Positions 1 through 64,000 of a stretch of 64,000 nt of DNA are shown in pieces (the stretch's first letter is position 1; each line of letters opens with the position of its first letter). The DNA is taken from the IMG/VR virus record IMGVR_UViG_3300035703_000082, positions 1-64,000 of that record, one strand, 5' to 3'. The position numbers and the translations under genes were made by a program. The notes beneath the pieces are model-generated. The model worked only from the letters and a program-made list of their open reading frames with translations. It had not been told where the DNA came from and searched no databases. The DNA comes from a virus.

Positions 1-3000
1 TTGCACCGCGCAGGAACGTGCGCCGAGACATCTGCGGCGTAGCAGGCTGCATCTCCACCTTGGCGGCACCGTAGGCGGTGTTCACGAGGTCGCGCAGGCT
101 GATGCCCTTGGGCTCCATGCCGAAGAAGCGGCGCACAGCGGCCTCCATGCGCTGCACGATGCGGCCCAGCCACTGGCCCAGCGGGCTCTTGGTCTGTGGC
201 GTGATCCCAGCGTTGACGGCTTCCTCGACGGCGTAGGCCAGCAGTTCATCGCGCTGCTGGCTCTCGGGGGTCTCAGCGGCCTCCACACGCGCCTGGGCGG
301 CCCGCGCAACGCGGCCTTCAGCCGAGGTGGCCGGGGCCTTCTGCCAGCGTTCCACGGCGTTCACGAAGGCGTTGTACTGGGCGTCGCCCAGGAGGTTCTT
401 CATCCCGATGTGGGCGCCGACCTCGTGCAGCAGCACGCCCAGCGCACGGCCCCGGTCGATGTTCTCCGCGATCAGGAACGCCTTGTTGCCGGCAGTGTCC
501 ACGAAGCCCCGGGCATCAGCCGGGATGCGCCCCTCGTACTGCGGGTTGGCCTTGACCAGCGCGTCGACCGAGTCGTAGATCTGCACCCGGCCCAGATCCG
601 GGAACGCCTTGCGCAATTCCGTGCGCACGCTGTCGGTAGTGGACGGGGTGGCGGTAGCGCCACGGGAGAAGAACGCCTCTTCACGCGGCCCGCCGAGAAT
701 CTCGATCTCAGGGGCTTCGTATTCAATCTCTTCGCCGGCTATATCTTTTACTTTAGGGCTACGGTACATGCCGCCGTCCCACGGCTTAAAGCCGCTCTTA
801 GCGTACCATGCCTCTAGTTGTTTTGCGGACAGCCCCTTAGTACCGACTTTTTGCGGCTGCAGCGTTAGCGTAACGCCGTGCTTATCAGCCAAAGCCAGCA
901 GTTTTTTGAGTACGGCAGATGCTTCGCCCTTACCGCCGACGCCGTTGTTTCTGATAAGGCTAATGTATGCGCCCTTGCCTGGAGAAGGAAAAACGTTTTT
1001 CTTTACATCAACGTCAACATCTCCAAACGCACGCAATCCTTTTTCTTTTTTGCTCGGCTTGGTTATTTTTTCAAGCGACTTAAGGAAACTGTCTACGTTT
1101 TGTTCAGCAGTGCGCTTACCCTTGGTTTCAGGCGTTCCCTCGAGTTCTTTCGCGATTGCCGCTTCTTCTTTTGCCGTCAACGGTGCTTTTTCCGACAGCT
1201 TTACTTTTGACAAAGTAAGCGCGGCAAGCTCAGCCTCCGCCTCCGCCAGTTGTTGCGCTCGCGTGTTGCTGTCGCCTTTGGTCACGATCTCATATCGCGC
1301 TTCAGCAACAGCAAGCTGTGCCTCCGCAAGGCGCTTCTCTGACGGCGTTTTTGCTGACGTAACCGCGCTCTCGGCGGCGATTACGTTTGCCTCCGCCTGC
1401 TCCTTCCGCGTCATCGGAATGTCGCGCTGCCGCACCCCCAGGACTTCCTTCAAGCGGCCATCAGGCTGCGTCGTCGTCTCTCCAGCACGACTCTCCTCCG
1501 ACCCGGTACGCATCTCGCGCGGTGCAAAGACTTCGGGCCGAGTGACCGGGCCAATGGCGCGGGGGCCAAGGCGTTCGCCTGTAGTGCGGCTGCGCAGAAT
1601 CTCGGCGTTCAGGGCTTCGCGCTCCTTGCGAACCGCAGCCGGATCGACACGCAGCACCTTCGGCGCACCCAACGCAGCCGCCAGCTTGCGGCGGTGTCCA
1701 ACGAGTTTTTGCTCGGCGTTAGCCAACGCTTTACGCGCTTTCTCGCGGCGTGCCTCTAGCGCGGACTCAGCTCCTGCCGGATCATCCTTGAACGTCTTCT
1801 TGTCGCGCACCGTCAGCTTGATGTCCGCAAGCTTCTTGCGCAACGTATCTACAGTCTTTTCGGCAGCAGCAATGTTGTTGATGTGCGTGTTCGCCGTAGA
1901 CAGCCGTTTCTTTTCGTCTGCGGACAGCTTGTTTTGCTTGGCCTCTACGTAGGCATCGGCCTCTTTTGCCTTAGCCAGCCGCTCCTCCGGCGACAGCTTC
2001 GTGTCGTACACGGCCTCGGCCAGCGCAAGATACTTCGGATCGGCAGAGATGATCTGCTCTCGCGCACGTTGGAACGTGATGACTTCGCGCGGTGCGGCCT
2101 TCCCCGGGAAGGGCCCTTCCAACCGCTCCAGCCGCGCTTGCTCGGCTTGCGCCGCCTCGGCAGACGCGCGTTCACGTTCGGCGCGGTCCGCACGCTCGGT
2201 GGTGGGCGGTGGTGCAGGCGGAGTCTTGCGCGCCTCGATCAGCGACTGCTTCGTGCGCAGTTCTTTCTTGAGCGCGGCGGCACCAGTGCGCAGTTCCTGC
2301 GCGGCCTTCTGCAGCTTGCCGACCTGCTCTCGCGTGCCCCGTGTGTTATCTGCGACTTGCGCAAGCGCCTCTTGCGCCGCAGCATAGTTCTGCTGCGCAC
2401 GATCAAACGCATCGAACTGTTCTTGCGTGCCGCTGTAAAGCCGCAGTTCGTCTTTGGCGCGCGTCGCCGCTGCATCGATGGATGCGCGGTATCCTTTGAT
2501 CGCCGCCGTAAGATCCGAGCCCGGACGGTCAAGCGCCTTCAGGAACGCTTGATGCGCAGCTTCCCGCTGCTGGACAAACTGCTCAAGGTCCGTTTGTTTC
2601 GCAGTTTTTTTCAGCAAACTCGACTGCCTACTGAGCCGCCGCATACGCGCATCAAACGCATTGTACAGCGCCGCCTCTTTGTCGAGGTAGTTTTGCAAGT
2701 CCGCGTCGCTTAGCGGCGAGAAGACCTTAATCTGGGCGGACGCTTTGTTGAACGAGTCCTTGGCGCTCTGCAGTTTCTTGCGGGCGGCGTCGAGCTGCCG
2801 CTTAGCCAGCGAATACTCCGCAAAGGTCGTAGACGTTTCACTCCAGTCCTTGCCGATGTTTTTCTGGACAACGTCGCGCTTGTACGTCTCGGCCTTCACC
2901 CACTCGTCGAGCGCAGTCTCGACTTTTTCTTTCGCAGCACGCAGGGCTGCGAAACGCGCGGCATCGCCCTTGAACACGACGGCTTTGTCTGTGCCGCCGA

Positions 3001-6000
3001 TGGCGGGCACTACGTCCGTCTTTTGTGCCTCTACCGCCGCCAGCAGCGCGCGAGTGTGGTCACCCAGCGCACGGGCAGATTCTGTCGCGGCGTCGAGGGC
3101 TTGCGCATACCGCTGCTGTGCAAGATCCCGCAGGGCCAATACTTGCTCGAAGTCGCTCTCCAACTCGTTGCGAGCGGCAGCAAGATCAGCCCGCGCCAGC
3201 TCCACGCGCCGCTGCGCTGCCGCACGTTCGGCACCCATCGTGCCCTCCAGCGCAGCAATCTCGGTATTGAGCGCGGTCTCCTTGGCCTTGAACCCTTCGA
3301 TCTGGGCCTTCAGCGGCTCTAGCTCCGCCTGCATGCGCACGACGGACAGCGCGGCTTCACCGTCCTTGCTGACCAAAATAGGCGCACGGGTGGTGAGGTA
3401 GTCGTAGAACTCCTTGTACGAACCGAACGCCGTGGCGCGGGGCTCCGGCATCTCCGGGAACTCCGGCTGCACCCCGGCTTCTTGCTCCGACGGACGGGCT
3501 TCTGCAATACTGCGCAGCGTCTCTTGCACCTGGGCGTTGCCCTGCGGGCTCCCGCGTCCTGACAGTGTGCGGTACATCCACTCGGCTACACGCCGCGATG
3601 CCCGCTCTTCTGCCGCTTGGCGCGGCACAGAGGGTTCTGCCAGCGCCGCCTCGTACCGCACGTAGGCAGGCAAGTCGTCGGCAACTTCCGCCACAAGTGC
3701 TTTGGTCTCGTCGTCCAACTGCGGCGCAGCCTGGATGCGCTGCGCCATCGCGCGGATGCGCTCGTCCAGCGGCCCTCGGGGGCGCACACTGACCTGCGGG
3801 CTTTCGGCAGGCAGACCGACCGTGGTCGTGGTGACGGTGGGCTGCATCCGGGCGTTGAGCTGCTGCTCCAGAGCCTCGATGCGCTGACGGACACCCTCGA
3901 TGCGTTGAAACGTCTCAGGCGATGGCCCGAGCGGAGAGTACGGCCCCTCTGCGCCCGTAGGTGCAGCGCCTGCTTCGCGTTGCGTCCGCGTCAGCCTGCG
4001 CAGCTCTCGGTACTGCTCGGCAAGCTGTCTGCGCAGTGCAACAACCTCTGGGGCGGCGCGGCCAACGACCTGAGCACGCGCACCTTCGCGCGGCGTGGGC
4101 AGTTCCGGCGCAGCAGGCTCTTCAGTGCGCTCAATCCGTTGCCGCCGCTCGGGGAACAGCTCAAACTGCTGGTCTTGGCGCAGGGTGCCGTAGGTACGCT
4201 CCAAACGCCGCGCTTCACGGGCCTCGCCAACCGCCTCACGCAGCGGCTCTTCTCCGGCACGAATACGCTCCAGCGCTTCACGCTCACGCTCCACCCGCTG
4301 ACGCGCCTGGGCTTCTGCGGCAACAGCCGCCTCACGCTCCGTACGCGCAGCCTCACGCCCTGCACTGATCTCGTCAAGCAGCTCCGCTTGCCGCTGCTGC
4401 TCCGCAGCAATCGCTTCTGGGGCAAACAGGCCAGTATCGGGACTGAGCGCCTGCAGTTGCTGTCGAACTTGCAGCAGCTCGGGCACAACTTCCAGTACTA
4501 CGTCTTGGTCGCCGCTGTCCAGCGCTTTTGCGTAGCGTTCTTCCAGCTTCTTTGCACGGTCAAGCAGCTCTTTTTCTTCCGGCAACGCTTCGGCAGTTTT
4601 CTCTGCCTCTTCTACCGCTTTCTTTGTGCGAGCAACACGCTGTGCAATTTGTGCGGCTTCTTCCGGCGATGCCGCCGCTTTCATCTCTTCGCGCTGTTGA
4701 GTCAGCAACGCTTGCAATCCGGGAAGTTCCTGGCGCATACGCGCAGCACGTTCCTCGGCAGTTTCTTCGCCCACAAGCTCTCGCTGCGCATAGACCTCGC
4801 CGGAACGCCGAGCTTCTTCGGTCGTTTGCGCCCGCGCACGCTCGGGCAGCATTTGCACTCGCGCAGCCCGTTCCTCCGGCGTTTCTTCCGCAGCCGGCGT
4901 CAACTCAAGCCGGCTTTCACGCGCTTTCTTTAGCGCTTGCGGACCCCCGGCAGAGAGGAACTCTTGTCGTGCGTCAGCAAGCGGCTTCTTCAGTGTCTCA
5001 AGCTGCTGATTGATAACGGCGTTGCTATCTTTGTCTTCCTGCGACAGCGGTGCTTCTTTGGTGCCCTTTTTGCGCTGCGCTTCGAGTGCTTCTTTTTCGT
5101 CGAGCAGCTTCCTGTATTCGCTGTACGAGGACTCGATGTACTCCGGCGCTTCGCGCTGTGCCTTCTCGGCCTGCGCTGCTGCCCGACGCTGCTCGGCGGC
5201 TGCGGTTTCTTCTGCTGCACGGGCTTCGGTGCGGGCTCCAGCCCGGTCAAAGGCACGGCCTGCGGCACCCAGGGGCGTACCCACCAGCGCCCCGCCGTAG
5301 GCGTTCTCGCCGTACTCCTTGAGGGCGTCGTCGTCCAGCAGGGGCAGCCCCGCCTGAGCCCGCTCCGCCACGGCCTGCAGCACTTCGGTCGGCACGTTGG
5401 TCGCAGCGCCAACGCCCGCACCCTTGGCGAGCACCGTGGCAAGGTTCTCCTTGGCAAGCGCTTCGGCGGCTTCCTTCTTGCCCTGACCAAGTAGCGCGTC
5501 GACCTGGGGGCCGAAGACACTGCGGGCGACACGCCGGCCCAGTGGGATGAACGTCGCTGCGGCCTCCAGGCCGGTCTGCAACGCCGCCGCGCCTGCGGCA
5601 GGGCCCAGCTCCACATCCACCGCTTCGCCGCGTGCACGCTGCTCCGCAGCCTGCCGCTCGATGTTCGCGCCGTACAGCGAGGGGAAGATCGTCGCCAGGG
5701 CACCCAGAGTGCCGCCAATGACGGGGCCTGCCGGGGCCGCAGGCCCGAGGAGAGGCGCTGCTGCCGTGCCCGCCAGCGCACCAGCCTTGGCTCCGCCCAG
5801 CGTCGCAGCAAGCTGCGGGAGCTGCTCAGTGATCGCCAGGGGAACTTGGCGCAGGATCTCACCTACGGCGGCGACCGCACCGCGCGAGCCGTACGCCTCC
5901 TTGACCTTGTCCCAGCTCACCTGACTGGCGTAGGGCGAGTTGGCCGCACGCTCCAGCGCCAGCTCCGCTGCCTTGTTCTCGTCCCCAAACGTGGCCTGCG

Positions 6001-6190
6001 CCGCCGTCGTGGTGGAGCCGATGAGGTTCTCTACACCCGTGGCAAGAGCCGCACCGAAGCCCGTGCGCGGGGCAGGTTTAGCTGTTGCTTCTTGTTGATG
6101 CGTGTAGTTGGCCCACCGCCATGCAGTGCTCTCGTCAGGCGCGTCTACACGGTAGACGTTGTTGCCAACTTTTACGTCATAGGAGGGCAT
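1..6190 (-). CDS. Giant polyvalent virion protein, N-terminal 2063 residues (partial)
   Basis: The frame starts at ATG 6190 behind a clear AAGGAG and stays open to base 1, so the 3' part is outside the window. Residues 100-220 hold Ala/Gly-rich hydrophobic stretches. About 300-1650 is very long Ala/Glu/Arg-rich coiled coil. About 1730-1810 looks like a small GNAT acetyltransferase-like domain (ends near GFKPWDGGMYRSP). About 1860-1960 contains LLHEVGAHIGM, with HEVGAH at 1922-1927 as a likely zinc site of a polyvalent-protein metallopeptidase. Known family: polyvalent proteins of phages and mobile elements, thought to be injected with the DNA. It lies last in the late block, after other internal virion proteins, which fits an ejected protein. 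Enzymatic activity is inferred from motifs only. The minus-strand C-terminus at the right edge of the window is probably its other end. Confidence 0.8.
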   Translation of the reverse strand, partial: MPSYDVKVGNNVYRVDAPDESTAWRWANYTHQQEATAKPAPRTGFGAALATGVENLIGSTTTAAQATFGDENKAAELALERAANSPYASQVSWDKVKEAYGSRGAVAAVGEILRQVPLAITEQLPQLAATLGGAKAGALAGTAAAPLLGPAAPAGPVIGGTLGALATIFPSLYGANIERQAAEQRARGEAVDVELGPAAGAAALQTGLEAAATFIPLGRRVARSVFGPQVDALLGQGKKEAAEALAKENLATVLAKGAGVGAATNVPTEVLQAVAERAQAGLPLLDDDALKEYGENAYGGALVGTPLGAAGRAFDRAGARTEARAAEETAAAEQRRAAAQAEKAQREAPEYIESSYSEYRKLLDEKEALEAQRKKGTKEAPLSQEDKDSNAVINQQLETLKKPLADARQEFLSAGGPQALKKARESRLELTPAAEETPEERAARVQMLPERARAQTTEEARRSGEVYAQRELVGEETAEERAARMRQELPGLQALLTQQREEMKAAASPEEAAQIAQRVARTKKAVEEAEKTAEALPEEKELLDRAKKLEERYAKALDSGDQDVVLEVVPELLQVRQQLQALSPDTGLFAPEAIAAEQQRQAELLDEISAGREAARTEREAAVAAEAQARQRVEREREALERIRAGEEPLREAVGEAREARRLERTYGTLRQDQQFELFPERRQRIERTEEPAAPELPTPREGARAQVVGRAAPEVVALRRQLAEQYRELRRLTRTQREAGAAPTGAEGPYSPLGPSPETFQRIEGVRQRIEALEQQLNARMQPTVTTTTVGLPAESPQVSVRPRGPLDERIRAMAQRIQAAPQLDDETKALVAEVADDLPAYVRYEAALAEPSVPRQAAEERASRRVAEWMYRTLSGRGSPQGNAQVQETLRSIAEARPSEQEAGVQPEFPEMPEPRATAFGSYKEFYDYLTTRAPILVSKDGEAALSVVRMQAELEPLKAQIEGFKAKETALNTEIAALEGTMGAERAAAQRRVELARADLAAARNELESDFEQVLALRDLAQQRYAQALDAATESARALGDHTRALLAAVEAQKTDVVPAIGGTDKAVVFKGDAARFAALRAAKEKVETALDEWVKAETYKRDVVQKNIGKDWSETSTTFAEYSLAKRQLDAARKKLQSAKDSFNKASAQIKVFSPLSDADLQNYLDKEAALYNAFDARMRRLSRQSSLLKKTAKQTDLEQFVQQREAAHQAFLKALDRPGSDLTAAIKGYRASIDAAATRAKDELRLYSGTQEQFDAFDRAQQNYAAAQEALAQVADNTRGTREQVGKLQKAAQELRTGAAALKKELRTKQSLIEARKTPPAPPPTTERADRAERERASAEAAQAEQARLERLEGPFPGKAAPREVITFQRAREQIISADPKYLALAEAVYDTKLSPEERLAKAKEADAYVEAKQNKLSADEKKRLSTANTHINNIAAAEKTVDTLRKKLADIKLTVRDKKTFKDDPAGAESALEARREKARKALANAEQKLVGHRRKLAAALGAPKVLRVDPAAVRKEREALNAEILRSRTTGERLGPRAIGPVTRPEVFAPREMRTGSEESRAGETTTQPDGRLKEVLGVRQRDIPMTRKEQAEANVIAAESAVTSAKTPSEKRLAEAQLAVAEARYEIVTKGDSNTRAQQLAEAEAELAALTLSKVKLSEKAPLTAKEEAAIAKELEGTPETKGKRTAEQNVDSFLKSLEKITKPSKKEKGLRAFGDVDVDVKKNVFPSPGKGAYISLIRNNGVGGKGEASAVLKKLLALADKHGVTLTLQPQKVGTKGLSAKQLEAWYAKSGFKPWDGGMYRSPKVKDIAGEEIEYEAPEIEILGGPREEAFFSRGATATPSTTDSVRTELRKAFPDLGRVQIYDSVDALVKANPQYEGRIPADARGFVDTAGNKAFLIAENIDRGRALGVLLHEVGAHIGMKNLLGDAQYNAFVNAVERWQKAPATSAEGRVARAAQARVEAAETPESQQRDELLAYAVEEAVNAGITPQTKSPLGQWLGRIVQRMEAAVRRFFGMEPKGISLRDLVNTAYGAAKVEMQPATPQMSRRTFLRGA

Positions 6191-6199
6191 TGATACTCC

Positions 6200-7834
6200 T
6201 TACCTAACCCGTTGCACTGCGCCGGGGGGCGGCACATCACTGGCACCCGTGGGCGCGGTATCCACCGTCATGCCGCCGAGGCGTGCGAGTTGCTCGCGAA
6301 GCCGCACGGCGCGTTGTTCAGCGGCTGCACGCTGTGCAGGAGTGGCGCTCAAGGAGGCCGCAACTGTGTTTGCCTCCTCCAGCAATGCACGGATCGCGCT
6401 CACTTGCCCGGTATCAACGCGGCTCTCGCGTCCGCCCCCTTGCTGCGCCCGTACAAGGTCAGCTTGAGCAGCAACACGCCTTGCCCCCGCTTCGACCTCG
6501 GTCGCGGAAGTCTTCCGCTCTTCCCGCCCTTCCGACGCCAGTTTGAACTGGTAGTCGCGCAGGGCTTCCGATGCCTTGATTTCTGCCGCCGCGATACGCT
6601 CGCGGTCGCCCGAGCGGTAGGCGAGCTGTTTCTCCAGCATGGCTTGGCGCAGGGTTTCTTCTGCGTCCTCCAGCGTCATCAGCTCCTTGCGGAGCTGCCG
6701 CTGCTGTTCGCGCCGCTTGGTCTCGAATTCACCCACGCCCTGCGCTGCGCCTGACAGGAATTCCCCAAGGCTCTTGGCCCCACGGGCCCCGCCAAGCGCT
6801 GCCGCCAACGCGGCTTGCCGCTGCTCCTCCGGCGTCTGATCCAGGCTCCTGCCATACTCCTCGCGCTGCTGTGCACGGCGCGTCAGCCGCGCCTCCTGGC
6901 TCTTCAGGAGCGCTTCGCGCAGCGCCTTCTCGTCTTCGGGCACGGTGCCTGCGCCGCGCACGCGGCTCATGTAGTCCTCGATGCTGAACGGCGTCACGCC
7001 CGGAGGCAGTGCCGATGCAAGGCCGGGAGCTTGTGCAGGCGGCGTAGCCGCAGCGGCAGGAGGCCGCGCAGCAGGCGGAGGCGGGGTTTGACGGGGTGGG
7101 GGCGGCGTTTGGGACGCAACCCTGCGCCCTTCTCGCACCGCTGCGGGTTCTGGGTACGACTGCGTCGTAGCTGCCCGTGCCGGCGCAGCGGCTGCGCCTG
7201 CGGCAGCAGCAAGCCCTGCTGCAGGAGCCGGAGAAATACGCCCTTGAGTGAGCGCGTCCAGTATCGGGAGGCGTTGCTCGGGAGGCGTGCGGAAGTAGTC
7301 CATCACGCTGCGAAACGCGCGGCGCAAGGGGCGGTTGGCAATCTCGTCCGCTTCTTCAGCTTCGCGGCGCTTACGCGCTTCGTACTGCGCACGCGTCTCC
7401 CCAGGCTCCGGGCCTTCGCGCGGGGAGAAGATCGGCACGCCGCCGACGGAGGTGAGCGTGTCATCGGCACGCGTCGCTCCACCCAACTGAAACCCCTGCA
7501 CCTGCATCAACCCGCCTTGCGCGGCGTTGACGGTGCCCATGACGCCTTCGGCCACAGTGCGGGGCTGCTGTGCCAGTTGCTGCTGCGCGGACTGAAGCTG
7601 CTGCGCTTCGCGCATCTGCTGCATCTTGATCTGGCGATCTCGCGCAGCGATGATGGCGTACGTCGGCACGCCTTCCGGCGGGTTCATGTACAACTGCTTC
7701 AGCACTTCAGGCGGCAGCTTGACCAATGAATCTACCGTGCTCGGCACCGGCTGCTGCACACCCTGCTTCGCCTGCATGGCAGAAAAAAGCCCGCTCATGG
7801 TGGGCGCGGCCTGTCCGGGCATTTGCGGCATCAT
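6200..7834 (-). CDS. Probable internal virion protein, 544 aa
   Basis: Gln/Ala-rich protein with a Met/Gln-rich N-terminus, a proline-rich linker around residues 215-275 and a charged coiled-coil half (about 300-500). No catalytic motif recognised. The start ATG overlaps the stop of the upstream gene by ATGA and the gene ends 9 bases before the giant polyvalent protein. Position between tail structural genes and the polyvalent protein suggests an internal or ejection protein; that role is inferred from context. Confidence 0.7.
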   Translation of the reverse strand: MMPQMPGQAAPTMSGLFSAMQAKQGVQQPVPSTVDSLVKLPPEVLKQLYMNPPEGVPTYAIIAARDRQIKMQQMREAQQLQSAQQQLAQQPRTVAEGVMGTVNAAQGGLMQVQGFQLGGATRADDTLTSVGGVPIFSPREGPEPGETRAQYEARKRREAEEADEIANRPLRRAFRSVMDYFRTPPEQRLPILDALTQGRISPAPAAGLAAAAGAAAAPARAATTQSYPEPAAVREGRRVASQTPPPPRQTPPPPAARPPAAAATPPAQAPGLASALPPGVTPFSIEDYMSRVRGAGTVPEDEKALREALLKSQEARLTRRAQQREEYGRSLDQTPEEQRQAALAAALGGARGAKSLGEFLSGAAQGVGEFETKRREQQRQLRKELMTLEDAEETLRQAMLEKQLAYRSGDRERIAAAEIKASEALRDYQFKLASEGREERKTSATEVEAGARRVAAQADLVRAQQGGGRESRVDTGQVSAIRALLEEANTVAASLSATPAQRAAAEQRAVRLREQLARLGGMTVDTAPTGASDVPPPGAVQRVR

Positions 7835-8910
7835 TTTGTGTCTCCAAAGAAGTTCAGCAACCCGTATGCGCCGAGTCCGCCTTTTAAGGCTTCTAGTAGC
7901 GCAGACTGCTCCGGCTGGAACTCATTGGCCCTGATTGGAAGCCCCTGCAACAGACTCTGCATGTACGTCGCCTGTTGGTACGGATACTTCATACTCTCTT
8001 GGAACTGTTGGTAGCCGAAGTCGAGCGGCTGCTGAGCAAGCTCGCGCTGTGTTGCACCCGCTGCAAGCTGATCCGCCAGAGACCGGAGCCCGTAGTTGGC
8101 ACCGAATTGACGCGACGCTTCTGACTGTCGTTGGGCCTCCAGGCCCTGGGTTGCACCGAACTCCGCGCCTCGGGCGCGTTGTTGCTCTTGGAACTGCCGT
8201 GCGGCCTCCGTCTGCTGGAGCCCCGCCAATCCGTACTGTGCGCCTAGCTGCGCGGCGGTCATGGCTTGACCAGCACCGAACTGCCGGGACGCCTCCGTCC
8301 CGCGTTGAGCCTCCAGGCCCAGGCCAGCCTCTTGTGCACGCTGCGCCAGCGCACGGTCGTAAGCCCCCTGCAAGCCCCGGGAGGTGATGTCCCCGATTTG
8401 CGTACCGAGGTTGCGCTGACGCTCCGCCTCCATGATGGCTTGCCGGCTACCGCCGAAGGCTCCAGCCTGCGCAAGCCGCGCCTGCTCCGCATTCCGAGAA
8501 ATGTCCGCCTGCCGCCGCGCCTCACGCGCTTCGATGTCCGTCACCGAAGAGAGATACGGTGACATGTAGCTCTGCACCGAACCCACCGGCCCAAGACCAG
8601 TGTTGAACTGCATCGGCGTGTACGCACCGGGCGCAGTGAACTGGTTGCTGAACTGAGTGGCACCAGACAACGCCGGGGGCGTGTAGCCTGCGGTGAACTG
8701 CGTGGGGGTGTACTGGCCTAGCGCACCAAGACCCGAGAAGGCTTGCTGTTGGAGCGCCGAAGGCCCCGCGAAGCGCTCACCCGTGTAGGGCTGGAACGGC
8801 AGGTTGGCCGCTGCCTCCCCCTTCGACAGCATGTTGTAAACATACGGCGCGAAGTTGGGGCTGAGCGTGGATTGAGAGGGGTCAAGGCTCGTGGTGGTAA
8901 CGTCAGCCAT
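7831..8910 (-). CDS. Probable internal virion or tail-associated protein, about 359 aa
   Basis: The protein is rich in Gln, Ala and Gly. Residues about 130-290 form a long alpha-helical part with repeated units built on EAxRQFxxxQ and GLEAQRxxEASRQFGA, seen about four times. The start ATG at 8910 forms TGATG with the upstream stop and follows GGAGAG; a GTG one codon earlier is possible. Similar helical repeat proteins occur among internal virion proteins of short-tailed phages. No enzyme motif is visible, so the role is inferred from context. Confidence 0.7.
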   Translation of the reverse strand: MADVTTTSLDPSQSTLSPNFAPYVYNMLSKGEAAANLPFQPYTGERFAGPSALQQQAFSGLGALGQYTPTQFTAGYTPPALSGATQFSNQFTAPGAYTPMQFNTGLGPVGSVQSYMSPYLSSVTDIEAREARRQADISRNAEQARLAQAGAFGGSRQAIMEAERQRNLGTQIGDITSRGLQGAYDRALAQRAQEAGLGLEAQRGTEASRQFGAGQAMTAAQLGAQYGLAGLQQTEAARQFQEQQRARGAEFGATQGLEAQRQSEASRQFGANYGLRSLADQLAAGATQRELAQQPLDFGYQQFQESMKYPYQQATYMQSLLQGLPIRANEFQPEQSALLEALKGGLGAYGLLNFFGDTK

Positions 8911-10490
8911 CACGCTCTCCTCTGGAGGTTGTTCATCAGGTTGTACATCTGGCGTGCACCGCCCATGCGCTGGACAGTCTCCCGAGGGACGTAGGCTTCA
9001 CCGTTTGACACCCGGGCCGGAGTCTGGCCCTTGGCCCCGTGGATTGTCGCAGGGATGCTGTCGCTTGTGCCAGTCCCTGGCCCCCGAATTGGCTGCGCAC
9101 CGGGCACCAGCGCGGCGAGGCCCCGGGGTCCGCCCGCGCCATCAACGGCCCGCTTGGTCAGCACGAACCCGCCGTCTTCCATATTGACGTGGCCCCCGTG
9201 GGCGTAGGCGTGCATCAGTCCGCCTTGGGCGGCGTATTGAGCCAGCGGACCGTACTTGCCTTGCACCATCATGCGCTGAAGGGGCGCGGGGCCTTGGTAG
9301 GCTTGAGCGGTACCGCCCCCGCGTTGAGGAAGACGTTCCTTGGCAGCTAGGTAGGCTGCGAGACCAGCGAGCCCGGTCTTGCCCAGGTCAGAGGTCACGA
9401 GTTTGCCCAGGGTGTCAAGCCCGGGAGTGTCGATGAACTTCTTGAGGGGATCGAAGAAACCGGTGCCACCCAGGACTTCGGAAGGAATGTTCGTGCCTTT
9501 GGTCAGGATACCCGTGCCAGCAACGCCGGGGCCTTCTGTTGCAGCAACTTCTTCCATGTCGGAGAGGAACGGTCTGGTAGCAGCGGCGGCATTCCCGCCG
9601 ATAGCCGCCATCCCTTCGGGAACACCCATACCTGCAGCGAGCGCGGCGTCAGCAGGCACTCCGAGGTCAGCGAAGCCGGCGTAGAGGTCTCCAACACCCG
9701 CACCGGGCACGCCCGTCATGTCCCACGGGCCGCTAGGAGGCAGCTCCATCGCAAGATCACCGAGCAGTACATCCGGCGTCTGTACGTGAGCAATGGAGCC
9801 GACATCGGTAAGCGGCTGAAGTACAACCTGCTCCGGTGCCGCGATACCCGACAAACCGCCAGTGATGTCAGAGCTTAGGCCCGCTAGGTCAGCGGCAGTG
9901 AGACCTCCGATAGCCGGAACCTGCGCAATCGGTACCCCCGACGCTCCAACGATATTGCCGCTGACCGCACCGAGACCTTCCATCGCTCCACCTGCGGCGA
10001 TAGCTCCCGGACCAGTAGCACCGCTCAAGGCAGTCGTTACGGGCGTCAGTGCGTTGCCCAGCGCCCCAGCGCCGAAATACGCGCCTACAGAGGGAAGGAC
10101 AAATTCCTTGAAGAAATCGCCGAAGCCGCCGACTTTAACCGTTCGCTGGTTTGTTACTTCACCAGTGGGCAGGCGGAAACCGACGGTCTGTCTGTCCTTG
10201 TTGATCTTGCTCGCGTCAGTGACGAAATCGTAGCCCTCGGCCCGCTTTGACTGAATCCAGTTTAGGAACTGAGGCGAATAGCCGGTGTAATTGTTGCCGT
10301 CAGGGCCGATGTAATCTTCCATCGTAGGCCCCGTCCACCCGAGTTGCGGCGCAACCATCTCCCAGTTCTGCGGGCTCTGTAGTCCAGCAACCTGCGAGTC
10401 ATACGCACCGGAAACGTAGCCGCTCTCGTCGTAAGTGCCGGGATACTGCGAGAAAAACGGGTCACTCGCGGAAAGCCATTGCTGTGCCAT
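8910..10490 (-). CDS. Structural protein with tape-measure-like C-terminal motif, 526 aa
   Basis: The N-terminal 130 residues are mixed and Tyr/Trp-rich. The middle (about 130-390) is Gly/Ala-rich with long low-complexity hydrophobic stretches. The C-terminus carries GPGTGTSDSIPATIHG and then NGEAYVPRETVQ, a motif pair common at the ends of phage tail or internal structural proteins (often written SDGEFV in tape-measure ends). Expressed in the late block between two other structural genes. Probably a virion component; exact position in the particle is unknown. Confidence 0.7.
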   Translation of the reverse strand: MAQQWLSASDPFFSQYPGTYDESGYVSGAYDSQVAGLQSPQNWEMVAPQLGWTGPTMEDYIGPDGNNYTGYSPQFLNWIQSKRAEGYDFVTDASKINKDRQTVGFRLPTGEVTNQRTVKVGGFGDFFKEFVLPSVGAYFGAGALGNALTPVTTALSGATGPGAIAAGGAMEGLGAVSGNIVGASGVPIAQVPAIGGLTAADLAGLSSDITGGLSGIAAPEQVVLQPLTDVGSIAHVQTPDVLLGDLAMELPPSGPWDMTGVPGAGVGDLYAGFADLGVPADAALAAGMGVPEGMAAIGGNAAAATRPFLSDMEEVAATEGPGVAGTGILTKGTNIPSEVLGGTGFFDPLKKFIDTPGLDTLGKLVTSDLGKTGLAGLAAYLAAKERLPQRGGGTAQAYQGPAPLQRMMVQGKYGPLAQYAAQGGLMHAYAHGGHVNMEDGGFVLTKRAVDGAGGPRGLAALVPGAQPIRGPGTGTSDSIPATIHGAKGQTPARVSNGEAYVPRETVQRMGGARQMYNLMNNLQRRA

Positions 10491-10497
10491 GATTACC

Positions 10498-11847
10498 TCA
10501 AGTCAAGTCCCAGAAGGACAGCGAACCGATGGCGCTGTGCGTGCCGCTGAGCGCCCTGGCGGCGATGGTGTAAATGTCGCTTGTACCGCCGATAGTTGCG
10601 CCGAGCTGCAAGTCCCAGTTGTAGTCTGAACCACCGCTAGACTGTCCCTGAGAGAGCGTGGACGACAGCACATACGTGGACTCAATGATCGTCCCGCCAG
10701 TCAGCGCCGTGGCAGAGATGTCTCGCTCGACGTTGGTGGAGTCCGTAGCCCCCCAAGATGCACCGGTCAGAGTGGCGTTCTTGATCAGCACTATCTCGAA
10801 GGTCGTAGGCGATGTTGCCGTGGGTAGCACGTTGTAGCCGTCCGGGATGACAATAGCCCCGGTGCGGCCTGAAGCAAGACGAATCGAGACCAGCGGAACG
10901 AAGCTCGTGCTGATACTGCTGTTCACCGCCGTCATCCGCGCTACAAACGGCGCGACCTTTTTCTCGTACCCACCCTCGGAGATCACCGTCGAGCAGATCT
11001 GCTTGAGGATCGCCCCGGTACTAGCGCCCGTGTTCGTGATCTCATAACGCACCGGCAGCATCGCCGTCGTCATGTACACGCTTGTCAGGTTGTTCGCATT
11101 ATTGAATGTGTGGCAAATGATGGTCTGTCCATCAATGACGAACCCAGCGCGTACCGAGCCGACCCCAAGCCACTCAAAATCCTGCCAGAATATCTGTGCC
11201 TTGGTCAGGTCGAGAGTGAAGCCAGAGTCCCCAGTGCCGTTGAGCTTGTCGCCGTTCCAATCTGCCTGTGCCACACGGGTATCCACCGCTGAGCCCGTCA
11301 CGTAGGTGCGCCTAACGATGTAAACAGCGGTGCCGTCGCGTTCCAAGAACACGCCATTCTCGGTGTTGAAGTAGCCGATGCGGATACGCTGGTTGGCGTT
11401 GGCCGTAGGCATCACGAACGTGTTCAGCACCAGCAAGCTCTTGCCCGGCTGATAGCTGAACGAACGGTAAGTCTGGCGAACTACCTCGGAGCCGCTTGAC
11501 GCCGTCACCTCCAAGTTCACCGTGCTGGCGTTGGCAACGTACGACACCGATCCGCCTGTAGCGGTGGTTTCACTGAACAGGTCGTTCTTCTCGTACCTAT
11601 TCTGGCTGTCGAACAGGGTATAGGGTTGGCTGAACCGCGCCCGACCGAAGGCGTCCAGGGCCGTGCCGTAGAAGTTCACATTGACCGGCGCTGCATCCAC
11701 AATTTGCCCCAGAAGACTGTCAAGTTGGTTGAAGTAGAGCCGCAGGACGCTGATGAACTGGTTGAAGTAGTTCGGGTCGTAGACAGGCGTGGGCAACGGC
11801 AGCGCCGGTGCCTTGAAGCGCTTGATGACATTGGCCCAGATACTCAC
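10498..11847 (-). CDS. Tail or virion structural protein, 449 aa
   Basis: The N-terminal 80 residues (FNQFISVLRLYFNQLDSLL) look like a helical attachment region. The remainder is beta-rich, Ser/Thr/Gly-rich, as in phage baseplate or fibre-proximal proteins. GTG start whose GTGA overlaps the stop of the nozzle-like gene upstream, so the two are probably translationally coupled. Proteins of this shape are common beside nozzle genes in short-tailed phages. No enzymatic motif seen. Confidence 0.65.
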   Translation of the reverse strand: MSIWANVIKRFKAPALPLPTPVYDPNYFNQFISVLRLYFNQLDSLLGQIVDAAPVNVNFYGTALDAFGRARFSQPYTLFDSQNRYEKNDLFSETTATGGSVSYVANASTVNLEVTASSGSEVVRQTYRSFSYQPGKSLLVLNTFVMPTANANQRIRIGYFNTENGVFLERDGTAVYIVRRTYVTGSAVDTRVAQADWNGDKLNGTGDSGFTLDLTKAQIFWQDFEWLGVGSVRAGFVIDGQTIICHTFNNANNLTSVYMTTAMLPVRYEITNTGASTGAILKQICSTVISEGGYEKKVAPFVARMTAVNSSISTSFVPLVSIRLASGRTGAIVIPDGYNVLPTATSPTTFEIVLIKNATLTGASWGATDSTNVERDISATALTGGTIIESTYVLSSTLSQGQSSGGSDYNWDLQLGATIGGTSDIYTIAARALSGTHSAIGSLSFWDLT

Positions 11848-13736
11848 GACTTACGCCCGTCCGGCCTGATGTCGATGCGCGGCACACCAAGCTGCCACTG
11901 CACGCCCTGTCCCGTAGACCCCACCTTGATCGCCATCTGGCGTGCCCGGATGCGGATGTTGACCTGCTCGGTGAAGCGCTCGACCGTGGTCGTCGCCACC
12001 CGCGCCACAGGGAAGGCGTTGCTCCCTGCAACTGACATGTTGGACGTATCCGTAGCCACCGGGTCCACGCCCCGCGTGTAGCCCGAGCCGGAGTTCTGCA
12101 GCGTGAGGAGAGACAGCTCGACGCTGGGCTGGGCAGGGAGTGCCGTCGTTGAGCCGTTGAACGTGATGTCCGGAATCACGCGCCAGACAAACCCGAAGTT
12201 GTGCCCGTCGTCGATGTCAAACTCAGCCGAAGTGATGTAGGACTCGAAGCCTACCGCCGAGGGGCCGGAACCGTCATCACACCCAGTCTCTTGCAGCAAC
12301 AAACGGCTGTTGTAGTCGGCTGCAATGGGCACATCCTCAACCACGCTTGCATCGACCCAAGCAGTGCGAGCCATCGTGCCGTAGTACCAGATCTTCTCGG
12401 CGTAGTTGTAGACAACGTACTTGTCAACAGAAGTGGAGCCTGCGGAGCAGTAGAACCACCAGACCTCACTGAACTGCTCCACGGTAGAGGCGAAGACTTG
12501 CAGCGGCTGGTCGTAGTTGAAGTCGTTGAAGATGTACTGACGAATGTCGCAGTTGAGCGTCTGAACCCGCCCGTCGAACAGATAGAACTTCTCGTAGCCC
12601 ATCCAGTAGGTGACGCCTGCGGCGGTTGCCCAGGCGCGGTCACTGACAATTGAGACGTTGTCCGCAAGGATCTGCGAGCCCCAGACGATGGGCGGGCCGA
12701 GGTACTGCAGGGAGTACAGCGAGGTGTCCGTCCAGACCAGAATCTCTTGCCGCACCTGGGCAACCGCCTCGATGGCGGAGCCGTGAGACAGGCGCAGGCT
12801 ACCCGCTTGTGTGGTCGCTGCAGGGGTCCAGTTGGCGGCGGTCTCTTGATCCGACCAGCGGATCAGCATGGGGTCCAGATTGGTTGAGCCGTAGTCGGTG
12901 GTACCGAAAGCCAGGACGAAGCGCGAAGCGTCGGAAACGACGATGTAGTTCGACTTGCTGGGCGTGTCGCTTGCACCCGTGAGCGTCGAGATATTGACCG
13001 CCCGCGTGCCGGAGCCGATGGTCGCCGCGTCCCAGTAGTAGATGCCGCCGCCCTTGGGGTTGATCAGCAAATCGTTGCCGAAGTTGTACGCGGTCCAGAG
13101 GCCGAAGTCCAAGGGGACGAAGGGCGTCGAGCTGCCACCCCACACACCGGAGCCCCAGCCACCGGAGCCCCAGCCCGTACCCGACGCGGGTGGGTACTGG
13201 ATGACCGACCCGACGTTGACCTGATAGGCAGCAGACACCGCTGCCCCACCGCCCGAACCCGCAGGCACCGTCGTGCTGTACGTGATGGTGTAGTTATCGA
13301 CGTCGATAACCGTGACTTGATACTCGCCGGAGATGGTGACCCCGGAGAATGCCGTCGCACCACTGAAGGTGACGAAGTCGCCTGTGAGCGCACCATGCGC
13401 CGGGTCGTAGACGTTGATCGTCGTTGTGCCGTTGGCAGTGAACGGGTTGTTAGGCAGCGTCCTCGTGGTGCGCAGCGGCGTGATGTCGTAGTACCCACCG
13501 TACTGGATGTAGTACTTGAGGTGCGTGCCGACACCGACGAACTGTGTCCAAGGCCAAAGAGAGCGGCAAACACCAAGAAACTGGTCATTGAGCAGCCGCG
13601 CCCACCCGCCGATCTTCTCAGGCTGCCCCGAGCGGAAACGGACTTTGTCGCAGAAGTACCACCCACGGTCTTCTGAAGCGTAGCGGGTGTTCTCACGGAA
13701 CACCCCCGGGCGGATGCGTACAGCTTTCAGCGGCAT
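11844..13736 (-). CDS. Tail nozzle/tubular-like structural protein, 630 aa
   Basis: Starts MPLKAVRIRPGVFRENTRYASEDRGWYFCDKVRFR style sequence (quoted in part), then RSGQPEKIGGWARL, typical of the packaged-DNA stabilisation or nozzle proteins that close the portal in short-tailed phages, which begin with basic 'RxGRPEKxxGW' segments. The remaining sequence is a beta-rich, Trp-rich repeat protein consistent with a propeller. Residues about 110-175 look like an inserted Ig-like domain (TVIDVDNYTITYS). Position beside adaptor, fibre and lysis genes supports a tail role. Assignment is by family resemblance without a database search. Confidence 0.7.
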   Translation of the reverse strand: MPLKAVRIRPGVFRENTRYASEDRGWYFCDKVRFRSGQPEKIGGWARLLNDQFLGVCRSLWPWTQFVGVGTHLKYYIQYGGYYDITPLRTTRTLPNNPFTANGTTTINVYDPAHGALTGDFVTFSGATAFSGVTISGEYQVTVIDVDNYTITYSTTVPAGSGGGAAVSAAYQVNVGSVIQYPPASGTGWGSGGWGSGVWGGSSTPFVPLDFGLWTAYNFGNDLLINPKGGGIYYWDAATIGSGTRAVNISTLTGASDTPSKSNYIVVSDASRFVLAFGTTDYGSTNLDPMLIRWSDQETAANWTPAATTQAGSLRLSHGSAIEAVAQVRQEILVWTDTSLYSLQYLGPPIVWGSQILADNVSIVSDRAWATAAGVTYWMGYEKFYLFDGRVQTLNCDIRQYIFNDFNYDQPLQVFASTVEQFSEVWWFYCSAGSTSVDKYVVYNYAEKIWYYGTMARTAWVDASVVEDVPIAADYNSRLLLQETGCDDGSGPSAVGFESYITSAEFDIDDGHNFGFVWRVIPDITFNGSTTALPAQPSVELSLLTLQNSGSGYTRGVDPVATDTSNMSVAGSNAFPVARVATTTVERFTEQVNIRIRARQMAIKVGSTGQGVQWQLGVPRIDIRPDGRKS

Positions 13737-13740
13737 GGTG

Positions 13741-14142
13741 TTACTTCGTCACGCCTTTAGCTTTCTCGTAAGTGCGGAGTCCACCGATGCCTAGCATCCC
13801 GGACACAACCACCCACAAGAATTCAGTGTCGATGTCAGGCGGCACCGGCCAGCCCTTGATAGTTGCCCACCAAGTCAGTAGCGGTTTGATGATGCCGACA
13901 TAAGCAAATGCAGTACCGCCAACCCAGCCGAAGTAAGGACGCCAGCCAGCAACCCAGGTGCTGGGATGCGTAGCCTCTCGGGCGTTGATCTCCAGTTGAG
14001 CGATGACCTGCTTGAGTTCGCCGTCCATCGCCTGCTTGAGGAACTCAGCCTCCGCTTCGCGGCGCTTTTCGGGGTCCGGGACAAAGCGGTCGAGCAGCGT
14101 CTTGCCGACTTCGAGGATGGGGCCGAGGAAGAGCGGGTTCAT
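13741..14142 (-). CDS. Three-TM holin (GTA holin family), 133 aa
   Basis: The protein begins MNPLFLGPILEVGKTLLDRF, has an amphipathic charged helix (PDPEKRREAEAEFLKQ), then hydrophobic segments WRPYFGWVGGTAFAYVGIIKPLL and FLWVVVSGMLGIGGL. This pattern fits the 3TM holin family found in phages and gene transfer agents. The ATG at 14142 shares one base with the upstream TGA; an upstream in-frame extension has no Shine-Dalgarno and would overlap that gene heavily. It should make lesions in the inner membrane that let the endolysin out. Confidence 0.85.
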   Translation of the reverse strand: MNPLFLGPILEVGKTLLDRFVPDPEKRREAEAEFLKQAMDGELKQVIAQLEINAREATHPSTWVAGWRPYFGWVGGTAFAYVGIIKPLLTWWATIKGWPVPPDIDTEFLWVVVSGMLGIGGLRTYEKAKGVTK

Positions 14143-14420
14143 CAAAGACTCCTTGGTTCGCGGAACGCTCGCGCCGCAATTTGTGAGACATCGCCGTCCA
14201 GCCATGCGATCTGGACGATCTCACCGGCAAGCACCCAGCACCCGGAGATGCGAACCTTGCCTTCTTGGTACTGCGCCCACAAGGCGCGGCCTTGGCACGG
14301 GCCTGGAACGTCGTGAAGCTCGACCCGCATGTTGCCTTCCTGCACCTCCGCTACCAGCGTCGCTGTTGCACTGCCCGCAAGTCCGAGACCAAGAACAAGC
14401 GCAGCGACGGTACGGAGCAT
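14142..14420 (-). CDS. Small secreted protein of the lysis cassette, 92 aa
   Basis: Residues 1-20 (MLRTVAALVLGLGLAGSATA) form a textbook Sec signal peptide with an Ala-x-Ala cleavage site. There is no Cys lipobox, so it is not an outer-membrane spanin. The mature part of about 72 residues has two Cys (in PGPCQG and SGCW) that could form a disulfide. It sits between endolysin and holin, so a periplasmic lysis-related role is plausible, but no family was recognised. Confidence 0.7.
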   Translation of the reverse strand: MLRTVAALVLGLGLAGSATATLVAEVQEGNMRVELHDVPGPCQGRALWAQYQEGKVRISGCWVLAGEIVQIAWLDGDVSQIAARAFREPRSL

Positions 14421-14427
14421 GGCGGCC

Positions 14428-14904
14428 TCACATGGCTAGGATGTCTGCACAGCGGCGGATCCAGCCGCGACCGAAGGTGGGGAAGGTGTTGAGGTCACAG
14501 AGGAAGCGCAGACGTTGCGCGATGATACGCGCTCGAAGCACCTCTGGGTTGGCCTGATTGGCAGCGGCCAGGGTCCGGGGGCCGAGAACCCCGTCATCAG
14601 CAACGCCCAGGGCCCGCTGGAGCCACAGGATGGACTGGCGCACCCCGGAGTTCACCGCAGCGTCGAAGACGGCGTAGCGCACAGCAGGGGGCAGCTCTTC
14701 AGCCCGCACCGGCTTCCAGTATTCTTCGAGGTAGATGCGCTTTGCAAGCTCAACGGGCAGGTCTTGCATCGCACCCTTGTAGCCCACTCTTCGCGCCACA
14801 GCCTCTGTGATGCCGAAATTGGTGGAACCCCCAGGATCGAGCGGGTGATGTACATAGCCACCTTCGTGCTTGATGACGACACTGAATGCGTTGTCGAAGT
14901 TCAT
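14428..14904 (-). CDS. Endolysin, GH108 N-acetylmuramidase, 158 aa
   Basis: N-terminal GH108 motif IKHEGGYVHHPLDPGGSTNFGIT: Glu14 is the expected catalytic acid and DPGGxTNxGIT the family signature. Residues about 70-150 (FDAAVNSGVRQSILWLQRALG, DGVLGPRTLAA) match the peptidoglycan-binding domain that usually follows. No signal peptide, so release depends on the holin two genes downstream. Length is normal for the family. Confidence 0.92.
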   Translation of the reverse strand: MNFDNAFSVVIKHEGGYVHHPLDPGGSTNFGITEAVARRVGYKGAMQDLPVELAKRIYLEEYWKPVRAEELPPAVRYAVFDAAVNSGVRQSILWLQRALGVADDGVLGPRTLAAANQANPEVLRARIIAQRLRFLCDLNTFPTFGRGWIRRCADILAM

Positions 14905-15179
14905 GCTTTGCTTTCCGCAAACACGTTGACGAAGACCGTACCGTCTTCGAGTGCCTCAATCTCGTGCCATTCTCCCGCCAGCAAGTTCAACGGCGCTGAG
15001 TTTTTGTCGATGATGCGTTCGCCTTTTTCTTTGCGAACAACGCATCGGCCTGCGTGGCACATTGTGAGATGTGAGTACAGATGCTCATGACGCGGCAATC
15101 CCTCCCCTTTGTTGGCGCAATAGGTGTTGATCACCGCACCGTCGTAGGTTACAGAATGCCGTGGCGTCAGAAGCACCAT
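14901..15179 (-). CDS. Small cupin-like protein, 92 aa
   Basis: Short single-domain beta protein with RHEHLYSHLTMCHAGR followed by LLAGEWHEIEALEDGTVFVNVF. The spacing of HxH..H and the later H fits a one-domain cupin with a metal or ligand pocket. ATG at 15179 overlaps the upstream stop (TGATG) and its own stop overlaps the endolysin start by 4 bases. A role in the phage is unknown; enzyme, sensor or fibre-related uses are all possible. Confidence 0.65.
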   Translation of the reverse strand: MVLLTPRHSVTYDGAVINTYCANKGEGLPRHEHLYSHLTMCHAGRCVVRKEKGERIIDKNSAPLNLLAGEWHEIEALEDGTVFVNVFAESKA

Positions 15180-15445
15180 CAGAAGTTCTCCGCGCCCGTC
15201 TGAGCAGGCTGTTCTTCAGGGCTTGGCGGAGCGGGGGGCTCCGGGGGTGGAATGTATGGCGCAATCGGGCCGTATACCCCTGCACAGCCTTTGTTCCAGA
15301 GTTCTTGAATGTGCGGGTATGGGTCGGTACCGTTGACGCCAACTGGCAACACTTCGTTGAACTCCGCGTACTTCACCGTGCAGCGAAACGCCGTTTGCTC
15401 TGCATCACACCACTCAAGATTGCTGACAGATTCGATGGTGAACAT
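15179..15445 (-). CDS. Small protein downstream of the tail fibre, 88 aa
   Basis: The N-terminal 60 residues form a compact beta/alpha unit (MFTIESVSNLEWCDAE, then HIQELWNKG) and the C-terminus is a proline-rich tail (PYIPPPEPPAPPSPEEQP). Similar small ORFs are frequent right after fibre genes in phages and may help fibre folding or be a tail-tip component. That function is inferred only from position; no named domain recognised. Confidence 0.65.
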   Translation of the reverse strand: MFTIESVSNLEWCDAEQTAFRCTVKYAEFNEVLPVGVNGTDPYPHIQELWNKGCAGVYGPIAPYIPPPEPPAPPSPEEQPAQTGAENF

Positions 15446-15452
15446 GTTGGTC

Positions 15453-17537
15453 TCACGAAATGCGGACGTAGAGCGCGGCGGCCCAATAATACGTTGTCAC
15501 GCAAGCGGAGGTTATAGAAAAATAAGTGGAGCCGGTGCTTACTTTTCTCCACGTTCCGCTCAAAGATGTCCCGCCGCCATTGTATGTATTGGCGCCGTTA
15601 CTTCTATTTGCGCCAAAAGAAGACCAAGTTGACCCTGTTCCTTGCGGCCCAGTGTTTGGCGTCCATCCGTACCGCAGATCACTGCCTGCAACCGTGGACC
15701 CAACTGCAACATCGGTATTTGTCGCAATGATTAGCACCGCGTAGCTGCCGATGTCGCCCAGTCCAGTCATGGACACCGCGCCGGTCAAGCCGTTGACGCT
15801 GGTGACAGGCGCTGAGGCAGGCGCTTGGCTTACCCAAGTAGACCCGTTGGATGTCAGCACGTTGCCCGAGGTGCTGGGGGCCACCGCTTGAACGCCCGAG
15901 GTTCCGTTTCCCAGCAGGACGTTGTTGGCAGTCAGGGATGTTTGACCAGTGCCGCCGTTGGCAACAGGCAGCGTGCCAGTGACGTTGGAGCCCAGGTTGC
16001 AGAACGTCGTTGACGATGTGCCGGTGCCGCCGTTGGCAATCGCCAGAATGCCCGTGAAGCTGATGTTCGGCGTAGCACCGCCGCTAGATGCCAGCGGCGA
16101 AGACGCGGTAACGCTAAGGACACCGCTAGACGGCAGGGCTGCACTGGTCCATGTTGTACCGTTCGATGTCAGCACGTTGCCCGACGACCCGGGAGCCACC
16201 ACCTGAACGGCTGAGGTGCCGTTACCGAGCAGGACGTTGTTGGCCGTCAGAGACGTTTGCCCTGTACCCCCATTGGCGACAGCAACCGTGCCTGTGACAT
16301 TTCCGGCAGTTGTAGCGCTCGTTGCACTTGTAGCCGTTCCAGCGTTTCCTGAGATATTTATACCCCAAGTACCAGAAGCACCTGATCCACTACGACTGGG
16401 AACATCTAAATTTGTTCTTGCAGTTCCGGCATCTGTGGCTCCTGTCCCGCCATTAGCAACCGCAACTACTCCGGTGACGTTTGCCGCAGTGCCAGTCGTG
16501 TTTTGATTAAGCGTCGGCACATCAGCCGCTTGAATAGCAGACATGACAACGTTAGATCCGTTGCCGCGCAGGTACTGGCCACTAGTCGTTGCGCCCGCTA
16601 ATGCGTTTATAGCGGCCTGGGTAGTTGTTTGACCCGTCCCGCCATTAGCAACTGCCAAAACGCCGGTAAAGCTGATGTTTGGCGTCGTTCCACCACTAGA
16701 CGCTAGCGGAGACGACGCCGTTACGCTGGCAACACTAACAGGCAACGCAGTGCTCTGCCAAGTCGTCCCGTTCGATGTCAACACGTTGCCCGAAGTGCTG
16801 GGGGCCACCGCTTGAACGGCTGAGGTGCCGTTGCCGAGCAGGACGTTGTTCGCAGCCAGCGTGGCTGCGCCCGTGCCGCCATTCGCAACCGGCAGCGTGC
16901 CCGTCACCCCCGTGGTCAGAGGCAGCCCCGTAGCGTTGGTCAGCACCGCCGCAGACGGCGTACCCAGCGCAGGCGTCACCAACGTAGGCGAAGTAGCCAG
17001 GACGATGCCGCCCGTGCCCGTGACATTCTGCCCCAGCGCCGTGGCTACGCCCGTGCCAAAAGCGGTGATCCCTGTACCACCAGAAGCCACCGGCAGCGGA
17101 GCGCCGAGGGTCAGCGCGGCAACATGCGTGATCCCCTCAACAACGTCTGTACCCCCGTCGTTCATCTTCAACACCATCGAGGCGTTGACCGGGACCACCA
17201 CACCCGTCTGCCCAACGACCTTGACCGTCACCGCGCCATCGGAGCCGTTCCTGACGAAGAAGAGCTTGTTGACCGTGTTCGACCGCGCAGGGACTTGGAT
17301 CTCGCGTGCGCCCCCGGGCGTGCCGAAGGCGTAGATGAACATGCTCCGGCCATCAGACACCGCGCCGTCAGACAGCGTCAGGACGAAGGGCCCCGCAGCC
17401 GTGACATCCACGCGCACCTGACCGGCTACCGCCTGATCGACCAGATCGGTGAGCCCGCTGTTGACCGTGGTGCCCCAGCCCGCGTCGCCCAGCCCCGGCT
17501 TCGTCAGCCGCAAGCCCGTGGTGTAGGTGTTTGCCAT
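15453..17537 (-). CDS. Tail fibre protein with VANGGTGQTS repeats, 694 aa
   Basis: The N-terminus (MANTYTTGLRLTKPGLGDAG) is typical of phage fibre proteins that attach to the tail. From about residue 150 the protein is built from recurring cassettes: LPVANGGTGxxxL, then NNVLLGNGTSAVQ, then GNVLTSNGTTW and ASSPLASSGG. At least six VANGGTG copies occur. The C-terminal 70 residues (about 625-694) differ and may be the receptor-binding tip. A lower-GC patch at about 16,300-16,450 breaks the otherwise even composition and suggests module exchange. Confidence 0.85.
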   Translation of the reverse strand: MANTYTTGLRLTKPGLGDAGWGTTVNSGLTDLVDQAVAGQVRVDVTAAGPFVLTLSDGAVSDGRSMFIYAFGTPGGAREIQVPARSNTVNKLFFVRNGSDGAVTVKVVGQTGVVVPVNASMVLKMNDGGTDVVEGITHVAALTLGAPLPVASGGTGITAFGTGVATALGQNVTGTGGIVLATSPTLVTPALGTPSAAVLTNATGLPLTTGVTGTLPVANGGTGAATLAANNVLLGNGTSAVQAVAPSTSGNVLTSNGTTWQSTALPVSVASVTASSPLASSGGTTPNISFTGVLAVANGGTGQTTTQAAINALAGATTSGQYLRGNGSNVVMSAIQAADVPTLNQNTTGTAANVTGVVAVANGGTGATDAGTARTNLDVPSRSGSGASGTWGINISGNAGTATSATSATTAGNVTGTVAVANGGTGQTSLTANNVLLGNGTSAVQVVAPGSSGNVLTSNGTTWTSAALPSSGVLSVTASSPLASSGGATPNISFTGILAIANGGTGTSSTTFCNLGSNVTGTLPVANGGTGQTSLTANNVLLGNGTSGVQAVAPSTSGNVLTSNGSTWVSQAPASAPVTSVNGLTGAVSMTGLGDIGSYAVLIIATNTDVAVGSTVAGSDLRYGWTPNTGPQGTGSTWSSFGANRSNGANTYNGGGTSLSGTWRKVSTGSTYFSITSACVTTYYWAAALYVRIS

Positions 17538-17544
17538 GATGACC

Positions 17545-20500
17545 TCAAGTTTGGATCTCGGTCCAGCCAGGAGCCTGCGTGTCGTTGATCTGGACCCAGC
17601 CCGGGGACTGAGCCGTTACCACATTCTGCCAGTTCGGATTCTGATTGTCATCTATTGGATTCCAGAGGTAGCCGCCAACAACCACATCCGTGATCGTGCC
17701 CCCGTCGCTGAGCGAGACGTTGAAGGTCGAGCCCGCAACAGCAGGCGCGTCCAGCGCCAGGACAAGTCCCTGCACCACCGGGTTGAACGTCGAGGCGGCA
17801 ACCGCAGGAGAGTCCAGCCCTTGGGCGGTCTCGTTGACTGCGGAAACGAAGATGACGAGCGCGGAAGTGGCGTCAGCGCCTGCTGCAAGCTCTGCCACTG
17901 CCGTGGCGAACACCATCTTGGCGGCAAGCGCGTCCGAGCCCGTGGCCGTGTCCGAGAAGGACGCCGGGAACACCATCAGCGCCGCAGGAGCATCAGCACC
18001 TGTGGCCGTATCACTGAGCGCCGCGCCAAAGGTCGATGCAGCTACCGAGGGCAGATCGAAAAGGGTTGCCGTGTCAGACAGGCTTGAACCGAAGACCGAA
18101 CCCGCTGCATCTGGTGCGTCCGTGCTTACAACGGTATCCGAAACCTCGGCACTAAACGACGACGCAAGAACTACAACCGCGTCAGTGCCTGTTACTGTAT
18201 CCGTGAGGCTGGGGGTAAAGACCGACGCAGCGACAGCGAAGGCATCAGCACCTGTAGCTGATTCAGAAATAGCCGTTAGAACTACATATCCACCGGCAAT
18301 CGCGTCGGATGCTACGGCGGTGTCGGCAAATGATGCTGTGAAGTCCACCAAGGCGGTGGGGGAATCCACAAGAGATGCCGCGTCAGAAAGAGCGACGCTA
18401 AGACTCGCCGTAACGGTAAGTGTATCTTGTATACCAACAGTTTCAGCGGTTTGGGCGCCGAAAACAGACGCGACTACCGACGAAGCGTCCGCACCCGTAG
18501 CGGTGTCGGAGAGCGATACGACAAACACAAGGCCTGCGGAAATGGTGTCTGAACCAGTGGTGGTGTCAGAGAAAGATGCGCTAAGGGTAAGGGCAGCGCT
18601 GAAAGCGTCCGCGCCCGTGGCGGTGTCGGAGAACGAGACGTTGAACGTCGTGCCGCCTGCAGCCTGAAACAGCCAGCCCAGCGAGCCGTTGTTGGTCGAG
18701 TTGGCCCCGGCGTACCACGTGGTGTTCAGGTCGTAGGCGCGGATGCCGGTGATCGTCAGGTAGTCAGGCGTGGTCACCGTGCCCGAAGTCAGCACCAGCG
18801 TCGCGGGGGAGGACGCAGACGTCCCCGTCAGCGTCAACACCCTACCAGATTCGCCAGCAGCAGTGAAGTTGCCAACCGTCTGCGTTGTGGTGCCGAAGTT
18901 GATGGTGGTGGCACCAGTGGCTTTGTAGGTGTTAGTGATGTTGGCGAAGGTGTTGTTGCTGCTGATGGTGAGCGTGCCTGCGCCGCCTTGGTTGAGGGTG
19001 ATGCCGCTGTAGGAGACGCCACCACCTGCGAATGTCTTGGCAGATGCAGAGGTGAGGCTGATGGTGCCGGTGCCGGTGACGGTGAGGTTGGTGGATGTGG
19101 CTGCGTTCCATGCTGTACCGGAACCAGCAAGCGTCCACGTACCTGACCCAACTGCAATAGTTCTAGTGTTTGAATTAGAAGAAGAAAGAGCGCCGGCAGA
19201 CATCGTTACGCTATATGCGCCCGCATCAAATGTGCCCATTGTGAGCGTCAAAGACGTTGCGTTTGATGTAAACGCATCTTGTAATGTTAATGAGCCACTA
19301 GGGGAATTAACAGTGATGCCGCCCGTAAAAGTCTGACCAGCACTTGTAAGAGTTTGACTTGTTCTTCCAGAAAATGTCGTGTTAATATTGTTGGATAAAC
19401 TTACGCCTGTACCATTGATCCAATTACCGTAGATTGTTGGCTCTACTGAACGAGCCAACGTCATCGTATTCGTCGTCCTGGCCGACATGTCGATGGTGCC
19501 GATGTTGTAGGCAGCGTTGATGGTGACCGTGGCTCCGCTGTTCAGCCCTGTAGCTTCAAAGAAGCAGGTGTCTTGCGCGAGAGGGAAGTCGTTGATGTTC
19601 GGCGTGCCGCCGCTTGACGTAGCCCATCCAATAGCACCACCCCAGTTGCCGCCAGCAGCAAGGTTCCAATACTTATTCGCCGCAGCCGTGAACGTGACGC
19701 CGCTGTTGCCCTTGCAGTCTCCGATGCGCGTGCCAGAGGCAGGGGCAGCAGCACCAGCGATGGTGATGTCTCTGAAGTCAACGTCAGTGAGGCTGACAGC
19801 AGCACAGGTCAGTGTGCGTGTGGTGCCGATGGTGTCAGAGCGAACGAAGTGACGCATCGTGGCGTTGGTGCCTGCTGAGCAGGTGAAGGTGCCGGTGATG
19901 GTCTGGTTTGCTGTGACGCTGATGATCTTTAAACCAGCAGAGGTGATGCCGGTGAAGGACAGGTTGTTGAAGCTGTTGGCTCCGTTGATGGTGACGGTGC
20001 CTGCGGATGTGCTGGTGAAGGCGACGTTGTAGAAGGTTTGGTTGTTGCCGGAAAAAGTAATACCAGAGGCGCTGATATTTAACTGAGAAGTTCCCGCATT
20101 AAAAGTAAAACTAGATCGACTGGTTTCTGTCGTATTAAAAGTAAAACCAGATGATAGGGTTATAGTTCCTGAGCTAAATTTAACATCTTTTGTTGTGTTA
20201 GCGGGGGTTGAACTTAGCGTTAATTCTCCAGCAGTCAGATTATAAGAAGAAAGATCGAGACCTCCTTCACGTATGATAAATTGACCTGTGCCGCTGTTCA
20301 ACGCACTACCCAGCGCCCATTCACATCCAACGCCGTTCACCGTAATCGTTGAAGCTAACGTCACACCATTGGTCGTCAACGTCTTGCCCGACGTAGACCC
20401 TGACAGCGTGATAGCGCCTGTGTACGTCCTCGTCAGCCCCGTCGCAGGCAGCGTCACATTGCCGTGAATACCGTCAATAGCTGTACTGCCCGCCAGCGTC

Positions 20501-23500
20501 ACGTTGCCGCTTGCTGGGCCTGCAATGGTGAGAGACTTCATCCTGATGCCACCAGTGACAGCATTCACCGTGGCTGTGTAAGCTGTGGCGTTGGACAAAC
20601 TGTCAAAAACAACATCATCATGGCTTCTCGGCACAGACGCGCCTGAGCCGCCACCAGACGACGTAGACCAGCGGGCGGTGTCGCTCCAGTTGCCTGTGCC
20701 ACCAACCCAGTAGCGTGTGCTGTCGGCAGGCTTGGCTGTGCGGTAGACAGGCGCTGCTGCCGTGCCTGTGCTGTTGGCACCTGCGTAGAACTCACCAGGG
20801 CTTGTGGCGGCAAAGCCAATGGAGCCCATCGCAAGGTAGTCGATGCTGTCTGTACAGGCTCCAGCGAGGATGTGGGCAGTGCCTGTGCCAGTGAGCGTGA
20901 CGACGTTGCCTGCTGTACCTGTCACCGTCCATTTGCCGAAGGTCTGTGCCGTGCTGCCAAGGGCAATGGTGTGGGCTACGGTTTTGGTCGAAGCGAGTTC
21001 GGTGAATTGGTTGTTGCCGACTATGGTCAGCGTGCTGGTGCCAGTTGTGCCGCCAATGGTGAGTTTGTTGTAGGAGAGGAATCCACCAGCGAAAGTGCGG
21101 GCGGTTGTGCTGGTGTCAGACAAAACAATGTTGGCAGTGTTTTTATAGAAGTTGAGGTTGGTTGTGGTTGGTGTATTCCAAACAGTGCCCGTGCCAGCCA
21201 ATGTCCAAGTGCCAGAACCCATTTTTAGCGTTCTTGCTGTAGACCCTGTAATGGATACTACCCCAGCCGTGACGTTATACGACACAGCGTCAAACGTGCC
21301 AGATGTTAGGGCCAGGGTACGTGTTGAGCCAAGCGACAACGCATCAGCAAGCTGGACAACACCAGTAACGGAATCTATCGTGATAGGACACCCAAACGTA
21401 ATACCGTTACTGGTGATGGTCTGCGTTCCACGTTTGGCGAACGTGATCGTGCCTGTCGTACTAGATGACGTCACACCCGTGCCAAACTTCCAATCGCCAT
21501 AAACAAACGGAGTGTTAGTGCTGGTGGTGAGCGTCATCGCACTAGTCCGCAACGACGCATCAAACGTGCCGATGTTCCAAGCAGCATTGATGGTGATGGT
21601 GCCCGTCACACTACCAGCAGCTTCATCAAACACAGCCGTGTCTTGTGCCAGCGGGAACTGATTGATGTCGGGCGTTCCACCAGACGATGGTGCCCAAGCC
21701 GTTGCAGACCAGTTCTGTGCTCCAGCAAGGTTCCAATAGACGGTCTTGGCCGCAGGGAAGGTGATGCCGCTGTTGCCGCCACAGTCGCCTGCACGGGTCG
21801 GAGAAGAGCCTGCTGCGGTGCCGGTAATGGTGATGTCGCGGAAGTCGCAGTCTGTGGCCGACAGTGTGCCCACAGTGAGTGTGCGGGTGGTGCCGAGGGT
21901 GTTTGAACGGACGAAGACGCGACGAACAGGGGAAGCGCCTGCAACGGTGAGGGTGCCGGTGATGGTGAAATTTCCGTTTACAGAAAGCGTCGCAAAACCC
22001 GCCGTTGTTGGTGCGGTAACAGTAATGTTGTTAAATGTGGCTGCCCCCGTAAGCCCATAAGTAATTGTAGGGCTACCGACTCTATTAAAGTTAAAATTGT
22101 AGAAAGTCAACCCACTTCCGGATGTAGAAGCTACTTCGATACTCCCAAGAGAGTTTATTGTTGATATTGTTGAAGTCCCTGCGTTAAAAGTAAAATTAGT
22201 TGTATTTCCAAAAGCACAAGCAGTGTTGCCATCGGTTGTAACTGTACTCGACCCCAGTGTTATCGTCCTGACGTTGCTGTTGCTGGACGACAGAGAGCCT
22301 GCGGTGACGTTGTAGTTTTTGGTGTCGAAGGTGCCGTTGGTGATGGTGAGGGTGTTACCACCGATGTTTAGCGCGTCGGCGAGTTCGACTGTGCCGCCGT
22401 AGGAATCGACGGTGATTGCACCTGAAAGAGTCTTCCCGGCGCTAGTAATAGTCTGTGTATTACGACCTGAAAATGACAAGATATTAGAATAGCTTTGAGT
22501 TACCCCACTACCAAGCACCCAATTTCCATACACCGTGTAAGCCGTCGATCCAGCCAACGTCATCGCGTTCGTGCGCGTAGACATCGTGACCGTACCTGTG
22601 TACGGAACCGCGCTATCAAGCGTCACCGTAGCCGACGTATTCAGCCCCGTGTTCTCGATAACAGCCGTGTCTTGGGCCAGCGGGAAGTTGTCCGTGCTGA
22701 CCGCGCCGCCAGAGCTTGCGGCCCAGTTGTTGCCGCTCCAGTTGCCACCAGCGGCTTGGTTCCAGTAGACGGTCTTTGGCGTGCTGAAGGTGATGCCTCT
22801 GCAGCCTCTCAGGTCTCCAACACGCGTGCCGCTGATGGGCGCGGCTGTGCCGATGACGTAAATGTCTCGGAAGTCTGCGTCGGTCAGGCTTGGGGCTGAG
22901 TTGATGGTGAGGGTTTGGGCGATGCCGTAGGTGGTGCCTCTGAACCAGACTCTGCGGTTGCCTGCTGTGCCGGTGGTGGAGAGGGTGCCGTTGATGGTCT
23001 GGCGGGAGTCGAAGGTGACTTGACGAACGCCTGCGGAAGATGGTGCTGTGATTGTTAGGTTGTTGAAGGTGTTGGGGCCTGCTATTGTTAACAGATTAGA
23101 GGTGGCTGCTGTTGCAGATACATTATAAAAAGTAAAACCTGCCGCAGCGCCTAAAGTAATATTCGTAGCACTATGAGTTAATTGAATAGTAGATGTTCCT
23201 GCGTTAAAAGTAAGATTGGTAGATAAGGTGAATACAAGAGGATTATTACCACTCAAGGATACAGTACTACTACCTAAATTAATGGTTCTTGCAACAGAAG
23301 TTGACGAGTCAATGGCAAATGCCGAAAGATTGTAATTGGCTGTATCAAATATGCCTTGAGTTATTGTAAAATTTCCCCCGGCTGAGATTGTTAGCGCATC
23401 ACCTAGTGTTACTGTACCTCCCGGAGCATTAATACCAAGCGTTTGAATAGTTTTTCCGGCAGTGGTCAAAGTTCCCGTGCCAGTTATTATTAGCGCCCCG

Positions 23501-23781
23501 GTATATGTAAACGTCATCCCTGCCGCAAGTACTAGCCCGCCTCCTAAAGTAATAGGAGAACTGCCCGCCAACGCTCCCGTAAATCCTGTGCAGTTGATGG
23601 ACTTGGCACCAGTGTTGCCGGTAGAGATGGTGCAGGTGCCGGTGGAGGCAGCGTCAAAGAAAACGTCGTCAGCGCTGGTAGGGACGCTAGCCCCTCCAGC
23701 GCCACCAGACGTAGCTGACCACTTGGTTCCGGCAGTGCCGTCCCAAGCTGCTGTACCACCAACCCAGTACCTGTCAGCCAT
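17545..23781 (-). CDS. Giant repetitive tail adhesin, 2078 aa
   Basis: Largest complete gene of the window. It begins MADRYWVGGTAAWDG and a related unit reappears near residue 1000 (STRYWVGGTGNWSD), so two long arms look duplicated. Within them, blocks around FPLAQDTAVIENTG, FPLAQDTAVFDEA and FPLAQDTCFFEATG recur three times. Ser/Thr/Gly-rich short strands (TLGSSTV, TFNAGTS, RTITLGS) repeat throughout, as in parallel beta-helix adhesins. The last 400 or so residues are about fifteen degenerate units of roughly 22 residues containing LSDTATGADA. No protease or glycosidase motif seen. Host-surface binding or long-fibre function is inferred from size, repeats and position next to the fibre gene. 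Confidence 0.8.
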   Translation of the reverse strand: MADRYWVGGTAAWDGTAGTKWSATSGGAGGASVPTSADDVFFDAASTGTCTISTGNTGAKSINCTGFTGALAGSSPITLGGGLVLAAGMTFTYTGALIITGTGTLTTAGKTIQTLGINAPGGTVTLGDALTISAGGNFTITQGIFDTANYNLSAFAIDSSTSVARTINLGSSTVSLSGNNPLVFTLSTNLTFNAGTSTIQLTHSATNITLGAAAGFTFYNVSATAATSNLLTIAGPNTFNNLTITAPSSAGVRQVTFDSRQTINGTLSTTGTAGNRRVWFRGTTYGIAQTLTINSAPSLTDADFRDIYVIGTAAPISGTRVGDLRGCRGITFSTPKTVYWNQAAGGNWSGNNWAASSGGAVSTDNFPLAQDTAVIENTGLNTSATVTLDSAVPYTGTVTMSTRTNAMTLAGSTAYTVYGNWVLGSGVTQSYSNILSFSGRNTQTITSAGKTLSGAITVDSYGGTVELADALNIGGNTLTITNGTFDTKNYNVTAGSLSSSNSNVRTITLGSSTVTTDGNTACAFGNTTNFTFNAGTSTISTINSLGSIEVASTSGSGLTFYNFNFNRVGSPTITYGLTGAATFNNITVTAPTTAGFATLSVNGNFTITGTLTVAGASPVRRVFVRSNTLGTTRTLTVGTLSATDCDFRDITITGTAAGSSPTRAGDCGGNSGITFPAAKTVYWNLAGAQNWSATAWAPSSGGTPDINQFPLAQDTAVFDEAAGSVTGTITINAAWNIGTFDASLRTSAMTLTTSTNTPFVYGDWKFGTGVTSSSTTGTITFAKRGTQTITSNGITFGCPITIDSVTGVVQLADALSLGSTRTLALTSGTFDAVSYNVTAGVVSITGSTARTLKMGSGTWTLAGTGTVWNTPTTTNLNFYKNTANIVLSDTSTTARTFAGGFLSYNKLTIGGTTGTSTLTIVGNNQFTELASTKTVAHTIALGSTAQTFGKWTVTGTAGNVVTLTGTGTAHILAGACTDSIDYLAMGSIGFAATSPGEFYAGANSTGTAAAPVYRTAKPADSTRYWVGGTGNWSDTARWSTSSGGGSGASVPRSHDDVVFDSLSNATAYTATVNAVTGGIRMKSLTIAGPASGNVTLAGSTAIDGIHGNVTLPATGLTRTYTGAITLSGSTSGKTLTTNGVTLASTITVNGVGCEWALGSALNSGTGQFIIREGGLDLSSYNLTAGELTLSSTPANTTKDVKFSSGTITLSSGFTFNTTETSRSSFTFNAGTSQLNISASGITFSGNNQTFYNVAFTSTSAGTVTINGANSFNNLSFTGITSAGLKIISVTANQTITGTFTCSAGTNATMRHFVRSDTIGTTRTLTCAAVSLTDVDFRDITIAGAAAPASGTRIGDCKGNSGVTFTAAANKYWNLAAGGNWGGAIGWATSSGGTPNINDFPLAQDTCFFEATGLNSGATVTINAAYNIGTIDMSARTTNTMTLARSVEPTIYGNWINGTGVSLSNNINTTFSGRTSQTLTSAGQTFTGGITVNSPSGSLTLQDAFTSNATSLTLTMGTFDAGAYSVTMSAGALSSSNSNTRTIAVGSGTWTLAGSGTAWNAATSTNLTVTGTGTISLTSASAKTFAGGGVSYSGITLNQGGAGTLTISSNNTFANITNTYKATGATTINFGTTTQTVGNFTAAGESGRVLTLTGTSASSPATLVLTSGTVTTPDYLTITGIRAYDLNTTWYAGANSTNNGSLGWLFQAAGGTTFNVSFSDTATGADAFSAALTLSASFSDTTTGSDTISAGLVFVVSLSDTATGADASSVVASVFGAQTAETVGIQDTLTVTASLSVALSDAASLVDSPTALVDFTASFADTAVASDAIAGGYVVLTAISESATGADAFAVAASVFTPSLTDTVTGTDAVVVLASSFSAEVSDTVVSTDAPDAAGSVFGSSLSDTATLFDLPSVAASTFGAALSDTATGADAPAALMVFPASFSDTATGSDALAAKMVFATAVAELAAGADATSALVIFVSAVNETAQGLDSPAVAASTFNPVVQGLVLALDAPAVAGSTFNVSLSDGGTITDVVVGGYLWNPIDDNQNPNWQNVVTAQSPGWVQINDTQAPGWTEIQT

Positions 23782-23784
23782 CTC

Positions 23785-24057
23785 TTATACCTTGTAGTAC
23801 CAGACGCCGTCGATCTCGACCAGCTTTGCGCCAGACGGAGGCACACCCTCTAGTTTCTGATACACCTCACCAGCAATCTCTTTGGTCGTCTCAGGCTCCG
23901 GTGCAGGCGGCGCAGTCACTACAGCAATCCAGTTGTCTCGCCGCTGCTCCTTCATCGCCTCAATCTCAGCCTCTGTGAAGCCGTGATCATCAGGCAGATG
24001 AAGAGCGTCTGCAAACTTGCCGTGGGGGGTGTCGAAGGAGAAGTCAATCTTAATCAT
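23785..24057 (-). CDS. Small hypothetical protein upstream of the adhesin, 90 aa
   Basis: Start chosen at ATG 24057 (MIKIDFSFDTPHGK) because the in-frame TTG at 24066 is unlikely. It contains an acidic N-terminal part and a PAPEPET linker, ending LVEIDGVWYYKV. It is the first gene after a stem-loop terminator at 24,071-24,094 and lies 3 bases before the adhesin start, so both probably form one unit. No family recognised. Confidence 0.6.
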   Translation of the reverse strand: MIKIDFSFDTPHGKFADALHLPDDHGFTEAEIEAMKEQRRDNWIAVVTAPPAPEPETTKEIAGEVYQKLEGVPPSGAKLVEIDGVWYYKV

Positions 24058-24060
24058 GGT

Positions 24061-24098
24061 CTTCAAAGAAAGACACCCGCCTAGACGGGTGTCTTTTT
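24061..24098 (-). terminator. Bidirectional rho-independent terminator
   Basis: Perfect 9-bp stem AGACACCCG (24071-24079) with CGGGTGTCT (24086-24094) and a 6-base loop. T-tracts follow on both strands (TTTT at 24095-24098 on plus; TTCTTTG on minus). It lies between the 192-aa structural gene and the adhesin unit, so it should reduce late read-through into the adhesin and stop antisense transcripts. Confidence 0.8.
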
Positions 24099-24113
24099 CA
24101 GGGTTGCTGAAGA

Positions 24114-24692
24114 TCAGGCCGCATCGAGGGAAAAAGTGTAACTAACATTCAGCGTGTCTCCGTTAGCCACCGTTCGATCACCCGGCGCGGCAAAGTCGGC
24201 GGCCGAGAACAACGTACCCGTCGTCCCGCCCTTGGTGTTGTTGGAAGTTAGGAACGCCCCACCAATAGTTGCCGATGCATTGATGTTGAACGATGCGGGG
24301 GATGCTGTATTGCTGATGACCGAAGGATCTGCCGTCGTTGCGGTACCGAACGTGCAGGTGGGGCGGTTAGCGTTGCTATAGCCCGTCTCCTCCGTCCATC
24401 CCGCATGGCTCGCCATCGTGTTACCCGCCGCAGGGTTGTTGCTCGACGCAGCGCCGTAAAGGCCGATGTACCACGTAGTGATGGCTGCTTGGCCACCCAA
24501 AGCTGCGGCGTTCATATACTGAAGGCCCTCGTTGACCACGAGGTTGTGGGACTCCGCCTCCCACTTCAGCACGCCAGCCTTGTCAAAACACTGGAGTTTG
24601 AAGACCCCACCAGCCTTGGCGCGGGCATCCGGCTCGACCTTGCGCACAACGGACGCCGCCATCGTATCGACGGCCTTGGATTTGATCAGCAT
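24114..24692 (-). CDS. Putative virion structural protein, 192 aa
   Basis: Helical basic N-terminus (about 1-35) and then a Gly/Ala/Asn-rich beta domain with WYIGLYGAASSNNPAAG and a Trp-rich loop. Similar proteins lie between adaptor and fibre genes in related short-tailed phages. ATG at 24692. Structural role is inferred from position and composition. Confidence 0.65.
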   Translation of the reverse strand: MLIKSKAVDTMAASVVRKVEPDARAKAGGVFKLQCFDKAGVLKWEAESHNLVVNEGLQYMNAAALGGQAAITTWYIGLYGAASSNNPAAGNTMASHAGWTEETGYSNANRPTCTFGTATTADPSVISNTASPASFNINASATIGGAFLTSNNTKGGTTGTLFSAADFAAPGDRTVANGDTLNVSYTFSLDAA

Positions 24693-24701
24693 GATGTTTC
24701 C

Positions 24702-25118
24702 TTATGCAAAGCGCAACAGCGCAGTTGAGGCGGTTGCCGCCGGGAGTTGAACAGTGAACGTACCTGATGCGGTCTTATCGGCGCCGAAGTCGATGACAGC
24801 TATGGCGCGGTCGGCCTTGCTGACGTTGTAGATCAGCGCACCCCGGCAGACAAACGATGCACCGGACCATACCGGGTTGTTAAACGTCAGATACGCCGTG
24901 GTGCCAGAGAGCAGGACTTGAGCCCCGGTGATGATCTCACCGCCAGCGGTGTACCCTGCGCCGACAACTTCACCAGCGGTCGTGTAAACCGTCGTGGCTT
25001 GGCTCAGGTTCGCGTTGGCCGTGTACAAGGCCATCTTCAGCGTGTCCGTGTCAAGATCATGAATGCCCAGCCAGGACTCCTGCTTGAACGAAGAACACAT
25101 TCCCTGGAGGATAGGCAT
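24702..25118 (-). CDS. Putative virion structural protein, 138 aa
   Basis: Compact beta-rich protein: MPILQGMCSSFKQESWLGIHDL, then a Gly/Thr-rich half ending in VIDFGADKTASGTFTVQLP. It looks like the small tail-attached proteins that accompany adaptors in podoviruses. Nine bases separate it from the next gene. No enzyme motif seen. Confidence 0.65.
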   Translation of the reverse strand: MPILQGMCSSFKQESWLGIHDLDTDTLKMALYTANANLSQATTVYTTAGEVVGAGYTAGGEIITGAQVLLSGTTAYLTFNNPVWSGASFVCRGALIYNVSKADRAIAVIDFGADKTASGTFTVQLPAATASTALLRFA

Positions 25119-25121
25119 GGC

Positions 25122-25775
25122 TTACCTCACAGGATTGCGCACTTGACCGCTTCGATAAGCGTCCATGCGGTTCTTCCCGTCACCCAGGTTCTTGAGCAGT
25201 ACGAACGATTCGTTGAACTGATTCTGGTACATCGCCATCAGATCTTGCTCAGTCTTCATAAACCGACCCGCCTCAACCATGACGGCGTTAAACAACACGC
25301 TATCAAAGTTGTCACCCAGCCATGACGTAGTGGCCGTGACGATGCTCTCCGGGTAGTAGAAGTAGTGTAGTTCTGCAGTGAACCCTGCGGCAGGCGTGGG
25401 GCCCAAGATGAAGGTCAGTTCCGTTGGCAGGTTATAGACCGGGCCGAACAGCGCGTAGTACTTCGGAGTACCTGTGACCGTTGGATTTGGGTAGCTTTCC
25501 CGAATGAAGTTGACATCCTTGTCGATCAGGAATGTGTATTCACCGCCGCCCGTGGGAAACACCGCAAGAGAGTAGACCGACAAAAAGTCGTTGGGCGCAG
25601 CAAGGTATTGATTCCCGGCACTGATGGTGCCGGTCATGTTCTTGCGAAGCGCGGGAAGTTGAACGCTGTTGTAGATCTTCTGCTCTGCCAGCTTCGTGAG
25701 CAACGCAAAGTCAGTAGCCGAGAACGTGTTCTCGGTCGTATCCTCAACAGCGGTCTTCAGCTCAGTGTAGTTCAC
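25122..25775 (-). CDS. Head-tail adaptor-like protein, 217 aa
   Basis: Starts at GTG (GTGA overlap with the preceding stop). N-terminal helices (TELKTAVEDTTENTF, ALLTKLAEQKIYN) then a beta-sandwich middle with LAAPNDFLSVYSL and a C-terminal helical part (VMVEAGRFMKTEQDLMAMYQNQF). This layout is that of phage adaptor proteins of SU10-like short-tailed phages that bind the portal. A second adaptor-like gene lies at 26.6 kb, so this could be the further ring or a paralogue. Confidence 0.7.
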   Translation of the reverse strand: MNYTELKTAVEDTTENTFSATDFALLTKLAEQKIYNSVQLPALRKNMTGTISAGNQYLAAPNDFLSVYSLAVFPTGGGEYTFLIDKDVNFIRESYPNPTVTGTPKYYALFGPVYNLPTELTFILGPTPAAGFTAELHYFYYPESIVTATTSWLGDNFDSVLFNAVMVEAGRFMKTEQDLMAMYQNQFNESFVLLKNLGDGKNRMDAYRSGQVRNPVR

Positions 25776-25951
25776 GCCATCGGCCCCCGGGCCATGAAGC
25801 CCTTGGTTTGAGCCTTACCGCCGCGCACCTTGATGCCGGAGGTCTTGGCCGCAGGCGGGCACGGGGCGGTGGACTCAGCGCCCACGACAAGGCGCGGGGG
25901 AGTGCGCTCGGAGACGCCTACAGAGGGCGTGGCGACTCGTTTGGCCTTCAT
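25772..25951 (-). CDS. Small basic Gly/Lys-rich protein, 59 aa
   Basis: Starts at ATG 25951, one base after the stop of the next upstream small gene. Basic, with KVRGGKAQTKGFMARG near the C-terminus. Belongs to the group of small KGG-type proteins scattered through the late block. Function unknown; nucleic-acid association is possible but inferred only from charge. Confidence 0.55.
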   Translation of the reverse strand: MKAKRVATPSVGVSERTPPRLVVGAESTAPCPPAAKTSGIKVRGGKAQTKGFMARGPMA

Positions 25952-25952
25952 G

Positions 25953-26126
25953 TCACTTCCCCTTGCGCCCGACCGGGCCTTGGTTAGCGACGCGGGCCAT
26001 GTTGCGGCCCATCTGCTGAGCGGCTTGCGTGGTGACACCGCCCTTGGCGAGCTTGGCACCGGGGCCGTGGGCAACGCCCGCGGGCTTCTTGGCGTGGGCC
26101 CGGAGGGCTTTCATGGCGTCTTTCAT
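25953..26126 (-). CDS. Small basic KGG protein, 57 aa
   Basis: Predicted from the minus strand: MKDAMKALRAHAKKPAGVAH, then GAKLAKGGVTTQAAQQMG. AGGAG lies a few bases upstream of the ATG. The LAKGG core recurs in other small proteins of this region. Stop and next start are separated by one base, so it is co-translated with its neighbour. Confidence 0.6.
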   Translation of the reverse strand: MKDAMKALRAHAKKPAGVAHGPGAKLAKGGVTTQAAQQMGRNMARVANQGPVGRKGK

Positions 26127-26177
26127 CTTCAACTCCTTTGGGCTACGCCCACGTGAATGATAGCGCCAACAGGCGCG

Positions 26178-26603
26178 TTAGGAAACAGTGACTTGCCCAA
26201 CTTCTCCCCGCCCGACCAAGAGGTTCGGCGTGAGCGGGTCCGTGAAATCTCTTGCACCGCCAATCGGGTTCCAACCCCACTGGGTGACCAGCATGCCCTC
26301 GCCGGGGAAGCCGTCTTGGTTCGGTCCAGTGCCACTGGTGTTGGTGAGTTGTAGGCCGTTGGTGCCGGACTGATACCACGTATTGGTGTCCGGGCGTGGG
26401 TCACGGATGGCCTGGGGGTCACTTACGGGGAACATCCCAAGCTGCAGTTGCGGCTGATCCGGCGTCCAACACTGCTGACAAGCCTTGATCTGTGTCTGTT
26501 TGGTCTTGACGACGAGGTTCTTCAGTTTCTTCAGGTCAAAACGAAAGCCACAAACGTCGCAAAAACCGAACGCTTTTCTTCCGTTTGCGAAGCGATTAGC
26601 CAT
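26178..26603 (-). CDS. Zinc-ribbon structural-region protein, 141 aa
   Basis: Two CxxC knuckles (C15, C18 in FGFCDVCGF; C42, C45 in ACQQCW) form a probable zinc ribbon at the N-terminus. The rest is Gly/Asn/Thr-rich with PNQDGFPGEGMLVTQWGWNP. Located between adaptor-like genes, so it is probably a virion or assembly protein whose zinc site is structural. Confidence 0.65.
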   Translation of the reverse strand: MANRFANGRKAFGFCDVCGFRFDLKKLKNLVVKTKQTQIKACQQCWTPDQPQLQLGMFPVSDPQAIRDPRPDTNTWYQSGTNGLQLTNTSGTGPNQDGFPGEGMLVTQWGWNPIGGARDFTDPLTPNLLVGRGEVGQVTVS

Positions 26604-26609
26604 GTCAGA

Positions 26610-27305
26610 TCACGAGATGAATTGTTGACGCGGGACAAAGCGCACTGCGCTTTTGTCGCGATCTTCCGCCATAGCTAAATCAAGATCCTGATCGTATTGC
26701 GCTTTGAGCATAGGGATGCGTTCTGCGGCCTGAGGAATCTTCAGTGCCAGATAGTAGGCAAGACCAGAAATCAACGGCGGGATAAAACGGAACGGAATGT
26801 CTTGTGTATAAGTTCCGCCTGTGCCCGGATCTTGTAGCCTACGCAAGCGCCAATACACAAACTGATACACGCCTGTCTGGTCGGGCGTGGGCCACACGAC
26901 GATCTGGGGCGTCGGGGCTTGGCGGTTGATCCACACCTGAATGGGCCGCGCCTGCTGGAGCTTGTTGGGGATCGAAGAGTAGGTGCTGACGCTGATGCGC
27001 GTGATGGTCAGATCGACCTGAGTCGAGACGTTGCCTGCCCCCGTGCGGATGACATGCTCCAAGAGGTCAACGGTGTCCTGCGGGAGGTTGTAGGTGTTGG
27101 TGCCCTGCGTCAAGTTGATTGCACTGCTGTCAATAGTCCAAAGATTTATACCTAAATTTGACCACCCAGCCAGTAGTATGGACAGCGAACGCCGCGCAGT
27201 ACGCAAGTCATAGCCTGTCCTGAGTTCCGAAGCGCACCGCTCATGCGCTTCTTCAACAATCTCATTTAGGTCTGGATTCCAAACGGCAACACCGGAAGTG
27301 GTCAT
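26610..27305 (-). CDS. Phage adaptor-like protein, 231 aa
   Basis: N-terminal helical part with EAHERCASELRTGYDLRTARRSL, then a beta region with TYNLPQDTVDLLEHVI and VYQFVYWRLRRL, and a helical end (GLAYYLALKIPQAAERIPML). This order matches adaptor proteins binding under the portal. ATG at 27305 overlaps the stop of the GIY-YIG gene by ATGA. Functions in portal-tail connection; inferred from family resemblance. Confidence 0.72.
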   Translation of the reverse strand: MTTSGVAVWNPDLNEIVEEAHERCASELRTGYDLRTARRSLSILLAGWSNLGINLWTIDSSAINLTQGTNTYNLPQDTVDLLEHVIRTGAGNVSTQVDLTITRISVSTYSSIPNKLQQARPIQVWINRQAPTPQIVVWPTPDQTGVYQFVYWRLRRLQDPGTGGTYTQDIPFRFIPPLISGLAYYLALKIPQAAERIPMLKAQYDQDLDLAMAEDRDKSAVRFVPRQQFIS

Positions 27306-28141
27306 TTTTCTTTCCTAAACGCCCAGCCTTTTGAGCGTGCCTGTCTTCTAATTGCCTGCGAAATAGCTTGTAGGCTTACACCGAGTTCATCTGATGCAGC
27401 TTTTAGTGTGCCCCAACGCTTTTCTCCATGTACGGGATGGACACCAACAACTGCCGTCGCCATATGGTTAGCTGCACCACGCTGACGATCCCCTTGGCCG
27501 TAAAAAGGGTTCTTTTCGCCGCGTAGCAAGCCTTTGGCTTGCATCAAAGCCGCGTGCTCAGGACGTTTTTTACCGCGCCAAGGATTGTTTAGTGAAAGAG
27601 CGGCTTTATGCTCCGCCGACAGCGTGCGACCTTTTTGCCACAGCAAAGCTGCCGCACTCATTTTTATTTTTGTTTCTTCAGAATGCTTACGCGTTTTACC
27701 GATAGCCGATAGTTTTGCGCGAGTCTCTTCTGAAACAACACGAAGTTTCGCCGCTGCACTCATTTTTGCCCGCGCTTCCGGCGTTTTAGATAACGCTCTT
27801 AGCTTTGCTCTTGTTTCGTCACTACGTTTGATTCCTAGCAGTGCTTTCGAGATTGCCGCCGCCACGTCAGGGTGGGAAGACGGTGCGATATCACCGCGAT
27901 CCAAAATGTTTACAAGGGTGCCGAAGGGTCTAAAGTGCGCGATAACAGCGGCCTCTTCTTCAATGGCTTGCGCTTGGGTCAGCCCGTCAGCCAACAAAAT
28001 GACTTCGTAGCCGTACTTCGCCACCGTATGCTGCCAGTGCGCGTTGCGACCGCGCGTAGACCATGCACGCTGCCGCGTACCCTTACCGATGTAAAACAAC
28101 GTGTTGTCGGGTTTAGCGTGAGCGTACACGTAGTAGGTCAT
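27302..28141 (-). CDS. GIY-YIG homing endonuclease, free-standing, 279 aa
   Basis: N-terminal GIY-YIG type domain: YYVYAHAKP, then FYIGKGTRQRAW. Middle part (about 120-230) has NUMOD3-like repeats (KSETRAKLRALSK-, SEETRAKLSAIGK-like) that bind DNA in homing nucleases. C-terminus is a HTH-like NUMOD unit (DELGVSLQAISQAIRR). It sits between a DUF5872-like gene and an adaptor-like gene with ATGA overlaps on both sides, so it rides the operon. Probably a selfish gene; it has no intron or intein partner visible at its own borders. Confidence 0.88.
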   Translation of the reverse strand: MTYYVYAHAKPDNTLFYIGKGTRQRAWSTRGRNAHWQHTVAKYGYEVILLADGLTQAQAIEEEAAVIAHFRPFGTLVNILDRGDIAPSSHPDVAAAISKALLGIKRSDETRAKLRALSKTPEARAKMSAAAKLRVVSEETRAKLSAIGKTRKHSEETKIKMSAAALLWQKGRTLSAEHKAALSLNNPWRGKKRPEHAALMQAKGLLRGEKNPFYGQGDRQRGAANHMATAVVGVHPVHGEKRWGTLKAASDELGVSLQAISQAIRRQARSKGWAFRKEK

Positions 28142-28371
28142 CTAAACCTCGCCGTCTTCTGCGCTATGCCCTTGGGTTGCTTGACAAACTGCTTGCCCGC
28201 TGCCTTACCTGCCCGCTTCGCTCGCGTTGTTGCGGCGTACTCAGCAGGGCTGAGTGCCTTGATTGCCGCCTCCGGGAGATAGCGCTCGCCGGTCTTTGAC
28301 GAAGGCTTGCCGCTCCGCGTTGTCCAACGCTGCTCTGTCCAATCCTTAAGGGATTTCTGAGGGGCTTTCAC
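28138..28371 (-). CDS. DUF5872-like small basic protein, 77 aa
   Basis: Contains SGKPSSKTGERYLPEAAIKALS and a basic tail (AGKAAGKQFVKQPKG). This matches a small widespread phage family I know as DUF5872, though I could not search. GTG start with GTGA overlap. Function not established. Confidence 0.65.
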   Translation of the reverse strand: MKAPQKSLKDWTEQRWTTRSGKPSSKTGERYLPEAAIKALSPAEYAATTRAKRAGKAAGKQFVKQPKGIAQKTARFR

Positions 28372-28613
28372 TTGTACCCACCGCCGCGTTGTTTGTACTG
28401 CTTAGCAAGCAGTTGTGCCTTCCTCGCGCTCCATTGCCCTGCAGCGGTGCCTTGTGTCTCGCGTGCCTTGATGGACTCAAAGAGCGCCTTACGCATCCCG
28501 GGCTTGGTGTAGTTGCCCGCCTCGTTGACGCGGCTCTCGCCGCCCTTGGCGAAGGCTTTCGCCTTGGGCATCTTGGCGGGGTTGATGCACCCCATCCCAC
28601 GGGAAGCCCTCAT
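28368..28613 (-). CDS. Small basic protein, 81 aa
   Basis: Begins MRASRGMGCINPAKMPKAKA, with FAKGGESRVNEAGNYTKPGM. A basic, single-domain protein that belongs to the KGG cluster. Coupled by ATGA to the upstream gene. No function can be assigned. Confidence 0.6.
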   Translation of the reverse strand: MRASRGMGCINPAKMPKAKAFAKGGESRVNEAGNYTKPGMRKALFESIKARETQGTAAGQWSARKAQLLAKQYKQRGGGYK

Positions 28614-29251
28614 ACCATCCGCCCCTTGGTCTTGCCTCGCTGCGCGATGCCGTCGCCCCGGCCCCGGGACGGGGCCTTCACCTTGCCGCCCTTCTTGAAC
28701 GGCACTGCGTCAGGGTCGCGCACAAGCGCCTCTGTGGCCCTGGGAGCCCGTGCAGGGGCTGAGCCCAAGGCCCGACCGATCCGCGCCGCCAGCGGCGCAC
28801 CAGCCACCGAGGCAAGGCCCGTGAGCGCGTTGAGCGTGTTCTCACGGTACCGATCCCGAGCTTCCTCGTTGCTCTCCAGCGCGGGTAGGCGCTTCAGCCG
28901 CTCGGCAACAGCTTGCGCATCAGGGCCGACAGGCTCCGCACGCCGCATAGGGGCCGTAGAGACATCTCGGGCGGTTCTGCCGGGAGACAGCCCTCGCCCT
29001 GCGCCGGGACCTGTGCGTTGCGCACGTTCCTCAGCCGTCTCGGTACTGTATGTCTTTCCGCGCCAGGGGAAGTCGGACTTGCCCGCCGCCTTCGCCGCAT
29101 TGAACGCCTGCCCAAAGGACAGGTCGTCATACCCGTCCGCATAGCGCGACAGAATCCGAGCGCGTTCGCGCTGCTTCTCGATAGGCGTGGCGGAAGCCCG
29201 TGCAGCTCCTGCACGGCGCAACGCGGCGCGGGCGGCGTCCTCGGCGCTCAT
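28610..29251 (-). CDS. Hypothetical basic protein with KKGGKVKAPS tail, 213 aa
   Basis: Starts at ATG 29251 one base after the upstream stop; an in-frame extension to 29401 would overlap another gene and is Arg/Pro-rich nonsense. Helical, Arg/Ala-rich N-terminal half (SAEDAARAALRRAG) and a FKKGGKVKAPSRGRGDG segment near the end, typical of the region. Function unknown. Confidence 0.6.
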   Translation of the reverse strand: MSAEDAARAALRRAGAARASATPIEKQRERARILSRYADGYDDLSFGQAFNAAKAAGKSDFPWRGKTYSTETAEERAQRTGPGAGRGLSPGRTARDVSTAPMRRAEPVGPDAQAVAERLKRLPALESNEEARDRYRENTLNALTGLASVAGAPLAARIGRALGSAPARAPRATEALVRDPDAVPFKKGGKVKAPSRGRGDGIAQRGKTKGRMV

Positions 29252-29252
29252 C

Positions 29253-29474
29253 TCACACCATCCTGCCCTTGGTGTGGCCCTTGACGGCGCAGCCGTCTGC
29301 GCGGGTGACGCCGCCCTTGGCGAACTTCTTGGCCGGAGGCTTGGGCGCGGGCTTCGGGTAGTCCTTCTTGGTCTGCTCAGCAGCTTTGCGCTCAGCAGCA
29401 CGCCGCTGCGCCGGAGGCAGCGCGGAGGCTTGGTCGATGTCGACCGGGGGCGGGCCCATTTCCTTCGTGTACAT
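29253..29474 (-). CDS. Small basic protein, 73 aa
   Basis: Short protein with PAQRRAAERKAAEQTKKDYP, then FAKGGVTRADGCAVKG and KGRMV. Same terminal style (GHTKGRMV) as the downstream gene, which ends GKTKGRMV, suggesting related or duplicated C-termini. Function unknown. Confidence 0.6.
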   Translation of the reverse strand: MYTKEMGPPPVDIDQASALPPAQRRAAERKAAEQTKKDYPKPAPKPPAKKFAKGGVTRADGCAVKGHTKGRMV

Positions 29475-29485
29475 GGTGTGTCCTT

Positions 29486-29818
29486 TCAGCAGGCTTTGCC
29501 GCCGTACGCCATCTTCTTGGGCTTGCCGCCCTTGCGCAGGCCGTACTCGGCCTTCTCCTTGGCGATCATAGCCTTGGGCGCACCCTTGGCCTTCATGAAC
29601 GCGACCTCGGCCTTGCCGTGAGCCTTGTCCGCAGGCTTCTTGGCTTCCTTCTTCATGAACGGGGGGAGGGGCTTCTTCACGGGGGACTCCTTGACGGCAC
29701 CGCCGTCGTTATGGGCCTTCGGCCCGACGAACTTCTTCGCTACGCTCGCTGGGACATCGGTCTTGCCCGCAAGCGAGGCGTACATGAAACGCCTCTGGCG
29801 TTCGGACTTAATCGGCAT
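29486..29818 (-). CDS. Small basic KGG protein, 110 aa
   Basis: Begins MPIKSERQRRFMYASLAGKT and carries a Lys-rich middle (PFMKKEAKKPADKAHGK) and KKMAYGGKAC at the end. Conserved small late-block protein type; its high charge suggests binding to DNA or capsid protein, but this is inference. Confidence 0.6.
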   Translation of the reverse strand: MPIKSERQRRFMYASLAGKTDVPASVAKKFVGPKAHNDGGAVKESPVKKPLPPFMKKEAKKPADKAHGKAEVAFMKAKGAPKAMIAKEKAEYGLRKGGKPKKMAYGGKAC

Positions 29819-30011
29819 GGGACTTACTCTTCAGTCCCAACAACACCGAGATTTCTTTCCCGGTAATCATCTCAATGATCCGCAGTCCTGTCCAGATGAT
29901 CGTGAACAACGCAGCCACAGCAGGAAGTACCTGCATCAAGGTGCCGACAACAGTCATCACCGACAGCCCATCGGCCACTGTCTTGACGGTATCAACGTGC
30001 TCTTGTTTCAT
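29808..30011 (-). CDS. Small membrane protein, possible holin-like, 67 aa
   Basis: A single hydrophobic region (MTVVGTLMQVLPAVAALFTIIW) is followed by IIEMITGKE and a polar end. One or two TM segments. It could be an accessory holin or membrane protein, though a clear 3TM holin already exists at 13.9 kb. Overlaps the next gene by 11 bases. Confidence 0.55.
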   Translation of the reverse strand: MKQEHVDTVKTVADGLSVMTVVGTLMQVLPAVAALFTIIWTGLRIIEMITGKEISVLLGLKSKSHAD

Positions 30012-30012
30012 C

Positions 30013-30282
30013 TCAGCAGTTCCACGCTTTGAGTGACTTGTTGATGCGGGAGTTCGGGTCTTTTGCTGTCTTCTCGCTTGTCAGCTTTGCCTTCATCCCT
30101 TTCATCCTCGAACAGAATGACTCCCGTCGGGCCGCATCTTTCTCGGTCTTCGGATTTGGAGCCGGAGGCTTCAACCCCGGCTTACCCGGGTTAGCGGCGT
30201 TATATGACGCCCGCCCCTTAGCGTTGAGTCCCCCTTTTGGGTTCTTGCCTTCCTTGCGGGTCCAAGCGGGGGTCTTAGCCAT
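30013..30282 (-). CDS. DUF6321-like basic protein, 89 aa
   Basis: Begins MAKTPAWTRKEGKNPKGGLN and ends DPNSRINKSLKAWNC. This matches a small phage family that I know as DUF6321. High Lys/Asn content. It overlaps the upstream gene by 8 bases. Role unknown. Confidence 0.65.
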   Translation of the reverse strand: MAKTPAWTRKEGKNPKGGLNAKGRASYNAANPGKPGLKPPAPNPKTEKDAARRESFCSRMKGMKAKLTSEKTAKDPNSRINKSLKAWNC

Positions 30283-30556
30283 ACATTACCGTGGCAGTTG
30301 TGCCGGTGCCGGTGGTGGCATAGATACCTGTCTGGGCCAGAATGCCCTCGCCAGGAAACAGCATGTACAAAGAGGCTGCCGCCGCTGCGGGCGTGAAAGA
30401 AAACAGCGTTGGCCCGCCATTGCCGTCAGTGATGGTCAACGCACCCGCGCTGGCGGTGAATGTCATGGCAATGGCTTTGATGCGCGTGCGATAGGTCGTA
30501 ATTGACGCGCTCGTGGCTGCGCCAACTGAACCTGCACTGACGTCAGTTTGCATCAT
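30275..30556 (-). CDS. Small virion-type protein, 93 aa
   Basis: Beta-rich, Ala/Thr-rich protein (SAGALTITDGNGG, LFPGEGILAQTGIYATTG). FPGEGxL also appears in the zinc-ribbon gene at 26.2 kb. Located after the terminator that follows the next upstream gene. Probably a minor structural protein. Confidence 0.55.
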   Translation of the reverse strand: MMQTDVSAGSVGAATSASITTYRTRIKAIAMTFTASAGALTITDGNGGPTLFSFTPAAAAASLYMLFPGEGILAQTGIYATTGTGTTATVMYG

Positions 30557-30571
30557 ATGGAACTCCGGTGG

Positions 30572-30593
30572 AAAAACGCCCCCGAAGGGGCGT
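30572..30593 (-). terminator. Rho-independent terminator with TTCG loop
   Basis: On the minus strand ACGCCCC, loop TTCG, GGGGCGT followed by TTTT. It lies just downstream of the 152-aa gene. The stable UUCG-type loop and short U-tract fit a real terminator or attenuator between late genes. Confidence 0.75.
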
Positions 30594-30598
30594 CAGGA

Positions 30599-31057
30599 TC
30601 AAACCTGCGACGGGTTCGCAGAACCGTCGTCGGCACGCACCACGTAGTTGATGATGATCGTCGCCGCGCCCGTGGTCAGGCCCGCACCGGCCAGCGTGTA
30701 GGTCACGATGGCGTCGGTCGCACCGACGTTGAGCCAGCCGCCCGGGGTCGTCGCGTTCGCGGTCAGAGCCACACCGCCCACGTTGGTCACCGTGCCGTTG
30801 GTCGTGAAGTCCACACCACCGATGCTCAGCTTGCAGGTCGTCGCCGCGCTGAAGACCGTCGTGGTCACGACGTTGACCGAAGTCACCTGAGCGCCTGCAG
30901 GCAGGACGAAGGCCGTGCCCGTCAAGGTGCCGAACACCACGTTGGCGGATTGGGAGACCACCGTGGCCCCCATGTTGCGGATCGTGCCCGCCGTCGTGCC
31001 GGTCGTGTTCTTGACGGTGCCCAGCAGCCAGGGGCCGAGATGTGAAGCGAATCCCAT
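30599..31057 (-). CDS. Putative virion protein, 152 aa
   Basis: Gly/Thr/Val-rich beta protein starting MGFASHLGPWLLGTVKNTTG. It follows the capsid gene after a terminator and precedes another terminator, so it is transcribed with controlled stoichiometry. A head decoration or fibre role is possible; none can be proven here. Confidence 0.6.
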   Translation of the reverse strand: MGFASHLGPWLLGTVKNTTGTTAGTIRNMGATVVSQSANVVFGTLTGTAFVLPAGAQVTSVNVVTTTVFSAATTCKLSIGGVDFTTNGTVTNVGGVALTANATTPGGWLNVGATDAIVTYTLAGAGLTTGAATIIINYVVRADDGSANPSQV

Positions 31058-31157
31058 GATGGTTCCTCAGATGCCCCTACCGTCTTGAGGACGAGTCCGC
31101 CGAGTCGGTCGGTAGGGAAGTTGGTCTCGGGTTGGCCCGAGCCTAGCACACTCAGCC

Positions 31158-31186
31158 CCAAAAGAAAAGGCCCCCGAAGGGGCCTT
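31158..31186 (-). terminator. Rho-independent terminator after the capsid gene
   Basis: Minus strand stem AAGGCCCC, loop TTCG, GGGGCCTT, followed by TTCTTTT. It is about 20 bases past the end of the major capsid gene and should set capsid mRNA level relative to downstream genes. Confidence 0.8.
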
Positions 31187-31204
31187 GAGTCACGCCAGGA
31201 TTGC

Positions 31205-32116
31205 TCAGCTTGCGCCGGGGGAGCCGAACATCCCCAAGGGATCAGAACACCCGAAGCTGTAGCGCTCGCGGGCCTTGTACCGGCTGTTGCCGGTGTCGAA
31301 GTCCGCGTCCATCGAGGTCGCCAGGGGCACACGCACGAAGTGCTTCAGCCCGTTGGGGACATCGGTCTTCAGGAACCACGCGTTGGTGTCGGTCAGGAAG
31401 TGGTTGACCGTGTAGCCCTCGGGGATCGAGCCGTTGTTCTTCAGCGCGTTGATGTCGTTGTCGGTCGTGCCCACACGGAGATTGGTCTCCAGCAGACGGG
31501 TCGCAACGAACATCAGGGCCGGAGGAACGATCAGCTTCCGAGGCTTGGCAGCGATCAGCAGGCCGCGCTCGTCCGTCCACGCAGCGATCTGGATGACCGC
31601 GTTCTCCAGGGAGGTTTCATTCAGGTCCGAGGCAACCGTGGGGCGGTTGCTGTTGGTGCCGCCAGAAACCAGCGGGTGAGCCGTCGAGAACAGCGGCTGG
31701 CCGTCACCGAAGGTGAAAGCCGCGTTGAAGCCGTTGTTCAGGATGGACGCCGCCTTGACCTGCTTGGTGTAGGACATCGCCCGGGCCAGAGCCTTGGTGT
31801 ACCGCGCCGACAGGCTGTCGTACAGGTTGTCTTCCATCGCCTCTTCGGTGATGGAGAAGCCCATTGCGATGGTCTCGTGGTTGTAACGAGCGGTCCAGGC
31901 TTCCTGCGCATTGTCGTACGCGATGGCTTGGCCTTCGTTCTTCACCGGAGCGGCGCTGAAGCCGGAGAGCTTGGTCTCCTCTTCAAACGAGCGGTCGGAG
32001 GTCTCCGTTTCGTAGATCTCCTTGTGCTCCTCGCCGTAGCGCTTGTACTCCAGACCGAACAGGGCGTTGAGTCCAGGGAGAAGCTCCTTGAGGAGCTGTG
32101 CACGAGAAATTGCCAT
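31205..32116 (-). CDS. Major capsid protein, HK97-fold (Mu gpT-like), 303 aa
   Basis: Central motif PLFSTAHPLVSGGTNSN is typical of Mu-like gpT capsid proteins and follows FNAAFTFGDGQ; the E-loop and P-domain parts (DNAQEAWTARYNHE, ITEEAMEDNLYD) fit the HK97 fold. Length is usual for the group. It lies after the scaffold-type gene and a decoration-like gene, and is followed by a strong terminator. Main shell protein of the head. Confidence 0.88.
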   Translation of the reverse strand: MAISRAQLLKELLPGLNALFGLEYKRYGEEHKEIYETETSDRSFEEETKLSGFSAAPVKNEGQAIAYDNAQEAWTARYNHETIAMGFSITEEAMEDNLYDSLSARYTKALARAMSYTKQVKAASILNNGFNAAFTFGDGQPLFSTAHPLVSGGTNSNRPTVASDLNETSLENAVIQIAAWTDERGLLIAAKPRKLIVPPALMFVATRLLETNLRVGTTDNDINALKNNGSIPEGYTVNHFLTDTNAWFLKTDVPNGLKHFVRVPLATSMDADFDTGNSRYKARERYSFGCSDPLGMFGSPGAS

Positions 32117-32128
32117 GATTCAGACTCC

Positions 32129-33055
32129 TTAGACGCCAGCGGCGATCAGGTACGAGTGGTAGCCGAAGTTCCAGCCGACGATCACCTCGGGGTAGCCGAT
32201 GAAGCTGACCGAGGTACCGCTGGAGGCCGTGACGCTGGCGCTGACCGTGATAGTGTTGGTGCTGGTGACCACACCCGTGACCGTCAGGTTGCTGCCCGGG
32301 GAACCCGCCGTGGTGCCACTGATACCGTCGATGACGCACTGCATGCCCGGAACGATGCCCGTGGTGGACGGGACCGTGAAGGTCGTCGCGCCCGAGGGGG
32401 ACGAGGACAGCGCAGTAGCCACCGTGACGGCGGTCTCAGGTACCAGTTGGATCACGCGCAGGCAGGGCGAAGTGCCCGCACCGGTACCGACCGTCTGGCG
32501 GATGTTGCCAGCCACCGACGAAGCCACCGTGGGGTTGCCACCCGAGACACCGGCCAGCGAGTTGCCAGTTGCCGTCGAGCCGCCGTTGCCGGCGATCAGG
32601 AAGGCGTTGGTGCCGAGGAACGACGGCGACATGTAACCGATGGTCGTGCCGGTGTTCAGTTGGGTGTTGGCGCTGCCTTGCGGTTGCGCGATCACCGCTG
32701 CCTTGAACAGGGCGTTCGGGTCGTCCAGCACGTAGGCCACCGCGTTGGGGGCGTTGGTGCTTGCCGGGTAGTACTGCTGACGCAGCTTGCCGTAGATCGG
32801 GCCGGCCCCCGTGCTGTATTCACAGCCGAGGAAGACGCCGACGATGTCACCAGCCGCAGCGGCAGACTGCGTGTCCGCGTTGTAGGGCGTGATGATGGCG
32901 TTGCCGTTGGACAGACCGACCACATCCCCATTGAAGATGTTGGTGGCGTAGCCTTGGCCGATGGGGATCATCCGGGTGGAACCCGCGAACGGGATACCGC
33001 CCTTCAGATTGACCGGAACAAGGCCGTAGGGCTTGTCAATCGAGGGGTAGGACAT
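32129..33055 (-). CDS. Probable head decoration or accessory capsid protein, 308 aa
   Basis: N-terminal 120 residues (MSYPSIDKPYGLVPVNLKGG, GYATNIFNGDVVGLS) look like a conserved capsid-associated domain. The C-terminal third is a Thr/Ser/Gly-rich Ig-like part (TVTGVVTSTNTITVSASVTA). It lies directly before the capsid gene. A decoration role is inferred from neighbourhood and Ig-like content. Confidence 0.65.
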   Translation of the reverse strand: MSYPSIDKPYGLVPVNLKGGIPFAGSTRMIPIGQGYATNIFNGDVVGLSNGNAIITPYNADTQSAAAAGDIVGVFLGCEYSTGAGPIYGKLRQQYYPASTNAPNAVAYVLDDPNALFKAAVIAQPQGSANTQLNTGTTIGYMSPSFLGTNAFLIAGNGGSTATGNSLAGVSGGNPTVASSVAGNIRQTVGTGAGTSPCLRVIQLVPETAVTVATALSSSPSGATTFTVPSTTGIVPGMQCVIDGISGTTAGSPGSNLTVTGVVTSTNTITVSASVTASSGTSVSFIGYPEVIVGWNFGYHSYLIAAGV

Positions 33056-33064
33056 TTATAACTC

Positions 33065-33517
33065 CTAGTTTGCTGCACCGCGTCCGAATTTCACCTCGGT
33101 GCTGCGTTCACGGAACAGCGGCATCCGACGATCATTCTCGCGCATGAACGAATTGTCCACCGACTGCATCTGCCCGTCTGCCATCTTCTGGAAGTGAGCG
33201 TTGCGTTGTTGGACAAACTCCTTGGGGGTTTTGCAAAGCATGAGACCACCCACCTCGATGCAGTCCGGGAAGCGAGCGTTGCTGCTGCCCATGTGCATGA
33301 TCTCGGGGTGTTCGGATGCCTTGACGGGCTCCCAGCCCTCGCGGAGCTTCGAGGTTACATTGGTCGGGTCATTCTGACCCAGCGTACTGATGCGAATCCA
33401 ACGGAATTCGTAGCCTTCCTCCGGGTTGGGAGAGGGCAGAAGCTCCGGCAGCATCCACTGCTTCGGACGCTCGGAACGAGCGCGAGTGTCCAGTTCACGG
33501 GGGGTTCGTTCAGCCAT
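33065..33517 (-). CDS. Conserved head-block protein, 150 aa
   Basis: Contains EGYEFRWIRISTLGQNDPTN, then IEVGGLMLCKTPKEFVQQRN. Mixed alpha/beta, no membrane segment. Overlaps the scaffold stop by 8 bases. Similar small proteins lie between scaffold and capsid genes in related phages; function unknown. Confidence 0.6.
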   Translation of the reverse strand: MAERTPRELDTRARSERPKQWMLPELLPSPNPEEGYEFRWIRISTLGQNDPTNVTSKLREGWEPVKASEHPEIMHMGSSNARFPDCIEVGGLMLCKTPKEFVQQRNAHFQKMADGQMQSVDNSFMRENDRRMPLFRERSTEVKFGRGAAN

Positions 33518-34451
33518 TTTGTTTCCTCATCTGCTCCGCCACAGCTTGTGCGTACTGCTGAGGGGTGAGCCCCAGCCTCTTTGCCAGAGAAACCGCCGAT
33601 TGCGTCAGCACGATCTTTTTGGGCGCGGTGCTGCGCGTTGCCGGGGCCACCACCGACTGCTTCGCTGGTTTCTTCTCCGAGGGAAACGCGCTCGGGAAGG
33701 TCTCGCGTAGCTGGTCATCGATCCGCCGGAAGTAGTCTTCGCTTCCGGGAGGCACACCCTCTGCGGCGAGTTCCTCGTGCAGAGCCATCGCGTACGCCGT
33801 CATCCGCTTGTTGCCTGAACCGAACCAGGGATTGGCTTCAAGCCACGCACGGGTTCTGGGGTCCAGTTGCGGCTGCGGCGGCTGTGCCGAAGGCTGCGAG
33901 GCAGTTTGTACCTCATCTTGCGGCGGTTGTAAAGGGGCCGGCTTGAAGTTGCTCACCCGCTCCAGCTTGAACTTGGCCGCAGCAAGTGCTTCTTGGGCCT
34001 CCACGATGGCGTCGGTATCGAACGCCTCGTGTGCTTCCTTGAGCTTGCGCTTGGCCTCGTCCAGCTCCGACTGCGCAACCTTCTTGGCCTGCTCGACCAG
34101 CACTTGTTGGCCCTGACCCACAGTGCCTTGGAGCTTCTTGTTCTCGTTGAGCAAGGACTGCACCAGCTTTGCGGCCTCGTCACGCTCGCGTTGGGCCGCT
34201 TCCTTGGCTCGCCGCTCTTCGTGGTAGCCCTTGGAGAGGTGCTGGATGCGCTTGCGCACCCCGTCACCGTACTGCTCCAGCTCTTCGTCCGTCACCTCCG
34301 CCGGAGGCTCCTTCATCGGCGTGCGGCCACGGTCTTCCGGCGGCGTGTCGTCGACGATTTCGACCTCGGTCTCGCCTTCTACGGAGAAATCCACCTCTGC
34401 GGCGTCTTTCTTCTCGGCAACAACCTCGTCGGGGAACTTGAATTCATCCAT
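33510..34451 (-). CDS. Putative scaffolding protein, 313 aa
   Basis: Acidic N-terminus, then a long coiled coil (about 60-165, KRIQHLSKGYHEERRAKEAA). A Gln/Pro-rich linker leads to a helical C-terminal domain (RTRAWLEANPWFGSGNKRMT, VPPGSEDYFRRIDDQL). This is the usual plan of phage scaffolds, and its position two genes upstream of capsid fits. Directs shell assembly; inferred. Confidence 0.75.
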   Translation of the reverse strand: MDEFKFPDEVVAEKKDAAEVDFSVEGETEVEIVDDTPPEDRGRTPMKEPPAEVTDEELEQYGDGVRKRIQHLSKGYHEERRAKEAAQRERDEAAKLVQSLLNENKKLQGTVGQGQQVLVEQAKKVAQSELDEAKRKLKEAHEAFDTDAIVEAQEALAAAKFKLERVSNFKPAPLQPPQDEVQTASQPSAQPPQPQLDPRTRAWLEANPWFGSGNKRMTAYAMALHEELAAEGVPPGSEDYFRRIDDQLRETFPSAFPSEKKPAKQSVVAPATRSTAPKKIVLTQSAVSLAKRLGLTPQQYAQAVAEQMRKQNG

Positions 34452-34674
34452 ATTTGCTCCTTAGCAGCTCAACTTCTGCTTTAAGTGCTTGATTCGTACT
34501 TTCCAAATGGTGAAAGTAAGTGTTTTGTTCGTAAGAACGGGCCTTCAGTACGCGCTCCATGTTCTCGAAGCGATTCGCCAATGCACGGAGTTGTTCCGCA
34601 ATCTGCGTCATTTCGTACCAAAAGAAGTCGTCCGTTACGCCCAAGAACTCATTTTCTTTAGGCTCGGGCGTCAT
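34444..34674 (-). CDS. Small coiled-coil protein, 76 aa
   Basis: Start placed at ATG 34674, which overlaps the GroES-like stop by ATGA; the upstream in-frame extension is an alternative reading of that gene. Helical throughout (ITEQLRALANRFENM, ESTNQALKAEVELL type segments). Probably a short coiled coil used in head assembly; function unknown. Confidence 0.55.
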   Translation of the reverse strand: MTPEPKENEFLGVTDDFFWYEMTQIAEQLRALANRFENMERVLKARSYEQNTYFHHLESTNQALKAEVELLRSKYG

Positions 34675-35075
34675 GCGCGTTTGATCCCTCTCGGATCTTG
34701 CACGACTGCTTCGACACTGTCGTCGTTGATGATTCGCCACTCCGTTCCGTGGATTTTCAGCCGCGTACCTGTGTTCGGACGCACCAGAATAAAGTCACCG
34801 ACCTTGCAAGACGGCCCGGAAGGGAACCGCAGCGGGTCTCGGTAGGCATCTGGGCCCATTTTTGCCACGAAAAGCACCGGGGACAGCACTTCTTCGTAGT
34901 GCATGGTCTGCCCAGCCTTGACAAGACCGCTCTCGTACTCCTCTTCAGCCTTTGGAACAAGGCACAGGAGGTGGTACGTCACGGGATCAGGCACTTGTCG
35001 CGCCTTTTCCGCGTCAGTTTCAGGCAATACTGACGTACCGCCGTCTGCATCCGCAAGGAGCAGCTCACTCATCAT
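34671..35075 (-). CDS. GroES-like co-chaperonin (Cpn10), 134 aa
   Basis: The C-terminal two thirds follow the Cpn10 barrel: EVLSPVLFVAKMGPDAYRDP, SGPSCKVGDFILVRPNTGTR, then WRIINDDSVEAVVQDP. Conserved hydrophobic mobile-loop region is short. Phages such as T4 carry their own GroES (gp31) so that host GroEL can fold the capsid protein. No GroEL gene is seen, so host GroEL would be the partner. The late-head position supports this. Confidence 0.82.
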   Translation of the reverse strand: MMSELLLADADGGTSVLPETDAEKARQVPDPVTYHLLCLVPKAEEEYESGLVKAGQTMHYEEVLSPVLFVAKMGPDAYRDPLRFPSGPSCKVGDFILVRPNTGTRLKIHGTEWRIINDDSVEAVVQDPRGIKRA

Positions 35076-35259
35076 CGTTCTCCAGTCTACGCACGAGGTC
35101 GGTTAACAGGGAATGTGCGTGCGAAAGACCCCGGATTTCGCCCGACATGAACTTGTACTCGGAAAAGTCGCGTGCGCAACCTGTTCCAAGCGCTTCGGAC
35201 AGCACCGTGCGGCGCTGTTCCAACTCTCTCAACACCGCAGTCAGTGCGTTATCGGCCAT
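35065..35259 (-). CDS. Small hypothetical protein, 64 aa
   Basis: Helical protein (MADNALTAVLRELEQRRTVL) with a polar end. It is between portal and GroES-like genes, overlapping the latter by 11 bases. Possibly a connector helper; function unknown. Confidence 0.5.
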   Translation of the reverse strand: MADNALTAVLRELEQRRTVLSEALGTGCARDFSEYKFMSGEIRGLSHAHSLLTDLVRRLENDDE

Positions 35260-37752
35260 TTACTGCTCCTTTTTGGGTTTGGCGGGTTGCGCGGCGCGCT
35301 GCTCAGCCTGCTGGCGCAACTTCATCCGGTGCGTCTGCTCTTTGTGGATCATGTCCTGCCGCGCCCGGGCCTGTTTCTGTGCCAGCTCCTGCTGCCCTCT
35401 GGCGGCAGCGAGCATCGGGTCTTCGCCCCGGTTCTTCTGGGCGTCGAGCGCAAGGCGGGCTTGCTCAAGCTGCAGCTTCTGCTGGGCAATCTGGAAGTCA
35501 CGCTGGCTGTCGGCCTCCTTGCGGCGCAGTTCCTCGGCCTTCAACTGCAGCTCCGCCTGCTGCATCTGCACCGCCGGGTCTGCGGCTTGCTGCTGGGCCT
35601 GCATCTGCGCGGCCATGACTTGGTTCTGCATCATCGTGCGCTGTGCGGCTGCGGCCAGCAGCGGGGCCAGGGCCTTCTCGTCGTTGGGCGCGATGGGGGC
35701 TTCGGAGGTCTCGTCCAGGGCCGGCAGCGGGGTGCCGAGCGCCTGCTCGACCTGCGCCCGGTAGGCGAACGCCGCGTGCTCCGCGATGTGCGCCATGAGT
35801 GCGGCCATCATCTGCTGCGCCATCGGGTTCTGGCCAATGGTTGCGGCGATCTTCGGGTCTTGCATGAACGCCTGATGGCACATCAGGTGCGCCTCGTGGT
35901 CTTGGTACGCGAACGCCTTGACGGGCTTGCCCATCAGCACGTGCATGTTCTCCGTCACCGGGTCTTGCGGCTTGCGGTCCTCGGACAGGGGCACCAGCCT
36001 GTCCGCGTTCTTGATGCCCAGCACCTCCAGCATCTGCCGGTGCAGGTAGGGCATGTCGTAGATCTGCGGAGCGCCTTGGGCAAGCTGCAGGGCCGCTTGG
36101 TACTGCACGATGCGCTGGGCCATCGTGGCGGCGTTGGGGTCGGACACCGGGATGATCTCCACGATGTCGTAGTCAGCCTGCTTGGCCCTGCGCGAGGCAT
36201 TCTCGGGCTCGTAGCCGTAGTCGGGCGGGGTGTCGTCGCGAATCAGCCGCTTGAGCAGCTTGAACTCCATCCGCAGACTGGCGTGGACACGCGCCTGAAC
36301 GGCGCTCATCGTCTTGAGCTGGCGCTCCAGCAGGGCCAGGGTGGTGCCCACCGGGGCCTCGGAGGACATGTCCGCGATCTTCAGGTCACCGATGGCCGCG
36401 AGCCTGCGCCCCTCGTCCGTGATGCGCTCCAGCAGCCCTGCAAGCACCTGCGACGGCTCCTTGTAGGGCAAGGGCATGATGTTGTCCCGCACCGTGCCTG
36501 AGGTCACGTCCACGTCCCTGAACTCCCCCGGCGCGATGGGGGTGTCGTCGCCTTTGATTCTCAGCCCCCGGGTCTTCAAGCCCCCGGGCAGATTGCTCAG
36601 CGTCCCGGCATCGACAAGCTGGCGGATGATCGAAGTGCCCGCCCGGGCGTAGCCGCCGATGATGTGGAAGAAGCCCAGGCCGTACGCCCCGAAGCCCGGG
36701 ATGTACGTGTACTGCACGAAGTGCTGCCGCTTCTGGCGCAGCTTGTCGTTCTCGTCCCAGTTGCGGCGGATCGCCAACACCTGCTGCGAGCCCCGGTCGA
36801 TGGTCACCACATACGGCAGCGCCAGCCCGTCGGGGTCCTCGTGCCCCGGCATGTCGTGGTACAGATGCACCTCCAGCAACTGATATCGCTCGTCCTCGTT
36901 GAGCGCGTAGCCTTCTTCCTCGGCCTTTTTCTTCTCCAGATCGGTGACGATATGTTGCGGCTCGCCCAGGTCGACGTCACGGTAGAACCCGCTGAGCTGC
37001 ATGCGCTTGATCTCGTGCTTCGTCTTGCGCATGATGTGCGTGACGCGCTCCGCGACGTACACGTTGGCCGCGCCGTACGGGATGATCAGGTCTTCTGCCG
37101 GCACGTACGGAGCCTCTGGGTTGGGCTCATCGGGCATCTTGTAGAGCTTCTTGAACGCAGCACCGACGAGCCCCAGACTGAACAGCAGCCGCTCATGCTC
37201 GGAGCGGTAAGACACCATCCCCTCGGTCAAGCGGTAGTTCATGTCCTGCCGCACGCGCTCTGCGGCCTCTTCCTTGTACTTGTCGACCGCACCGATGATC
37301 TGCGTCTTCACCGGACCTTGCGCGGGGAACGTCTCGGTGATCAGTTCGGACTGGAACCTGATGGCAGCCTCGGCCAGCAGCGGGCTGTACACCCCGCACG
37401 CGCCCGACCACGGCTCGGTGCGCTCCTCGTACTTCAGCCCCAGCACCTCCAGGCCCTTGACGTAGGTGTCGACCCAATCCTTGCGGCTGTTGATGTCAGC
37501 GTCCACCAGCTCGATCAGCTCGCTGGCGAGCGCCTGCAGCGCCCCCTCGTCCATCGTCTCGGCAAGGTTCGCCTCGAAGCCTTCGTCGAGGTCGTCTTCT
37601 CCCGGGATGAGCGTGACCTCCAGGCCGTCGACACCAACTGTGACGCTGTCGGGGTTCTCGATTTCGATCTCGATGTCGGGCATCTCTGGTGCCTCGGGCT
37701 CCGGGAGCGGCGGTATGACCATGTAGAGGGGTTTGTCGATATTGGTTGCCAT
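35260..37752 (-). CDS. Portal protein, 830 aa
   Basis: Long N-terminal acidic region, then NSRKDWVDTYVKGLEVLGLKY, typical of large portals, and KTEPWSGACGVYSPLLAEA. Middle beta and helical parts form wing and stem. The C-terminal 200 residues are Gln/Ala-rich coiled coil with PAVQMQQAELQLKAEELR, like barrel extensions of large podoviral portals. Directly follows the terminase gene. It is the dodecameric DNA gate of the head. Confidence 0.88.
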   Translation of the reverse strand: MATNIDKPLYMVIPPLPEPEAPEMPDIEIEIENPDSVTVGVDGLEVTLIPGEDDLDEGFEANLAETMDEGALQALASELIELVDADINSRKDWVDTYVKGLEVLGLKYEERTEPWSGACGVYSPLLAEAAIRFQSELITETFPAQGPVKTQIIGAVDKYKEEAAERVRQDMNYRLTEGMVSYRSEHERLLFSLGLVGAAFKKLYKMPDEPNPEAPYVPAEDLIIPYGAANVYVAERVTHIMRKTKHEIKRMQLSGFYRDVDLGEPQHIVTDLEKKKAEEEGYALNEDERYQLLEVHLYHDMPGHEDPDGLALPYVVTIDRGSQQVLAIRRNWDENDKLRQKRQHFVQYTYIPGFGAYGLGFFHIIGGYARAGTSIIRQLVDAGTLSNLPGGLKTRGLRIKGDDTPIAPGEFRDVDVTSGTVRDNIMPLPYKEPSQVLAGLLERITDEGRRLAAIGDLKIADMSSEAPVGTTLALLERQLKTMSAVQARVHASLRMEFKLLKRLIRDDTPPDYGYEPENASRRAKQADYDIVEIIPVSDPNAATMAQRIVQYQAALQLAQGAPQIYDMPYLHRQMLEVLGIKNADRLVPLSEDRKPQDPVTENMHVLMGKPVKAFAYQDHEAHLMCHQAFMQDPKIAATIGQNPMAQQMMAALMAHIAEHAAFAYRAQVEQALGTPLPALDETSEAPIAPNDEKALAPLLAAAAQRTMMQNQVMAAQMQAQQQAADPAVQMQQAELQLKAEELRRKEADSQRDFQIAQQKLQLEQARLALDAQKNRGEDPMLAAARGQQELAQKQARARQDMIHKEQTHRMKLRQQAEQRAAQPAKPKKEQ

Positions 37753-37762
37753 GTCTGGCTCC

Positions 37763-39316
37763 TTAGTAGTACGCTACTTTTCTAAAACTGCGAAACTCCG
37801 GGGGGTCATCGGGCGCGTCTGACGGCAAGCCAATGAACCCGCCCATGCGCAGGCGCATCAGCGCCTGTATGCACGTATCCACGTAGTCGTCGTGCTCCCC
37901 GGCAGGGAACGCAGCGACTTCCTCAATGACTTCCTTTGCCCACCTAGTGTCCGGTGCCCACACACGCCCCGACACAAAGATGTCCGATACGGAGTTCAAC
38001 CGCGCCGTCTTGTCTGACTTCGTCCCAACCTTGCCTCTGGAAGGCGAAAACTCCGACACCGGCACACCCGTGGCCCGCAGCTCCTGTATCAGCGGAGCGC
38101 CGGCAGCCTTCTTCTCGATCAGGCACGTGTCCGGCTGCCACTCCTTGTAGTACTCCAACGCCCGTTTCTTCAGCTCGGGGAACGTCCAGCGGTACTTGAT
38201 AGCGTCGAGCAGGATGATGTGCGCGTTGTTGTTGTCGTCCTCGTTGAACCACACGCCCCACGTGGTACATGCGCTGTAGTCGGCAGCGGTCTTCGTCTCG
38301 TGCGCCGTGTCCCACGACTGGATGATGTAGTCGCACTTGGGCGGGCGCTCGCGCTCCCATACCTGCCAGTGCTCGCGGCGGATGAGCGCGGCCACCTCGC
38401 TCGTGGGGTTCTGCTGGTACTGCGCCTGCCAGAAGCGCGGGTCCATGCCCGCCCGCTTGGCCTGGAGCTGCTCCAGCGGCCACTGCCCGGGCCACAGGCT
38501 CTTCTCCTCGTCGGTGTTCTCGTTGAGGATGGCGGGCAGCTCGACGATCTCCCAAGGCGTGGCGTCGGGGTTCTTGATCTGGTGGCTGATCAACTGGCCG
38601 GTGAGGTCGATCTGCGACCACCGCGTCATGATCACGATGATCGCCCCGTTGGGCATCAGGCGCTGCAAAGGGCCTGTCTGGAACCAGTTCCACGCCGCAT
38701 CGAAGGGCGTGCGTGTGCCTGCCTTCAAGTCCTGCTCGGAGTGCGGGTCGTCAATGACGAACAGATCAGCTCCACGACCCGCGATGCTACCGCCCACGCC
38801 AACCGCAAAATATTGACCGCCACTGGCGGTAGACCACTTGCCTGACGCTTTCTGGTCGTCGGCAACCTGCGTAGCGGGGAATATCTGGTGGTAATCGGGC
38901 GTTTCCAGCAGGTTTCTGATACGTCGACCAAAGTCCTCCGACAAAGAGGACGTATGCGTACCCATGATGATTTTCTTCTCTGGGAAACGCCCGAGGTAGT
39001 ACGACGGGAACAGAAACGACGAAAACTCCGATTTACCCATGCGAGGCGCGATGTTGATGATCACGCGCGTCTTCTCGCCCCTGACTACGGCGTCGAAAAT
39101 GCTCGCCAGCTTGCGGTGATGCGGCCCTTCCTTGAACCCCGGGTAGATAGCGTGCGCGTAGCCCAGCACGCCTGTGCGTGCCGCCGAGAGCTTGGCCCGC
39201 TTCTCGCGCTCCTCCAGCAGGTCGAACAGCTCTGCCTTCTCCTTCACACTGAGCGTGGGCAGCGCCCGCTGCAGCGCGGCAGCTTCTGTGGCGGAGAGGA
39301 ACGACGGCAGCTTCAC
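37763..39316 (-). CDS. terL: Terminase large subunit, 517 aa
   Basis: ATPase half: Walker A IAPRMGKSE at about 89-97, Walker B LFVIDDP at about 186-192 and motif III MTRW near 231. Nuclease half: Asp337 in IIQSWDT, Glu402 in CLIEKKA and HDDYVDT at about 476-482. Both catalytic sets are intact. GTG start with GTGA overlap to the small terminase stop. Packages DNA into the head by translocation and cutting. Confidence 0.95.
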   Translation of the reverse strand: MKLPSFLSATEAAALQRALPTLSVKEKAELFDLLEEREKRAKLSAARTGVLGYAHAIYPGFKEGPHHRKLASIFDAVVRGEKTRVIINIAPRMGKSEFSSFLFPSYYLGRFPEKKIIMGTHTSSLSEDFGRRIRNLLETPDYHQIFPATQVADDQKASGKWSTASGGQYFAVGVGGSIAGRGADLFVIDDPHSEQDLKAGTRTPFDAAWNWFQTGPLQRLMPNGAIIVIMTRWSQIDLTGQLISHQIKNPDATPWEIVELPAILNENTDEEKSLWPGQWPLEQLQAKRAGMDPRFWQAQYQQNPTSEVAALIRREHWQVWERERPPKCDYIIQSWDTAHETKTAADYSACTTWGVWFNEDDNNNAHIILLDAIKYRWTFPELKKRALEYYKEWQPDTCLIEKKAAGAPLIQELRATGVPVSEFSPSRGKVGTKSDKTARLNSVSDIFVSGRVWAPDTRWAKEVIEEVAAFPAGEHDDYVDTCIQALMRLRMGGFIGLPSDAPDDPPEFRSFRKVAYY

Positions 39317-39891
39317 GAGGGATTGGCCTCGGCGGCGACATCCGAGATGTCGGAGACATCCGTCACATCCATGAACCGCGCCAGCTTCTCCTTGATCTTG
39401 GCGTCCAGCTCGTCGTCGTTGACCGTCGTTTTCTTGACCTCGACCCGGTCGGTGAAGAGCGCCACCTCGGTGACGCGTCCCAGCAGCTCCAGCGCCCGCA
39501 AGCGCAGGCGTGCGTCAGGGTTCTTCGTCTCCTCCAAGATCTGCGACACGGCGTAGCCACGCAGCTCCTTTGCCTGCTCCACGAACGCCCAGTCGTAGGC
39601 CGTCAGCATCCCCACAAGGTGCTGCACCGCCGGAGGCGTCTTCAGCCGCAACAAGGCGGCGTTCTGATCAGGCGTGGGGGTGGCGGTGGTGAGCGCGGTG
39701 AAGGCCTGCTGGGCCTGCGTAGCGGCTACCTGTGCGTCGGTGTTGGCGGTTGTCGGGGCCCCTACGGCGGCGAGCCAGTCGGCGGTGCCTTGCTGTGCGG
39801 CCAGGAGCTGCTCTGGCGTCGCGTCGGCCAGCGGCAGGATACCGCGTCCGTCTTCGATGGGGGGCTCGTAATCGAGTAGATGTTCCAGCAT
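39313..39891 (-). CDS. Probable terminase small subunit, 192 aa
   Basis: Start taken at ATG 39891, which gives a 38-base leader from the promoter at 39,936-39,964; an in-frame TTG at 39927 is weaker. N-terminal acidic part, a Thr/Gln-rich middle (DAQVAATQAQQAFTAL), then helical EEKLARFMD-like end and VEVKKTTVNDDELD. It immediately precedes terL and overlaps its start, the usual position of the DNA-recognition subunit. Assignment rests on position and size. Confidence 0.7.
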   Translation of the reverse strand: MLEHLLDYEPPIEDGRGILPLADATPEQLLAAQQGTADWLAAVGAPTTANTDAQVAATQAQQAFTALTTATPTPDQNAALLRLKTPPAVQHLVGMLTAYDWAFVEQAKELRGYAVSQILEETKNPDARLRLRALELLGRVTEVALFTDRVEVKKTTVNDDELDAKIKEKLARFMDVTDVSDISDVAAEANPS

Positions 39892-39935
39892 AGGCGCATG
39901 CGCGTGCGTGGCGGGTAGCCGGCGCAAGTGGGCGC

Positions 39936-39964
39936 AGTGTAGCCACAGGGGTTTGTTTTTGCAA
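39936..39964 (-). promoter_or_regulatory. Candidate sigma70 promoter for late genes
   Basis: Minus strand TTGCAA (39964-39959), 17-base spacer, TACACT (39941-39936). Predicted start near 39929, just upstream of the small terminase gene. Its -35 box and spacer overlap the divergent plus-strand promoter at 39,953-39,982. Computed by eye, not experimentally shown. Confidence 0.55.
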
Positions 39965-39982
39965 GCGCATGCACGGTATACT
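39953..39982 (+). promoter_or_regulatory. Candidate divergent sigma70 promoter
   Basis: Plus strand TTGTTT (39953-39958), 18-base spacer, TATACT (39977-39982). It faces rightward and overlaps the late promoter. The only plus-strand unit before the next terminator is the short RNA at 39,989-40,057. Confidence 0.5.
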
Positions 39983-39988
39983 GCGCCC

Positions 39989-40057
39989 GCAGCGTTTCGT
40001 TGCCCTCCTGTGCGGCCTGAAGGCCGCTTTACCCCGGCCTGGAGCCGGGGTTTTTTT
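39989..40057 (+). ncRNA. Candidate short RNA or leader with two hairpins
   Basis: Begins about 7 bases after the TATACT box and ends with a terminator. Hairpin 1: GCGGCC (40012-40017), loop TGAA, GGCCGC (40022-40027). Hairpin 2: ACCCCGGC (40031-40038), loop CTGGA, GCCGGGGT (40044-40051) and a T7 tract (40051-40057). No ORF of note lies inside. Could be a small regulatory RNA, or simply an attenuated leader of a longer transcript. No expression data. Confidence 0.5.
40031..40057 (+). terminator. Rho-independent terminator
   Basis: Eight-base stem CCCCGGC/GCCGGGG with A-T extension, loop CTGGA, then TTTTTTT at 40051-40057. No T-tract exists in the minus direction, so it stops plus-strand transcripts only. 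Closes the possible short RNA unit. Confidence 0.85.
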
Positions 40058-40300
40058 GACTGGTAATGTCAAGGATTAGACATTGTAGGGGGTATTTTTG
40101 TAAAAAATTTTATAAAATTTTTATTTTAATTTTGTTTTTGTTTTTTACAAAATCGGTAATTTTTACGTTTTTTACAATTTTTGCGATTATGGTTGTGGAT
40201 TAGTGTTTATATTACGTCGCACTACATCGTCACAGCAGGGGTGTCCCCCGTGGGGTGGGGTCGCTGGCAGGGCACAGAACGGGTCGATTTACCCCCGTAT
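40058..40300. other. AT-rich control region with repeats
   Basis: No gene of note. Contains an inverted repeat AATGTC...GACATT (40065-40084), then a segment of about 20% GC (40095-40180) with three copies of TTTTTTACAA: inverted at 40098-40107, direct at 40141-40150 and 40168-40177. Such iteron-like words in an AT-rich stretch between divergent operons suggest an origin or regulator binding sites. Inference only. Confidence 0.4.
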
Positions 40301-40310
40301 GCTACAATAG
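40295..40310 (+). promoter_or_regulatory. Candidate extended -10 promoter for the first early gene
   Basis: TGC TACAAT (TG at 40300-40301, TACAAT at 40303-40308) is an extended -10 element. No clear -35 box lies 17 bases upstream. It sits 77 bases before the 40,385 gene and about 37 bases before hairpin copy 1. Confidence 0.4.
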
Positions 40311-40344
40311 CTTCAGCGATTCGGGGTTCCGAGTCGCATCAACC

Positions 40345-40363
40345 GGGGGAGAAAGTCTCCCCC
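40345..40363 (+). repeat. Intergenic hairpin repeat, copy 1
   Basis: GGGGGAGA AAG TCTCCCCC. Arms pair fully over 8 bases. Located 22 bases before the ATG of the 145-aa gene. One of ten copies in 40.3-46.6 kb; no T-tract, so not a classic terminator. Confidence 0.85.
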
Positions 40364-40384
40364 ACTCTCTTGAAGGTAGCAATC

Positions 40385-40822
40385 ATGTCTAAGACTCAAG
40401 TCCTCTCCCTGCAGCAGTTTGCCCACAAGCTCGGGCAGACCGTGCGGATGGTGCAATCCGCTTCCGAACCCTTCCACGCCCACTACGTCACCCTCGACGA
40501 GGCCGGCCGCAAGGCCATGCGGGACGCATGGATTCAAGCGCACCTCGAAGGCCAGGGCTATACCCCGGCCCAGGCCGAGAGCATCATGGGTGCGTCGCGC
40601 AAGGATCGGCACGCCGAGGATCAGCGCGGCTACGACCGGGCCCGGGCTGACTTCGCCTACCACGTGGTGCGCGATGCCGGCAACAACAAGGCCGAGGCAG
40701 TCGAGGTCGAGATCCCGGCGGAGCTGATCGAGGCCGCGAAGAAGCTCGCGAAGCTGGCCAATGCCTACGAGGACAGCCGCAAGCTGGCGGCGAAGGCGCT
40801 GGCGCTGGCCTTCGCGAAGTGA
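40385..40822 (+). CDS. Hypothetical early protein, 145 aa
   Basis: Start at ATG 40385 (MSKTQVLSLQQFAHKLGQTV). The first half is mixed, the C-terminal 60 residues are Lys/Ala-rich helix (VEVEIPAELIEAAKKLAKLA). Soluble and probably helical. First gene of the early block behind hairpin copy 1; a regulatory or nucleic-acid binding role is possible but not shown. Confidence 0.75.
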   Translation: MSKTQVLSLQQFAHKLGQTVRMVQSASEPFHAHYVTLDEAGRKAMRDAWIQAHLEGQGYTPAQAESIMGASRKDRHAEDQRGYDRARADFAYHVVRDAGNNKAEAVEVEIPAELIEAAKKLAKLANAYEDSRKLAAKALALAFAK

Positions 40823-40849
40823 GGCGGCAGCCGCGAGAGCGGCGGCACC

Positions 40850-40868
40850 GGGGGAGAAATTCTCCCCC
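40850..40868 (+). repeat. Intergenic hairpin repeat, copy 2
   Basis: GGGGGAGAA A TTCTCCCCC, perfect 9-base arms. Lies 27 bases after the 145-aa gene and 107 bases before the next start. The 40,869-40,974 gap also contains shorter GC hairpins (GCGCCC TGCG GGGCGC type, and GCTCCCGTCGGGAGC). Confidence 0.85.
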
Positions 40869-40974
40869 ATGCTGAGCGTAGCCCCTTGCGCCCTGCGGGG
40901 CGCTCGGGAGTGCGCTTGAAGCTCCCGTCGGGAGCGGCGTGCTGCAGGGCACAGCCCTGTGAAGGAGAGAGCAA

Positions 40975-41154
40975 GTGCTGAAGGAAACCCAACGTGACGC
41001 CCTGCGTGCGTTCAAGACCGAGCTGCGCCAGCGTGCGCAGGACGAGCGGGCGGCTGCCCGTCGCAAGGCACAAGCCCTGCGCGTAGCGCAGACGAAGGAA
41101 GCCCAGGTCGACGCCTGGGCGCAGGCCCTGCGCGGCGTGACGCCGCTGAAGTGA
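40975..41154 (+). CDS. Small basic helical protein, 59 aa
   Basis: GTG start with AAGGAGAG 6 bases upstream. Sequence runs MLKETQRDALRAFKTELRQR then Arg/Ala/Gln-rich helix. Missed easily because of the GTG start and short size. Function unknown; charge suggests nucleic-acid contact. Confidence 0.65.
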   Translation: MLKETQRDALRAFKTELRQRAQDERAAARRKAQALRVAQTKEAQVDAWAQALRGVTPLK

Positions 41155-41172
41155 CGCCGTAGGCGAAGCATC

Positions 41173-41191
41173 GGGGGAGAAAGTCTCCCCC
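41173..41191 (+). repeat. Intergenic hairpin repeat, copy 3
   Basis: GGGGGAGA AAG TCTCCCCC, identical to copy 1. Ends 20 bases before the next ATG. Confidence 0.85.
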
Positions 41192-41210
41192 ATCTACAGG
41201 AGAAAGAGTA

Positions 41211-41435
41211 ATGGCCTACTACCTCTGCATCGGCGTGGACACGCTTGATGACGCGTGCCGCTACGAGACGAAGAAAGACGCCCTCGACACCTTCCGGGAT
41301 GTCGCGCAAGGGCTGGCCCGCTTCGGCCAGACCGTCTACGGGACGGTGCACATCGCAGACAAGCGCAGCGAGTGCGTCGACGAGCCCGACTTCTACCTCC
41401 GCCTCGGTCCGCGCGGCGGCGTGCAATGCCTCTGA
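41211..41435 (+). CDS. Hypothetical early protein, 74 aa
   Basis: MAYYLCIGVDTLDDACRYET then a Lys/Asp-rich part. Start behind AGGAGAAAG. Predicted alpha/beta, no named domain. Lies between hairpin copies 3 and 4. Confidence 0.6.
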   Translation: MAYYLCIGVDTLDDACRYETKKDALDTFRDVAQGLARFGQTVYGTVHIADKRSECVDEPDFYLRLGPRGGVQCL

Positions 41436-41448
41436 AGGAGTGAGCACC

Positions 41449-41640
41449 ATGAACCTCAAGCAAGAAGTCCGCGCCGCCTGGGTGGCGCAAGAGATCAAGC
41501 GCCTCTGGCCCCGAGACGGGGCCCCGCGAGCCTTCAAGACCGAGCGTCCGCCGAAAGCGGCTGCGCAGCAGCCGAAGGAACAGTCATCACGCGCAGAAGC
41601 GGCGCAGCCACCGGGGAGAATTTCTCCCCGGGAGGGTTGA
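41449..41640 (+). CDS. Small early protein whose end contains a hairpin repeat, 63 aa
   Basis: Begins MNLKQEVRAAWVAQEIKRLW. AAGGAGTG lies upstream. The last residues (QPPGRISPREG) are encoded by hairpin copy 4, so the protein terminus is made of repeat sequence. Function unknown. Confidence 0.55.
   Translation: MNLKQEVRAAWVAQEIKRLWPRDGAPRAFKTERPPKAAAQQPKEQSSRAEAAQPPGRISPREG
41611..41631 (+). repeat. Hairpin repeat, copy 4 (inside a coding end)
   Basis: CCGGGGAGAA T TTCTCCCCGG, 10-base arms. It lies within the last codons of the 63-aa gene and 22 bases before copy 5, so two copies are adjacent. Confidence 0.8.
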
Positions 41641-41652
41641 ATTTCCGAGGGT

Positions 41653-41671
41653 GGGGGAGAATTTCTCCCCC
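41653..41671 (+). repeat. Intergenic hairpin repeat, copy 5
   Basis: GGGGGAGAA T TTCTCCCCC, perfect 9-base arms. Begins 13 bases after the 63-aa gene and 9 bases before the long inverted repeat that starts at 41680. Confidence 0.85.
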
Positions 41672-41713
41672 ATTTATTTGTCAAGGATTTGTCAGGGTTT
41701 ACCCTTAAAAAAA

Positions 41714-41729
41714 TGTCAAGGTTTTGACA
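41714..41729. promoter_or_regulatory. TGTCAA-N4-TTGACA inverted repeat (operator-like)
   Basis: Perfect 6-base arms around GGTT. TTGACA is also a consensus -35 box. Matches the sites at 44,825 and 47,316, which lie at or near predicted promoters. Confidence 0.5.
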
Positions 41730-41832
41730 ACAGGTTGACATCTACCAACCTCTCGAATTTGCGTGCCACAACTTGCGCCGCGCTAACTCGTTGATTTCCA
41801 AGGGCTTTTTTCATTCTTCTTCTTATCTTTAT

Positions 41833-41850
41833 TATATATATATATATATA
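41833..41850. repeat. (TA)9 microsatellite
   Basis: Nine tandem TA units in an otherwise GC-rich genome. Easily melted; part of the gene-free AT-rich segment. No coding function. Confidence 0.9.
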
Positions 41851-41897
41851 GAAGATAGTATTTATTTATCTATATATTTGTCTTTTTCCTTTTATGG

Positions 41898-41915
41898 GAG
41901 AGAGAGAGAGAGAGA
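41898..41915. repeat. (GA)9 microsatellite
   Basis: Nine tandem GA units preceded by TATGG. Together with the TA run it makes the segment compositionally unique in the window. Confidence 0.9.
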
Positions 41916-41937
41916 TCTGTCTATGTATCGGTTTTTT

Positions 41938-41959
41938 GGGTCTAGTCTATGCTAGACCC
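41938..41959. promoter_or_regulatory. Inverted repeat GGGTCTAG/CTAGACCC
   Basis: Perfect 8-base arms with a 6-base centre, 12 bases before the TTGCGC box. No U-tract on either strand, so an operator is more likely than a terminator. Confidence 0.45.
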
Positions 41960-41970
41960 CGCCTTTCCCC

Positions 41971-42000
41971 TTGCGCGACAACGACTTACCGTGCCATAAT
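41971..42000 (+). promoter_or_regulatory. Candidate promoter of the 275-aa gene
   Basis: TTGCGC (41971-41976), 18-base spacer, CATAAT (41995-42000). The -10 box lies in the loop of an inverted repeat GTGCCA...TGGCAC (41991-42009). Ninety-odd bases later comes the 42,110 start. Confidence 0.5.
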
Positions 42001-42050
42001 CTGTGGCACGCCCGCTGGAGACCTTGGTAGCTACCACGTATGTCTAATCC

Positions 42051-42072
42051 TTGTCAGGGTAAACCCTGACAA
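42051..42072. promoter_or_regulatory. Perfect 22-bp palindrome
   Basis: TTGTCAGGGT (42051-42060), AA, ACCCTGACAA (42063-42072). It overlaps the right 26-base inverted repeat and lies between the 41,971 promoter and the ATG at 42,110, where a repressor would block transcription. Confidence 0.55.
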
Positions 42073-42109
42073 ATCCTTGACCGAAAACACTAGGAAAAAG
42101 ATTCCGAAA

Positions 42110-42937
42110 ATGCAAAAAATCTGCACGCAATGCGAAAAATCCCGCCCGCTCCAGCTCTTCCGCCGCTTTTCGGGCCGGAAAAAGATCCTGCGCACAATTT
42201 GCAACGTCTGCGACCCTCCGCGCACGCTCCGGCAGATGACGCCCGCTCAGCGGGTGCAGGAAGTCCACTATGGCCGCGCCAATCCGCTGGTTGTCTCCAG
42301 CATGGCTGCGCTTGAGCGGGCGCAGCGTTACGGGATCGAGGTCTCGGGGCGCAGCGCCCGGGTGCAGGCCGGTCTGCGCCGTCGTGCATGGGAAGCGGCC
42401 ATCCTGGGCCCGCTTGCGCGGGAGATAGCCTGGGCTGAAGCGCTAGATGCCCGCTACGGGCATCAGATGGCCCTCTGGGCCGATCCTGGCCCGCGCCAAG
42501 GGGGTGGCCTACACCCCGACCTTGCAGCGCCTTGGCGGGCCTTTACGCAAGCCTACGCGCATCTTCTGCGGCGCATGTTGGGCGACGCTCGTGCCGAGCT
42601 TGCCCGTGTCGCGCTCGGCACGAGCGAGCTGACTCCCCGTTTTCAGCGGGGGGCTGCGCAGCAGCCCACGGGTCTACGCCCAGGGCGCGGCCCGCGCCCA
42701 CGCAACCCCACGCCAGAGCAGGCAGACCCCTGCACTTACGCCCTGGCCCACGAGATCGGGCGTCTACGACGCCTGTACGCAGCCTGTCAGCCCATCCCGG
42801 GCAGGCGGGCACCCCGCAGCCCCTGGCTGCTGTCCTGGGGGGACACCAGTCCCCCGTCCTCAACGGGGGAGAAAACCTCCCCCAAATTCCCGGGCGCATC
42901 CGCGCCTGACTCAACCCCGAAAGGAAAGCAATCATGA
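42110..42937 (+). CDS. Zinc-finger early protein, 275 aa
   Basis: N-terminal CxxC pair: CTQCEKSRPLQLF, then TICNVCDPP about 25 residues later, as in small zinc-ribbon recruitment proteins. The remainder is Arg/Ala/Pro-rich and helical (LRRRAWEAAILGPLAREIA). The C-terminal segment (SSTGEKTSPKF) is encoded by hairpin copy 6. ATG 42110; upstream start codons only add unlikely low-complexity residues. May bind nucleic acid. Confidence 0.65.
   Translation: MQKICTQCEKSRPLQLFRRFSGRKKILRTICNVCDPPRTLRQMTPAQRVQEVHYGRANPLVVSSMAALERAQRYGIEVSGRSARVQAGLRRRAWEAAILGPLAREIAWAEALDARYGHQMALWADPGPRQGGGLHPDLAAPWRAFTQAYAHLLRRMLGDARAELARVALGTSELTPRFQRGAAQQPTGLRPGRGPRPRNPTPEQADPCTYALAHEIGRLRRLYAACQPIPGRRAPRSPWLLSWGDTSPPSSTGEKTSPKFPGASAPDSTPKGKQS
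42865..42883 (+). repeat. Hairpin repeat, copy 6 (inside a coding end)
   Basis: GGGGGAG AAAAC CTCCCCC, the most divergent loop. It lies in the last 20 codons of the 275-aa gene, 51 bases before the next ATG. Confidence 0.8.
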
Positions 42938-43539
42938 AGACCAAGACCAACTCCTCCCCCTCCGCCAAGCCCACCCGCGCCGACCTCCGTGCTGCGCTCA
43001 CCAGCGCCAGCGATTACACGTTGCGCAGTCTCAGCCGCGTGCACACCCTGTCGGCACTGGCTCCGCTGCTGCTGACGCACCCCTTGGTGCTGCGTACCTA
43101 CCGCACGCTCAGCAGCGCCCTGCCTGCCGGCCAGGGCCCGTGGGTCGACATCAGCCAGACGGCGGACAGTGTGCGGTTCGGTGCGACGCTGTACGAGCTG
43201 GACTCGTTCAAGGACGAGTGCTTGCTGCAGGCTCTGGAGCCCTTCGCGGATGCTGCCGACACCTGGGTGGCGGACTCCACCGACTGGACGTACAGCGCCC
43301 GACCCAACCGGGACTACAGCTTCGTGCAGCGTGTCGAGCTGGACCCGTACCTCTCCCCCATGCCTGCGCCTCTGCGCCGTGCGCTCTTGCGTGCTGGTGA
43401 CTTGGCCCCGCAGGCGTTCGACCTGCGCGTGGTGGTCTGCGCCTACGTGAAGACGGACAGCCCGCTGTGCCGCGTCGTGGTCAAGGGCATCGAGGAGAAG
43501 ATCGTCAGGGAGGAGATCAAGGAGATTGTGTGCGCCTGA
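42934..43539 (+). CDS. Hypothetical early protein, 201 aa
   Basis: ATG overlaps the upstream stop by 4 bases (ATGA). Mixed alpha/beta: SASDYTLRSLSRVHTLSALA, RPNRDYSFVQRVELDPYLSP. No catalytic motif recognised, no TM segment. Function unknown. Confidence 0.65.
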   Translation: MKTKTNSSPSAKPTRADLRAALTSASDYTLRSLSRVHTLSALAPLLLTHPLVLRTYRTLSSALPAGQGPWVDISQTADSVRFGATLYELDSFKDECLLQALEPFADAADTWVADSTDWTYSARPNRDYSFVQRVELDPYLSPMPAPLRRALLRAGDLAPQAFDLRVVVCAYVKTDSPLCRVVVKGIEEKIVREEIKEIVCA

Positions 43540-43555
43540 TCGGCGCGTAGCGTGT

Positions 43556-43574
43556 GGGGGAGAGGTTCTCCCCC
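43556..43574 (+). repeat. Intergenic hairpin repeat, copy 7
   Basis: GGGGGAGA GGT TCTCCCCC. It lies 17 bases after the 201-aa gene and 19 bases before the 24-aa gene start. Confidence 0.85.
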
Positions 43575-43592
43575 GTCTTTGAAGGAGTTGAC

Positions 43593-43667
43593 GTGACCAC
43601 CGACGACAAGCTGCTGCTCGCAGCGTACACGCTCATCGCAGCCCTGCTCATGCTGGGCATCATCTGA
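43593..43667 (+). CDS. Tiny membrane protein, 24 aa
   Basis: GTG start behind AAGGAG; sequence MTTDDKLLLAAYTLIAALLM ends in a single hydrophobic helix. Too short for families. May be a membrane peptide acting on the host; no data. Confidence 0.5.
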   Translation: MTTDDKLLLAAYTLIAALLMLGII

Positions 43668-43686
43668 AACTGAAAGGAGAGAAGCA

Positions 43687-43860
43687 ATGAACGGATACAT
43701 CGCGTTTTACAAGGGCCGACAGATCGAGGTCCGTGCCGATACTGCCTACGAGGCGCAGCAGAAGGCAGCCGCCCTGTTCAAGGCACGCAAGTCCTACGAG
43801 GTCACCGTAGTCCTGGCCGAGAAGGACGGCCAGCAAGCGGTGCACAACCCGTCGTTCTGA
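43687..43860 (+). CDS. Small early protein, 57 aa
   Basis: Starts behind GAAAGGAGAGAAGC, the strong leader that recurs in this block. Contains GYIAFYKGRQIEVRADTAYE, a small beta-alpha protein. Function unknown. Confidence 0.65.
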   Translation: MNGYIAFYKGRQIEVRADTAYEAQQKAAALFKARKSYEVTVVLAEKDGQQAVHNPSF

Positions 43861-43873
43861 AAGGAGAGAAGAC

Positions 43874-43975
43874 ATGCCATCCTGGCACCAACTCAAGGCA
43901 GGGCTTCCCAAGCTCAGCCACCCTACGCAGTGGTCGAGCTACAACCCGACCCGCCCGACGGGCCCGAAGGACTGA
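43874..43975 (+). CDS. Tiny protein, 33 aa
   Basis: Starts after AAGGAGAGAAGAC. Sequence MPSWHQLKAGLPKLSHPTQW then a Pro/Thr-rich end. Its stop is 1 base from the next start. Short, but its ribosome site is strong. Confidence 0.5.
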   Translation: MPSWHQLKAGLPKLSHPTQWSSYNPTRPTGPKD

Positions 43976-43976
43976 C

Positions 43977-44261
43977 ATGACCGCCAAGACCCAACCCATC
44001 ACCAGCATCGACTACGCAGGGCGTACCTGCGCCTTGCGCACCTCCGGCGGCACCGCCGTCGGCCAGGGCTTCGTTGCGCTGTCCCACAGGGGCGAGCGCT
44101 GGGTGATCACCGGGGGCCGTGCTCCCCACAAGGAGAGCAGCAGCGGCAAGGTGTGGGCCATGCCCTACCCGGGCGGCTACCCCGAGTCCGAGTTCTTCCC
44201 CGGGGTCTTCGACCTCGTGTGGGTGCCATCAACGCCCGCCAAGACCCAGGCCCACGCCTGA
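43977..44261 (+). CDS. Hypothetical early protein, 94 aa
   Basis: Compact beta protein: MTAKTQPITSIDYAGRTCAL, then SHRGERWVITGGRAPHKE. Ends before hairpin copy 8. No known family recognised. Confidence 0.6.
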   Translation: MTAKTQPITSIDYAGRTCALRTSGGTAVGQGFVALSHRGERWVITGGRAPHKESSSGKVWAMPYPGGYPESEFFPGVFDLVWVPSTPAKTQAHA

Positions 44262-44270
44262 TACCAACCC

Positions 44271-44289
44271 GGGGGAGAAGTTCTCCCCC
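44271..44289 (+). repeat. Intergenic hairpin repeat, copy 8
   Basis: GGGGGAGAA G TTCTCCCCC, perfect 9-base arms, preceded by GATACCAACCC as in copy 10. A second hairpin (44301-44319) follows. Confidence 0.85.
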
Positions 44290-44300
44290 ATCAACCCGTC

Positions 44301-44319
44301 GCCGCTGCGGCCCAGCGGC
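44301..44319 (+). other. Companion hairpin behind copy 8
   Basis: GCCGCTG, loop CGGCC, CAGCGGC. The equivalent hairpin at 44,871-44,889 differs by a G-C to C-G swap, so the pairing is retained. A third hairpin, GCCCTGC AAC GCAGGGC, follows at about 44,325-44,341. Confidence 0.6.
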
Positions 44320-44360
44320 AGCTTGCCCTGCAACGCAGGGCGTTCCAAGGAGAGAGCATC

Positions 44361-44771
44361 ATGTTCGACATCAACACCGCCATCAACACCGCCATCGCTG
44401 CCGCCGTGGCCGAGGCCACCAAGCCCCTGATCGAGCGCATCGCTACGCTGGAGGCGCAGCTCGCGCAGGCTACGCCTGCTCCGCAGGTGGGGGAGGCGGT
44501 GTCCGCCTACCTCGACAACGCCGAGTCCTTCTGGCACCGCATCGAGTGCTTCGTGCAGACGCGCACGGCGGACGCCGTGGACAAAGCGGTGGCCGATGCC
44601 ATCGACGCCCATCTGGAGGACGCCGGTCACCTCGACGAGGACGACATCGACACCAAGATCGAAGAGGCCATCGAGCGCCACGAGGAGAACAATACGCACG
44701 GCGACAACGACGACATCGAGGAGATCGTCCAGAGGCTGCTGAACAGCGCAAGCATCAGCATCACCGTCTGA
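44361..44771 (+). CDS. Acidic coiled-coil protein, 136 aa
   Basis: N-terminal helix INTAINTAIAAAVAEATKPL and a long acidic C-terminus (DEDDIDTKIEEAIERHEENN). Start has AAGGAGAGAGC. No enzyme motif; may be a protein-binding or DNA-mimic type early protein, but that is speculation. Confidence 0.65.
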   Translation: MFDINTAINTAIAAAVAEATKPLIERIATLEAQLAQATPAPQVGEAVSAYLDNAESFWHRIECFVQTRTADAVDKAVADAIDAHLEDAGHLDEDDIDTKIEEAIERHEENNTHGDNDDIEEIVQRLLNSASISITV

Positions 44772-44803
44772 CCTGCTCACGCAGGTCCAGGAACCCCTTC
44801 CCA

Positions 44804-44838
44804 CAGGTTCGGGAACCTGATATAGTCAAACCTTTGAC
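44804..44838 (+). promoter_or_regulatory. Palindrome and TATAGT region with operator-like repeat
   Basis: Perfect palindrome CAGGTTC GG GAACCTG (44804-44819), then TATAGT (44821-44826) and GTCAAA CC TTTGAC (44825-44838). TATAGT could be a -10 box, though no -35 is clear. The second repeat matches the sites at 41,714 and 47,316. It precedes hairpin copy 9 and the DUF932 gene. Confidence 0.45.
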
Positions 44839-44844
44839 AGACCC

Positions 44845-44863
44845 GGGGGAGACTTTCTCCCCC
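44845..44863 (+). repeat. Intergenic hairpin repeat, copy 9
   Basis: GGGGGAGA CTT TCTCCCCC. Followed by the covarying companion hairpin at 44,871-44,889 and AAGGAGAG before the DUF932 gene. Confidence 0.85.
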
Positions 44864-44870
44864 ACCCGTC

Positions 44871-44889
44871 GCCCCTGCGGTCCAGGGGC
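44871..44889 (+). other. Companion hairpin behind copy 9
   Basis: GCCCCTG, loop CGGTC, CAGGGGC. Same length and loop as at 44,301-44,319, but with compensating base changes in the stem. That supports an RNA structure in the leader of the DUF932 gene. Confidence 0.6.
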
Positions 44890-44921
44890 ACGCATGCTGC
44901 ACCGCAGCAAGGAGAGAAGCA

Positions 44922-45914
44922 ATGGCTCACGAAATCATGATCAAGAACGGTGTCGCTCAGTACGCCTCCACTCAACGCGAGTGGCACGGGCTGGGGGCAC
45001 TCATGCAGCCCAACCAGCCCATCGAAACTTGGGCGCGAGACGCAGGCATGGACTACAAGGTCCAGCGTGCCTACCCCCGCTACGCGGTGGAGCGCATCGA
45101 GCCCGACGCCGTGTACATCCCCGCGCACAAGCTGCGCCAAGTCGACGACAAGGTCGTGCTCTTCCGCTCGGACACCCACGCTCCCCTGGGCGTGGTCAGC
45201 GACGGCTACAAGGTCGTGCAGCCGAGGGAAGTCCTCGACTTCTTCCGCGAGTGGGCCGAGGCCGGCGGACTCACCATCGAGTCGGCAGGCGTGCTGTTCG
45301 GGGGCAAGCGCTACTTCGCAACTGCGAAGCTCGCAGACGGTGTCTGCGTGGACGGGTCCAAGGACAAGCTCGTGCCCTACGCGCTGCTGTCGACCTCTGC
45401 CGATGGCTCGCTGGCTACCGAGGGTCGCTGGACGACGGTGCGTGTGGTGTGCAACAACACCCTGCGCATGGCCCGGGAGGGGGCTACTGCCTTCCGCGTG
45501 ACGCATCGCTCGGAGTGGAAGCCCGAGAAGTTCCAGGCCGTCATCGAGCAGGCGCAAGCCGAGTTCGGCACGTTCATGGAGACGACGCGCAAGCTCGCCG
45601 CCATCCGGGTCGAGTCCAAGCTGGCCGAGGAGATGACCGTGGCGCTCTTCAAGAAGGGCACCGAGACCGATGCCGACAAGGTGCGCGAGTCCCGTGGCTT
45701 CGCCTCTGTCATGTCCCTGTTCGCCGGGGCCGGCAAGGGTGCGATGCTGGAGACATCGCGCGGTACGGCCTGGGGCTGGCTGAACGCCGTCACGGAGCAC
45801 GTTGACCACCATGTCCGCGCACGCTCGGACGAGAACCGCACCGCCTCGGCCCTCTGGGGCCCGGGCGACGCCCTGAAGCAGCAGGCTGTGGAGATTGCCC
45901 TGGCTGCGGCGTGA
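44922..45914 (+). CDS. DUF932/TIGR03299 phage-plasmid protein, 330 aa
   Basis: N-terminal WHGLGALMQPNQPIETWARD, then the family core GDGYKVVQPREVLDF-type segment and ESAGVLFGGKRYFATAKLAD, VRVVCNNTLRMA. This matches a widespread phage/plasmid family without a firm function. Full length. Start behind AAGGAGAGAAGC after hairpin copy 9. Confidence 0.85.
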   Translation: MAHEIMIKNGVAQYASTQREWHGLGALMQPNQPIETWARDAGMDYKVQRAYPRYAVERIEPDAVYIPAHKLRQVDDKVVLFRSDTHAPLGVVSDGYKVVQPREVLDFFREWAEAGGLTIESAGVLFGGKRYFATAKLADGVCVDGSKDKLVPYALLSTSADGSLATEGRWTTVRVVCNNTLRMAREGATAFRVTHRSEWKPEKFQAVIEQAQAEFGTFMETTRKLAAIRVESKLAEEMTVALFKKGTETDADKVRESRGFASVMSLFAGAGKGAMLETSRGTAWGWLNAVTEHVDHHVRARSDENRTASALWGPGDALKQQAVEIALAAA

Positions 45915-45983
45915 GCCGCTGCGCACGCGCAGCACAACCCGGGGGCTACGGCCCCCTTTTTCATCCCTGAAAGGAGCATCACC

Positions 45984-46286
45984 ATGAACACCCAGTCCAC
46001 CATCCTGACCTCCGCCGTCGACCGGCTGGCCGACATCAAGGCGCAGATCGCTGCGCTCCAGGCCGAGGAGGCCGAGCTGAAGCAGTTCCTCATCGACTCG
46101 GGCGAGCCCGTGATCACGGGCAGCAAGCACCGCGCCACCGTGTCCCTGTGCGACGGGCGGGCCGTCACCGACTGGTGCGCCATCGCCATGCGCTTCGAGC
46201 CCTCGCGCCAGCTCATCACCGCCCACACCAAGGTGGGCGAGCCGTTCCACACCGTGCGCCTGTCGGCACACAAGACCAGCAAGTGA
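45984..46286 (+). CDS. Hypothetical early protein, 100 aa
   Basis: Coiled-coil N-terminus (AVDRLADIKAQIAALQAEEA) and a C-terminal beta part (VSLCDGRAVTDWCAIAMRF). Small phage protein type seen beside DUF932 genes. Function unknown. Confidence 0.6.
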   Translation: MNTQSTILTSAVDRLADIKAQIAALQAEEAELKQFLIDSGEPVITGSKHRATVSLCDGRAVTDWCAIAMRFEPSRQLITAHTKVGEPFHTVRLSAHKTSK

Positions 46287-46299
46287 AAGGAGAAGCAGC

Positions 46300-46533
46300 A
46301 TGTACATCGACCGCGACCGAGTGACCTACCTCGACATTGACCGTGACGAAGACGGGCGCTACCCACGCCCTTCATCCTGGCAGACCTTCACATGCAGGAA
46401 GTGTGGCGAGCCCGCCACTGCCGACTGGCAAGACACCGGCATCGGTGCCTACGAGTACTGGGGTGCCAAGGGTGTGGACAAGCGCATGGAGCTGCTGAGC
46501 GACTGCTGCGGCGCAGAGGTCTACGAAGACTGA
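46300..46533 (+). CDS. Zinc-ribbon early protein, 77 aa
   Basis: Contains TCRKCGEPA and later SDCCGAEV, a plausible four-Cys zinc ribbon. Start behind AAAGGAGAAGC. Small DNA- or RNA-associated protein is possible; no named domain. Confidence 0.6.
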   Translation: MYIDRDRVTYLDIDRDEDGRYPRPSSWQTFTCRKCGEPATADWQDTGIGAYEYWGAKGVDKRMELLSDCCGAEVYED

Positions 46534-46552
46534 TACCGACTGATACCAACCC

Positions 46553-46571
46553 GGGGGAGACTTTCTCCCCC
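46553..46571 (+). repeat. Intergenic hairpin repeat, copy 10
   Basis: GGGGGAGA CTT TCTCCCCC, identical to copy 9. Sits 21 bases before the 234-aa gene start. Last copy found; none seen to the right. Confidence 0.85.
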
Positions 46572-46591
46572 ACAACCTGAAGGAGAGCGCA

Positions 46592-47296
46592 ATGCTGAAC
46601 ATCGACACCAACGCCAAGACCGTCAAGGGTCAGAAGTACGGCTACATGACGGGCGTCCTGTACCTGTCGCCCTACACCAAGTCCGGGCGCAACGTGTGCC
46701 CCCTGGCCCACAAGGCCGAGTGCCACGTGCCGTGCCTCGACACCGCCGGTCGGGGCGCATTCACCAACGTGCAGGACGCACGCATCGCCAAGACCCACCT
46801 GTTCTTCGACGACCGCGACGCCTTCATGGACCGCTTCGTGCGCGACGTCCTGCGCCTGGAGCGCATGGCCCTGGCCCGTGGCCTCATCCCCGTGTGCCGC
46901 CCCAACGGCACCTCGGACATCAAGTGGGAGAACGTCAGCTTCGACTTCAACGGGCATCACTACGCCAACATCTTCGAGATGTTCCCCTTCATGCAGTTCT
47001 ACGACTACACGAAGACTCCCGGGCGTAACGTCTCCCACATCCACAACTACGACCTGACTTTCAGCTACTCCGGCACCGACCCCTTCCGCCCCTACGTGCG
47101 CAACGCGATGGAGCAGGGCATGCGCATCGCTGTGGTCTTCCGCTCCCGTGGCGACATCCCCGAGACCTTCCTGGGTATGGAGTGCGTGGACGGGGACGAT
47201 AGTGACCTGCGCTTCCTCGACCCGCAGGGTGTAGTCGTGGCGCTCTACGCCAAGGGACGCGCACGCCTGGATGCGTCAGGCTTCGTGGTGGGGTAG
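46592..47296 (+). CDS. GP88/DUF7227-like early protein, 234 aa
   Basis: Cys-rich N-terminal third (RNVCPLAHKAECHVPC) then TAGRGAFTNVQDARIAKT and VCRPNGTSDIKWENVSF. This combination is typical of the gene-88-like family of phages. Function is not established; the Cys pattern suggests metal binding. Family name given from memory, so moderate certainty. Confidence 0.65.
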   Translation: MLNIDTNAKTVKGQKYGYMTGVLYLSPYTKSGRNVCPLAHKAECHVPCLDTAGRGAFTNVQDARIAKTHLFFDDRDAFMDRFVRDVLRLERMALARGLIPVCRPNGTSDIKWENVSFDFNGHHYANIFEMFPFMQFYDYTKTPGRNVSHIHNYDLTFSYSGTDPFRPYVRNAMEQGMRIAVVFRSRGDIPETFLGMECVDGDDSDLRFLDPQGVVVALYAKGRARLDASGFVVG

Positions 47297-47315
47297 AGGA
47301 ACAGTCATCAGTCAA

Positions 47316-47329
47316 GTCAAAAGCTTGAC
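47316..47329. promoter_or_regulatory. GTCAA-N4-TTGAC operator-like repeat on a -35 box
   Basis: GTCAA AAGC TTGAC. The right arm is the -35 box TTGACG of the promoter at 47,325-47,353, so a bound protein would block it. Confidence 0.5.
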
Positions 47330-47353
47330 GCACAGATCGGGCTCGCATACACT
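47325..47353 (+). promoter_or_regulatory. Candidate sigma70 promoter
   Basis: TTGACG (47325-47330), 17-base spacer, TACACT (47348-47353). Predicted start near 47,360, about 70 bases before the 90-aa gene. Confidence 0.6.
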
Positions 47354-47429
47354 GCGGGCTCCTGTGGAGCAGCCACGCATCAACCTCTACAAGTCCTTGC
47401 TGCTCAAGGGCTTGCGTGTCGGAGTACAC

Positions 47430-47702
47430 ATGTTCCAGATTGTTTCGGGCGTTCCGCTGCCCCCCGCCGCTCGTGGCCGTCGTGCCGTCGAGCTGCCGCT
47501 CGCCCAGATGAACGCGGGCGACTCGTTCCTGATTCCCTTCGTGCCGGCGGGCGATGACGGCAAGAAGACCCTGGAGTCGTGGCGGCGCAAGGTGCTGGCT
47601 GCCAAGAAGAAGATCCAGAAGGAACACCCCGAGGCGGCGTACCGCACGGCGGTCGTCAACGACGAGCACGGCCAAGGCCTGCGCGTCTGGTGCACTGCCT
47701 GA
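47430..47702 (+). CDS. Hypothetical early protein, 90 aa
   Basis: Start at ATG 47430 (MFQIVSGVPLPPAARGRRAV) because it is the first Met after the promoter, though no strong SD is seen. Contains AGDSFLIPFVPAGDDGKKTL. Stands alone between a promoter and a terminator, so it is likely a single-gene unit. Confidence 0.65.
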   Translation: MFQIVSGVPLPPAARGRRAVELPLAQMNAGDSFLIPFVPAGDDGKKTLESWRRKVLAAKKKIQKEHPEAAYRTAVVNDEHGQGLRVWCTA

Positions 47703-47723
47703 CGCTACCGCGCTGCATCACTC

Positions 47724-47750
47724 AACGCTCTGCAAACGCAGGGCGTTTTT
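47724..47750 (+). terminator. Rho-independent terminator
   Basis: Stem AACGCTCTGC with GCAGGGCGTT (one G-U pair), loop AAAC, then TTT. About 22 bases after the 90-aa gene. Closes the monocistronic unit. Confidence 0.75.
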
Positions 47751-47787
47751 ATTGGCTCGGCGCTTTGCGCCGCACAGGAGAGTACGC

Positions 47788-47988
47788 ATGAACGAAGCAA
47801 AAACCATGAAGGGTAGCAACACCCTAATTTTGTGCATGGCTGAAATGAAGGTGGCCTTGCAGGAATACATCGACACACGCCTCGGTGAGCATGCGCCGCG
47901 AGTAGTACACATTAAACTCTTCAACACAGCCGACTGGACATTTGCCGTCGAGCTGACAGATCGGCGTGAGCCCAAGGAGGCGGTATGA
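47788..47988 (+). CDS. Small accessory protein, 66 aa
   Basis: Start at ATG 47788 after CAGGAGAG. Sequence MNEAKTMKGSNTLILCMAEM, then IKLFNTADWTFAVEL. Small alpha/beta, no family named. Overlaps the next start by 4 bases. Confidence 0.6.
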   Translation: MNEAKTMKGSNTLILCMAEMKVALQEYIDTRLGEHAPRVVHIKLFNTADWTFAVELTDRREPKEAV

Positions 47989-48296
47989 CCAAGCACACAC
48001 CGGGACCGTGGACGCTGTACGGGCCTATGGGTACCGGGCATTTGCGCGGAGAAGAACCTTGGTTTTATGTTGGCGCCGACACGACGCTACATCTACAAGT
48101 GGTGGCGTGCCCTGATGGGTATGTGATCGGTGAGAACGCTGCCAATGCACGCCTGATTGCCGCCGCGCCGGATTTGTTGGACGTTCTGCTGCGTGCCAAA
48201 GACATCATCGAGGCACTCGACGGAACATCGACGGAAAACGAGAAGTTGGTGGACGACTATCGCGCAGTCCTTGCCAAGGTAGAAGGAACGAAATGA
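47985..48296 (+). CDS. Phage accessory protein (HTPGPWT family), 103 aa
   Basis: MTKHTPGPWTLYGPM near the start and NARLIAAAPDLLDVLLRAKD in the centre are typical of a widespread small phage protein seen in accessory clusters. ATGA coupled to neighbours. Function unknown. Confidence 0.75.
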   Translation: MTKHTPGPWTLYGPMGTGHLRGEEPWFYVGADTTLHLQVVACPDGYVIGENAANARLIAAAPDLLDVLLRAKDIIEALDGTSTENEKLVDDYRAVLAKVEGTK

Positions 48297-48520
48297 CAAC
48301 CCACGACCCCGTCAACCATCCCAAGCACTACACCGAGCACCCATCAGGTGTCGAGTGCATACAGATCACCGAGCACATGGGCTTCTGCCTGGGTAACGCC
48401 ATCAAGTACATCTGGCGTGCCGACCTCAAGGGCGATGCCATCGAGGATCTTCAGAAGGCGGTGTGGTATATCGAGAGGGAGATCAAGCGCCGTAAAGCGG
48501 CGTCGGGAGACGCCGAATGA
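48293..48520 (+). CDS. DUF3310 protein, 75 aa
   Basis: HPKHYTEHPSGVECIQITEH and then LGNAIKYIWRADLKGDAIED define DUF3310 (SaV-like), usual in phage nucleotide-metabolism or accessory clusters. Soluble. Overlaps the next ORF by ATGA. Confidence 0.85.
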   Translation: MTTHDPVNHPKHYTEHPSGVECIQITEHMGFCLGNAIKYIWRADLKGDAIEDLQKAVWYIEREIKRRKAASGDAE

Positions 48521-48669
48521 ACACCAAGATGCTTCGCAAGGCCCGGGCTCTCTGGGCCACGGGTAACCGACGCCTAGACCGAAGGAACCAGCTTGCCTGG
48601 GTCCGCGCAGTTCGTCGGCTTGGCGACAGGTGGCTGCTGGCGCAACATGTGGAAAGGAAGGAGCCATGA
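48517..48669 (+). CDS. Tiny basic protein, 50 aa
   Basis: MNTKMLRKARALWATGNRRL then RRNQLAWVRAVRRLGDRW. Very basic helical peptide; starts with ATGA on the DUF3310 stop and ends with ATGA on the next gene. Possibly nucleic-acid binding. Confidence 0.55.
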   Translation: MNTKMLRKARALWATGNRRLDRRNQLAWVRAVRRLGDRWLLAQHVERKEP

Positions 48670-48905
48670 GCGGCGGGTATTTCGACTACGTTCAAGACCG
48701 CATGTTTCGCGCTGCTGACAGGTTGGCATCTCTCATTGAGACTGATGACCAATACAGCAAGGAGACGCTCGCAGAATTCGGCAAAGCCCTCGCTACGCTT
48801 CGCGCTGCAGCAATCTATCTGCAGAGGATTGACTGGCTTGTCTCCGGCGACGACGGCGAAGAGACGTTTCATCAACGACTGAAGGAAGACCTGAAAAATG
48901 ACTGA
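48666..48905 (+). CDS. Small accessory protein, 79 aa
   Basis: ATG at 48666 (MSGGYFDYVQDRMFRAADRL) is preferred to an upstream Met because of the ATGA overlap. GGYFDYxQ is a recurring start in phage accessory proteins. Function unknown. Confidence 0.65.
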   Translation: MSGGYFDYVQDRMFRAADRLASLIETDDQYSKETLAEFGKALATLRAAAIYLQRIDWLVSGDDGEETFHQRLKEDLKND

Positions 48906-49146
48906 CAAATACGAAGACGTCGTTTTCGACGACGGCACCGAGCCCACGGTATGGGCACGGTCTGGGCAACGGGCGCTGGGCACGGACCAACAGGGGCGCT
49001 ACCCCGAGGCGGCGGAAGCCGCTACCGACATCGGCCAGGACGATGACCTGACCTCGTTCGACTGGGCTGCGCTGATCATCATCGGCACCGTGGCTGCCGT
49101 CACGGTAGTAGCCGGCGCTCTGGCGCTGTTGGGAGGTGGGGTATGA
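48898..49146 (+). CDS. Small membrane protein, 82 aa
   Basis: Acidic N-terminus and a single C-terminal TM helix (FDWAALIIIGTVAAVTVVAG). Overlaps both neighbours. Likely inner membrane, N-terminus cytosolic. Function unknown. Confidence 0.65.
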   Translation: MTDKYEDVVFDDGTEPTVWARSGQRALGTDQQGRYPEAAEAATDIGQDDDLTSFDWAALIIIGTVAAVTVVAGALALLGGGV

Positions 49147-49499
49147 CTACGTTACGCGAAGCCGCCCAGCAGTTCGTGGCCGACTACGAAAACGGCGATC
49201 TGGGAGACCTGAAGCACTACGCACGCGCCCTCCGCGCCGCGCTGGCGCAGGAGGAGCCGGCGCCGGCCTTGGTACATCGGAAACTGGTTGAGGTACACGC
49301 AGATGGCACCGAAACATGGGCCGAGACGCCCCTCTACACCCACCCACCCCGCCGCGAGTGGCAGGGGTTGACGGAGGAGGATATCAACGCGATTTGGTGC
49401 GGCGCGGTAATGGCGCAGTCTACTAAGTCGCCAGGACTTGGGGTTAGCGGCTTCGCCCGCGCCGTCGAGGCCGCGCTGAAGGAGAAGAACAATGGCTGA
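49143..49499 (+). CDS. Phage accessory protein, 118 aa
   Basis: Central TPLYTHPPRREWQGLTEEDI is a hallmark of a common family of phage accessory proteins of variable length. Helical N-terminus (REAAQQFVADYENGDLGDLK). Function unknown. Confidence 0.7.
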   Translation: MTTLREAAQQFVADYENGDLGDLKHYARALRAALAQEEPAPALVHRKLVEVHADGTETWAETPLYTHPPRREWQGLTEEDINAIWCGAVMAQSTKSPGLGVSGFARAVEAALKEKNNG

Positions 49500-49737
49500 C
49501 CAACCCGAAGCCCTGCGACTGGCCGATGAACTCGATTACAAAGAGCAGCGGTTCCTTGAACCCTACCCAAGTGAATTGCGTCAAGCCGCAGCCGAACTGC
49601 GCCGGCTGTACGCAGCCAACCTCAAACTCGCCGGGGCCATTGACATGATCCGCGAGACGCTGAATGGCGGCAACGTGGACGACCTGCTCTACATCATCAA
49701 CACTGCTCTGGCGGAGCACAGGGGGAATCATGGATAA
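49492..49737 (+). CDS. Accessory protein, paralogue 1, 81 aa
   Basis: MADQPEALRLADELDYKEQR then QAAAELRRLYAANLKLAG. The next gene shares EALRLADxLD and AAAELRRLY, so the pair arose by duplication. Overlaps by 8 bases. Confidence 0.65.
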   Translation: MADQPEALRLADELDYKEQRFLEPYPSELRQAAAELRRLYAANLKLAGAIDMIRETLNGGNVDDLLYIINTALAEHRGNHG

Positions 49738-50002
49738 GTCCGAAGCCCTGCGGCTGGCTGATCAATTGGATAGTCCAGACACCCTATGCACTGCACCTGA
49801 CATTCTAGGTGCCGCAGCCGAACTGCGCCGACTATATAAGATGAATCAGGACTTGCTAGAAGTAGTTCAGAAATACATTGCGTGGGCAGAGGCCGAGAAC
49901 GACCACAAGGAAACCACCTTCTGGGAGCGCGTTGAAATGTGCCGCGAGGTCGATGCTCTTGCCCGCGCCGCCATCGCCAAAGCAGAAGGAGAGAAGACAT
50001 GA
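49730..50002 (+). CDS. Accessory protein, paralogue 2, 90 aa
   Basis: MDKSEALRLADQLDSPDTLC and GAAAELRRLYKMNQDLLEVV. Longer helical C-terminus (FWERVEMCREVDALARAAIA). Paralogue of the preceding gene. Confidence 0.65.
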   Translation: MDKSEALRLADQLDSPDTLCTAPDILGAAAELRRLYKMNQDLLEVVQKYIAWAEAENDHKETTFWERVEMCREVDALARAAIAKAEGEKT

Positions 50003-50226
50003 AAGACACCGGAGGACCGGCGTTTCCGTATGAGTTCAAGTACGGCGACGGCACAGCAAGCAGGGCGGAAGGCATGACCCTGCGCGACTACTTCGCGGCG
50101 AAGGCGATGCAGGCGTTGATGCATACACAGTACGCGGACATGACGTATGAAGGTGAACCCGCTGCTATGGCGTTTGAGGCCTATCGGCTGGCCGACGCCA
50201 TGCTGGCAGAGAGGAGCAAGACATGA
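49999..50226 (+). CDS. Phage accessory protein, 75 aa
   Basis: MKDTGGPAFPYEFKYGDGTA, then MTLRDYFAAKAMQALM. This GPAFP...LRDYFAAKAM pattern is common in phages. Starts behind GGAGAGAAGAC. Function unknown. Confidence 0.75.
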   Translation: MKDTGGPAFPYEFKYGDGTASRAEGMTLRDYFAAKAMQALMHTQYADMTYEGEPAAMAFEAYRLADAMLAERSKT

Positions 50227-50468
50227 CCCAAGAAGACATCATCCGCATGGCGCGGGAGGCCAATCGTTATGCCAGCCACCAAACAGGCGATAGCTTTGAG
50301 TGGCAAGAAATACGCGACGAACGCTTCGCCGCCCTCGTCGCCGCAGCAGAACGCGAGGCGTGTGCAAAGGTCGCGGAAACCACGATCTGCGACACACACC
50401 TGCCGACAGGCGTGCGGATTTACGGTAGCAAAGCCGCCGCAGCAATCAGAGCAAGGAGCAAGACATGA
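50223..50468 (+). CDS. Accessory protein, AAAEREACA family, 81 aa
   Basis: Ala-rich helix ERFAALVAAAEREACAKVAE. Paired with the next gene, which has the same helix. Ends AAAIRARSKT. Function unknown. Confidence 0.65.
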   Translation: MTQEDIIRMAREANRYASHQTGDSFEWQEIRDERFAALVAAAEREACAKVAETTICDTHLPTGVRIYGSKAAAAIRARSKT

Positions 50469-50671
50469 ATAATGCCGAACTTGACACCATGTGGTTCCAA
50501 GCGCAGCACGACGCCATCAAGGCGGGTGAGGATTACGCCCGGTACCGTTTTGCCGCCCTTGTCGCCGCAGCCGAGCGCGAGGCGTGCGCCGATATCTGCG
50601 ACCAGCACGCCAGCATTGAGGGCATCGCGCAGCGATGCGCAGCGGAGATCAGAGCAAGGGGGAACAAATGA
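50465..50671 (+). CDS. Accessory protein, AAAEREACA family, 68 aa
   Basis: RFAALVAAAEREACADICDQ repeats the neighbour's helix, and CDQHAS adds Cys/His. Ends AAEIRARGNK. Probably a tandem duplicate of the preceding gene. Confidence 0.65.
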   Translation: MNNAELDTMWFQAQHDAIKAGEDYARYRFAALVAAAEREACADICDQHASIEGIAQRCAAEIRARGNK

Positions 50672-50907
50672 CCTGCCCGGACTGCGAACGCCACAAACTC
50701 AGCGCCGCCATGTGGAGAAACAAGGCGTATGAACTCGGCGGTACACCGCTCCCGTGGGACGCGGACAAGAAGATCGAGGAGGCGGTAAAGCAGGAGCGCA
50801 AGCAACTCGCTGACACCCTGCAGCGCCAAGCCGACATCATGTCTGACCACTTCGAGGTGAGGTGGTTGATGGAATTGGCGAAGGAACTCCGAAGGAGGGC
50901 TGTATGA
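50668..50907 (+). CDS. Small CxxC accessory protein, 79 aa
   Basis: Begins MTCPDCERHKLSAAMWRNKA (CxxC pair) and then a long helix (IEEAVKQERKQLADTLQRQA). May bind zinc through two Cys plus His; only one CxxC is present. Starts with ATGA coupling. Confidence 0.6.
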   Translation: MTCPDCERHKLSAAMWRNKAYELGGTPLPWDADKKIEEAVKQERKQLADTLQRQADIMSDHFEVRWLMELAKELRRRAV

Positions 50908-51089
50908 CCTACCTCCCCAGTGACTTCGCCCGGTGCGCCAGCGCACACAGGCCTGAGTGCAGAGACTGCCTTCGGAACATCAACAACAGCCCCCTGGACC
51001 CCGCTGCCACCCGCACCGTGTGGATCGGCCCGTGGGTGCTTGACGAACCCTGTGAGTCCAAAGTCTATGAACCCAGACAGCATCCTTGA
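50904..51089 (+). CDS. Small Cys-rich protein, 61 aa
   Basis: MTYLPSDFARCASAHRPECR then DCLRNINNSPLDPAATRTVW. Three Cys near the N-terminus resemble a small metal site. Coupled to the previous stop. Confidence 0.55.
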   Translation: MTYLPSDFARCASAHRPECRDCLRNINNSPLDPAATRTVWIGPWVLDEPCESKVYEPRQHP

Positions 51090-51150
51090 TGCCGTCGTTG
51101 TGGCGGGGCTCGCCGGGGCGGCTGTCCTTTTGTTTTGGAGGTGGAGATGA
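51067..51150 (+). CDS. Tiny membrane peptide, 27 aa
   Basis: MNPDSILDAVVVAGLAGAAV then a hydrophobic end (LLFWRWR). One TM helix. It overlaps the previous gene by 23 bases and starts the next by ATGA. Short, but overlaps match operon style. Confidence 0.45.
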   Translation: MNPDSILDAVVVAGLAGAAVLLFWRWR

Positions 51151-51290
51151 CTGACATGCACCCCTGTGGCCTGACCATGCGCCGCTGGTTGTGGCCTTTC
51201 AAGACCGACGAGGAACGCGCCATCGTCGCCCGGTGGTTTGCCAAGCAAGTCCGCGCTGAGCGCGGCCAAGGTGAGGAGGCGCTGTTATGA
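51147..51290 (+). CDS. Small basic protein, 47 aa
   Basis: MTDMHPCGLTMRRWLWPFKT, then DEERAIVARWFAKQVRAERG. Helical and basic. ATGA coupling on both sides. Function unknown. Confidence 0.55.
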   Translation: MTDMHPCGLTMRRWLWPFKTDEERAIVARWFAKQVRAERGQGEEALL

Positions 51291-51508
51291 CTGACGAGCG
51301 TCTAAACGAACTGATGAGCCCGCAGCCCACGGTTGTGGTGCGCTCTCTCGCCAAAGACCCGAACTACGTCAAGTGCCCGCGTTGCTGGCACTACACGCAT
51401 GAGGGGCTGCACAACTACGACAACCTGTGTGATCGTTGTTGCAATGTGCTGGTAAACCACTGGCCGAATCATGAGAGCGTGCCGCGTATCCTTGCGGCGA
51501 GGCGGTGA
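51287..51508 (+). CDS. IleRS-type zinc-finger protein, 73 aa
   Basis: KCPRCWHYTHEGLHNYDNLC and then DRCCN closely resemble the C-terminal zinc finger of isoleucyl-tRNA synthetase (CPRCWHYT...CGRC). The synthetase part is absent. Such domains can bind RNA, so a tRNA or RNA role is possible. Zinc ligands: two CxxC pairs. Confidence 0.7.
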   Translation: MTDERLNELMSPQPTVVVRSLAKDPNYVKCPRCWHYTHEGLHNYDNLCDRCCNVLVNHWPNHESVPRILAARR

Positions 51509-51509
51509 C

Positions 51510-51878
51510 ATGGCCCTGAACGTCCACCTCAGTAACACCACTGCCTACGCGGCGGTGGTCGAGGCCCTGGTGTACGGCGGCGGCACGGTGCCTGAGCTTC
51601 ACGAGACCTCGGGACTGGCGCTCAACACCACGCGCAAGTTCATCCGCGCCCTGCGCAGCCGCGACCTTGTCAGGGTTATCCTGTGGAAACGGGACGCCTG
51701 GGGCCGGCACACAATCGCCGTCTACGCCTGGGGCAGCCCGCGCTACGACGCCAAGCGCCCGCCGCGCATGACATCGGCTGAACGATCCGCAAGACTTAGG
51801 AGGAAGAAACGTGAGATGTCCGCAGTGCGGAGCCTGGAGCGAGGTGCGGGAGACACGCATGCCGCGCCGCAGGCGTGA
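51510..51878 (+). CDS. Winged-helix-like DNA-binding protein, 122 aa
   Basis: N-terminal helix-turn-helix pattern: AAVVEALVYGGGTVPELHE, then LALNTTRKFIRALRSRDLVR, then a beta wing. Basic C-terminal tail (SAERSARLRRKKREM). It may be a small regulator. Start ATG 51510. Confidence 0.6.
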   Translation: MALNVHLSNTTAYAAVVEALVYGGGTVPELHETSGLALNTTRKFIRALRSRDLVRVILWKRDAWGRHTIAVYAWGSPRYDAKRPPRMTSAERSARLRRKKREMSAVRSLERGAGDTHAAPQA

Positions 51879-52023
51879 GTGCGGTAACGGACACCGCTTC
51901 ACCACCATAGAACTCCCGGCGACTGATGCAGCGGCGTATACTGCAGCAGAAGCAGACAAACGAGATAAGTATTTGCGCAGTAGAGCCAAGCTCATCGCGC
52001 TTGGCTACCTGCAACCAGACTGA
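51811..52023 (+). CDS. NrdR-like zinc-ribbon protein, 70 aa
   Basis: GTG start behind AGGAGG, overlapping the previous gene by 68 bases. MRCPQCGAWSEVRETRMPRR and RECGNGHRFTTIE resemble the NrdR N-terminal zinc ribbon, with one CxxC pair and C...H replacing the second pair. The ATP-cone of NrdR is missing. May act on its own as a regulator or RNA/DNA-binding module. Confidence 0.65.
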   Translation: MRCPQCGAWSEVRETRMPRRRRECGNGHRFTTIELPATDAAAYTAAEADKRDKYLRSRAKLIALGYLQPD

Positions 52024-52210
52024 CAGCCCCGCGACGATAGTAGGGGGCCTTGCCTGCAGCCGGTTCTAGCATCGCACATGTGAAGCCGCCTGTGGCCGTT
52101 TACGTGAATCGTCCTGTGCGCCAACACAGAAGCGTAAGCGGACTTTCATACCCAGAGATCAGGGGAGGCTGGGAATGTGCGTTCCCTCCCCTACCTAACA
52201 AGGAAACAAT
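52024..52210. other. Intergenic leader with a stem-loop
   Basis: No gene seen. At about 52,162-52,194 AGGGGA and TCCCCT enclose GGGAA TGTGCG TTCCC, a two-level hairpin without a T-tract. It lies just upstream of the VRR-NUC gene and may affect its mRNA. Confidence 0.45.
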
Positions 52211-52513
52211 ATGGCAAAGACACCAGAGAAAATCGTCAAGGACATGTGCGTCGAGGTGCTGAAGACTTACGGCGCGTATTACTTCTTCCCGGTCATGGGC
52301 GGCTACGGACGCTCAGGCATTCCGGACATCATTGCTTGCCTCAAAGGACACTTCATCGGCATCGAGTGCAAGGCCGGGTTCAACAAGACCACGCCGCTGC
52401 AGGACAAAGAGCTTGCGGCTATATCTGCAGCAGGCGGCACAACGCTCGTCGTGCGCGAAGACACGATCAACTTCCTCATCGAGGAACTCAGGAGGATCAA
52501 GCATGGACATTAA
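52211..52513 (+). CDS. VRR-NUC nuclease, 100 aa
   Basis: Compact PD-(D/E)XK fold: GRSGIPDIIACLKG with Asp39, then GIECKAGFNKTTP with Glu52 and Lys54. Matches phage VRR-NUC endonucleases linked to DNA replication or repair. Start behind AAGGAAACAAT. Confidence 0.88.
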   Translation: MAKTPEKIVKDMCVEVLKTYGAYYFFPVMGGYGRSGIPDIIACLKGHFIGIECKAGFNKTTPLQDKELAAISAAGGTTLVVREDTINFLIEELRRIKHGH

Positions 52514-52763
52514 GGAAATGGCGGAGAAAGCGCAGGAACTGCCTTTCGACCGCAAAGCTTCGTTGTTGCTCATGACGCAAGCGTTGCTGCAGTGTTTCAT
52601 TGACCCAAAGTGGCATGCGGTGCTGGTATGGGTGGAAAACGAAGACACACTCAAGATGGCGTCAGCCAACGCCACCGCAGGAGAAAGTCTCGCGATGCTT
52701 GCAACCGCAATGGACGGCGTCGCAAGCGCTACGGAGCAGCCTGAACAAGGAGAGTTGCATTGA
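52503..52763 (+). CDS. Small hypothetical protein, 86 aa
   Basis: Start ATG 52503 overlaps the VRR-NUC end by 11 bases and its own stop overlaps the polymerase start. MDIKEMAEKAQELPFDRKAS, helical. Function unknown. Confidence 0.6.
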   Translation: MDIKEMAEKAQELPFDRKASLLLMTQALLQCFIDPKWHAVLVWVENEDTLKMASANATAGESLAMLATAMDGVASATEQPEQGELH

Positions 52764-54739
52764 GCAAGATGCCCTTCGACCGCACACTGGCGGTCGACTT
52801 CGAGACCTCCTGGGGACGCGAGGTCAAGCTCGGGTTCTCGTGCCAGACCAACGAGGAGTACCTGCGCGACCCGCGCTTCAAGGCGTGGGGGCTGTCGTGG
52901 AAGGAGGTCAGCACCGATGACAAGCCCGTCTGGGTCCGCCGCAACGGCATCCAAGCCTGGGCCGACCGCATCGACTGGAAGCGTACCGCCATCGTCTGCC
53001 AGAACACCCAGTTCGACGGCAGCATCCTGTCGTGGCACTACGGCGTGCAGCCGTGCTTCATGTTCGACACCCTCAGCATGGGCCGCGCCCTGCACGGCGT
53101 CGAGGTGGGCAACAGCCTGAAGGTGCTGGCCGAGCGCTACGGTCTGCCGCCCAAGGGGGACGGGCTCAGCCCGTCAGAGAACATCCTCGATGAGCTGCCG
53201 TTCGACGTTGAGCAGACGCTGGCCGACTACTGCAAGCACGACACGTGGCTGTGCGAGCAGATCTTCCTGCGCATGCTGCCCGGGTACCCGTCCAAGGAGC
53301 TGCGCCTGATCGACCTGACCCTGCGCATGTACACGCGCCCCTTGCTGGTGCTGGACGGGGCGATGCTGGAGCCAGCCATCGAGGAAGAGCGCCAAGCTCG
53401 CGAAGAGCTGCTCGCCCGCCTGGGCGTGGAGGAGGCCGCGCTGGCGTCCAACGACAAGTTCGCCGCTGTGCTGGAGGGCATGGGCATCGAGCCGCCGACG
53501 AAGGTCAGCAAGACCACCGGGCAGAAGACGTTCGCGTTCGCGAAGAACGACGCGCTGTTCCAGGCGATGATGAACTCCGACAACGAGGCCGTCGCCCTGC
53601 TCTGCGAGGCGCGGCTGAAGGTCAAGTCCACACTCCAGCGCACCCGTGCCCAGCGCTTCCTCGACATCTCCAGGCGCGGGGCGCTGCCCTTCCCGGTCAA
53701 CTACTACGGCGCGGCCACGGGCAGGTACACGGCCAGCAAGGGCAGTCAGATCAACCTGCAGAACCTCAAGCGCGGGAGCTTCCTGCGCAAGGCCATCACC
53801 GCCCCCGAGGGGCACGTGCTGGTAGTGGGAGACCTGTCCCAGATCGAGCCGCGCGTGCTGGCGTGGCTGGCGGACTACGATACGCTGCTGAACATCTTCA
53901 AGAGCGGTGGTGACCCCTACGCCACGTTCGGCTCGGGCATGTTCAACATCCCCGGTATGACTAAAGACTCTCATCCGGTGGAGAGGCAAAGTGCAAAGTC
54001 TGCTTTGCTTGGGTGCGGGTACCAACTGGGGTGGGCAAGTTTCGCAGCGCAGCTTCTGACCGGCTTCCTTGGAGCGCCTCCGAAACGCTACACAAAAGCA
54101 GAAGCACGGCAACTCGGCGTGACCGCGAAAGATGTGGACATCTTTCTCGGCGCGGAGCACAACATGAAGGCGATGGAGGCCATCCCGCACTCTTGCACGG
54201 CGCAGGAGCTGCTCATCCACTGCCTCGCTGCCCAGGCCATCATCACCCGGTATCGCGCCACGGCACAGCCCGTCGTCGCCCTGTGGAGCCTCCTCCAAGA
54301 CCTCATCAGCCACAGCCTGTTCAAGGGCAACGAGTACCGCCACAAGTGCCTGACCTTCCGCAAGGAAGAGATCGTCTTGCCAAACGGCATGAGCTTGCGG
54401 TATCCTGACCTCCAGCCCGAAGGCGACGGGCGGCGCATCCAGTGGACGTACGCGGACGGCAAGAAGCGGTCCAAGCTGTACGCCGGCAAGATCACCAACA
54501 ACGTCGTCCAGGGCACCGCGCGGATCGTGATGACCGACGGCATGCTGCGCATCGACAAACGCTACCCTGTGGCGGGCACGGTGCATGACGAAGCCATCGC
54601 AGTCGCGCCGGAGAGTGAAGCGGAAGAAGCCAAGAACTGGGTCTTGGCGCAGATGACTATTGAGCCTTCGTACTTGCCGGGGATTCCGCTATCGGCAAGC
54701 GGGGGCGTGCACAAACGCTATGGACTTGCAAAAGACTGA
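52760..54739 (+). CDS. Family A DNA polymerase with 3'-5' exonuclease, 659 aa
   Basis: Exonuclease motifs: D13 and E15 in LAVDFET, N82-D86 (NTQFD), Y157-D161 (YCKHD). Polymerase motifs: A at 358-365 (DLSQIEPR), B around 409-421 (RQSAKSALLGCGY) and C at 608-612 (VHDEA). All metal ligands are present. Typical phage replicative polymerase size. Region 53.96-54.15 kb has somewhat lower GC, near motif B. Confidence 0.95.
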   Translation: MSKMPFDRTLAVDFETSWGREVKLGFSCQTNEEYLRDPRFKAWGLSWKEVSTDDKPVWVRRNGIQAWADRIDWKRTAIVCQNTQFDGSILSWHYGVQPCFMFDTLSMGRALHGVEVGNSLKVLAERYGLPPKGDGLSPSENILDELPFDVEQTLADYCKHDTWLCEQIFLRMLPGYPSKELRLIDLTLRMYTRPLLVLDGAMLEPAIEEERQAREELLARLGVEEAALASNDKFAAVLEGMGIEPPTKVSKTTGQKTFAFAKNDALFQAMMNSDNEAVALLCEARLKVKSTLQRTRAQRFLDISRRGALPFPVNYYGAATGRYTASKGSQINLQNLKRGSFLRKAITAPEGHVLVVGDLSQIEPRVLAWLADYDTLLNIFKSGGDPYATFGSGMFNIPGMTKDSHPVERQSAKSALLGCGYQLGWASFAAQLLTGFLGAPPKRYTKAEARQLGVTAKDVDIFLGAEHNMKAMEAIPHSCTAQELLIHCLAAQAIITRYRATAQPVVALWSLLQDLISHSLFKGNEYRHKCLTFRKEEIVLPNGMSLRYPDLQPEGDGRRIQWTYADGKKRSKLYAGKITNNVVQGTARIVMTDGMLRIDKRYPVAGTVHDEAIAVAPESEAEEAKNWVLAQMTIEPSYLPGIPLSASGGVHKRYGLAKD

Positions 54740-55004
54740 CCTCAACGACTACGCCATGCCCTTGATGAACATCGAGCGCATGGCAAAACAAATTCACGAC
54801 TTGTGCCTCGAGAACAAGTTCGATGAAGCTCGGCAGCAGGCGCAACTGCTCTGCGTCGAGGGGCGCGTGTTGCAACACGTTCTTACAATCATGCACGAAC
54901 AGGAGAGTGAACGCTATGGAAATTCCCAAGCAAATCCAAGTCGGCAAGCGGGTGTACTCGATCAACAAGCGCCGCAAGCCGCGTCGACGCCTCACGGTTG
55001 GTGA
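54720..55004 (+). CDS. Small helical protein, 94 aa (uncertain end)
   Basis: Starts ATG 54720, inside the polymerase end, and runs 89 bases into the zincin gene in another frame. The first 65 residues are convincing (MNIERMAKQIHDLCLENKFD). The last 25 or so may be shadow coding. Function unknown. Confidence 0.45.
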   Translation: MDLQKTDLNDYAMPLMNIERMAKQIHDLCLENKFDEARQQAQLLCVEGRVLQHVLTIMHEQESERYGNSQANPSRQAGVLDQQAPQAASTPHGW

Positions 55005-55215
55005 AGTCAACTACGGCCAGCAGTACATCGATGTTGTCACGCACAGCAACTACACGGGCCGCGCGTTCAAGTCGGAGGAGCTGTCCGACACTTTTTGGCA
55101 CGAGCTGACGCACGCCATCCTCTACGAGATGAAGAGCCCGTTGCACAACGACGAGGCGTTCGTCACCAAGTTCTCCGGCCTACTCAACAAAGCCGTGCTC
55201 TCGGCTAAATTCTGA
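54916..55215 (+). CDS. Small zincin-type metallopeptidase-like protein, 99 aa
   Basis: ATG 54916 behind AGGAGAG. FWHELTHAILYEM contains HELTH, a HExxH zinc site. Upstream part: KQIQVGKRVYSINKRRKPRR, beta-rich. Small phage zincins of this type are known beside replication genes; substrate unknown. Confidence 0.7.
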   Translation: MEIPKQIQVGKRVYSINKRRKPRRRLTVGEVNYGQQYIDVVTHSNYTGRAFKSEELSDTFWHELTHAILYEMKSPLHNDEAFVTKFSGLLNKAVLSAKF

Positions 55216-56852
55216 TGTCCACACCCATCACATGGTCCCACAGCGGGCTGAAGGACTTCGAGGGTTGCGCTCGGCGCTACCACGAGGTCAAGGTGCTGAA
55301 GAAGTTCCCCCACAAGGACACGAAGCACACGCTCTACGGCAAGGAAGTGCACAAGGCCATCGAGCTGTACGGCAGGGACGGCGTGCCCATGCCGCCGGCA
55401 CTGGCGGACTTCAAGCCGGCGGTTGATGCGATCCTCGCCAAGCCTGGACGCAAGCTGTTTGAGCATGAGATGGGCGTGACCGCAGACCTGCGGCCCTGCG
55501 CGTTCGACGCGCCTGACCGCTGGGTACGGGGCATCGCGGACCTGCTGATCATCAACGACGACAATCTGACCGCGCGTGTGGTGGACTGGAAAGGGCTGGC
55601 ACTGGATACGCCAATACCCACGCCGCAAGGGTGGGCGACGATGGGTAGCCTACAGGTGGGTGACCTTGTGTTTGATGCGCAGGGTAAGCCGACACGCGTT
55701 GTCGGCAAATCGCAAGTTAAGCACATCCCTTGCTACAAGATAACTTTCAGTGACACGACGACGGTCGTCTGCGACGAAGAGCATTTATGGAAGCTTGCAA
55801 GCGGGAGGGTCGTTGGCGTACGCGACTTGACGGGAAAGCGCAACAAAAAACAGCGCGTTAAGCCGCCGCGAATCGCCGTTGCTGCGCCGCTTGCGCTTCC
55901 TGACATTCCGCTGCCTATAGACCCGTACGTACTAGGTCTTTGGCTTGCTGATGGCAAACGGGCATCAAGCGAGATAAGCAAACCTGATCTGTTCGTGTGG
56001 GAGGAAGTGCAGCGTAGAGGGTATGCAGTTAACATGGAAACTGGTGGGAGCAAGAGCTGCCCCACCCGCACAGTAAAAGGTCTGCGTACGCAGCTTGTAA
56101 GCTGCGGCCTTCTAGGGGCGAATAAACGCATACCCCCGGCATACCTGCGTGCAGGATATTCGCAGCGCCTCGATCTTCTGCGGGGGCTTATGGACGGCGA
56201 CGGCAACGCGAATCCAACAAGAAAGCAGGCCGTGTACACGACAACATCAAAAGAACTGAGCAATGATGTCTGTGAGCTGCTGTCCTCACTGGGGCAGCGC
56301 CCGCTTCAAAGCACTGTTACGGCTAGAGGATTCAATACTACGACAACCGCGTATCCGGTTTCGTTCCGTCCTATCGGGATTAACCCGTTCCTGCTTCCGC
56401 GCAAAGCGGAACGCATCGACGCACGGTGGGGCGCAGGAGACAGTGCAACTAGAATAGTCGTGTCTGTTGAGCAGGTTCCGACTGTACCCACGCAGTGCAT
56501 AGCCGTTGAGTCAGAAGACCATACGTTTCTGTGCACAGAGCGTATGGTGCCGACGCACAACACCGGCAACGACAAGTACCCGGACAGAGATCAGCTCGTG
56601 CTGATGTCGCTGATGGTCTTCACGCACTTCCCTCATATCCGGCGCGTCTCCTCGGCCCTGATGTTCGTCGTCAAGGGTAGCATGTTCAAGCACCGCATGG
56701 AGCGAGACGAGGCGGAAGAAACGTGGTGGCGGTACCGGGAGCGCGTGGCGAAGCTGGAGGCCGCGCATGCCAACAACGTGTGGAATCCTTCGCAGAGCCC
56801 GCTGTGCGGCTGGTGCCCCGTGAAGAGCTGTGTGTTTCATCCTGACCACTAG
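55215..56852 (+). CDS. Cas4/RecB-like PD-(D/E)XK nuclease interrupted by an intein, 545 aa precursor
   Basis: Precursor minus intein is about 222 residues. Extein motifs: GCARRY (Cys18), GKEVHKAIELY, GIADLLI (motif with Asp), VVDWK | TG (DxK motif), and CGWCPVKSC near the end. Four Cys could hold an iron-sulphur cluster as in Cas4/AddB. The intein (residues 127-449) sits exactly between Lys126 and Thr450 of the DWKTG motif, so the nuclease needs splicing to work. Likely a 5'-3' exonuclease or recombination partner. Confidence 0.85.
   Translation: MSTPITWSHSGLKDFEGCARRYHEVKVLKKFPHKDTKHTLYGKEVHKAIELYGRDGVPMPPALADFKPAVDAILAKPGRKLFEHEMGVTADLRPCAFDAPDRWVRGIADLLIINDDNLTARVVDWKGLALDTPIPTPQGWATMGSLQVGDLVFDAQGKPTRVVGKSQVKHIPCYKITFSDTTTVVCDEEHLWKLASGRVVGVRDLTGKRNKKQRVKPPRIAVAAPLALPDIPLPIDPYVLGLWLADGKRASSEISKPDLFVWEEVQRRGYAVNMETGGSKSCPTRTVKGLRTQLVSCGLLGANKRIPPAYLRAGYSQRLDLLRGLMDGDGNANPTRKQAVYTTTSKELSNDVCELLSSLGQRPLQSTVTARGFNTTTTAYPVSFRPIGINPFLLPRKAERIDARWGAGDSATRIVVSVEQVPTVPTQCIAVESEDHTFLCTERMVPTHNTGNDKYPDRDQLVLMSLMVFTHFPHIRRVSSALMFVVKGSMFKHRMERDEAEETWWRYRERVAKLEAAHANNVWNPSQSPLCGWCPVKSCVFHPDH
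55593..56561 (+). mobile_element. Class 3-type intein with LAGLIDADG homing endonuclease, 323 aa
   Basis: Begins GLALDTPIPTPQGW and ends VPTHN before extein Thr. No N-terminal nucleophile (Gly1), but the class 3 triad is visible: Trp192 in EEHLW (block B), Cys428 in TQCIAV (block F) and Thr447 in PTHN (block G). Homing motifs: YVLGLWLADG (237-246) and RGLMDGDG (about 323-330). Numbers refer to the precursor. Lower GC than the flanks at about 55,700-56,500, in keeping with transfer. Confidence 0.85.
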
Positions 56853-56860
56853 GAGGCTGT

Positions 56861-57121
56861 ATGCCGTACAAGGACATGAACGACCGGGACACGTATCCCG
56901 CCTACGACCAGACGGAGAAAGCCAAGAAAGCGCGGGCGCAGCGCAACAAGGCACGACGCATGCTGATGCGCGAAGGGGCGGTTACCAAGGGGGACGGCAA
57001 AGATGTGCACCACAAAACGCCGCTGAGCAAGGGCGGCAAGACGACGCCGGGGAACTTGGCCGTCGTGCCGGCCAGCAAGAACCGCACGTTCAAGCGAAAC
57101 AAAGATCACTCGATGAAGTGA
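56861..57121 (+). CDS. HNH endonuclease-like protein, 86 aa
   Basis: DVHHKTPLSKGGKTTPGNLA then VVPASKNR forms an HNH finger (His-His, Asn, Asn). Basic N-terminus (KKARAQRNKARRMLMREGA). Small stand-alone HNH of phages; may assist packaging or homing. Confidence 0.8.
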   Translation: MPYKDMNDRDTYPAYDQTEKAKKARAQRNKARRMLMREGAVTKGDGKDVHHKTPLSKGGKTTPGNLAVVPASKNRTFKRNKDHSMK

Positions 57122-57136
57122 CGCCAGGAGGGCAAC

Positions 57137-58714
57137 GTGGAAATCGTAGACAACAGGATTCTGCTTTTCAAGACAAGATACCCAGATCGCTACAGCCTGA
57201 TCCCCAAGAGCAAGGCGCTGCCCATCCCGGGCGGCTATCAGGTCGCCGTGTGGTGGGGCTTAGACGAAGCGCGGGTGCTGCGCAACCTGGGCGTGAGGGA
57301 TGTCCCCTCGCCCATCTACGGGCGGTACGACTGGCCCGGGCGCTTCAAACCGATGGCGCACCAGCAGGAGACGGCGAGCTTCCTCACCCTGCATCGGCGG
57401 GCCTTTGTGCTGTCAGAGCCCGGGACGGGCAAGACGATGTCCGCGCTCTGGGCAGCGGACTACTTGATGACGCGCGGCGAGGTGCGGCGCGTGCTCATCC
57501 TGTGCCCGATGTCGATCATGCACAGCGCCTGGATGCAGGACATCGGCAACTCCGTCATTCACCGCAGCGCCATCGTGGCGCATCACTCCCAGGCCGCACG
57601 CCGCATCGAGGCCGTGCAGGAGGGGCACGACATCGTCATCACCAACTACGAGGGGCTCGACCTTATCTCTAAAGAGATCAAGAATGACGGCAGATTTGAT
57701 CTCGTAATTATTGACGAGGCCAACGCCTACAAAAACCCGCAGACAAAGCGGTGGAAGACGCTTAACGCGCTTCTGACTCCGAACATGTATCTGTGGATGA
57801 TGACCGGCACGCCTGCTGCGCAGTCGCCGCTCGATGCCTACGGCCTCGCCAAGCTCGTCAATCCGAAGGGCGTGCCTTCGTTCTACACCGCATGGCGCGA
57901 CATGGTGATGACCAAGCTCACCATGTTCAAGTGGACACCCAAGGCCGACGCCGCCGAGCGCGTGCACCGGGCACTGCAGCCCGCCATCCGCTACACCAAG
58001 GAGCAGTGCCTGGATCTACCGCCCGTCGTCACGCTCACTCGCGAGGTGCCCCTGACTCCGCAGCAGGCCAAGTACTACAACGCGCTGAAGACGGCGATGG
58101 TGGCGCAGGCCGCAGGCGAGACGATCACGGCAGTGAACGCGGCTGCCGCGCTCAACAAGCTGCTCCAGATCAGTTGCGGCGTGGCGTACTCGGACAACGG
58201 GGAGACGGTGGAGTTCGACGCCACGCCCAGGCTGAACGTGCTGCTGGAGGTGCTGGAGGAGACCGACCGCAAGGTCATCGTGTTCGCGCTCTTCCGTTCG
58301 GCCATCGAGACGATCTCGACATTCCTCAACAAGCGTGGTGTGGCCTGCGAGGAGATCCACGGCGGGGTGACGGCCACCAAGCGCGGCGACATCATCAACC
58401 GCTTCCAGCGCCTGCCAGAGCCGCGCGTACTGGTCATGCAGCCCCAGGCCGCTGCGCACGGGATCACGCTGACGGCTGCGGACACGGTCGTGTTCTTCGG
58501 CCCGTTGATGAGCGTGGAGCAGTACGTCCAGGCATGCGCCCGGGCTGACCGCAAGGGTCAGACCAGTGACAAGGTCACGGTCGTCCACATCCAGGGCTCG
58601 CCCGTCGAGAAGAAGATGTTCGCCGCGCTGGCCGGCAAGGTCGACGACAACCGCCTGCTGGTCGAGCTGTTCAAGTCCGAGGTTCTTGAAAGGGGGTTGA
58701 CGACCAAACGCTGA
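57137..58714 (+). CDS. SNF2-family DEAD-like helicase/translocase, 525 aa
   Basis: Walker A SEPGTGKT (93-100), DEAN box in IIDEANAYKN (about 191-200), TGTPAAQSPLD (motif III), and RADRKGQ (motif VI, about 472-478) of the SF2/SNF2 fold. GTG start. Probably works on branched DNA in replication or recombination. Confidence 0.88.
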   Translation: MEIVDNRILLFKTRYPDRYSLIPKSKALPIPGGYQVAVWWGLDEARVLRNLGVRDVPSPIYGRYDWPGRFKPMAHQQETASFLTLHRRAFVLSEPGTGKTMSALWAADYLMTRGEVRRVLILCPMSIMHSAWMQDIGNSVIHRSAIVAHHSQAARRIEAVQEGHDIVITNYEGLDLISKEIKNDGRFDLVIIDEANAYKNPQTKRWKTLNALLTPNMYLWMMTGTPAAQSPLDAYGLAKLVNPKGVPSFYTAWRDMVMTKLTMFKWTPKADAAERVHRALQPAIRYTKEQCLDLPPVVTLTREVPLTPQQAKYYNALKTAMVAQAAGETITAVNAAAALNKLLQISCGVAYSDNGETVEFDATPRLNVLLEVLEETDRKVIVFALFRSAIETISTFLNKRGVACEEIHGGVTATKRGDIINRFQRLPEPRVLVMQPQAAAHGITLTAADTVVFFGPLMSVEQYVQACARADRKGQTSDKVTVVHIQGSPVEKKMFAALAGKVDDNRLLVELFKSEVLERGLTTKR

Positions 58715-58724
58715 GATGTAAAAT
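58697..58724 (+). promoter_or_regulatory. Candidate sigma70 promoter
   Basis: TTGACG (58697-58702), 16-base spacer, TAAAAT (58719-58724). It straddles the end of the helicase gene (stop at 58,714) and serves the gene at 58,768. A TTTGACAGG half-site follows. Confidence 0.55.
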
Positions 58725-58767
58725 GTTTGACAGGTCCGGGACTCGGGCCGCGCCACAGGAGAAAAAC

Positions 58768-59187
58768 GTGAGTGATGACGCTGACAAAGAGGACATTCCT
58801 CTGGACAAGCTCGTGCGTATCTACATGAAGATGCGTGCCAAGTTGACGGAGATCGAGGCGGAGTACGACGCCAAGATCGACGCGCTGAAAGAGCAGCAGA
58901 AAGATGTCAAGAACGCGATTAAGGACTTGATGCTCTCACAGGGCTCGCGTTCTGTTCGCACCGACCACGGCACCGTGGTCTTGTCTGAGAAGACTCGGTT
59001 CTACACACAGGACTGGGAATCTTTCAAGACGTTCGTCGTTGAGCAGGACGCAGTAGACCTGCTTGAGCGGCGCATCCACCAAGGCAACATGGCTAAGTTC
59101 TTGGAAGAGAACCCCGCACTGATGCCCCCGGGACTGAACTCCGACACGGAGTTCGATGTCTCTGTCCGCAAGCCCTCCACCAAGTAA
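58768..59187 (+). CDS. Coiled-coil early protein, 139 aa
   Basis: GTG 58768 behind CAGGAGAAAAAC. N-terminal acidic stretch, then coil (YMKMRAKLTEIEAEYDAKID), and a C-terminal beta part (VRTDHGTVVLSEKTRFYT). Common beside SSB-like genes in phages. Function unknown. Confidence 0.65.
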   Translation: MSDDADKEDIPLDKLVRIYMKMRAKLTEIEAEYDAKIDALKEQQKDVKNAIKDLMLSQGSRSVRTDHGTVVLSEKTRFYTQDWESFKTFVVEQDAVDLLERRIHQGNMAKFLEENPALMPPGLNSDTEFDVSVRKPSTK

Positions 59188-59197
59188 GGAGTTTTCC

Positions 59198-60226
59198 GTG
59201 AGCAATCTCGCTCTGTTTTCTGGTTCCAATGTCCCTGCCTTCGCACGCACTGCATCGGCTTCTGCGCTCACCAAGTCGCTCGCGGGCGGTGTCGGTGGCG
59301 GCAAGCGCATCTCCATCAAGGGCGGTGTGTTCCGCCTGCTGGTCGACGGCCAGCAGATCGCGGCCATCGATGAGCGCTTCCTCGATGTGGTCGTGGTCGC
59401 TGCCGCGCCCAAGATCGGGCGCACGTTCTACCTCAAGTCCTACGACCCCGACTCGCCTGCCGGCCCTGACTGCTGGAGCGCGGACGGTGAGCGCCCCGAC
59501 CCGACGGCGCAAAACCCCCAGGCTGACCGCTGCGCTACCTGCTCGCAGAGTGTCAAGGGCTCCGGCCAGGGCGACTCCCGCGCCTGTCGGTTCAGCCAGC
59601 GTCTGGCTGTGGTGCTCGCCAACGACATCGAGGGCGATGTCATGCAGCTTCAGGTTCCGGCAGCGTCGCTGTTCGGCAAGCCCGAGGGCGAGAACATGCC
59701 CCTGCAAGCCTACGCGCGGCTGCTGGCGACGCAGAACGTGGGCGTCGAGACGGTGGTCACCCGGCTGAAGTTCGACACCAAGGCCGAGGCCCCGAAGCTG
59801 TTCTTCAAGCCGATGCGCTGGCTGAACGAGGAGGAGTACGCCATCGTGCAGGAGCAAGGCCAGAGCGCCGACGCGAAGGCCGCGATCACCATGACGGTCG
59901 CCCAGACCGACAAGGTCGACGGACTGAAGCTTGACGGTGCCCCGCCCCGGGGCGCTGCACCTCGTGCGGCAGCTCCCGCGCCTGCTCCGGCCCCTGCTCC
60001 GGCCCCTGCGGTCGTGGAGGAGGAAGAGCCCCCGGCTCCGGCACCGCGTCGTGGTCGCCCGCCGAAGGCGGTCGTGGAGGCCCGCAAGGCGGCTGAAGCA
60101 CCCAAGCCCGCACCGGTCGAGGAGGACGACTCCGAGCCTGCCGTGCGTCGCGCAGAGCCCGCCGCTGCCCCCGCCCCTGCGAAGTCCAAGCTGGCTTCGC
60201 TTGCGGCTGAGTGGGACGACGAGTAA
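59198..60226 (+). CDS. SSB-like protein with zinc-type Cys and AT-hook motif, 342 aa
   Basis: GTG 59198 behind AAGGAG. N-terminal 240 residues are a beta-rich domain with a Cys cluster (PDCWSADG, RCATCSQSVKG, RACRFSQR). The C-terminal 90 residues are Ala/Pro/Glu linker with PRRGRPPKA, an AT-hook core (RGRP), and an acidic end (SLAAEWDDE) like SSB tails that recruit partners. Probably ssDNA-binding; not proven. Confidence 0.6.
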   Translation: MSNLALFSGSNVPAFARTASASALTKSLAGGVGGGKRISIKGGVFRLLVDGQQIAAIDERFLDVVVVAAAPKIGRTFYLKSYDPDSPAGPDCWSADGERPDPTAQNPQADRCATCSQSVKGSGQGDSRACRFSQRLAVVLANDIEGDVMQLQVPAASLFGKPEGENMPLQAYARLLATQNVGVETVVTRLKFDTKAEAPKLFFKPMRWLNEEEYAIVQEQGQSADAKAAITMTVAQTDKVDGLKLDGAPPRGAAPRAAAPAPAPAPAPAPAVVEEEEPPAPAPRRGRPPKAVVEARKAAEAPKPAPVEEDDSEPAVRRAEPAAAPAPAKSKLASLAAEWDDE

Positions 60227-60234
60227 CCTGTTAC

Positions 60235-60328
60235 GGGGGCGGCGGCAAGCGCCGTGATGCACAGGGGTTCCTGCTGAAGGTCTCCTTGCCCCGTGTCAAT
60301 AGCCCCGGGTTGCGCCGGGGCCGCCCCC
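60235..60328 (+). ncRNA. Candidate four-way-junction RNA
   Basis: Outer stem GGGGGCGG (60235-60242) with CCGCCCCC (60321-60328). Inside: CGGC AAGC GCCG (60243-60254), CAC-A-GGGG ... CCCCGTG (60260-60267 with 60289-60295), and CCCCGG GTTGCG CCGGGG (60303-60320). It ends 10 bases before the HTH gene ATG, which has no clear SD. Could be a leader that controls translation. Confidence 0.45.
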
Positions 60329-60338
60329 ACCCAACACC

Positions 60339-60617
60339 ATGACATACTCAGTCAAAACCATCCACGCGGTAAAGAACGGCAACCACTCGCTGGGCAACAA
60401 GCTCGGGCGCGAGGCGGTTTCGCTGGACTTCTCCGTGATACGCGTCAGCAAGCTCACCGGGGCTACACGCCAGACCGTGTACAACTGGTTCATCGGCGGC
60501 GAAGTCATCGCCCCCTACCGTGCATCGGTAGAGAAGCTGCTCGACATTCTTCACAACAGCTCTACTGCGGACGCAGCATGGACTCGCGCATGCCAAGAAT
60601 TCAACCTTCAAGCCTGA
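60339..60617 (+). CDS. Helix-turn-helix early protein, 92 aa
   Basis: HTH: IRVSKLTGATRQTVYNWF then AVSVEKLLDIL-like helix. It may be a Cro-like regulator or a replication initiator aid. No SD before the ATG at 60,339; the structured leader may matter. Confidence 0.65.
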   Translation: MTYSVKTIHAVKNGNHSLGNKLGREAVSLDFSVIRVSKLTGATRQTVYNWFIGGEVIAPYRASVEKLLDILHNSSTADAAWTRACQEFNLQA

Positions 60618-60733
60618 CACCGGAAGAACTGGCACGCTATGCGCGGCTGTACAACACGGAGGGCCTTCCGAAAGACTGGGTCGATGCGCTGGTGAGTGCG
60701 CTCGAAAAGCAACTGGACAGCGACAAGAAATAA
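60578..60733 (+). CDS. Small acidic protein, 51 aa
   Basis: Overlaps the HTH gene end by 40 bases in another frame; start could be ATG 60578 or 60590. Contains SSLTPEELARYARLYNTEGL and a helical end. Function unknown. Confidence 0.5.
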   Translation: MDSRMPRIQPSSLTPEELARYARLYNTEGLPKDWVDALVSALEKQLDSDKK

Positions 60734-60749
60734 GCCCGGGAGGGGGTCA

Positions 60750-63647
60750 ATGGAACCGCTCGATTTTCTAGCGGCTGTCCTTCCGTCACCGGGTCACGGG
60801 TACTACTGTGTAGCGGGCTACAAAGCGCCTGCACGCGATCACGTATTCGTCGAGGACTTAGCCACAACAACCGAGACCATAGACACATGGCTCGGCAGAC
60901 GGCGCGATATCTACTTCGCGCTTTCCACCTTTGAAAAGAAAGGCAGCAGGGAAGCAGTCAACGCGCGGTACATCCGGGCACTGTTCATCGACATGGACGG
61001 CTACGCGTCAAAGAAGGACGCGGCCAACGCCCTGTCTGGTTTCCTTGACGACACCGGCCTGCACCGCTTCGGCACTCCCTGGGTCGTCGCCAGCGGCGGC
61101 GGGCTGCACTGCTACTGGCCCTTCGAGCACGCGGTGAGCATTCCCGAATGGCTGCCGCTGGCAGAGCGCTTCAAGCGCCTGTGCAAGGCGCGGGGGCTGT
61201 CCATCGACATGACGGTCACCGCCGATGCGGCGCGTGTCCTGCGCATCCCAGGCACGCTCAACTTCAAGCCCGACTACCCGCAGCCGCGCCCGGTCAGCAT
61301 CCTGCTGGAGGGCTCGCCGGTCCCCTTTGATGACCTGCTGGACGCCGTGTCCGCGCTGGTCGAGGATGACGGCGCGACGCTGCCTGCGCTGCCGATGCTG
61401 GCCCTGCCCGGGCAGCGTCCGACCAATGCCTCCCCCACCCGCGTGAAGCTCATGGAGAACACGACGGTGCGGTTCAAGCACATCATCGACCGCACGAAGA
61501 AGGGGGACGGGTGCGCACAGATCGCGCACTACGTTGAGCACGCCTCGGATGAGGGCATGGAGCCGCTGTGGCGCGGGCTGCTGTCCCAGGCCAAGTTCTG
61601 TGCCGACGGCGACCGCGCGGCGGTGTGGCTGAGCAAGCTGCACCCGTATGACGACACGCGCATGCGGACGAAGCTCAACGAGATCAAGGGCCCGTACTCC
61701 TGCGTGAAGCTCGACGGACTGAACCCAGGCGTGTGCAGCGGCTGCAAGCACTGGGGCAACATCACCAACCCCCTGGCGCTTGGCAGGGAGCTTGTGGCGG
61801 ACAACGCCCCGAAAGAGATCGAGCTGCTCAAGGTGGACGAGGTCACCGACGAGCGCGAGGTCGTCAAGGTCATGCGCCCTGCCCCGCCCAAGGGGTACAG
61901 CTACGGGGCCAACGGCGGCGTGTACGTGGAGCGCATCGTCGAGGAGGCAGACGGCACCAAGCGCAAGCAGAACGTGATGCTGCTGCCCTACGACATGTTC
62001 GTGGTGGATCTGCTGGTGAAGGAGGGCGAGCACACGGTGCACATGGTGGCGAACAAGAAGGATGCGCCGGTCGACATCCTCATGCCGCAGCGCTACACGG
62101 TCAGCAAGGACGACTGCATCAAGAAGCTGGCCGAGCAGAACATCTTGGCGGCGTTCGGCGCGGGCAACGACAAGAACCTGTTTGACTACCTCCGCGCCTG
62201 TGTGGAGGAGGCCAGCCTCACCAAGCAGGCCGTGCGTGTGCCGCAGCAGTACGGATGGCAGGAGGACGGGTCGTTCGTCTACAGCGGGCGTGTGTTCTTC
62301 CCCAACGGCTTCGAGCGCTCGGTGCCGATGCCGGATCTCGCCAACCTGAACCGCGCAACGCGCTCGATGGGCACACTGGAGAACTGGCGCAAGTTCCCGC
62401 AGATGCTGATCAAGCGGCGGCTGTTCGACATGCTCGCGATGATGTGCATCGGCTTCGGCTCGCCGCTGATGCGGTTCACACAGATGAGCGCGTTGACGTT
62501 CCATGCCGGCTCGACCGAGTCAGGCACCGGCAAGTCGCTGACCCTGACGGCCATCGCGTCGATCATGGGGCACCCGATCAACTACCGCACGAGCAAGTCC
62601 ACCAGCGCCGTCACCATGCAGCAACGCATGGGCAACCTCAACAGCCTGCCGTTCGTCAGCGACGAGATCACGCACAAGTCTCGGCAGGACATGGAGTGGT
62701 TCCCGGGCCTGATCTTCGACACCGCCGAGGGCAAGGGCAAGGAGAAGTCCGAGGTCTACGCGAACCGCGAGCGCATCAACAACGTCTCGTGGTCGCTGCT
62801 GTCGTTCCTGACCAGCAACACGCACATGCAGGACTACATGTCTGGCTCGCGCCAGCACTCGTCCAACGGCGAGCTGTTCCGCATGCTGGAGTGGACGCCC
62901 AACGAGGCGCTGAACTGGACGCCGGAAGAGACCGAGGTGCTGAAGCTGCTGTACGCCAACTACGGCGTGGCGGGGGAGAAGTACATCCGCTGGCTCGTCC
63001 AGCATCAGGACACCGCGCGGAGCGTGGCGCGGCTGGCTGAGGAGCGCCTCAAGCAAGAGTGGCGCATGTCGGGCGACGAGCGGTTCTGGGCAGCGGGCTG
63101 CGCGGCTGTCGTGGCCGGGGCCATCCTGGCCTCCAGCAAGTATGCGGACATCGTGGACATCCCCGTGGACGCCATCATCGAGAGCTTGCGCAAGCTCGTG
63201 GAGAAGGCCCGCAAGGTCGTCAGAGCAGGCGTGCGCTCCGCCGAGGATGTGCTGAACGCGTTCACTCGCGAGCACTACGGGCAGTTCGTCGTGGTGCGCA
63301 TCAGCGACGGGTCGCTCCTGGCGGCGCTGGGCAACGGCGAGGCAGTGGATCAGACCATCACGCGCAGTCGGGTGATGGGGCGCGTCGAGCACGAGATCGA
63401 GCGCAAGGGGTACGTGGACTACTACATCGAAGAGCAGGTGCTCAAGGCGCACTGCGTGGCGATGAGCTTTGGCTACGACGACTTCAAACGCCAGATCCAG
63501 CGGGCAGACAACTACACGGTGCGGTTCCTGCGCAAGGACATGATGGCGAAGACACGGGGCCCGCAGATGCGCGTCAACACGATCATGATCAGCCGCCCCA
63601 AGGACATCGATGCCCACGTTCAGGAATCTGCCGTGGACGCAGCTTGA
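60750..63647 (+). CDS. Primase-helicase (AEP plus DUF927-like ATPase), 965 aa
   Basis: Archaeo-eukaryotic primase motifs: ALFIDMDGY with DMD at 81-83, ASGGGLH at 114-120, and DAARVLRIPGTLN at 159-171. A CxxC site (C329, C332) follows. ATPase: GSTESGTGKSLT at 587-598 (Walker A) and the VSDEITH region. Fusion supplies primers and unwinds the fork with the family A polymerase. Confidence 0.9.
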   Translation: MEPLDFLAAVLPSPGHGYYCVAGYKAPARDHVFVEDLATTTETIDTWLGRRRDIYFALSTFEKKGSREAVNARYIRALFIDMDGYASKKDAANALSGFLDDTGLHRFGTPWVVASGGGLHCYWPFEHAVSIPEWLPLAERFKRLCKARGLSIDMTVTADAARVLRIPGTLNFKPDYPQPRPVSILLEGSPVPFDDLLDAVSALVEDDGATLPALPMLALPGQRPTNASPTRVKLMENTTVRFKHIIDRTKKGDGCAQIAHYVEHASDEGMEPLWRGLLSQAKFCADGDRAAVWLSKLHPYDDTRMRTKLNEIKGPYSCVKLDGLNPGVCSGCKHWGNITNPLALGRELVADNAPKEIELLKVDEVTDEREVVKVMRPAPPKGYSYGANGGVYVERIVEEADGTKRKQNVMLLPYDMFVVDLLVKEGEHTVHMVANKKDAPVDILMPQRYTVSKDDCIKKLAEQNILAAFGAGNDKNLFDYLRACVEEASLTKQAVRVPQQYGWQEDGSFVYSGRVFFPNGFERSVPMPDLANLNRATRSMGTLENWRKFPQMLIKRRLFDMLAMMCIGFGSPLMRFTQMSALTFHAGSTESGTGKSLTLTAIASIMGHPINYRTSKSTSAVTMQQRMGNLNSLPFVSDEITHKSRQDMEWFPGLIFDTAEGKGKEKSEVYANRERINNVSWSLLSFLTSNTHMQDYMSGSRQHSSNGELFRMLEWTPNEALNWTPEETEVLKLLYANYGVAGEKYIRWLVQHQDTARSVARLAEERLKQEWRMSGDERFWAAGCAAVVAGAILASSKYADIVDIPVDAIIESLRKLVEKARKVVRAGVRSAEDVLNAFTREHYGQFVVVRISDGSLLAALGNGEAVDQTITRSRVMGRVEHEIERKGYVDYYIEEQVLKAHCVAMSFGYDDFKRQIQRADNYTVRFLRKDMMAKTRGPQMRVNTIMISRPKDIDAHVQESAVDAA

Positions 63648-63879
63648 GAGAGGGCAGGGGTTCTTTGTCCCTGCCCTCGATCTGGAGGCTGTGAAGGAAG
63701 CGGTGCTCCGAGATGCAGTGCGACACCGCGTGCGCGGTGTCGAGGCTGCCTACGGCATCAAGCAGGGGAAGCTGGGAGTGTTCTTCTATCGAAGAGTGCG
63801 CGGGCTCGCTGCGCGATTTCGATCTTCCTCTGCCGTGCCAGATCGAGCTTCTCCCTTTTTTCCGCAGGACTTAGCGTAG
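63610..63879 (+). CDS. Small phage protein, 89 aa (C-terminus uncertain)
   Basis: MPTFRNLPWTQLERGQGFFV and AYGIKQGKLGVFFYRR match small conserved phage ORFs. The last 25 codons lie antisense to the minus-strand gene end and are Ser/Arg-rich, probably not conserved. ATG overlaps the primase end by 38 bases. Confidence 0.6.
   Translation: MPTFRNLPWTQLERGQGFFVPALDLEAVKEAVLRDAVRHRVRGVEAAYGIKQGKLGVFFYRRVRGLAARFRSSSAVPDRASPFFPQDLA
63721..63742. other. Hairpin between convergent genes
   Basis: CGACACCGC GTGC GCGGTGTCG, 9-base arms. It lies in the plus-strand gene and 15 bases past the minus-strand stop at 63,758. It has no T-tract but could end both transcripts by other means. Confidence 0.4.
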
Positions 63880-64000
63880 GCGAGGCCCGCACGTTGCGCT
63901 CGAAGGTGGTGATCTCACCCATCACCTGACGGAACTGCCCAGCCACCGACGCCGCCGACAGCTCGTCGGCCTTCTCTGCCGCGTAGCGCTCCGCGTCGGC
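63758..64000 (-). CDS. C-terminus of a polyvalent-type protein (partial, enters from the right edge)
   Basis: The minus-strand frame is open from 64,000 to the stop at 63,758, about 80 residues: AEKADELSAASVAGQFRQVM, LSPAEKREKLDLARQRKIEI, then ARALFDRRT. Helical end typical of large polyvalent proteins (LPD38-like). Probably the C-terminal end of the giant gene cut at the left edge; the frames do not join directly. Confidence 0.7.
   Translation of the reverse strand, partial: ADAERYAAEKADELSAASVAGQFRQVMGEITTFERNVRASPTLSPAEKREKLDLARQRKIEIAQRARALFDRRTLPASPA

Follow-up and report, generated by a model that had tools for sequence, protein, structure and literature searches.

The window analysed here (positions 1–64000 of a 66,647-base virus record) carries, within the gene for a Cas4-type nuclease, what is very probably a selfish class 3 intein, competent both for splicing and for homing. 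The gene is a single uninterrupted reading frame of 545 aa at 55215–56852 on the plus strand, as are all of its parts described below, and encodes a PD-(D/E)xK (Cas4/RecB-like) nuclease, as indicated by matches to Pfam PDDEXK_1 (residues 6–127 of the precursor, E 2e-9) and to PHROG exonuclease families 69 and 1218. A first-pass annotation made from the sequence alone had proposed a class 3 intein with a LAGLIDADG nuclease, lodged between Lys and Thr of the DWK-TG stretch of a Cas4/RecB-like protein, and each of these proposals held up against the profile, alignment, empty-allele and fold evidence given below. The span that it assigned to the intein, 55215–56852, marks a real gene, but these are the coordinates of the whole gene; the intein proper comprises 323 aa (Gly127–Asn449) at 55593–56561.

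The boundaries of the intein follow from comparison with intein-free relatives, which, among the matches listed, reach 89% protein identity and have their two halves joined precisely where the intein sits in the window. The closest of these empty alleles among the matches listed, L005, is 89% identical to the window in each of the two exteins (N-extein, residues 1–126, 55215–55592; C-extein, residues 450–545, 56562–56849). The DNA of the window aligns with that of L005 up to 55592 and then again from 56559, and at the site L005 reads unbroken, GACTGGAAA/ACGGGT, encoding DWK-TG with nothing between (the slash marks the insertion point here and below). Removal of the intein from the window gives GACTGGAAA/ACCGGC, and the predicted empty target site of the intein endonuclease is GTGGACTGGAAA/ACCGGCAACGAC. 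In all 24 empty relatives examined, DWK is directly followed by TG or SG. The insertion therefore lies immediately 3′ of the DWK of the D/ExK active-site motif (55584–55592) and splits its catalytic Lys from the next Thr, with junctions VVDWK/GLALDT...MVPTHN/TGNDK. No co-conversion tract could be marked around the insertion, since identity to three empty relatives (L005, L006 and L007) shows no clear step there. DNA identity to the same three relatives falls to about 60–70% at about 54790–54990, some 600–800 bases upstream of the insertion and just past the polymerase gene.

The nuclease gene is part of a replication module, as annotated by Pfam and PHROG matches of its neighbours, comprising a family A DNA polymerase (52760–54739), a SprT-like protein, the nuclease, a small HNH protein, an SNF2-type helicase and a DUF927 primase-like protein. 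The HNH open reading frame (56861–57121) lies immediately downstream of the nuclease gene, and we considered it as a piece of the intein element; this was rejected, because the alignment of flanking DNA with the intein-free L005 extends across the frame too, placing it in the phage backbone. No further inteins were found in the window, where a class 3 profile matches the 55215–56852 frame alone.

The insert is a class 3 intein by all sequence criteria that we checked. It begins with Gly127 and thus lacks an N-terminal Cys, Ser or Thr nucleophile, and in a profile alignment (A1) its Trp192, Cys428 and Thr447 occupy the columns of Trp B:12, Cys F:4 and Thr G:5 that define the class (PMC3196547, PMC5050341). 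Block B (His190-Leu-Trp192, 55782–55790) supplies His B:10 as well as the Trp; Cys428, at position 4 of block F (56496–56498), is the predicted initiating nucleophile and lines up with its block F counterpart in 6bs8, a class 3 DnaB intein of solved structure; and block G ends in Thr447, His448 and Asn449 (56553–56561), followed by Thr450 at the +1 position. Both splicing ends align with 6bs8 in a phmmer search (E 6e-23), the top solved relatives by sequence are the class 3 DnaB inteins 6bs8, 6rix and 6riy, and a Foldseek search with the intein in the predicted precursor returned 6bs8, 6riy, 6rix and PI-SceI, together with a fold match to I-DmoI.

Lone Trp, Cys and Thr residues can arise by chance, and in an intein of class 1 or 2 such a set could be a coincidence. 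The first-pass annotation had stated that class 3 would be wrong if the F-block Cys or B-block Trp aligned elsewhere and an N-terminal nucleophile were used, and this check did not refute the assignment: among 42 distinct inteins found after the D/ExK motif, all 42 show Trp, Cys and Thr in the class 3 columns, with blocks B (invariant also in A1), F and G as in the window, a conservation that is partly due to selection because the search profile was made from class 3 inteins. Of these inteins 41 begin with Gly and one with Ser, Thr stands at +1 in 40, and the nearest solved inteins are of class 3. Chance as the source of the intein signature is excluded, and a class 1 or 2 assignment, vanishingly unlikely, was rejected on the class 3 columns.

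Standard profiles can mislead here. The Pfam Intein_splicing model (PF14890) is blind to this class 3 intein, giving zero matches across the window, 55593–56561 included, and the top PHROGs names for the 545-aa protein are 'terminase large subunit', through an intein held in common. The reading of the intein as part of a terminase, suggested by these names, was rejected, the likeness being limited to the intein; the terminase gene in the window is uninterrupted. Annotators thus face a risk of misannotation, with PF14890 missing the intein and the best PHROGs names pointing to a terminase.

Between its splicing blocks, the intein carries a LAGLIDADG endonuclease, with a Pfam LAGLIDADG_3 match at residues 318–360 of the precursor (E 6e-7). 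Its two motifs, LGLWLADG (55932–55955) and LMDGDG (56187–56204), keep both catalytic acids, D246 and D329, which are present in 40 and 39, respectively, of the 42 nuclease-site inteins. A decayed insert that no longer splices and leaves the nuclease a pseudogene has a precedent in the non-splicing class 3 intein Arsp-FB24 Arth_1007 (PMC3196547); in that intein, however, Cys F:4 and His B:10 are missing, while the window intein has all splicing residues and sits between intact, in-frame exteins with 89% identity to an empty allele, so that we regard such decay as extremely unlikely.

For the splicing-competent intein that we favour, we propose the following course. After translation, Cys428, activated by His190 and Thr447 and with Trp192 packing the site, would attack the Lys126–Gly127 bond; the N-extein would then be transferred from Cys428 to Thr450, and cyclisation of Asn449 would leave a seamless DWK-TG Cas4-like nuclease. 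The equivalent Cys-His-Thr residues of MchDnaB1 form a protease-like triad (PMC7664689). In a co-infection, the LAGLIDADG endonuclease would cut intein-free copies at the same codon, and repair templated by the intein-bearing copy would allow the intein to spread.

The host protein is a Cas4-type PD-(D/E)xK nuclease with four invariant, putative Fe-S cysteines. In an alignment of 23 empty alleles, H46, D109, D124-K126 and Q137 are invariant, as are C18, C208, C211 and C216 (L005 numbering), residues that could hold a putative 4Fe-4S cluster; H-D-DxK-Q motifs together with four cysteines are the layout of Cas4-type Fe-S nucleases. In the intein-bearing gene, C18, H46, D109, D124 and K126 fall in the N-extein, and the DQL motif and C531, C534 and C539 (the cysteines invariant in alignment A4) in the C-extein. 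For the intein-free allele, the PDDEXK_1 match spans the whole length (E 1e-15), PHROG exonucleases also match, and a predicted model (mean pLDDT 79) has the Argonaute-associated Cas4 ACE1, SSO0001, RecE, AdnAB and MGME1 as its best Foldseek matches, indicating a Cas4/RecB-type fold. A PDB sequence search with the profile of the empty allele gave no match.

In the precursor, the conserved Gln and three of the four cysteines lie on the far side of the intein from K126. Since the Lys is split from the Thr and three putative Fe-S cysteines lie in the C-terminal half, the nuclease most likely has no activity before splicing, which makes the first-pass proposal of an exonuclease dead until then a reasonable one. 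The precursor model is no proof of active-site disruption, because its pLDDT is below 50 at both junctions (residues 124–127 and 450–454).

Three kinds of evidence from sequence comparisons indicate that the intein was gained horizontally and recently: its base composition, the discordant histories of intein and extein, and the presence, absence and decay of the intein among relatives. GC3 is 0.58 in the intein vs 0.85–0.87 in the exteins, the polymerase and the helicase. The best-matching intein among the matches listed, L001, is 69% identical, with an extein only 40.6% identical to that of the window, and no closer intein donor was found among those matches. In the careful intein tree, the grouping of the window with L001 and L002 has moderate support (84/80), and holding the window with L147, an extein-like order, was not rejected (p 0.17); the extein tree rejects the grouping of the window with L001 and L002 (p 1.8e-5), and the window extein lies among empty alleles (89% to L005).

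The same observations bear on whether splicing might be conditional, for instance redox-dependent through Cys428, and serve as a post-translational switch that times the nuclease. Such a switch would suit a block F Cys nucleophile and an insertion that divides the active site of a putative Fe-S enzyme, and splicing of class 3 DnaB inteins in mycobacteria is described as stress-responsive (PMC6195587). Nevertheless, the intein is absent from at least 23 close relatives in the alignment, and its base composition is that of a recent arrival, which suits a selfish element better than a kept regulator; we consider such a switch very unlikely.

For the selfish element, relatives at the same site supply further stages of a homing cycle. 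The inteins of L189 (reading frame starting at 2418) and L185 (starting at 2496) have shrunk to 239 and 264 aa and lost their endonuclease acids, with splicing residues intact, and represent the decay stage; those of L150 and L181 have lost one LAGLIDADG acid. Both acids kept in the window, with loss and shrinkage in some relatives, form the pattern expected of a homing cycle. Among cultured mycobacteriophages, some carry such an intein and others lack it: 273 mycobacteriophage records match the Zeeculate gene, four of them over 80% or more of its length, and the majority of the other sampled matches are confined to two flank pieces at 92–96% identity. As such phages of M. smegmatis are in culture, homing is directly testable. 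Rollin and KPP25 were rejected as a close plus/minus pair, their exteins being just 21% identical. In two mycobacteriophage records, PP405135 (Squee, 43561–44975) and MK359300 (AFIS, 42508–43907), an annotated HNH endonuclease gene lies inside the Cas4 exonuclease match, possibly another kind of homing element within that gene.

When viral contigs, bacterial genomes and phage records were searched, with counts of relatives as lower bounds, at least 217 distinct inteins of the window's type emerged, at least 42 of them after the D/ExK motif. Carriers at this motif include Pseudomonas, Streptomyces and Mycobacterium phages (among them Rollin, Frankenweenie, Zeeculate and Traft412), metagenomic viruses and actinobacterial genomes, with contigs from a Nocardioides MAG, a Frankiaceae MAG and Nonomuraea fuscirosea. 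The first intein residue tracks the site, with the near-uniform Gly at D/ExK set against Ala in 117 of 143 inteins at GK-type (other Lys-ending) sites, a link that may reflect lineage or chemistry.

The intein tree implies two site changes for the nuclease-site inteins. The window falls in a 34-member clade, and the intein of the cluster C1 mycobacteriophage Cane17 pairs with L143, an intein of another protein, with support of 100, in agreement with the pairing of RecB and TerL1-d inteins reported by Kelley et al. 2016 (PMC5050341). Two separate invasions of the D/ExK codon are thus likely on tree placement, where the C1 RecB inteins and the window lineage stand apart, although a single clade of the two was not rejected (p 0.169). 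A fuller scenario appears improbable to us, in which the 34-member lineage and that of the C1 mycobacteriophages separately invaded the same codon of Cas4-like phage nucleases, both from inteins whose usual place is a GK/(S or T) site, and in which splicing through the Cys nucleophile would switch an Fe-S nuclease on in a redox- or time-dependent way.

Inteins at the D/ExK site of Cas4/RecB-like nucleases are already known, and the window is a further example with a clear empty-site comparison. The first-pass annotation had taken inteins in Cas4/RecB-type phage nucleases to be unusual, which is wrong, since Kelley et al. 2016 (PMC5050341) reported 40 cluster C1 mycobacteriophage RecB/Cas4-like nucleases with inteins in the PD-(D/E)xK motif, the Cane17 intein follows ELK at the same codon position, and Zeeculate, Traft412 and Frankenweenie carry inteins at the same codon. 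Class 3 inteins recur at the D/ExK codon of Cas4-like nucleases, the mycobacteriophage pattern now being widened to many phage groups, and with its foreign GC3 and very closely related empty alleles the window offers a clean case that helps to date intein gain.

Compared with known systems, the C1 mycobacteriophage RecB/Cas4-like inteins, such as that of Cane17 gp205 (NC_054716), resemble the window intein in being of class 3, in carrying a LAGLIDADG endonuclease and in following the Lys of D/ExK, but the Cane17 intein is 36–39% identical, has an ELK/S rather than a DWK/G junction and lies outside the 34-member clade. Those of Zeeculate and Traft412 (Mycobacterium), Frankenweenie (Streptomyces) and Rollin (Pseudomonas) occupy the same codon (DxK/G...THN/T) in the same clade and are 43–50% identical, whereas the exteins have diverged to about 21–25% identity. 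The mycobacterial DnaB inteins 6bs8, 6rix and 6riy share the Trp-Cys-Thr set and the Hint fold, but are mini-inteins of 139–146 aa without an endonuclease, set in the DnaB helicase. The host protein, finally, is matched in Foldseek searches by the Cas4-family nucleases SSO0001, ACE1 and type I-C Cas4, with which it shares one N-terminal and three C-terminal cysteines and the H-D-DxK-Q motifs, although the likeness to these proteins is one of moderate fold scores (TM about 0.3–0.5) rather than of sequence-level matches in the PDB.
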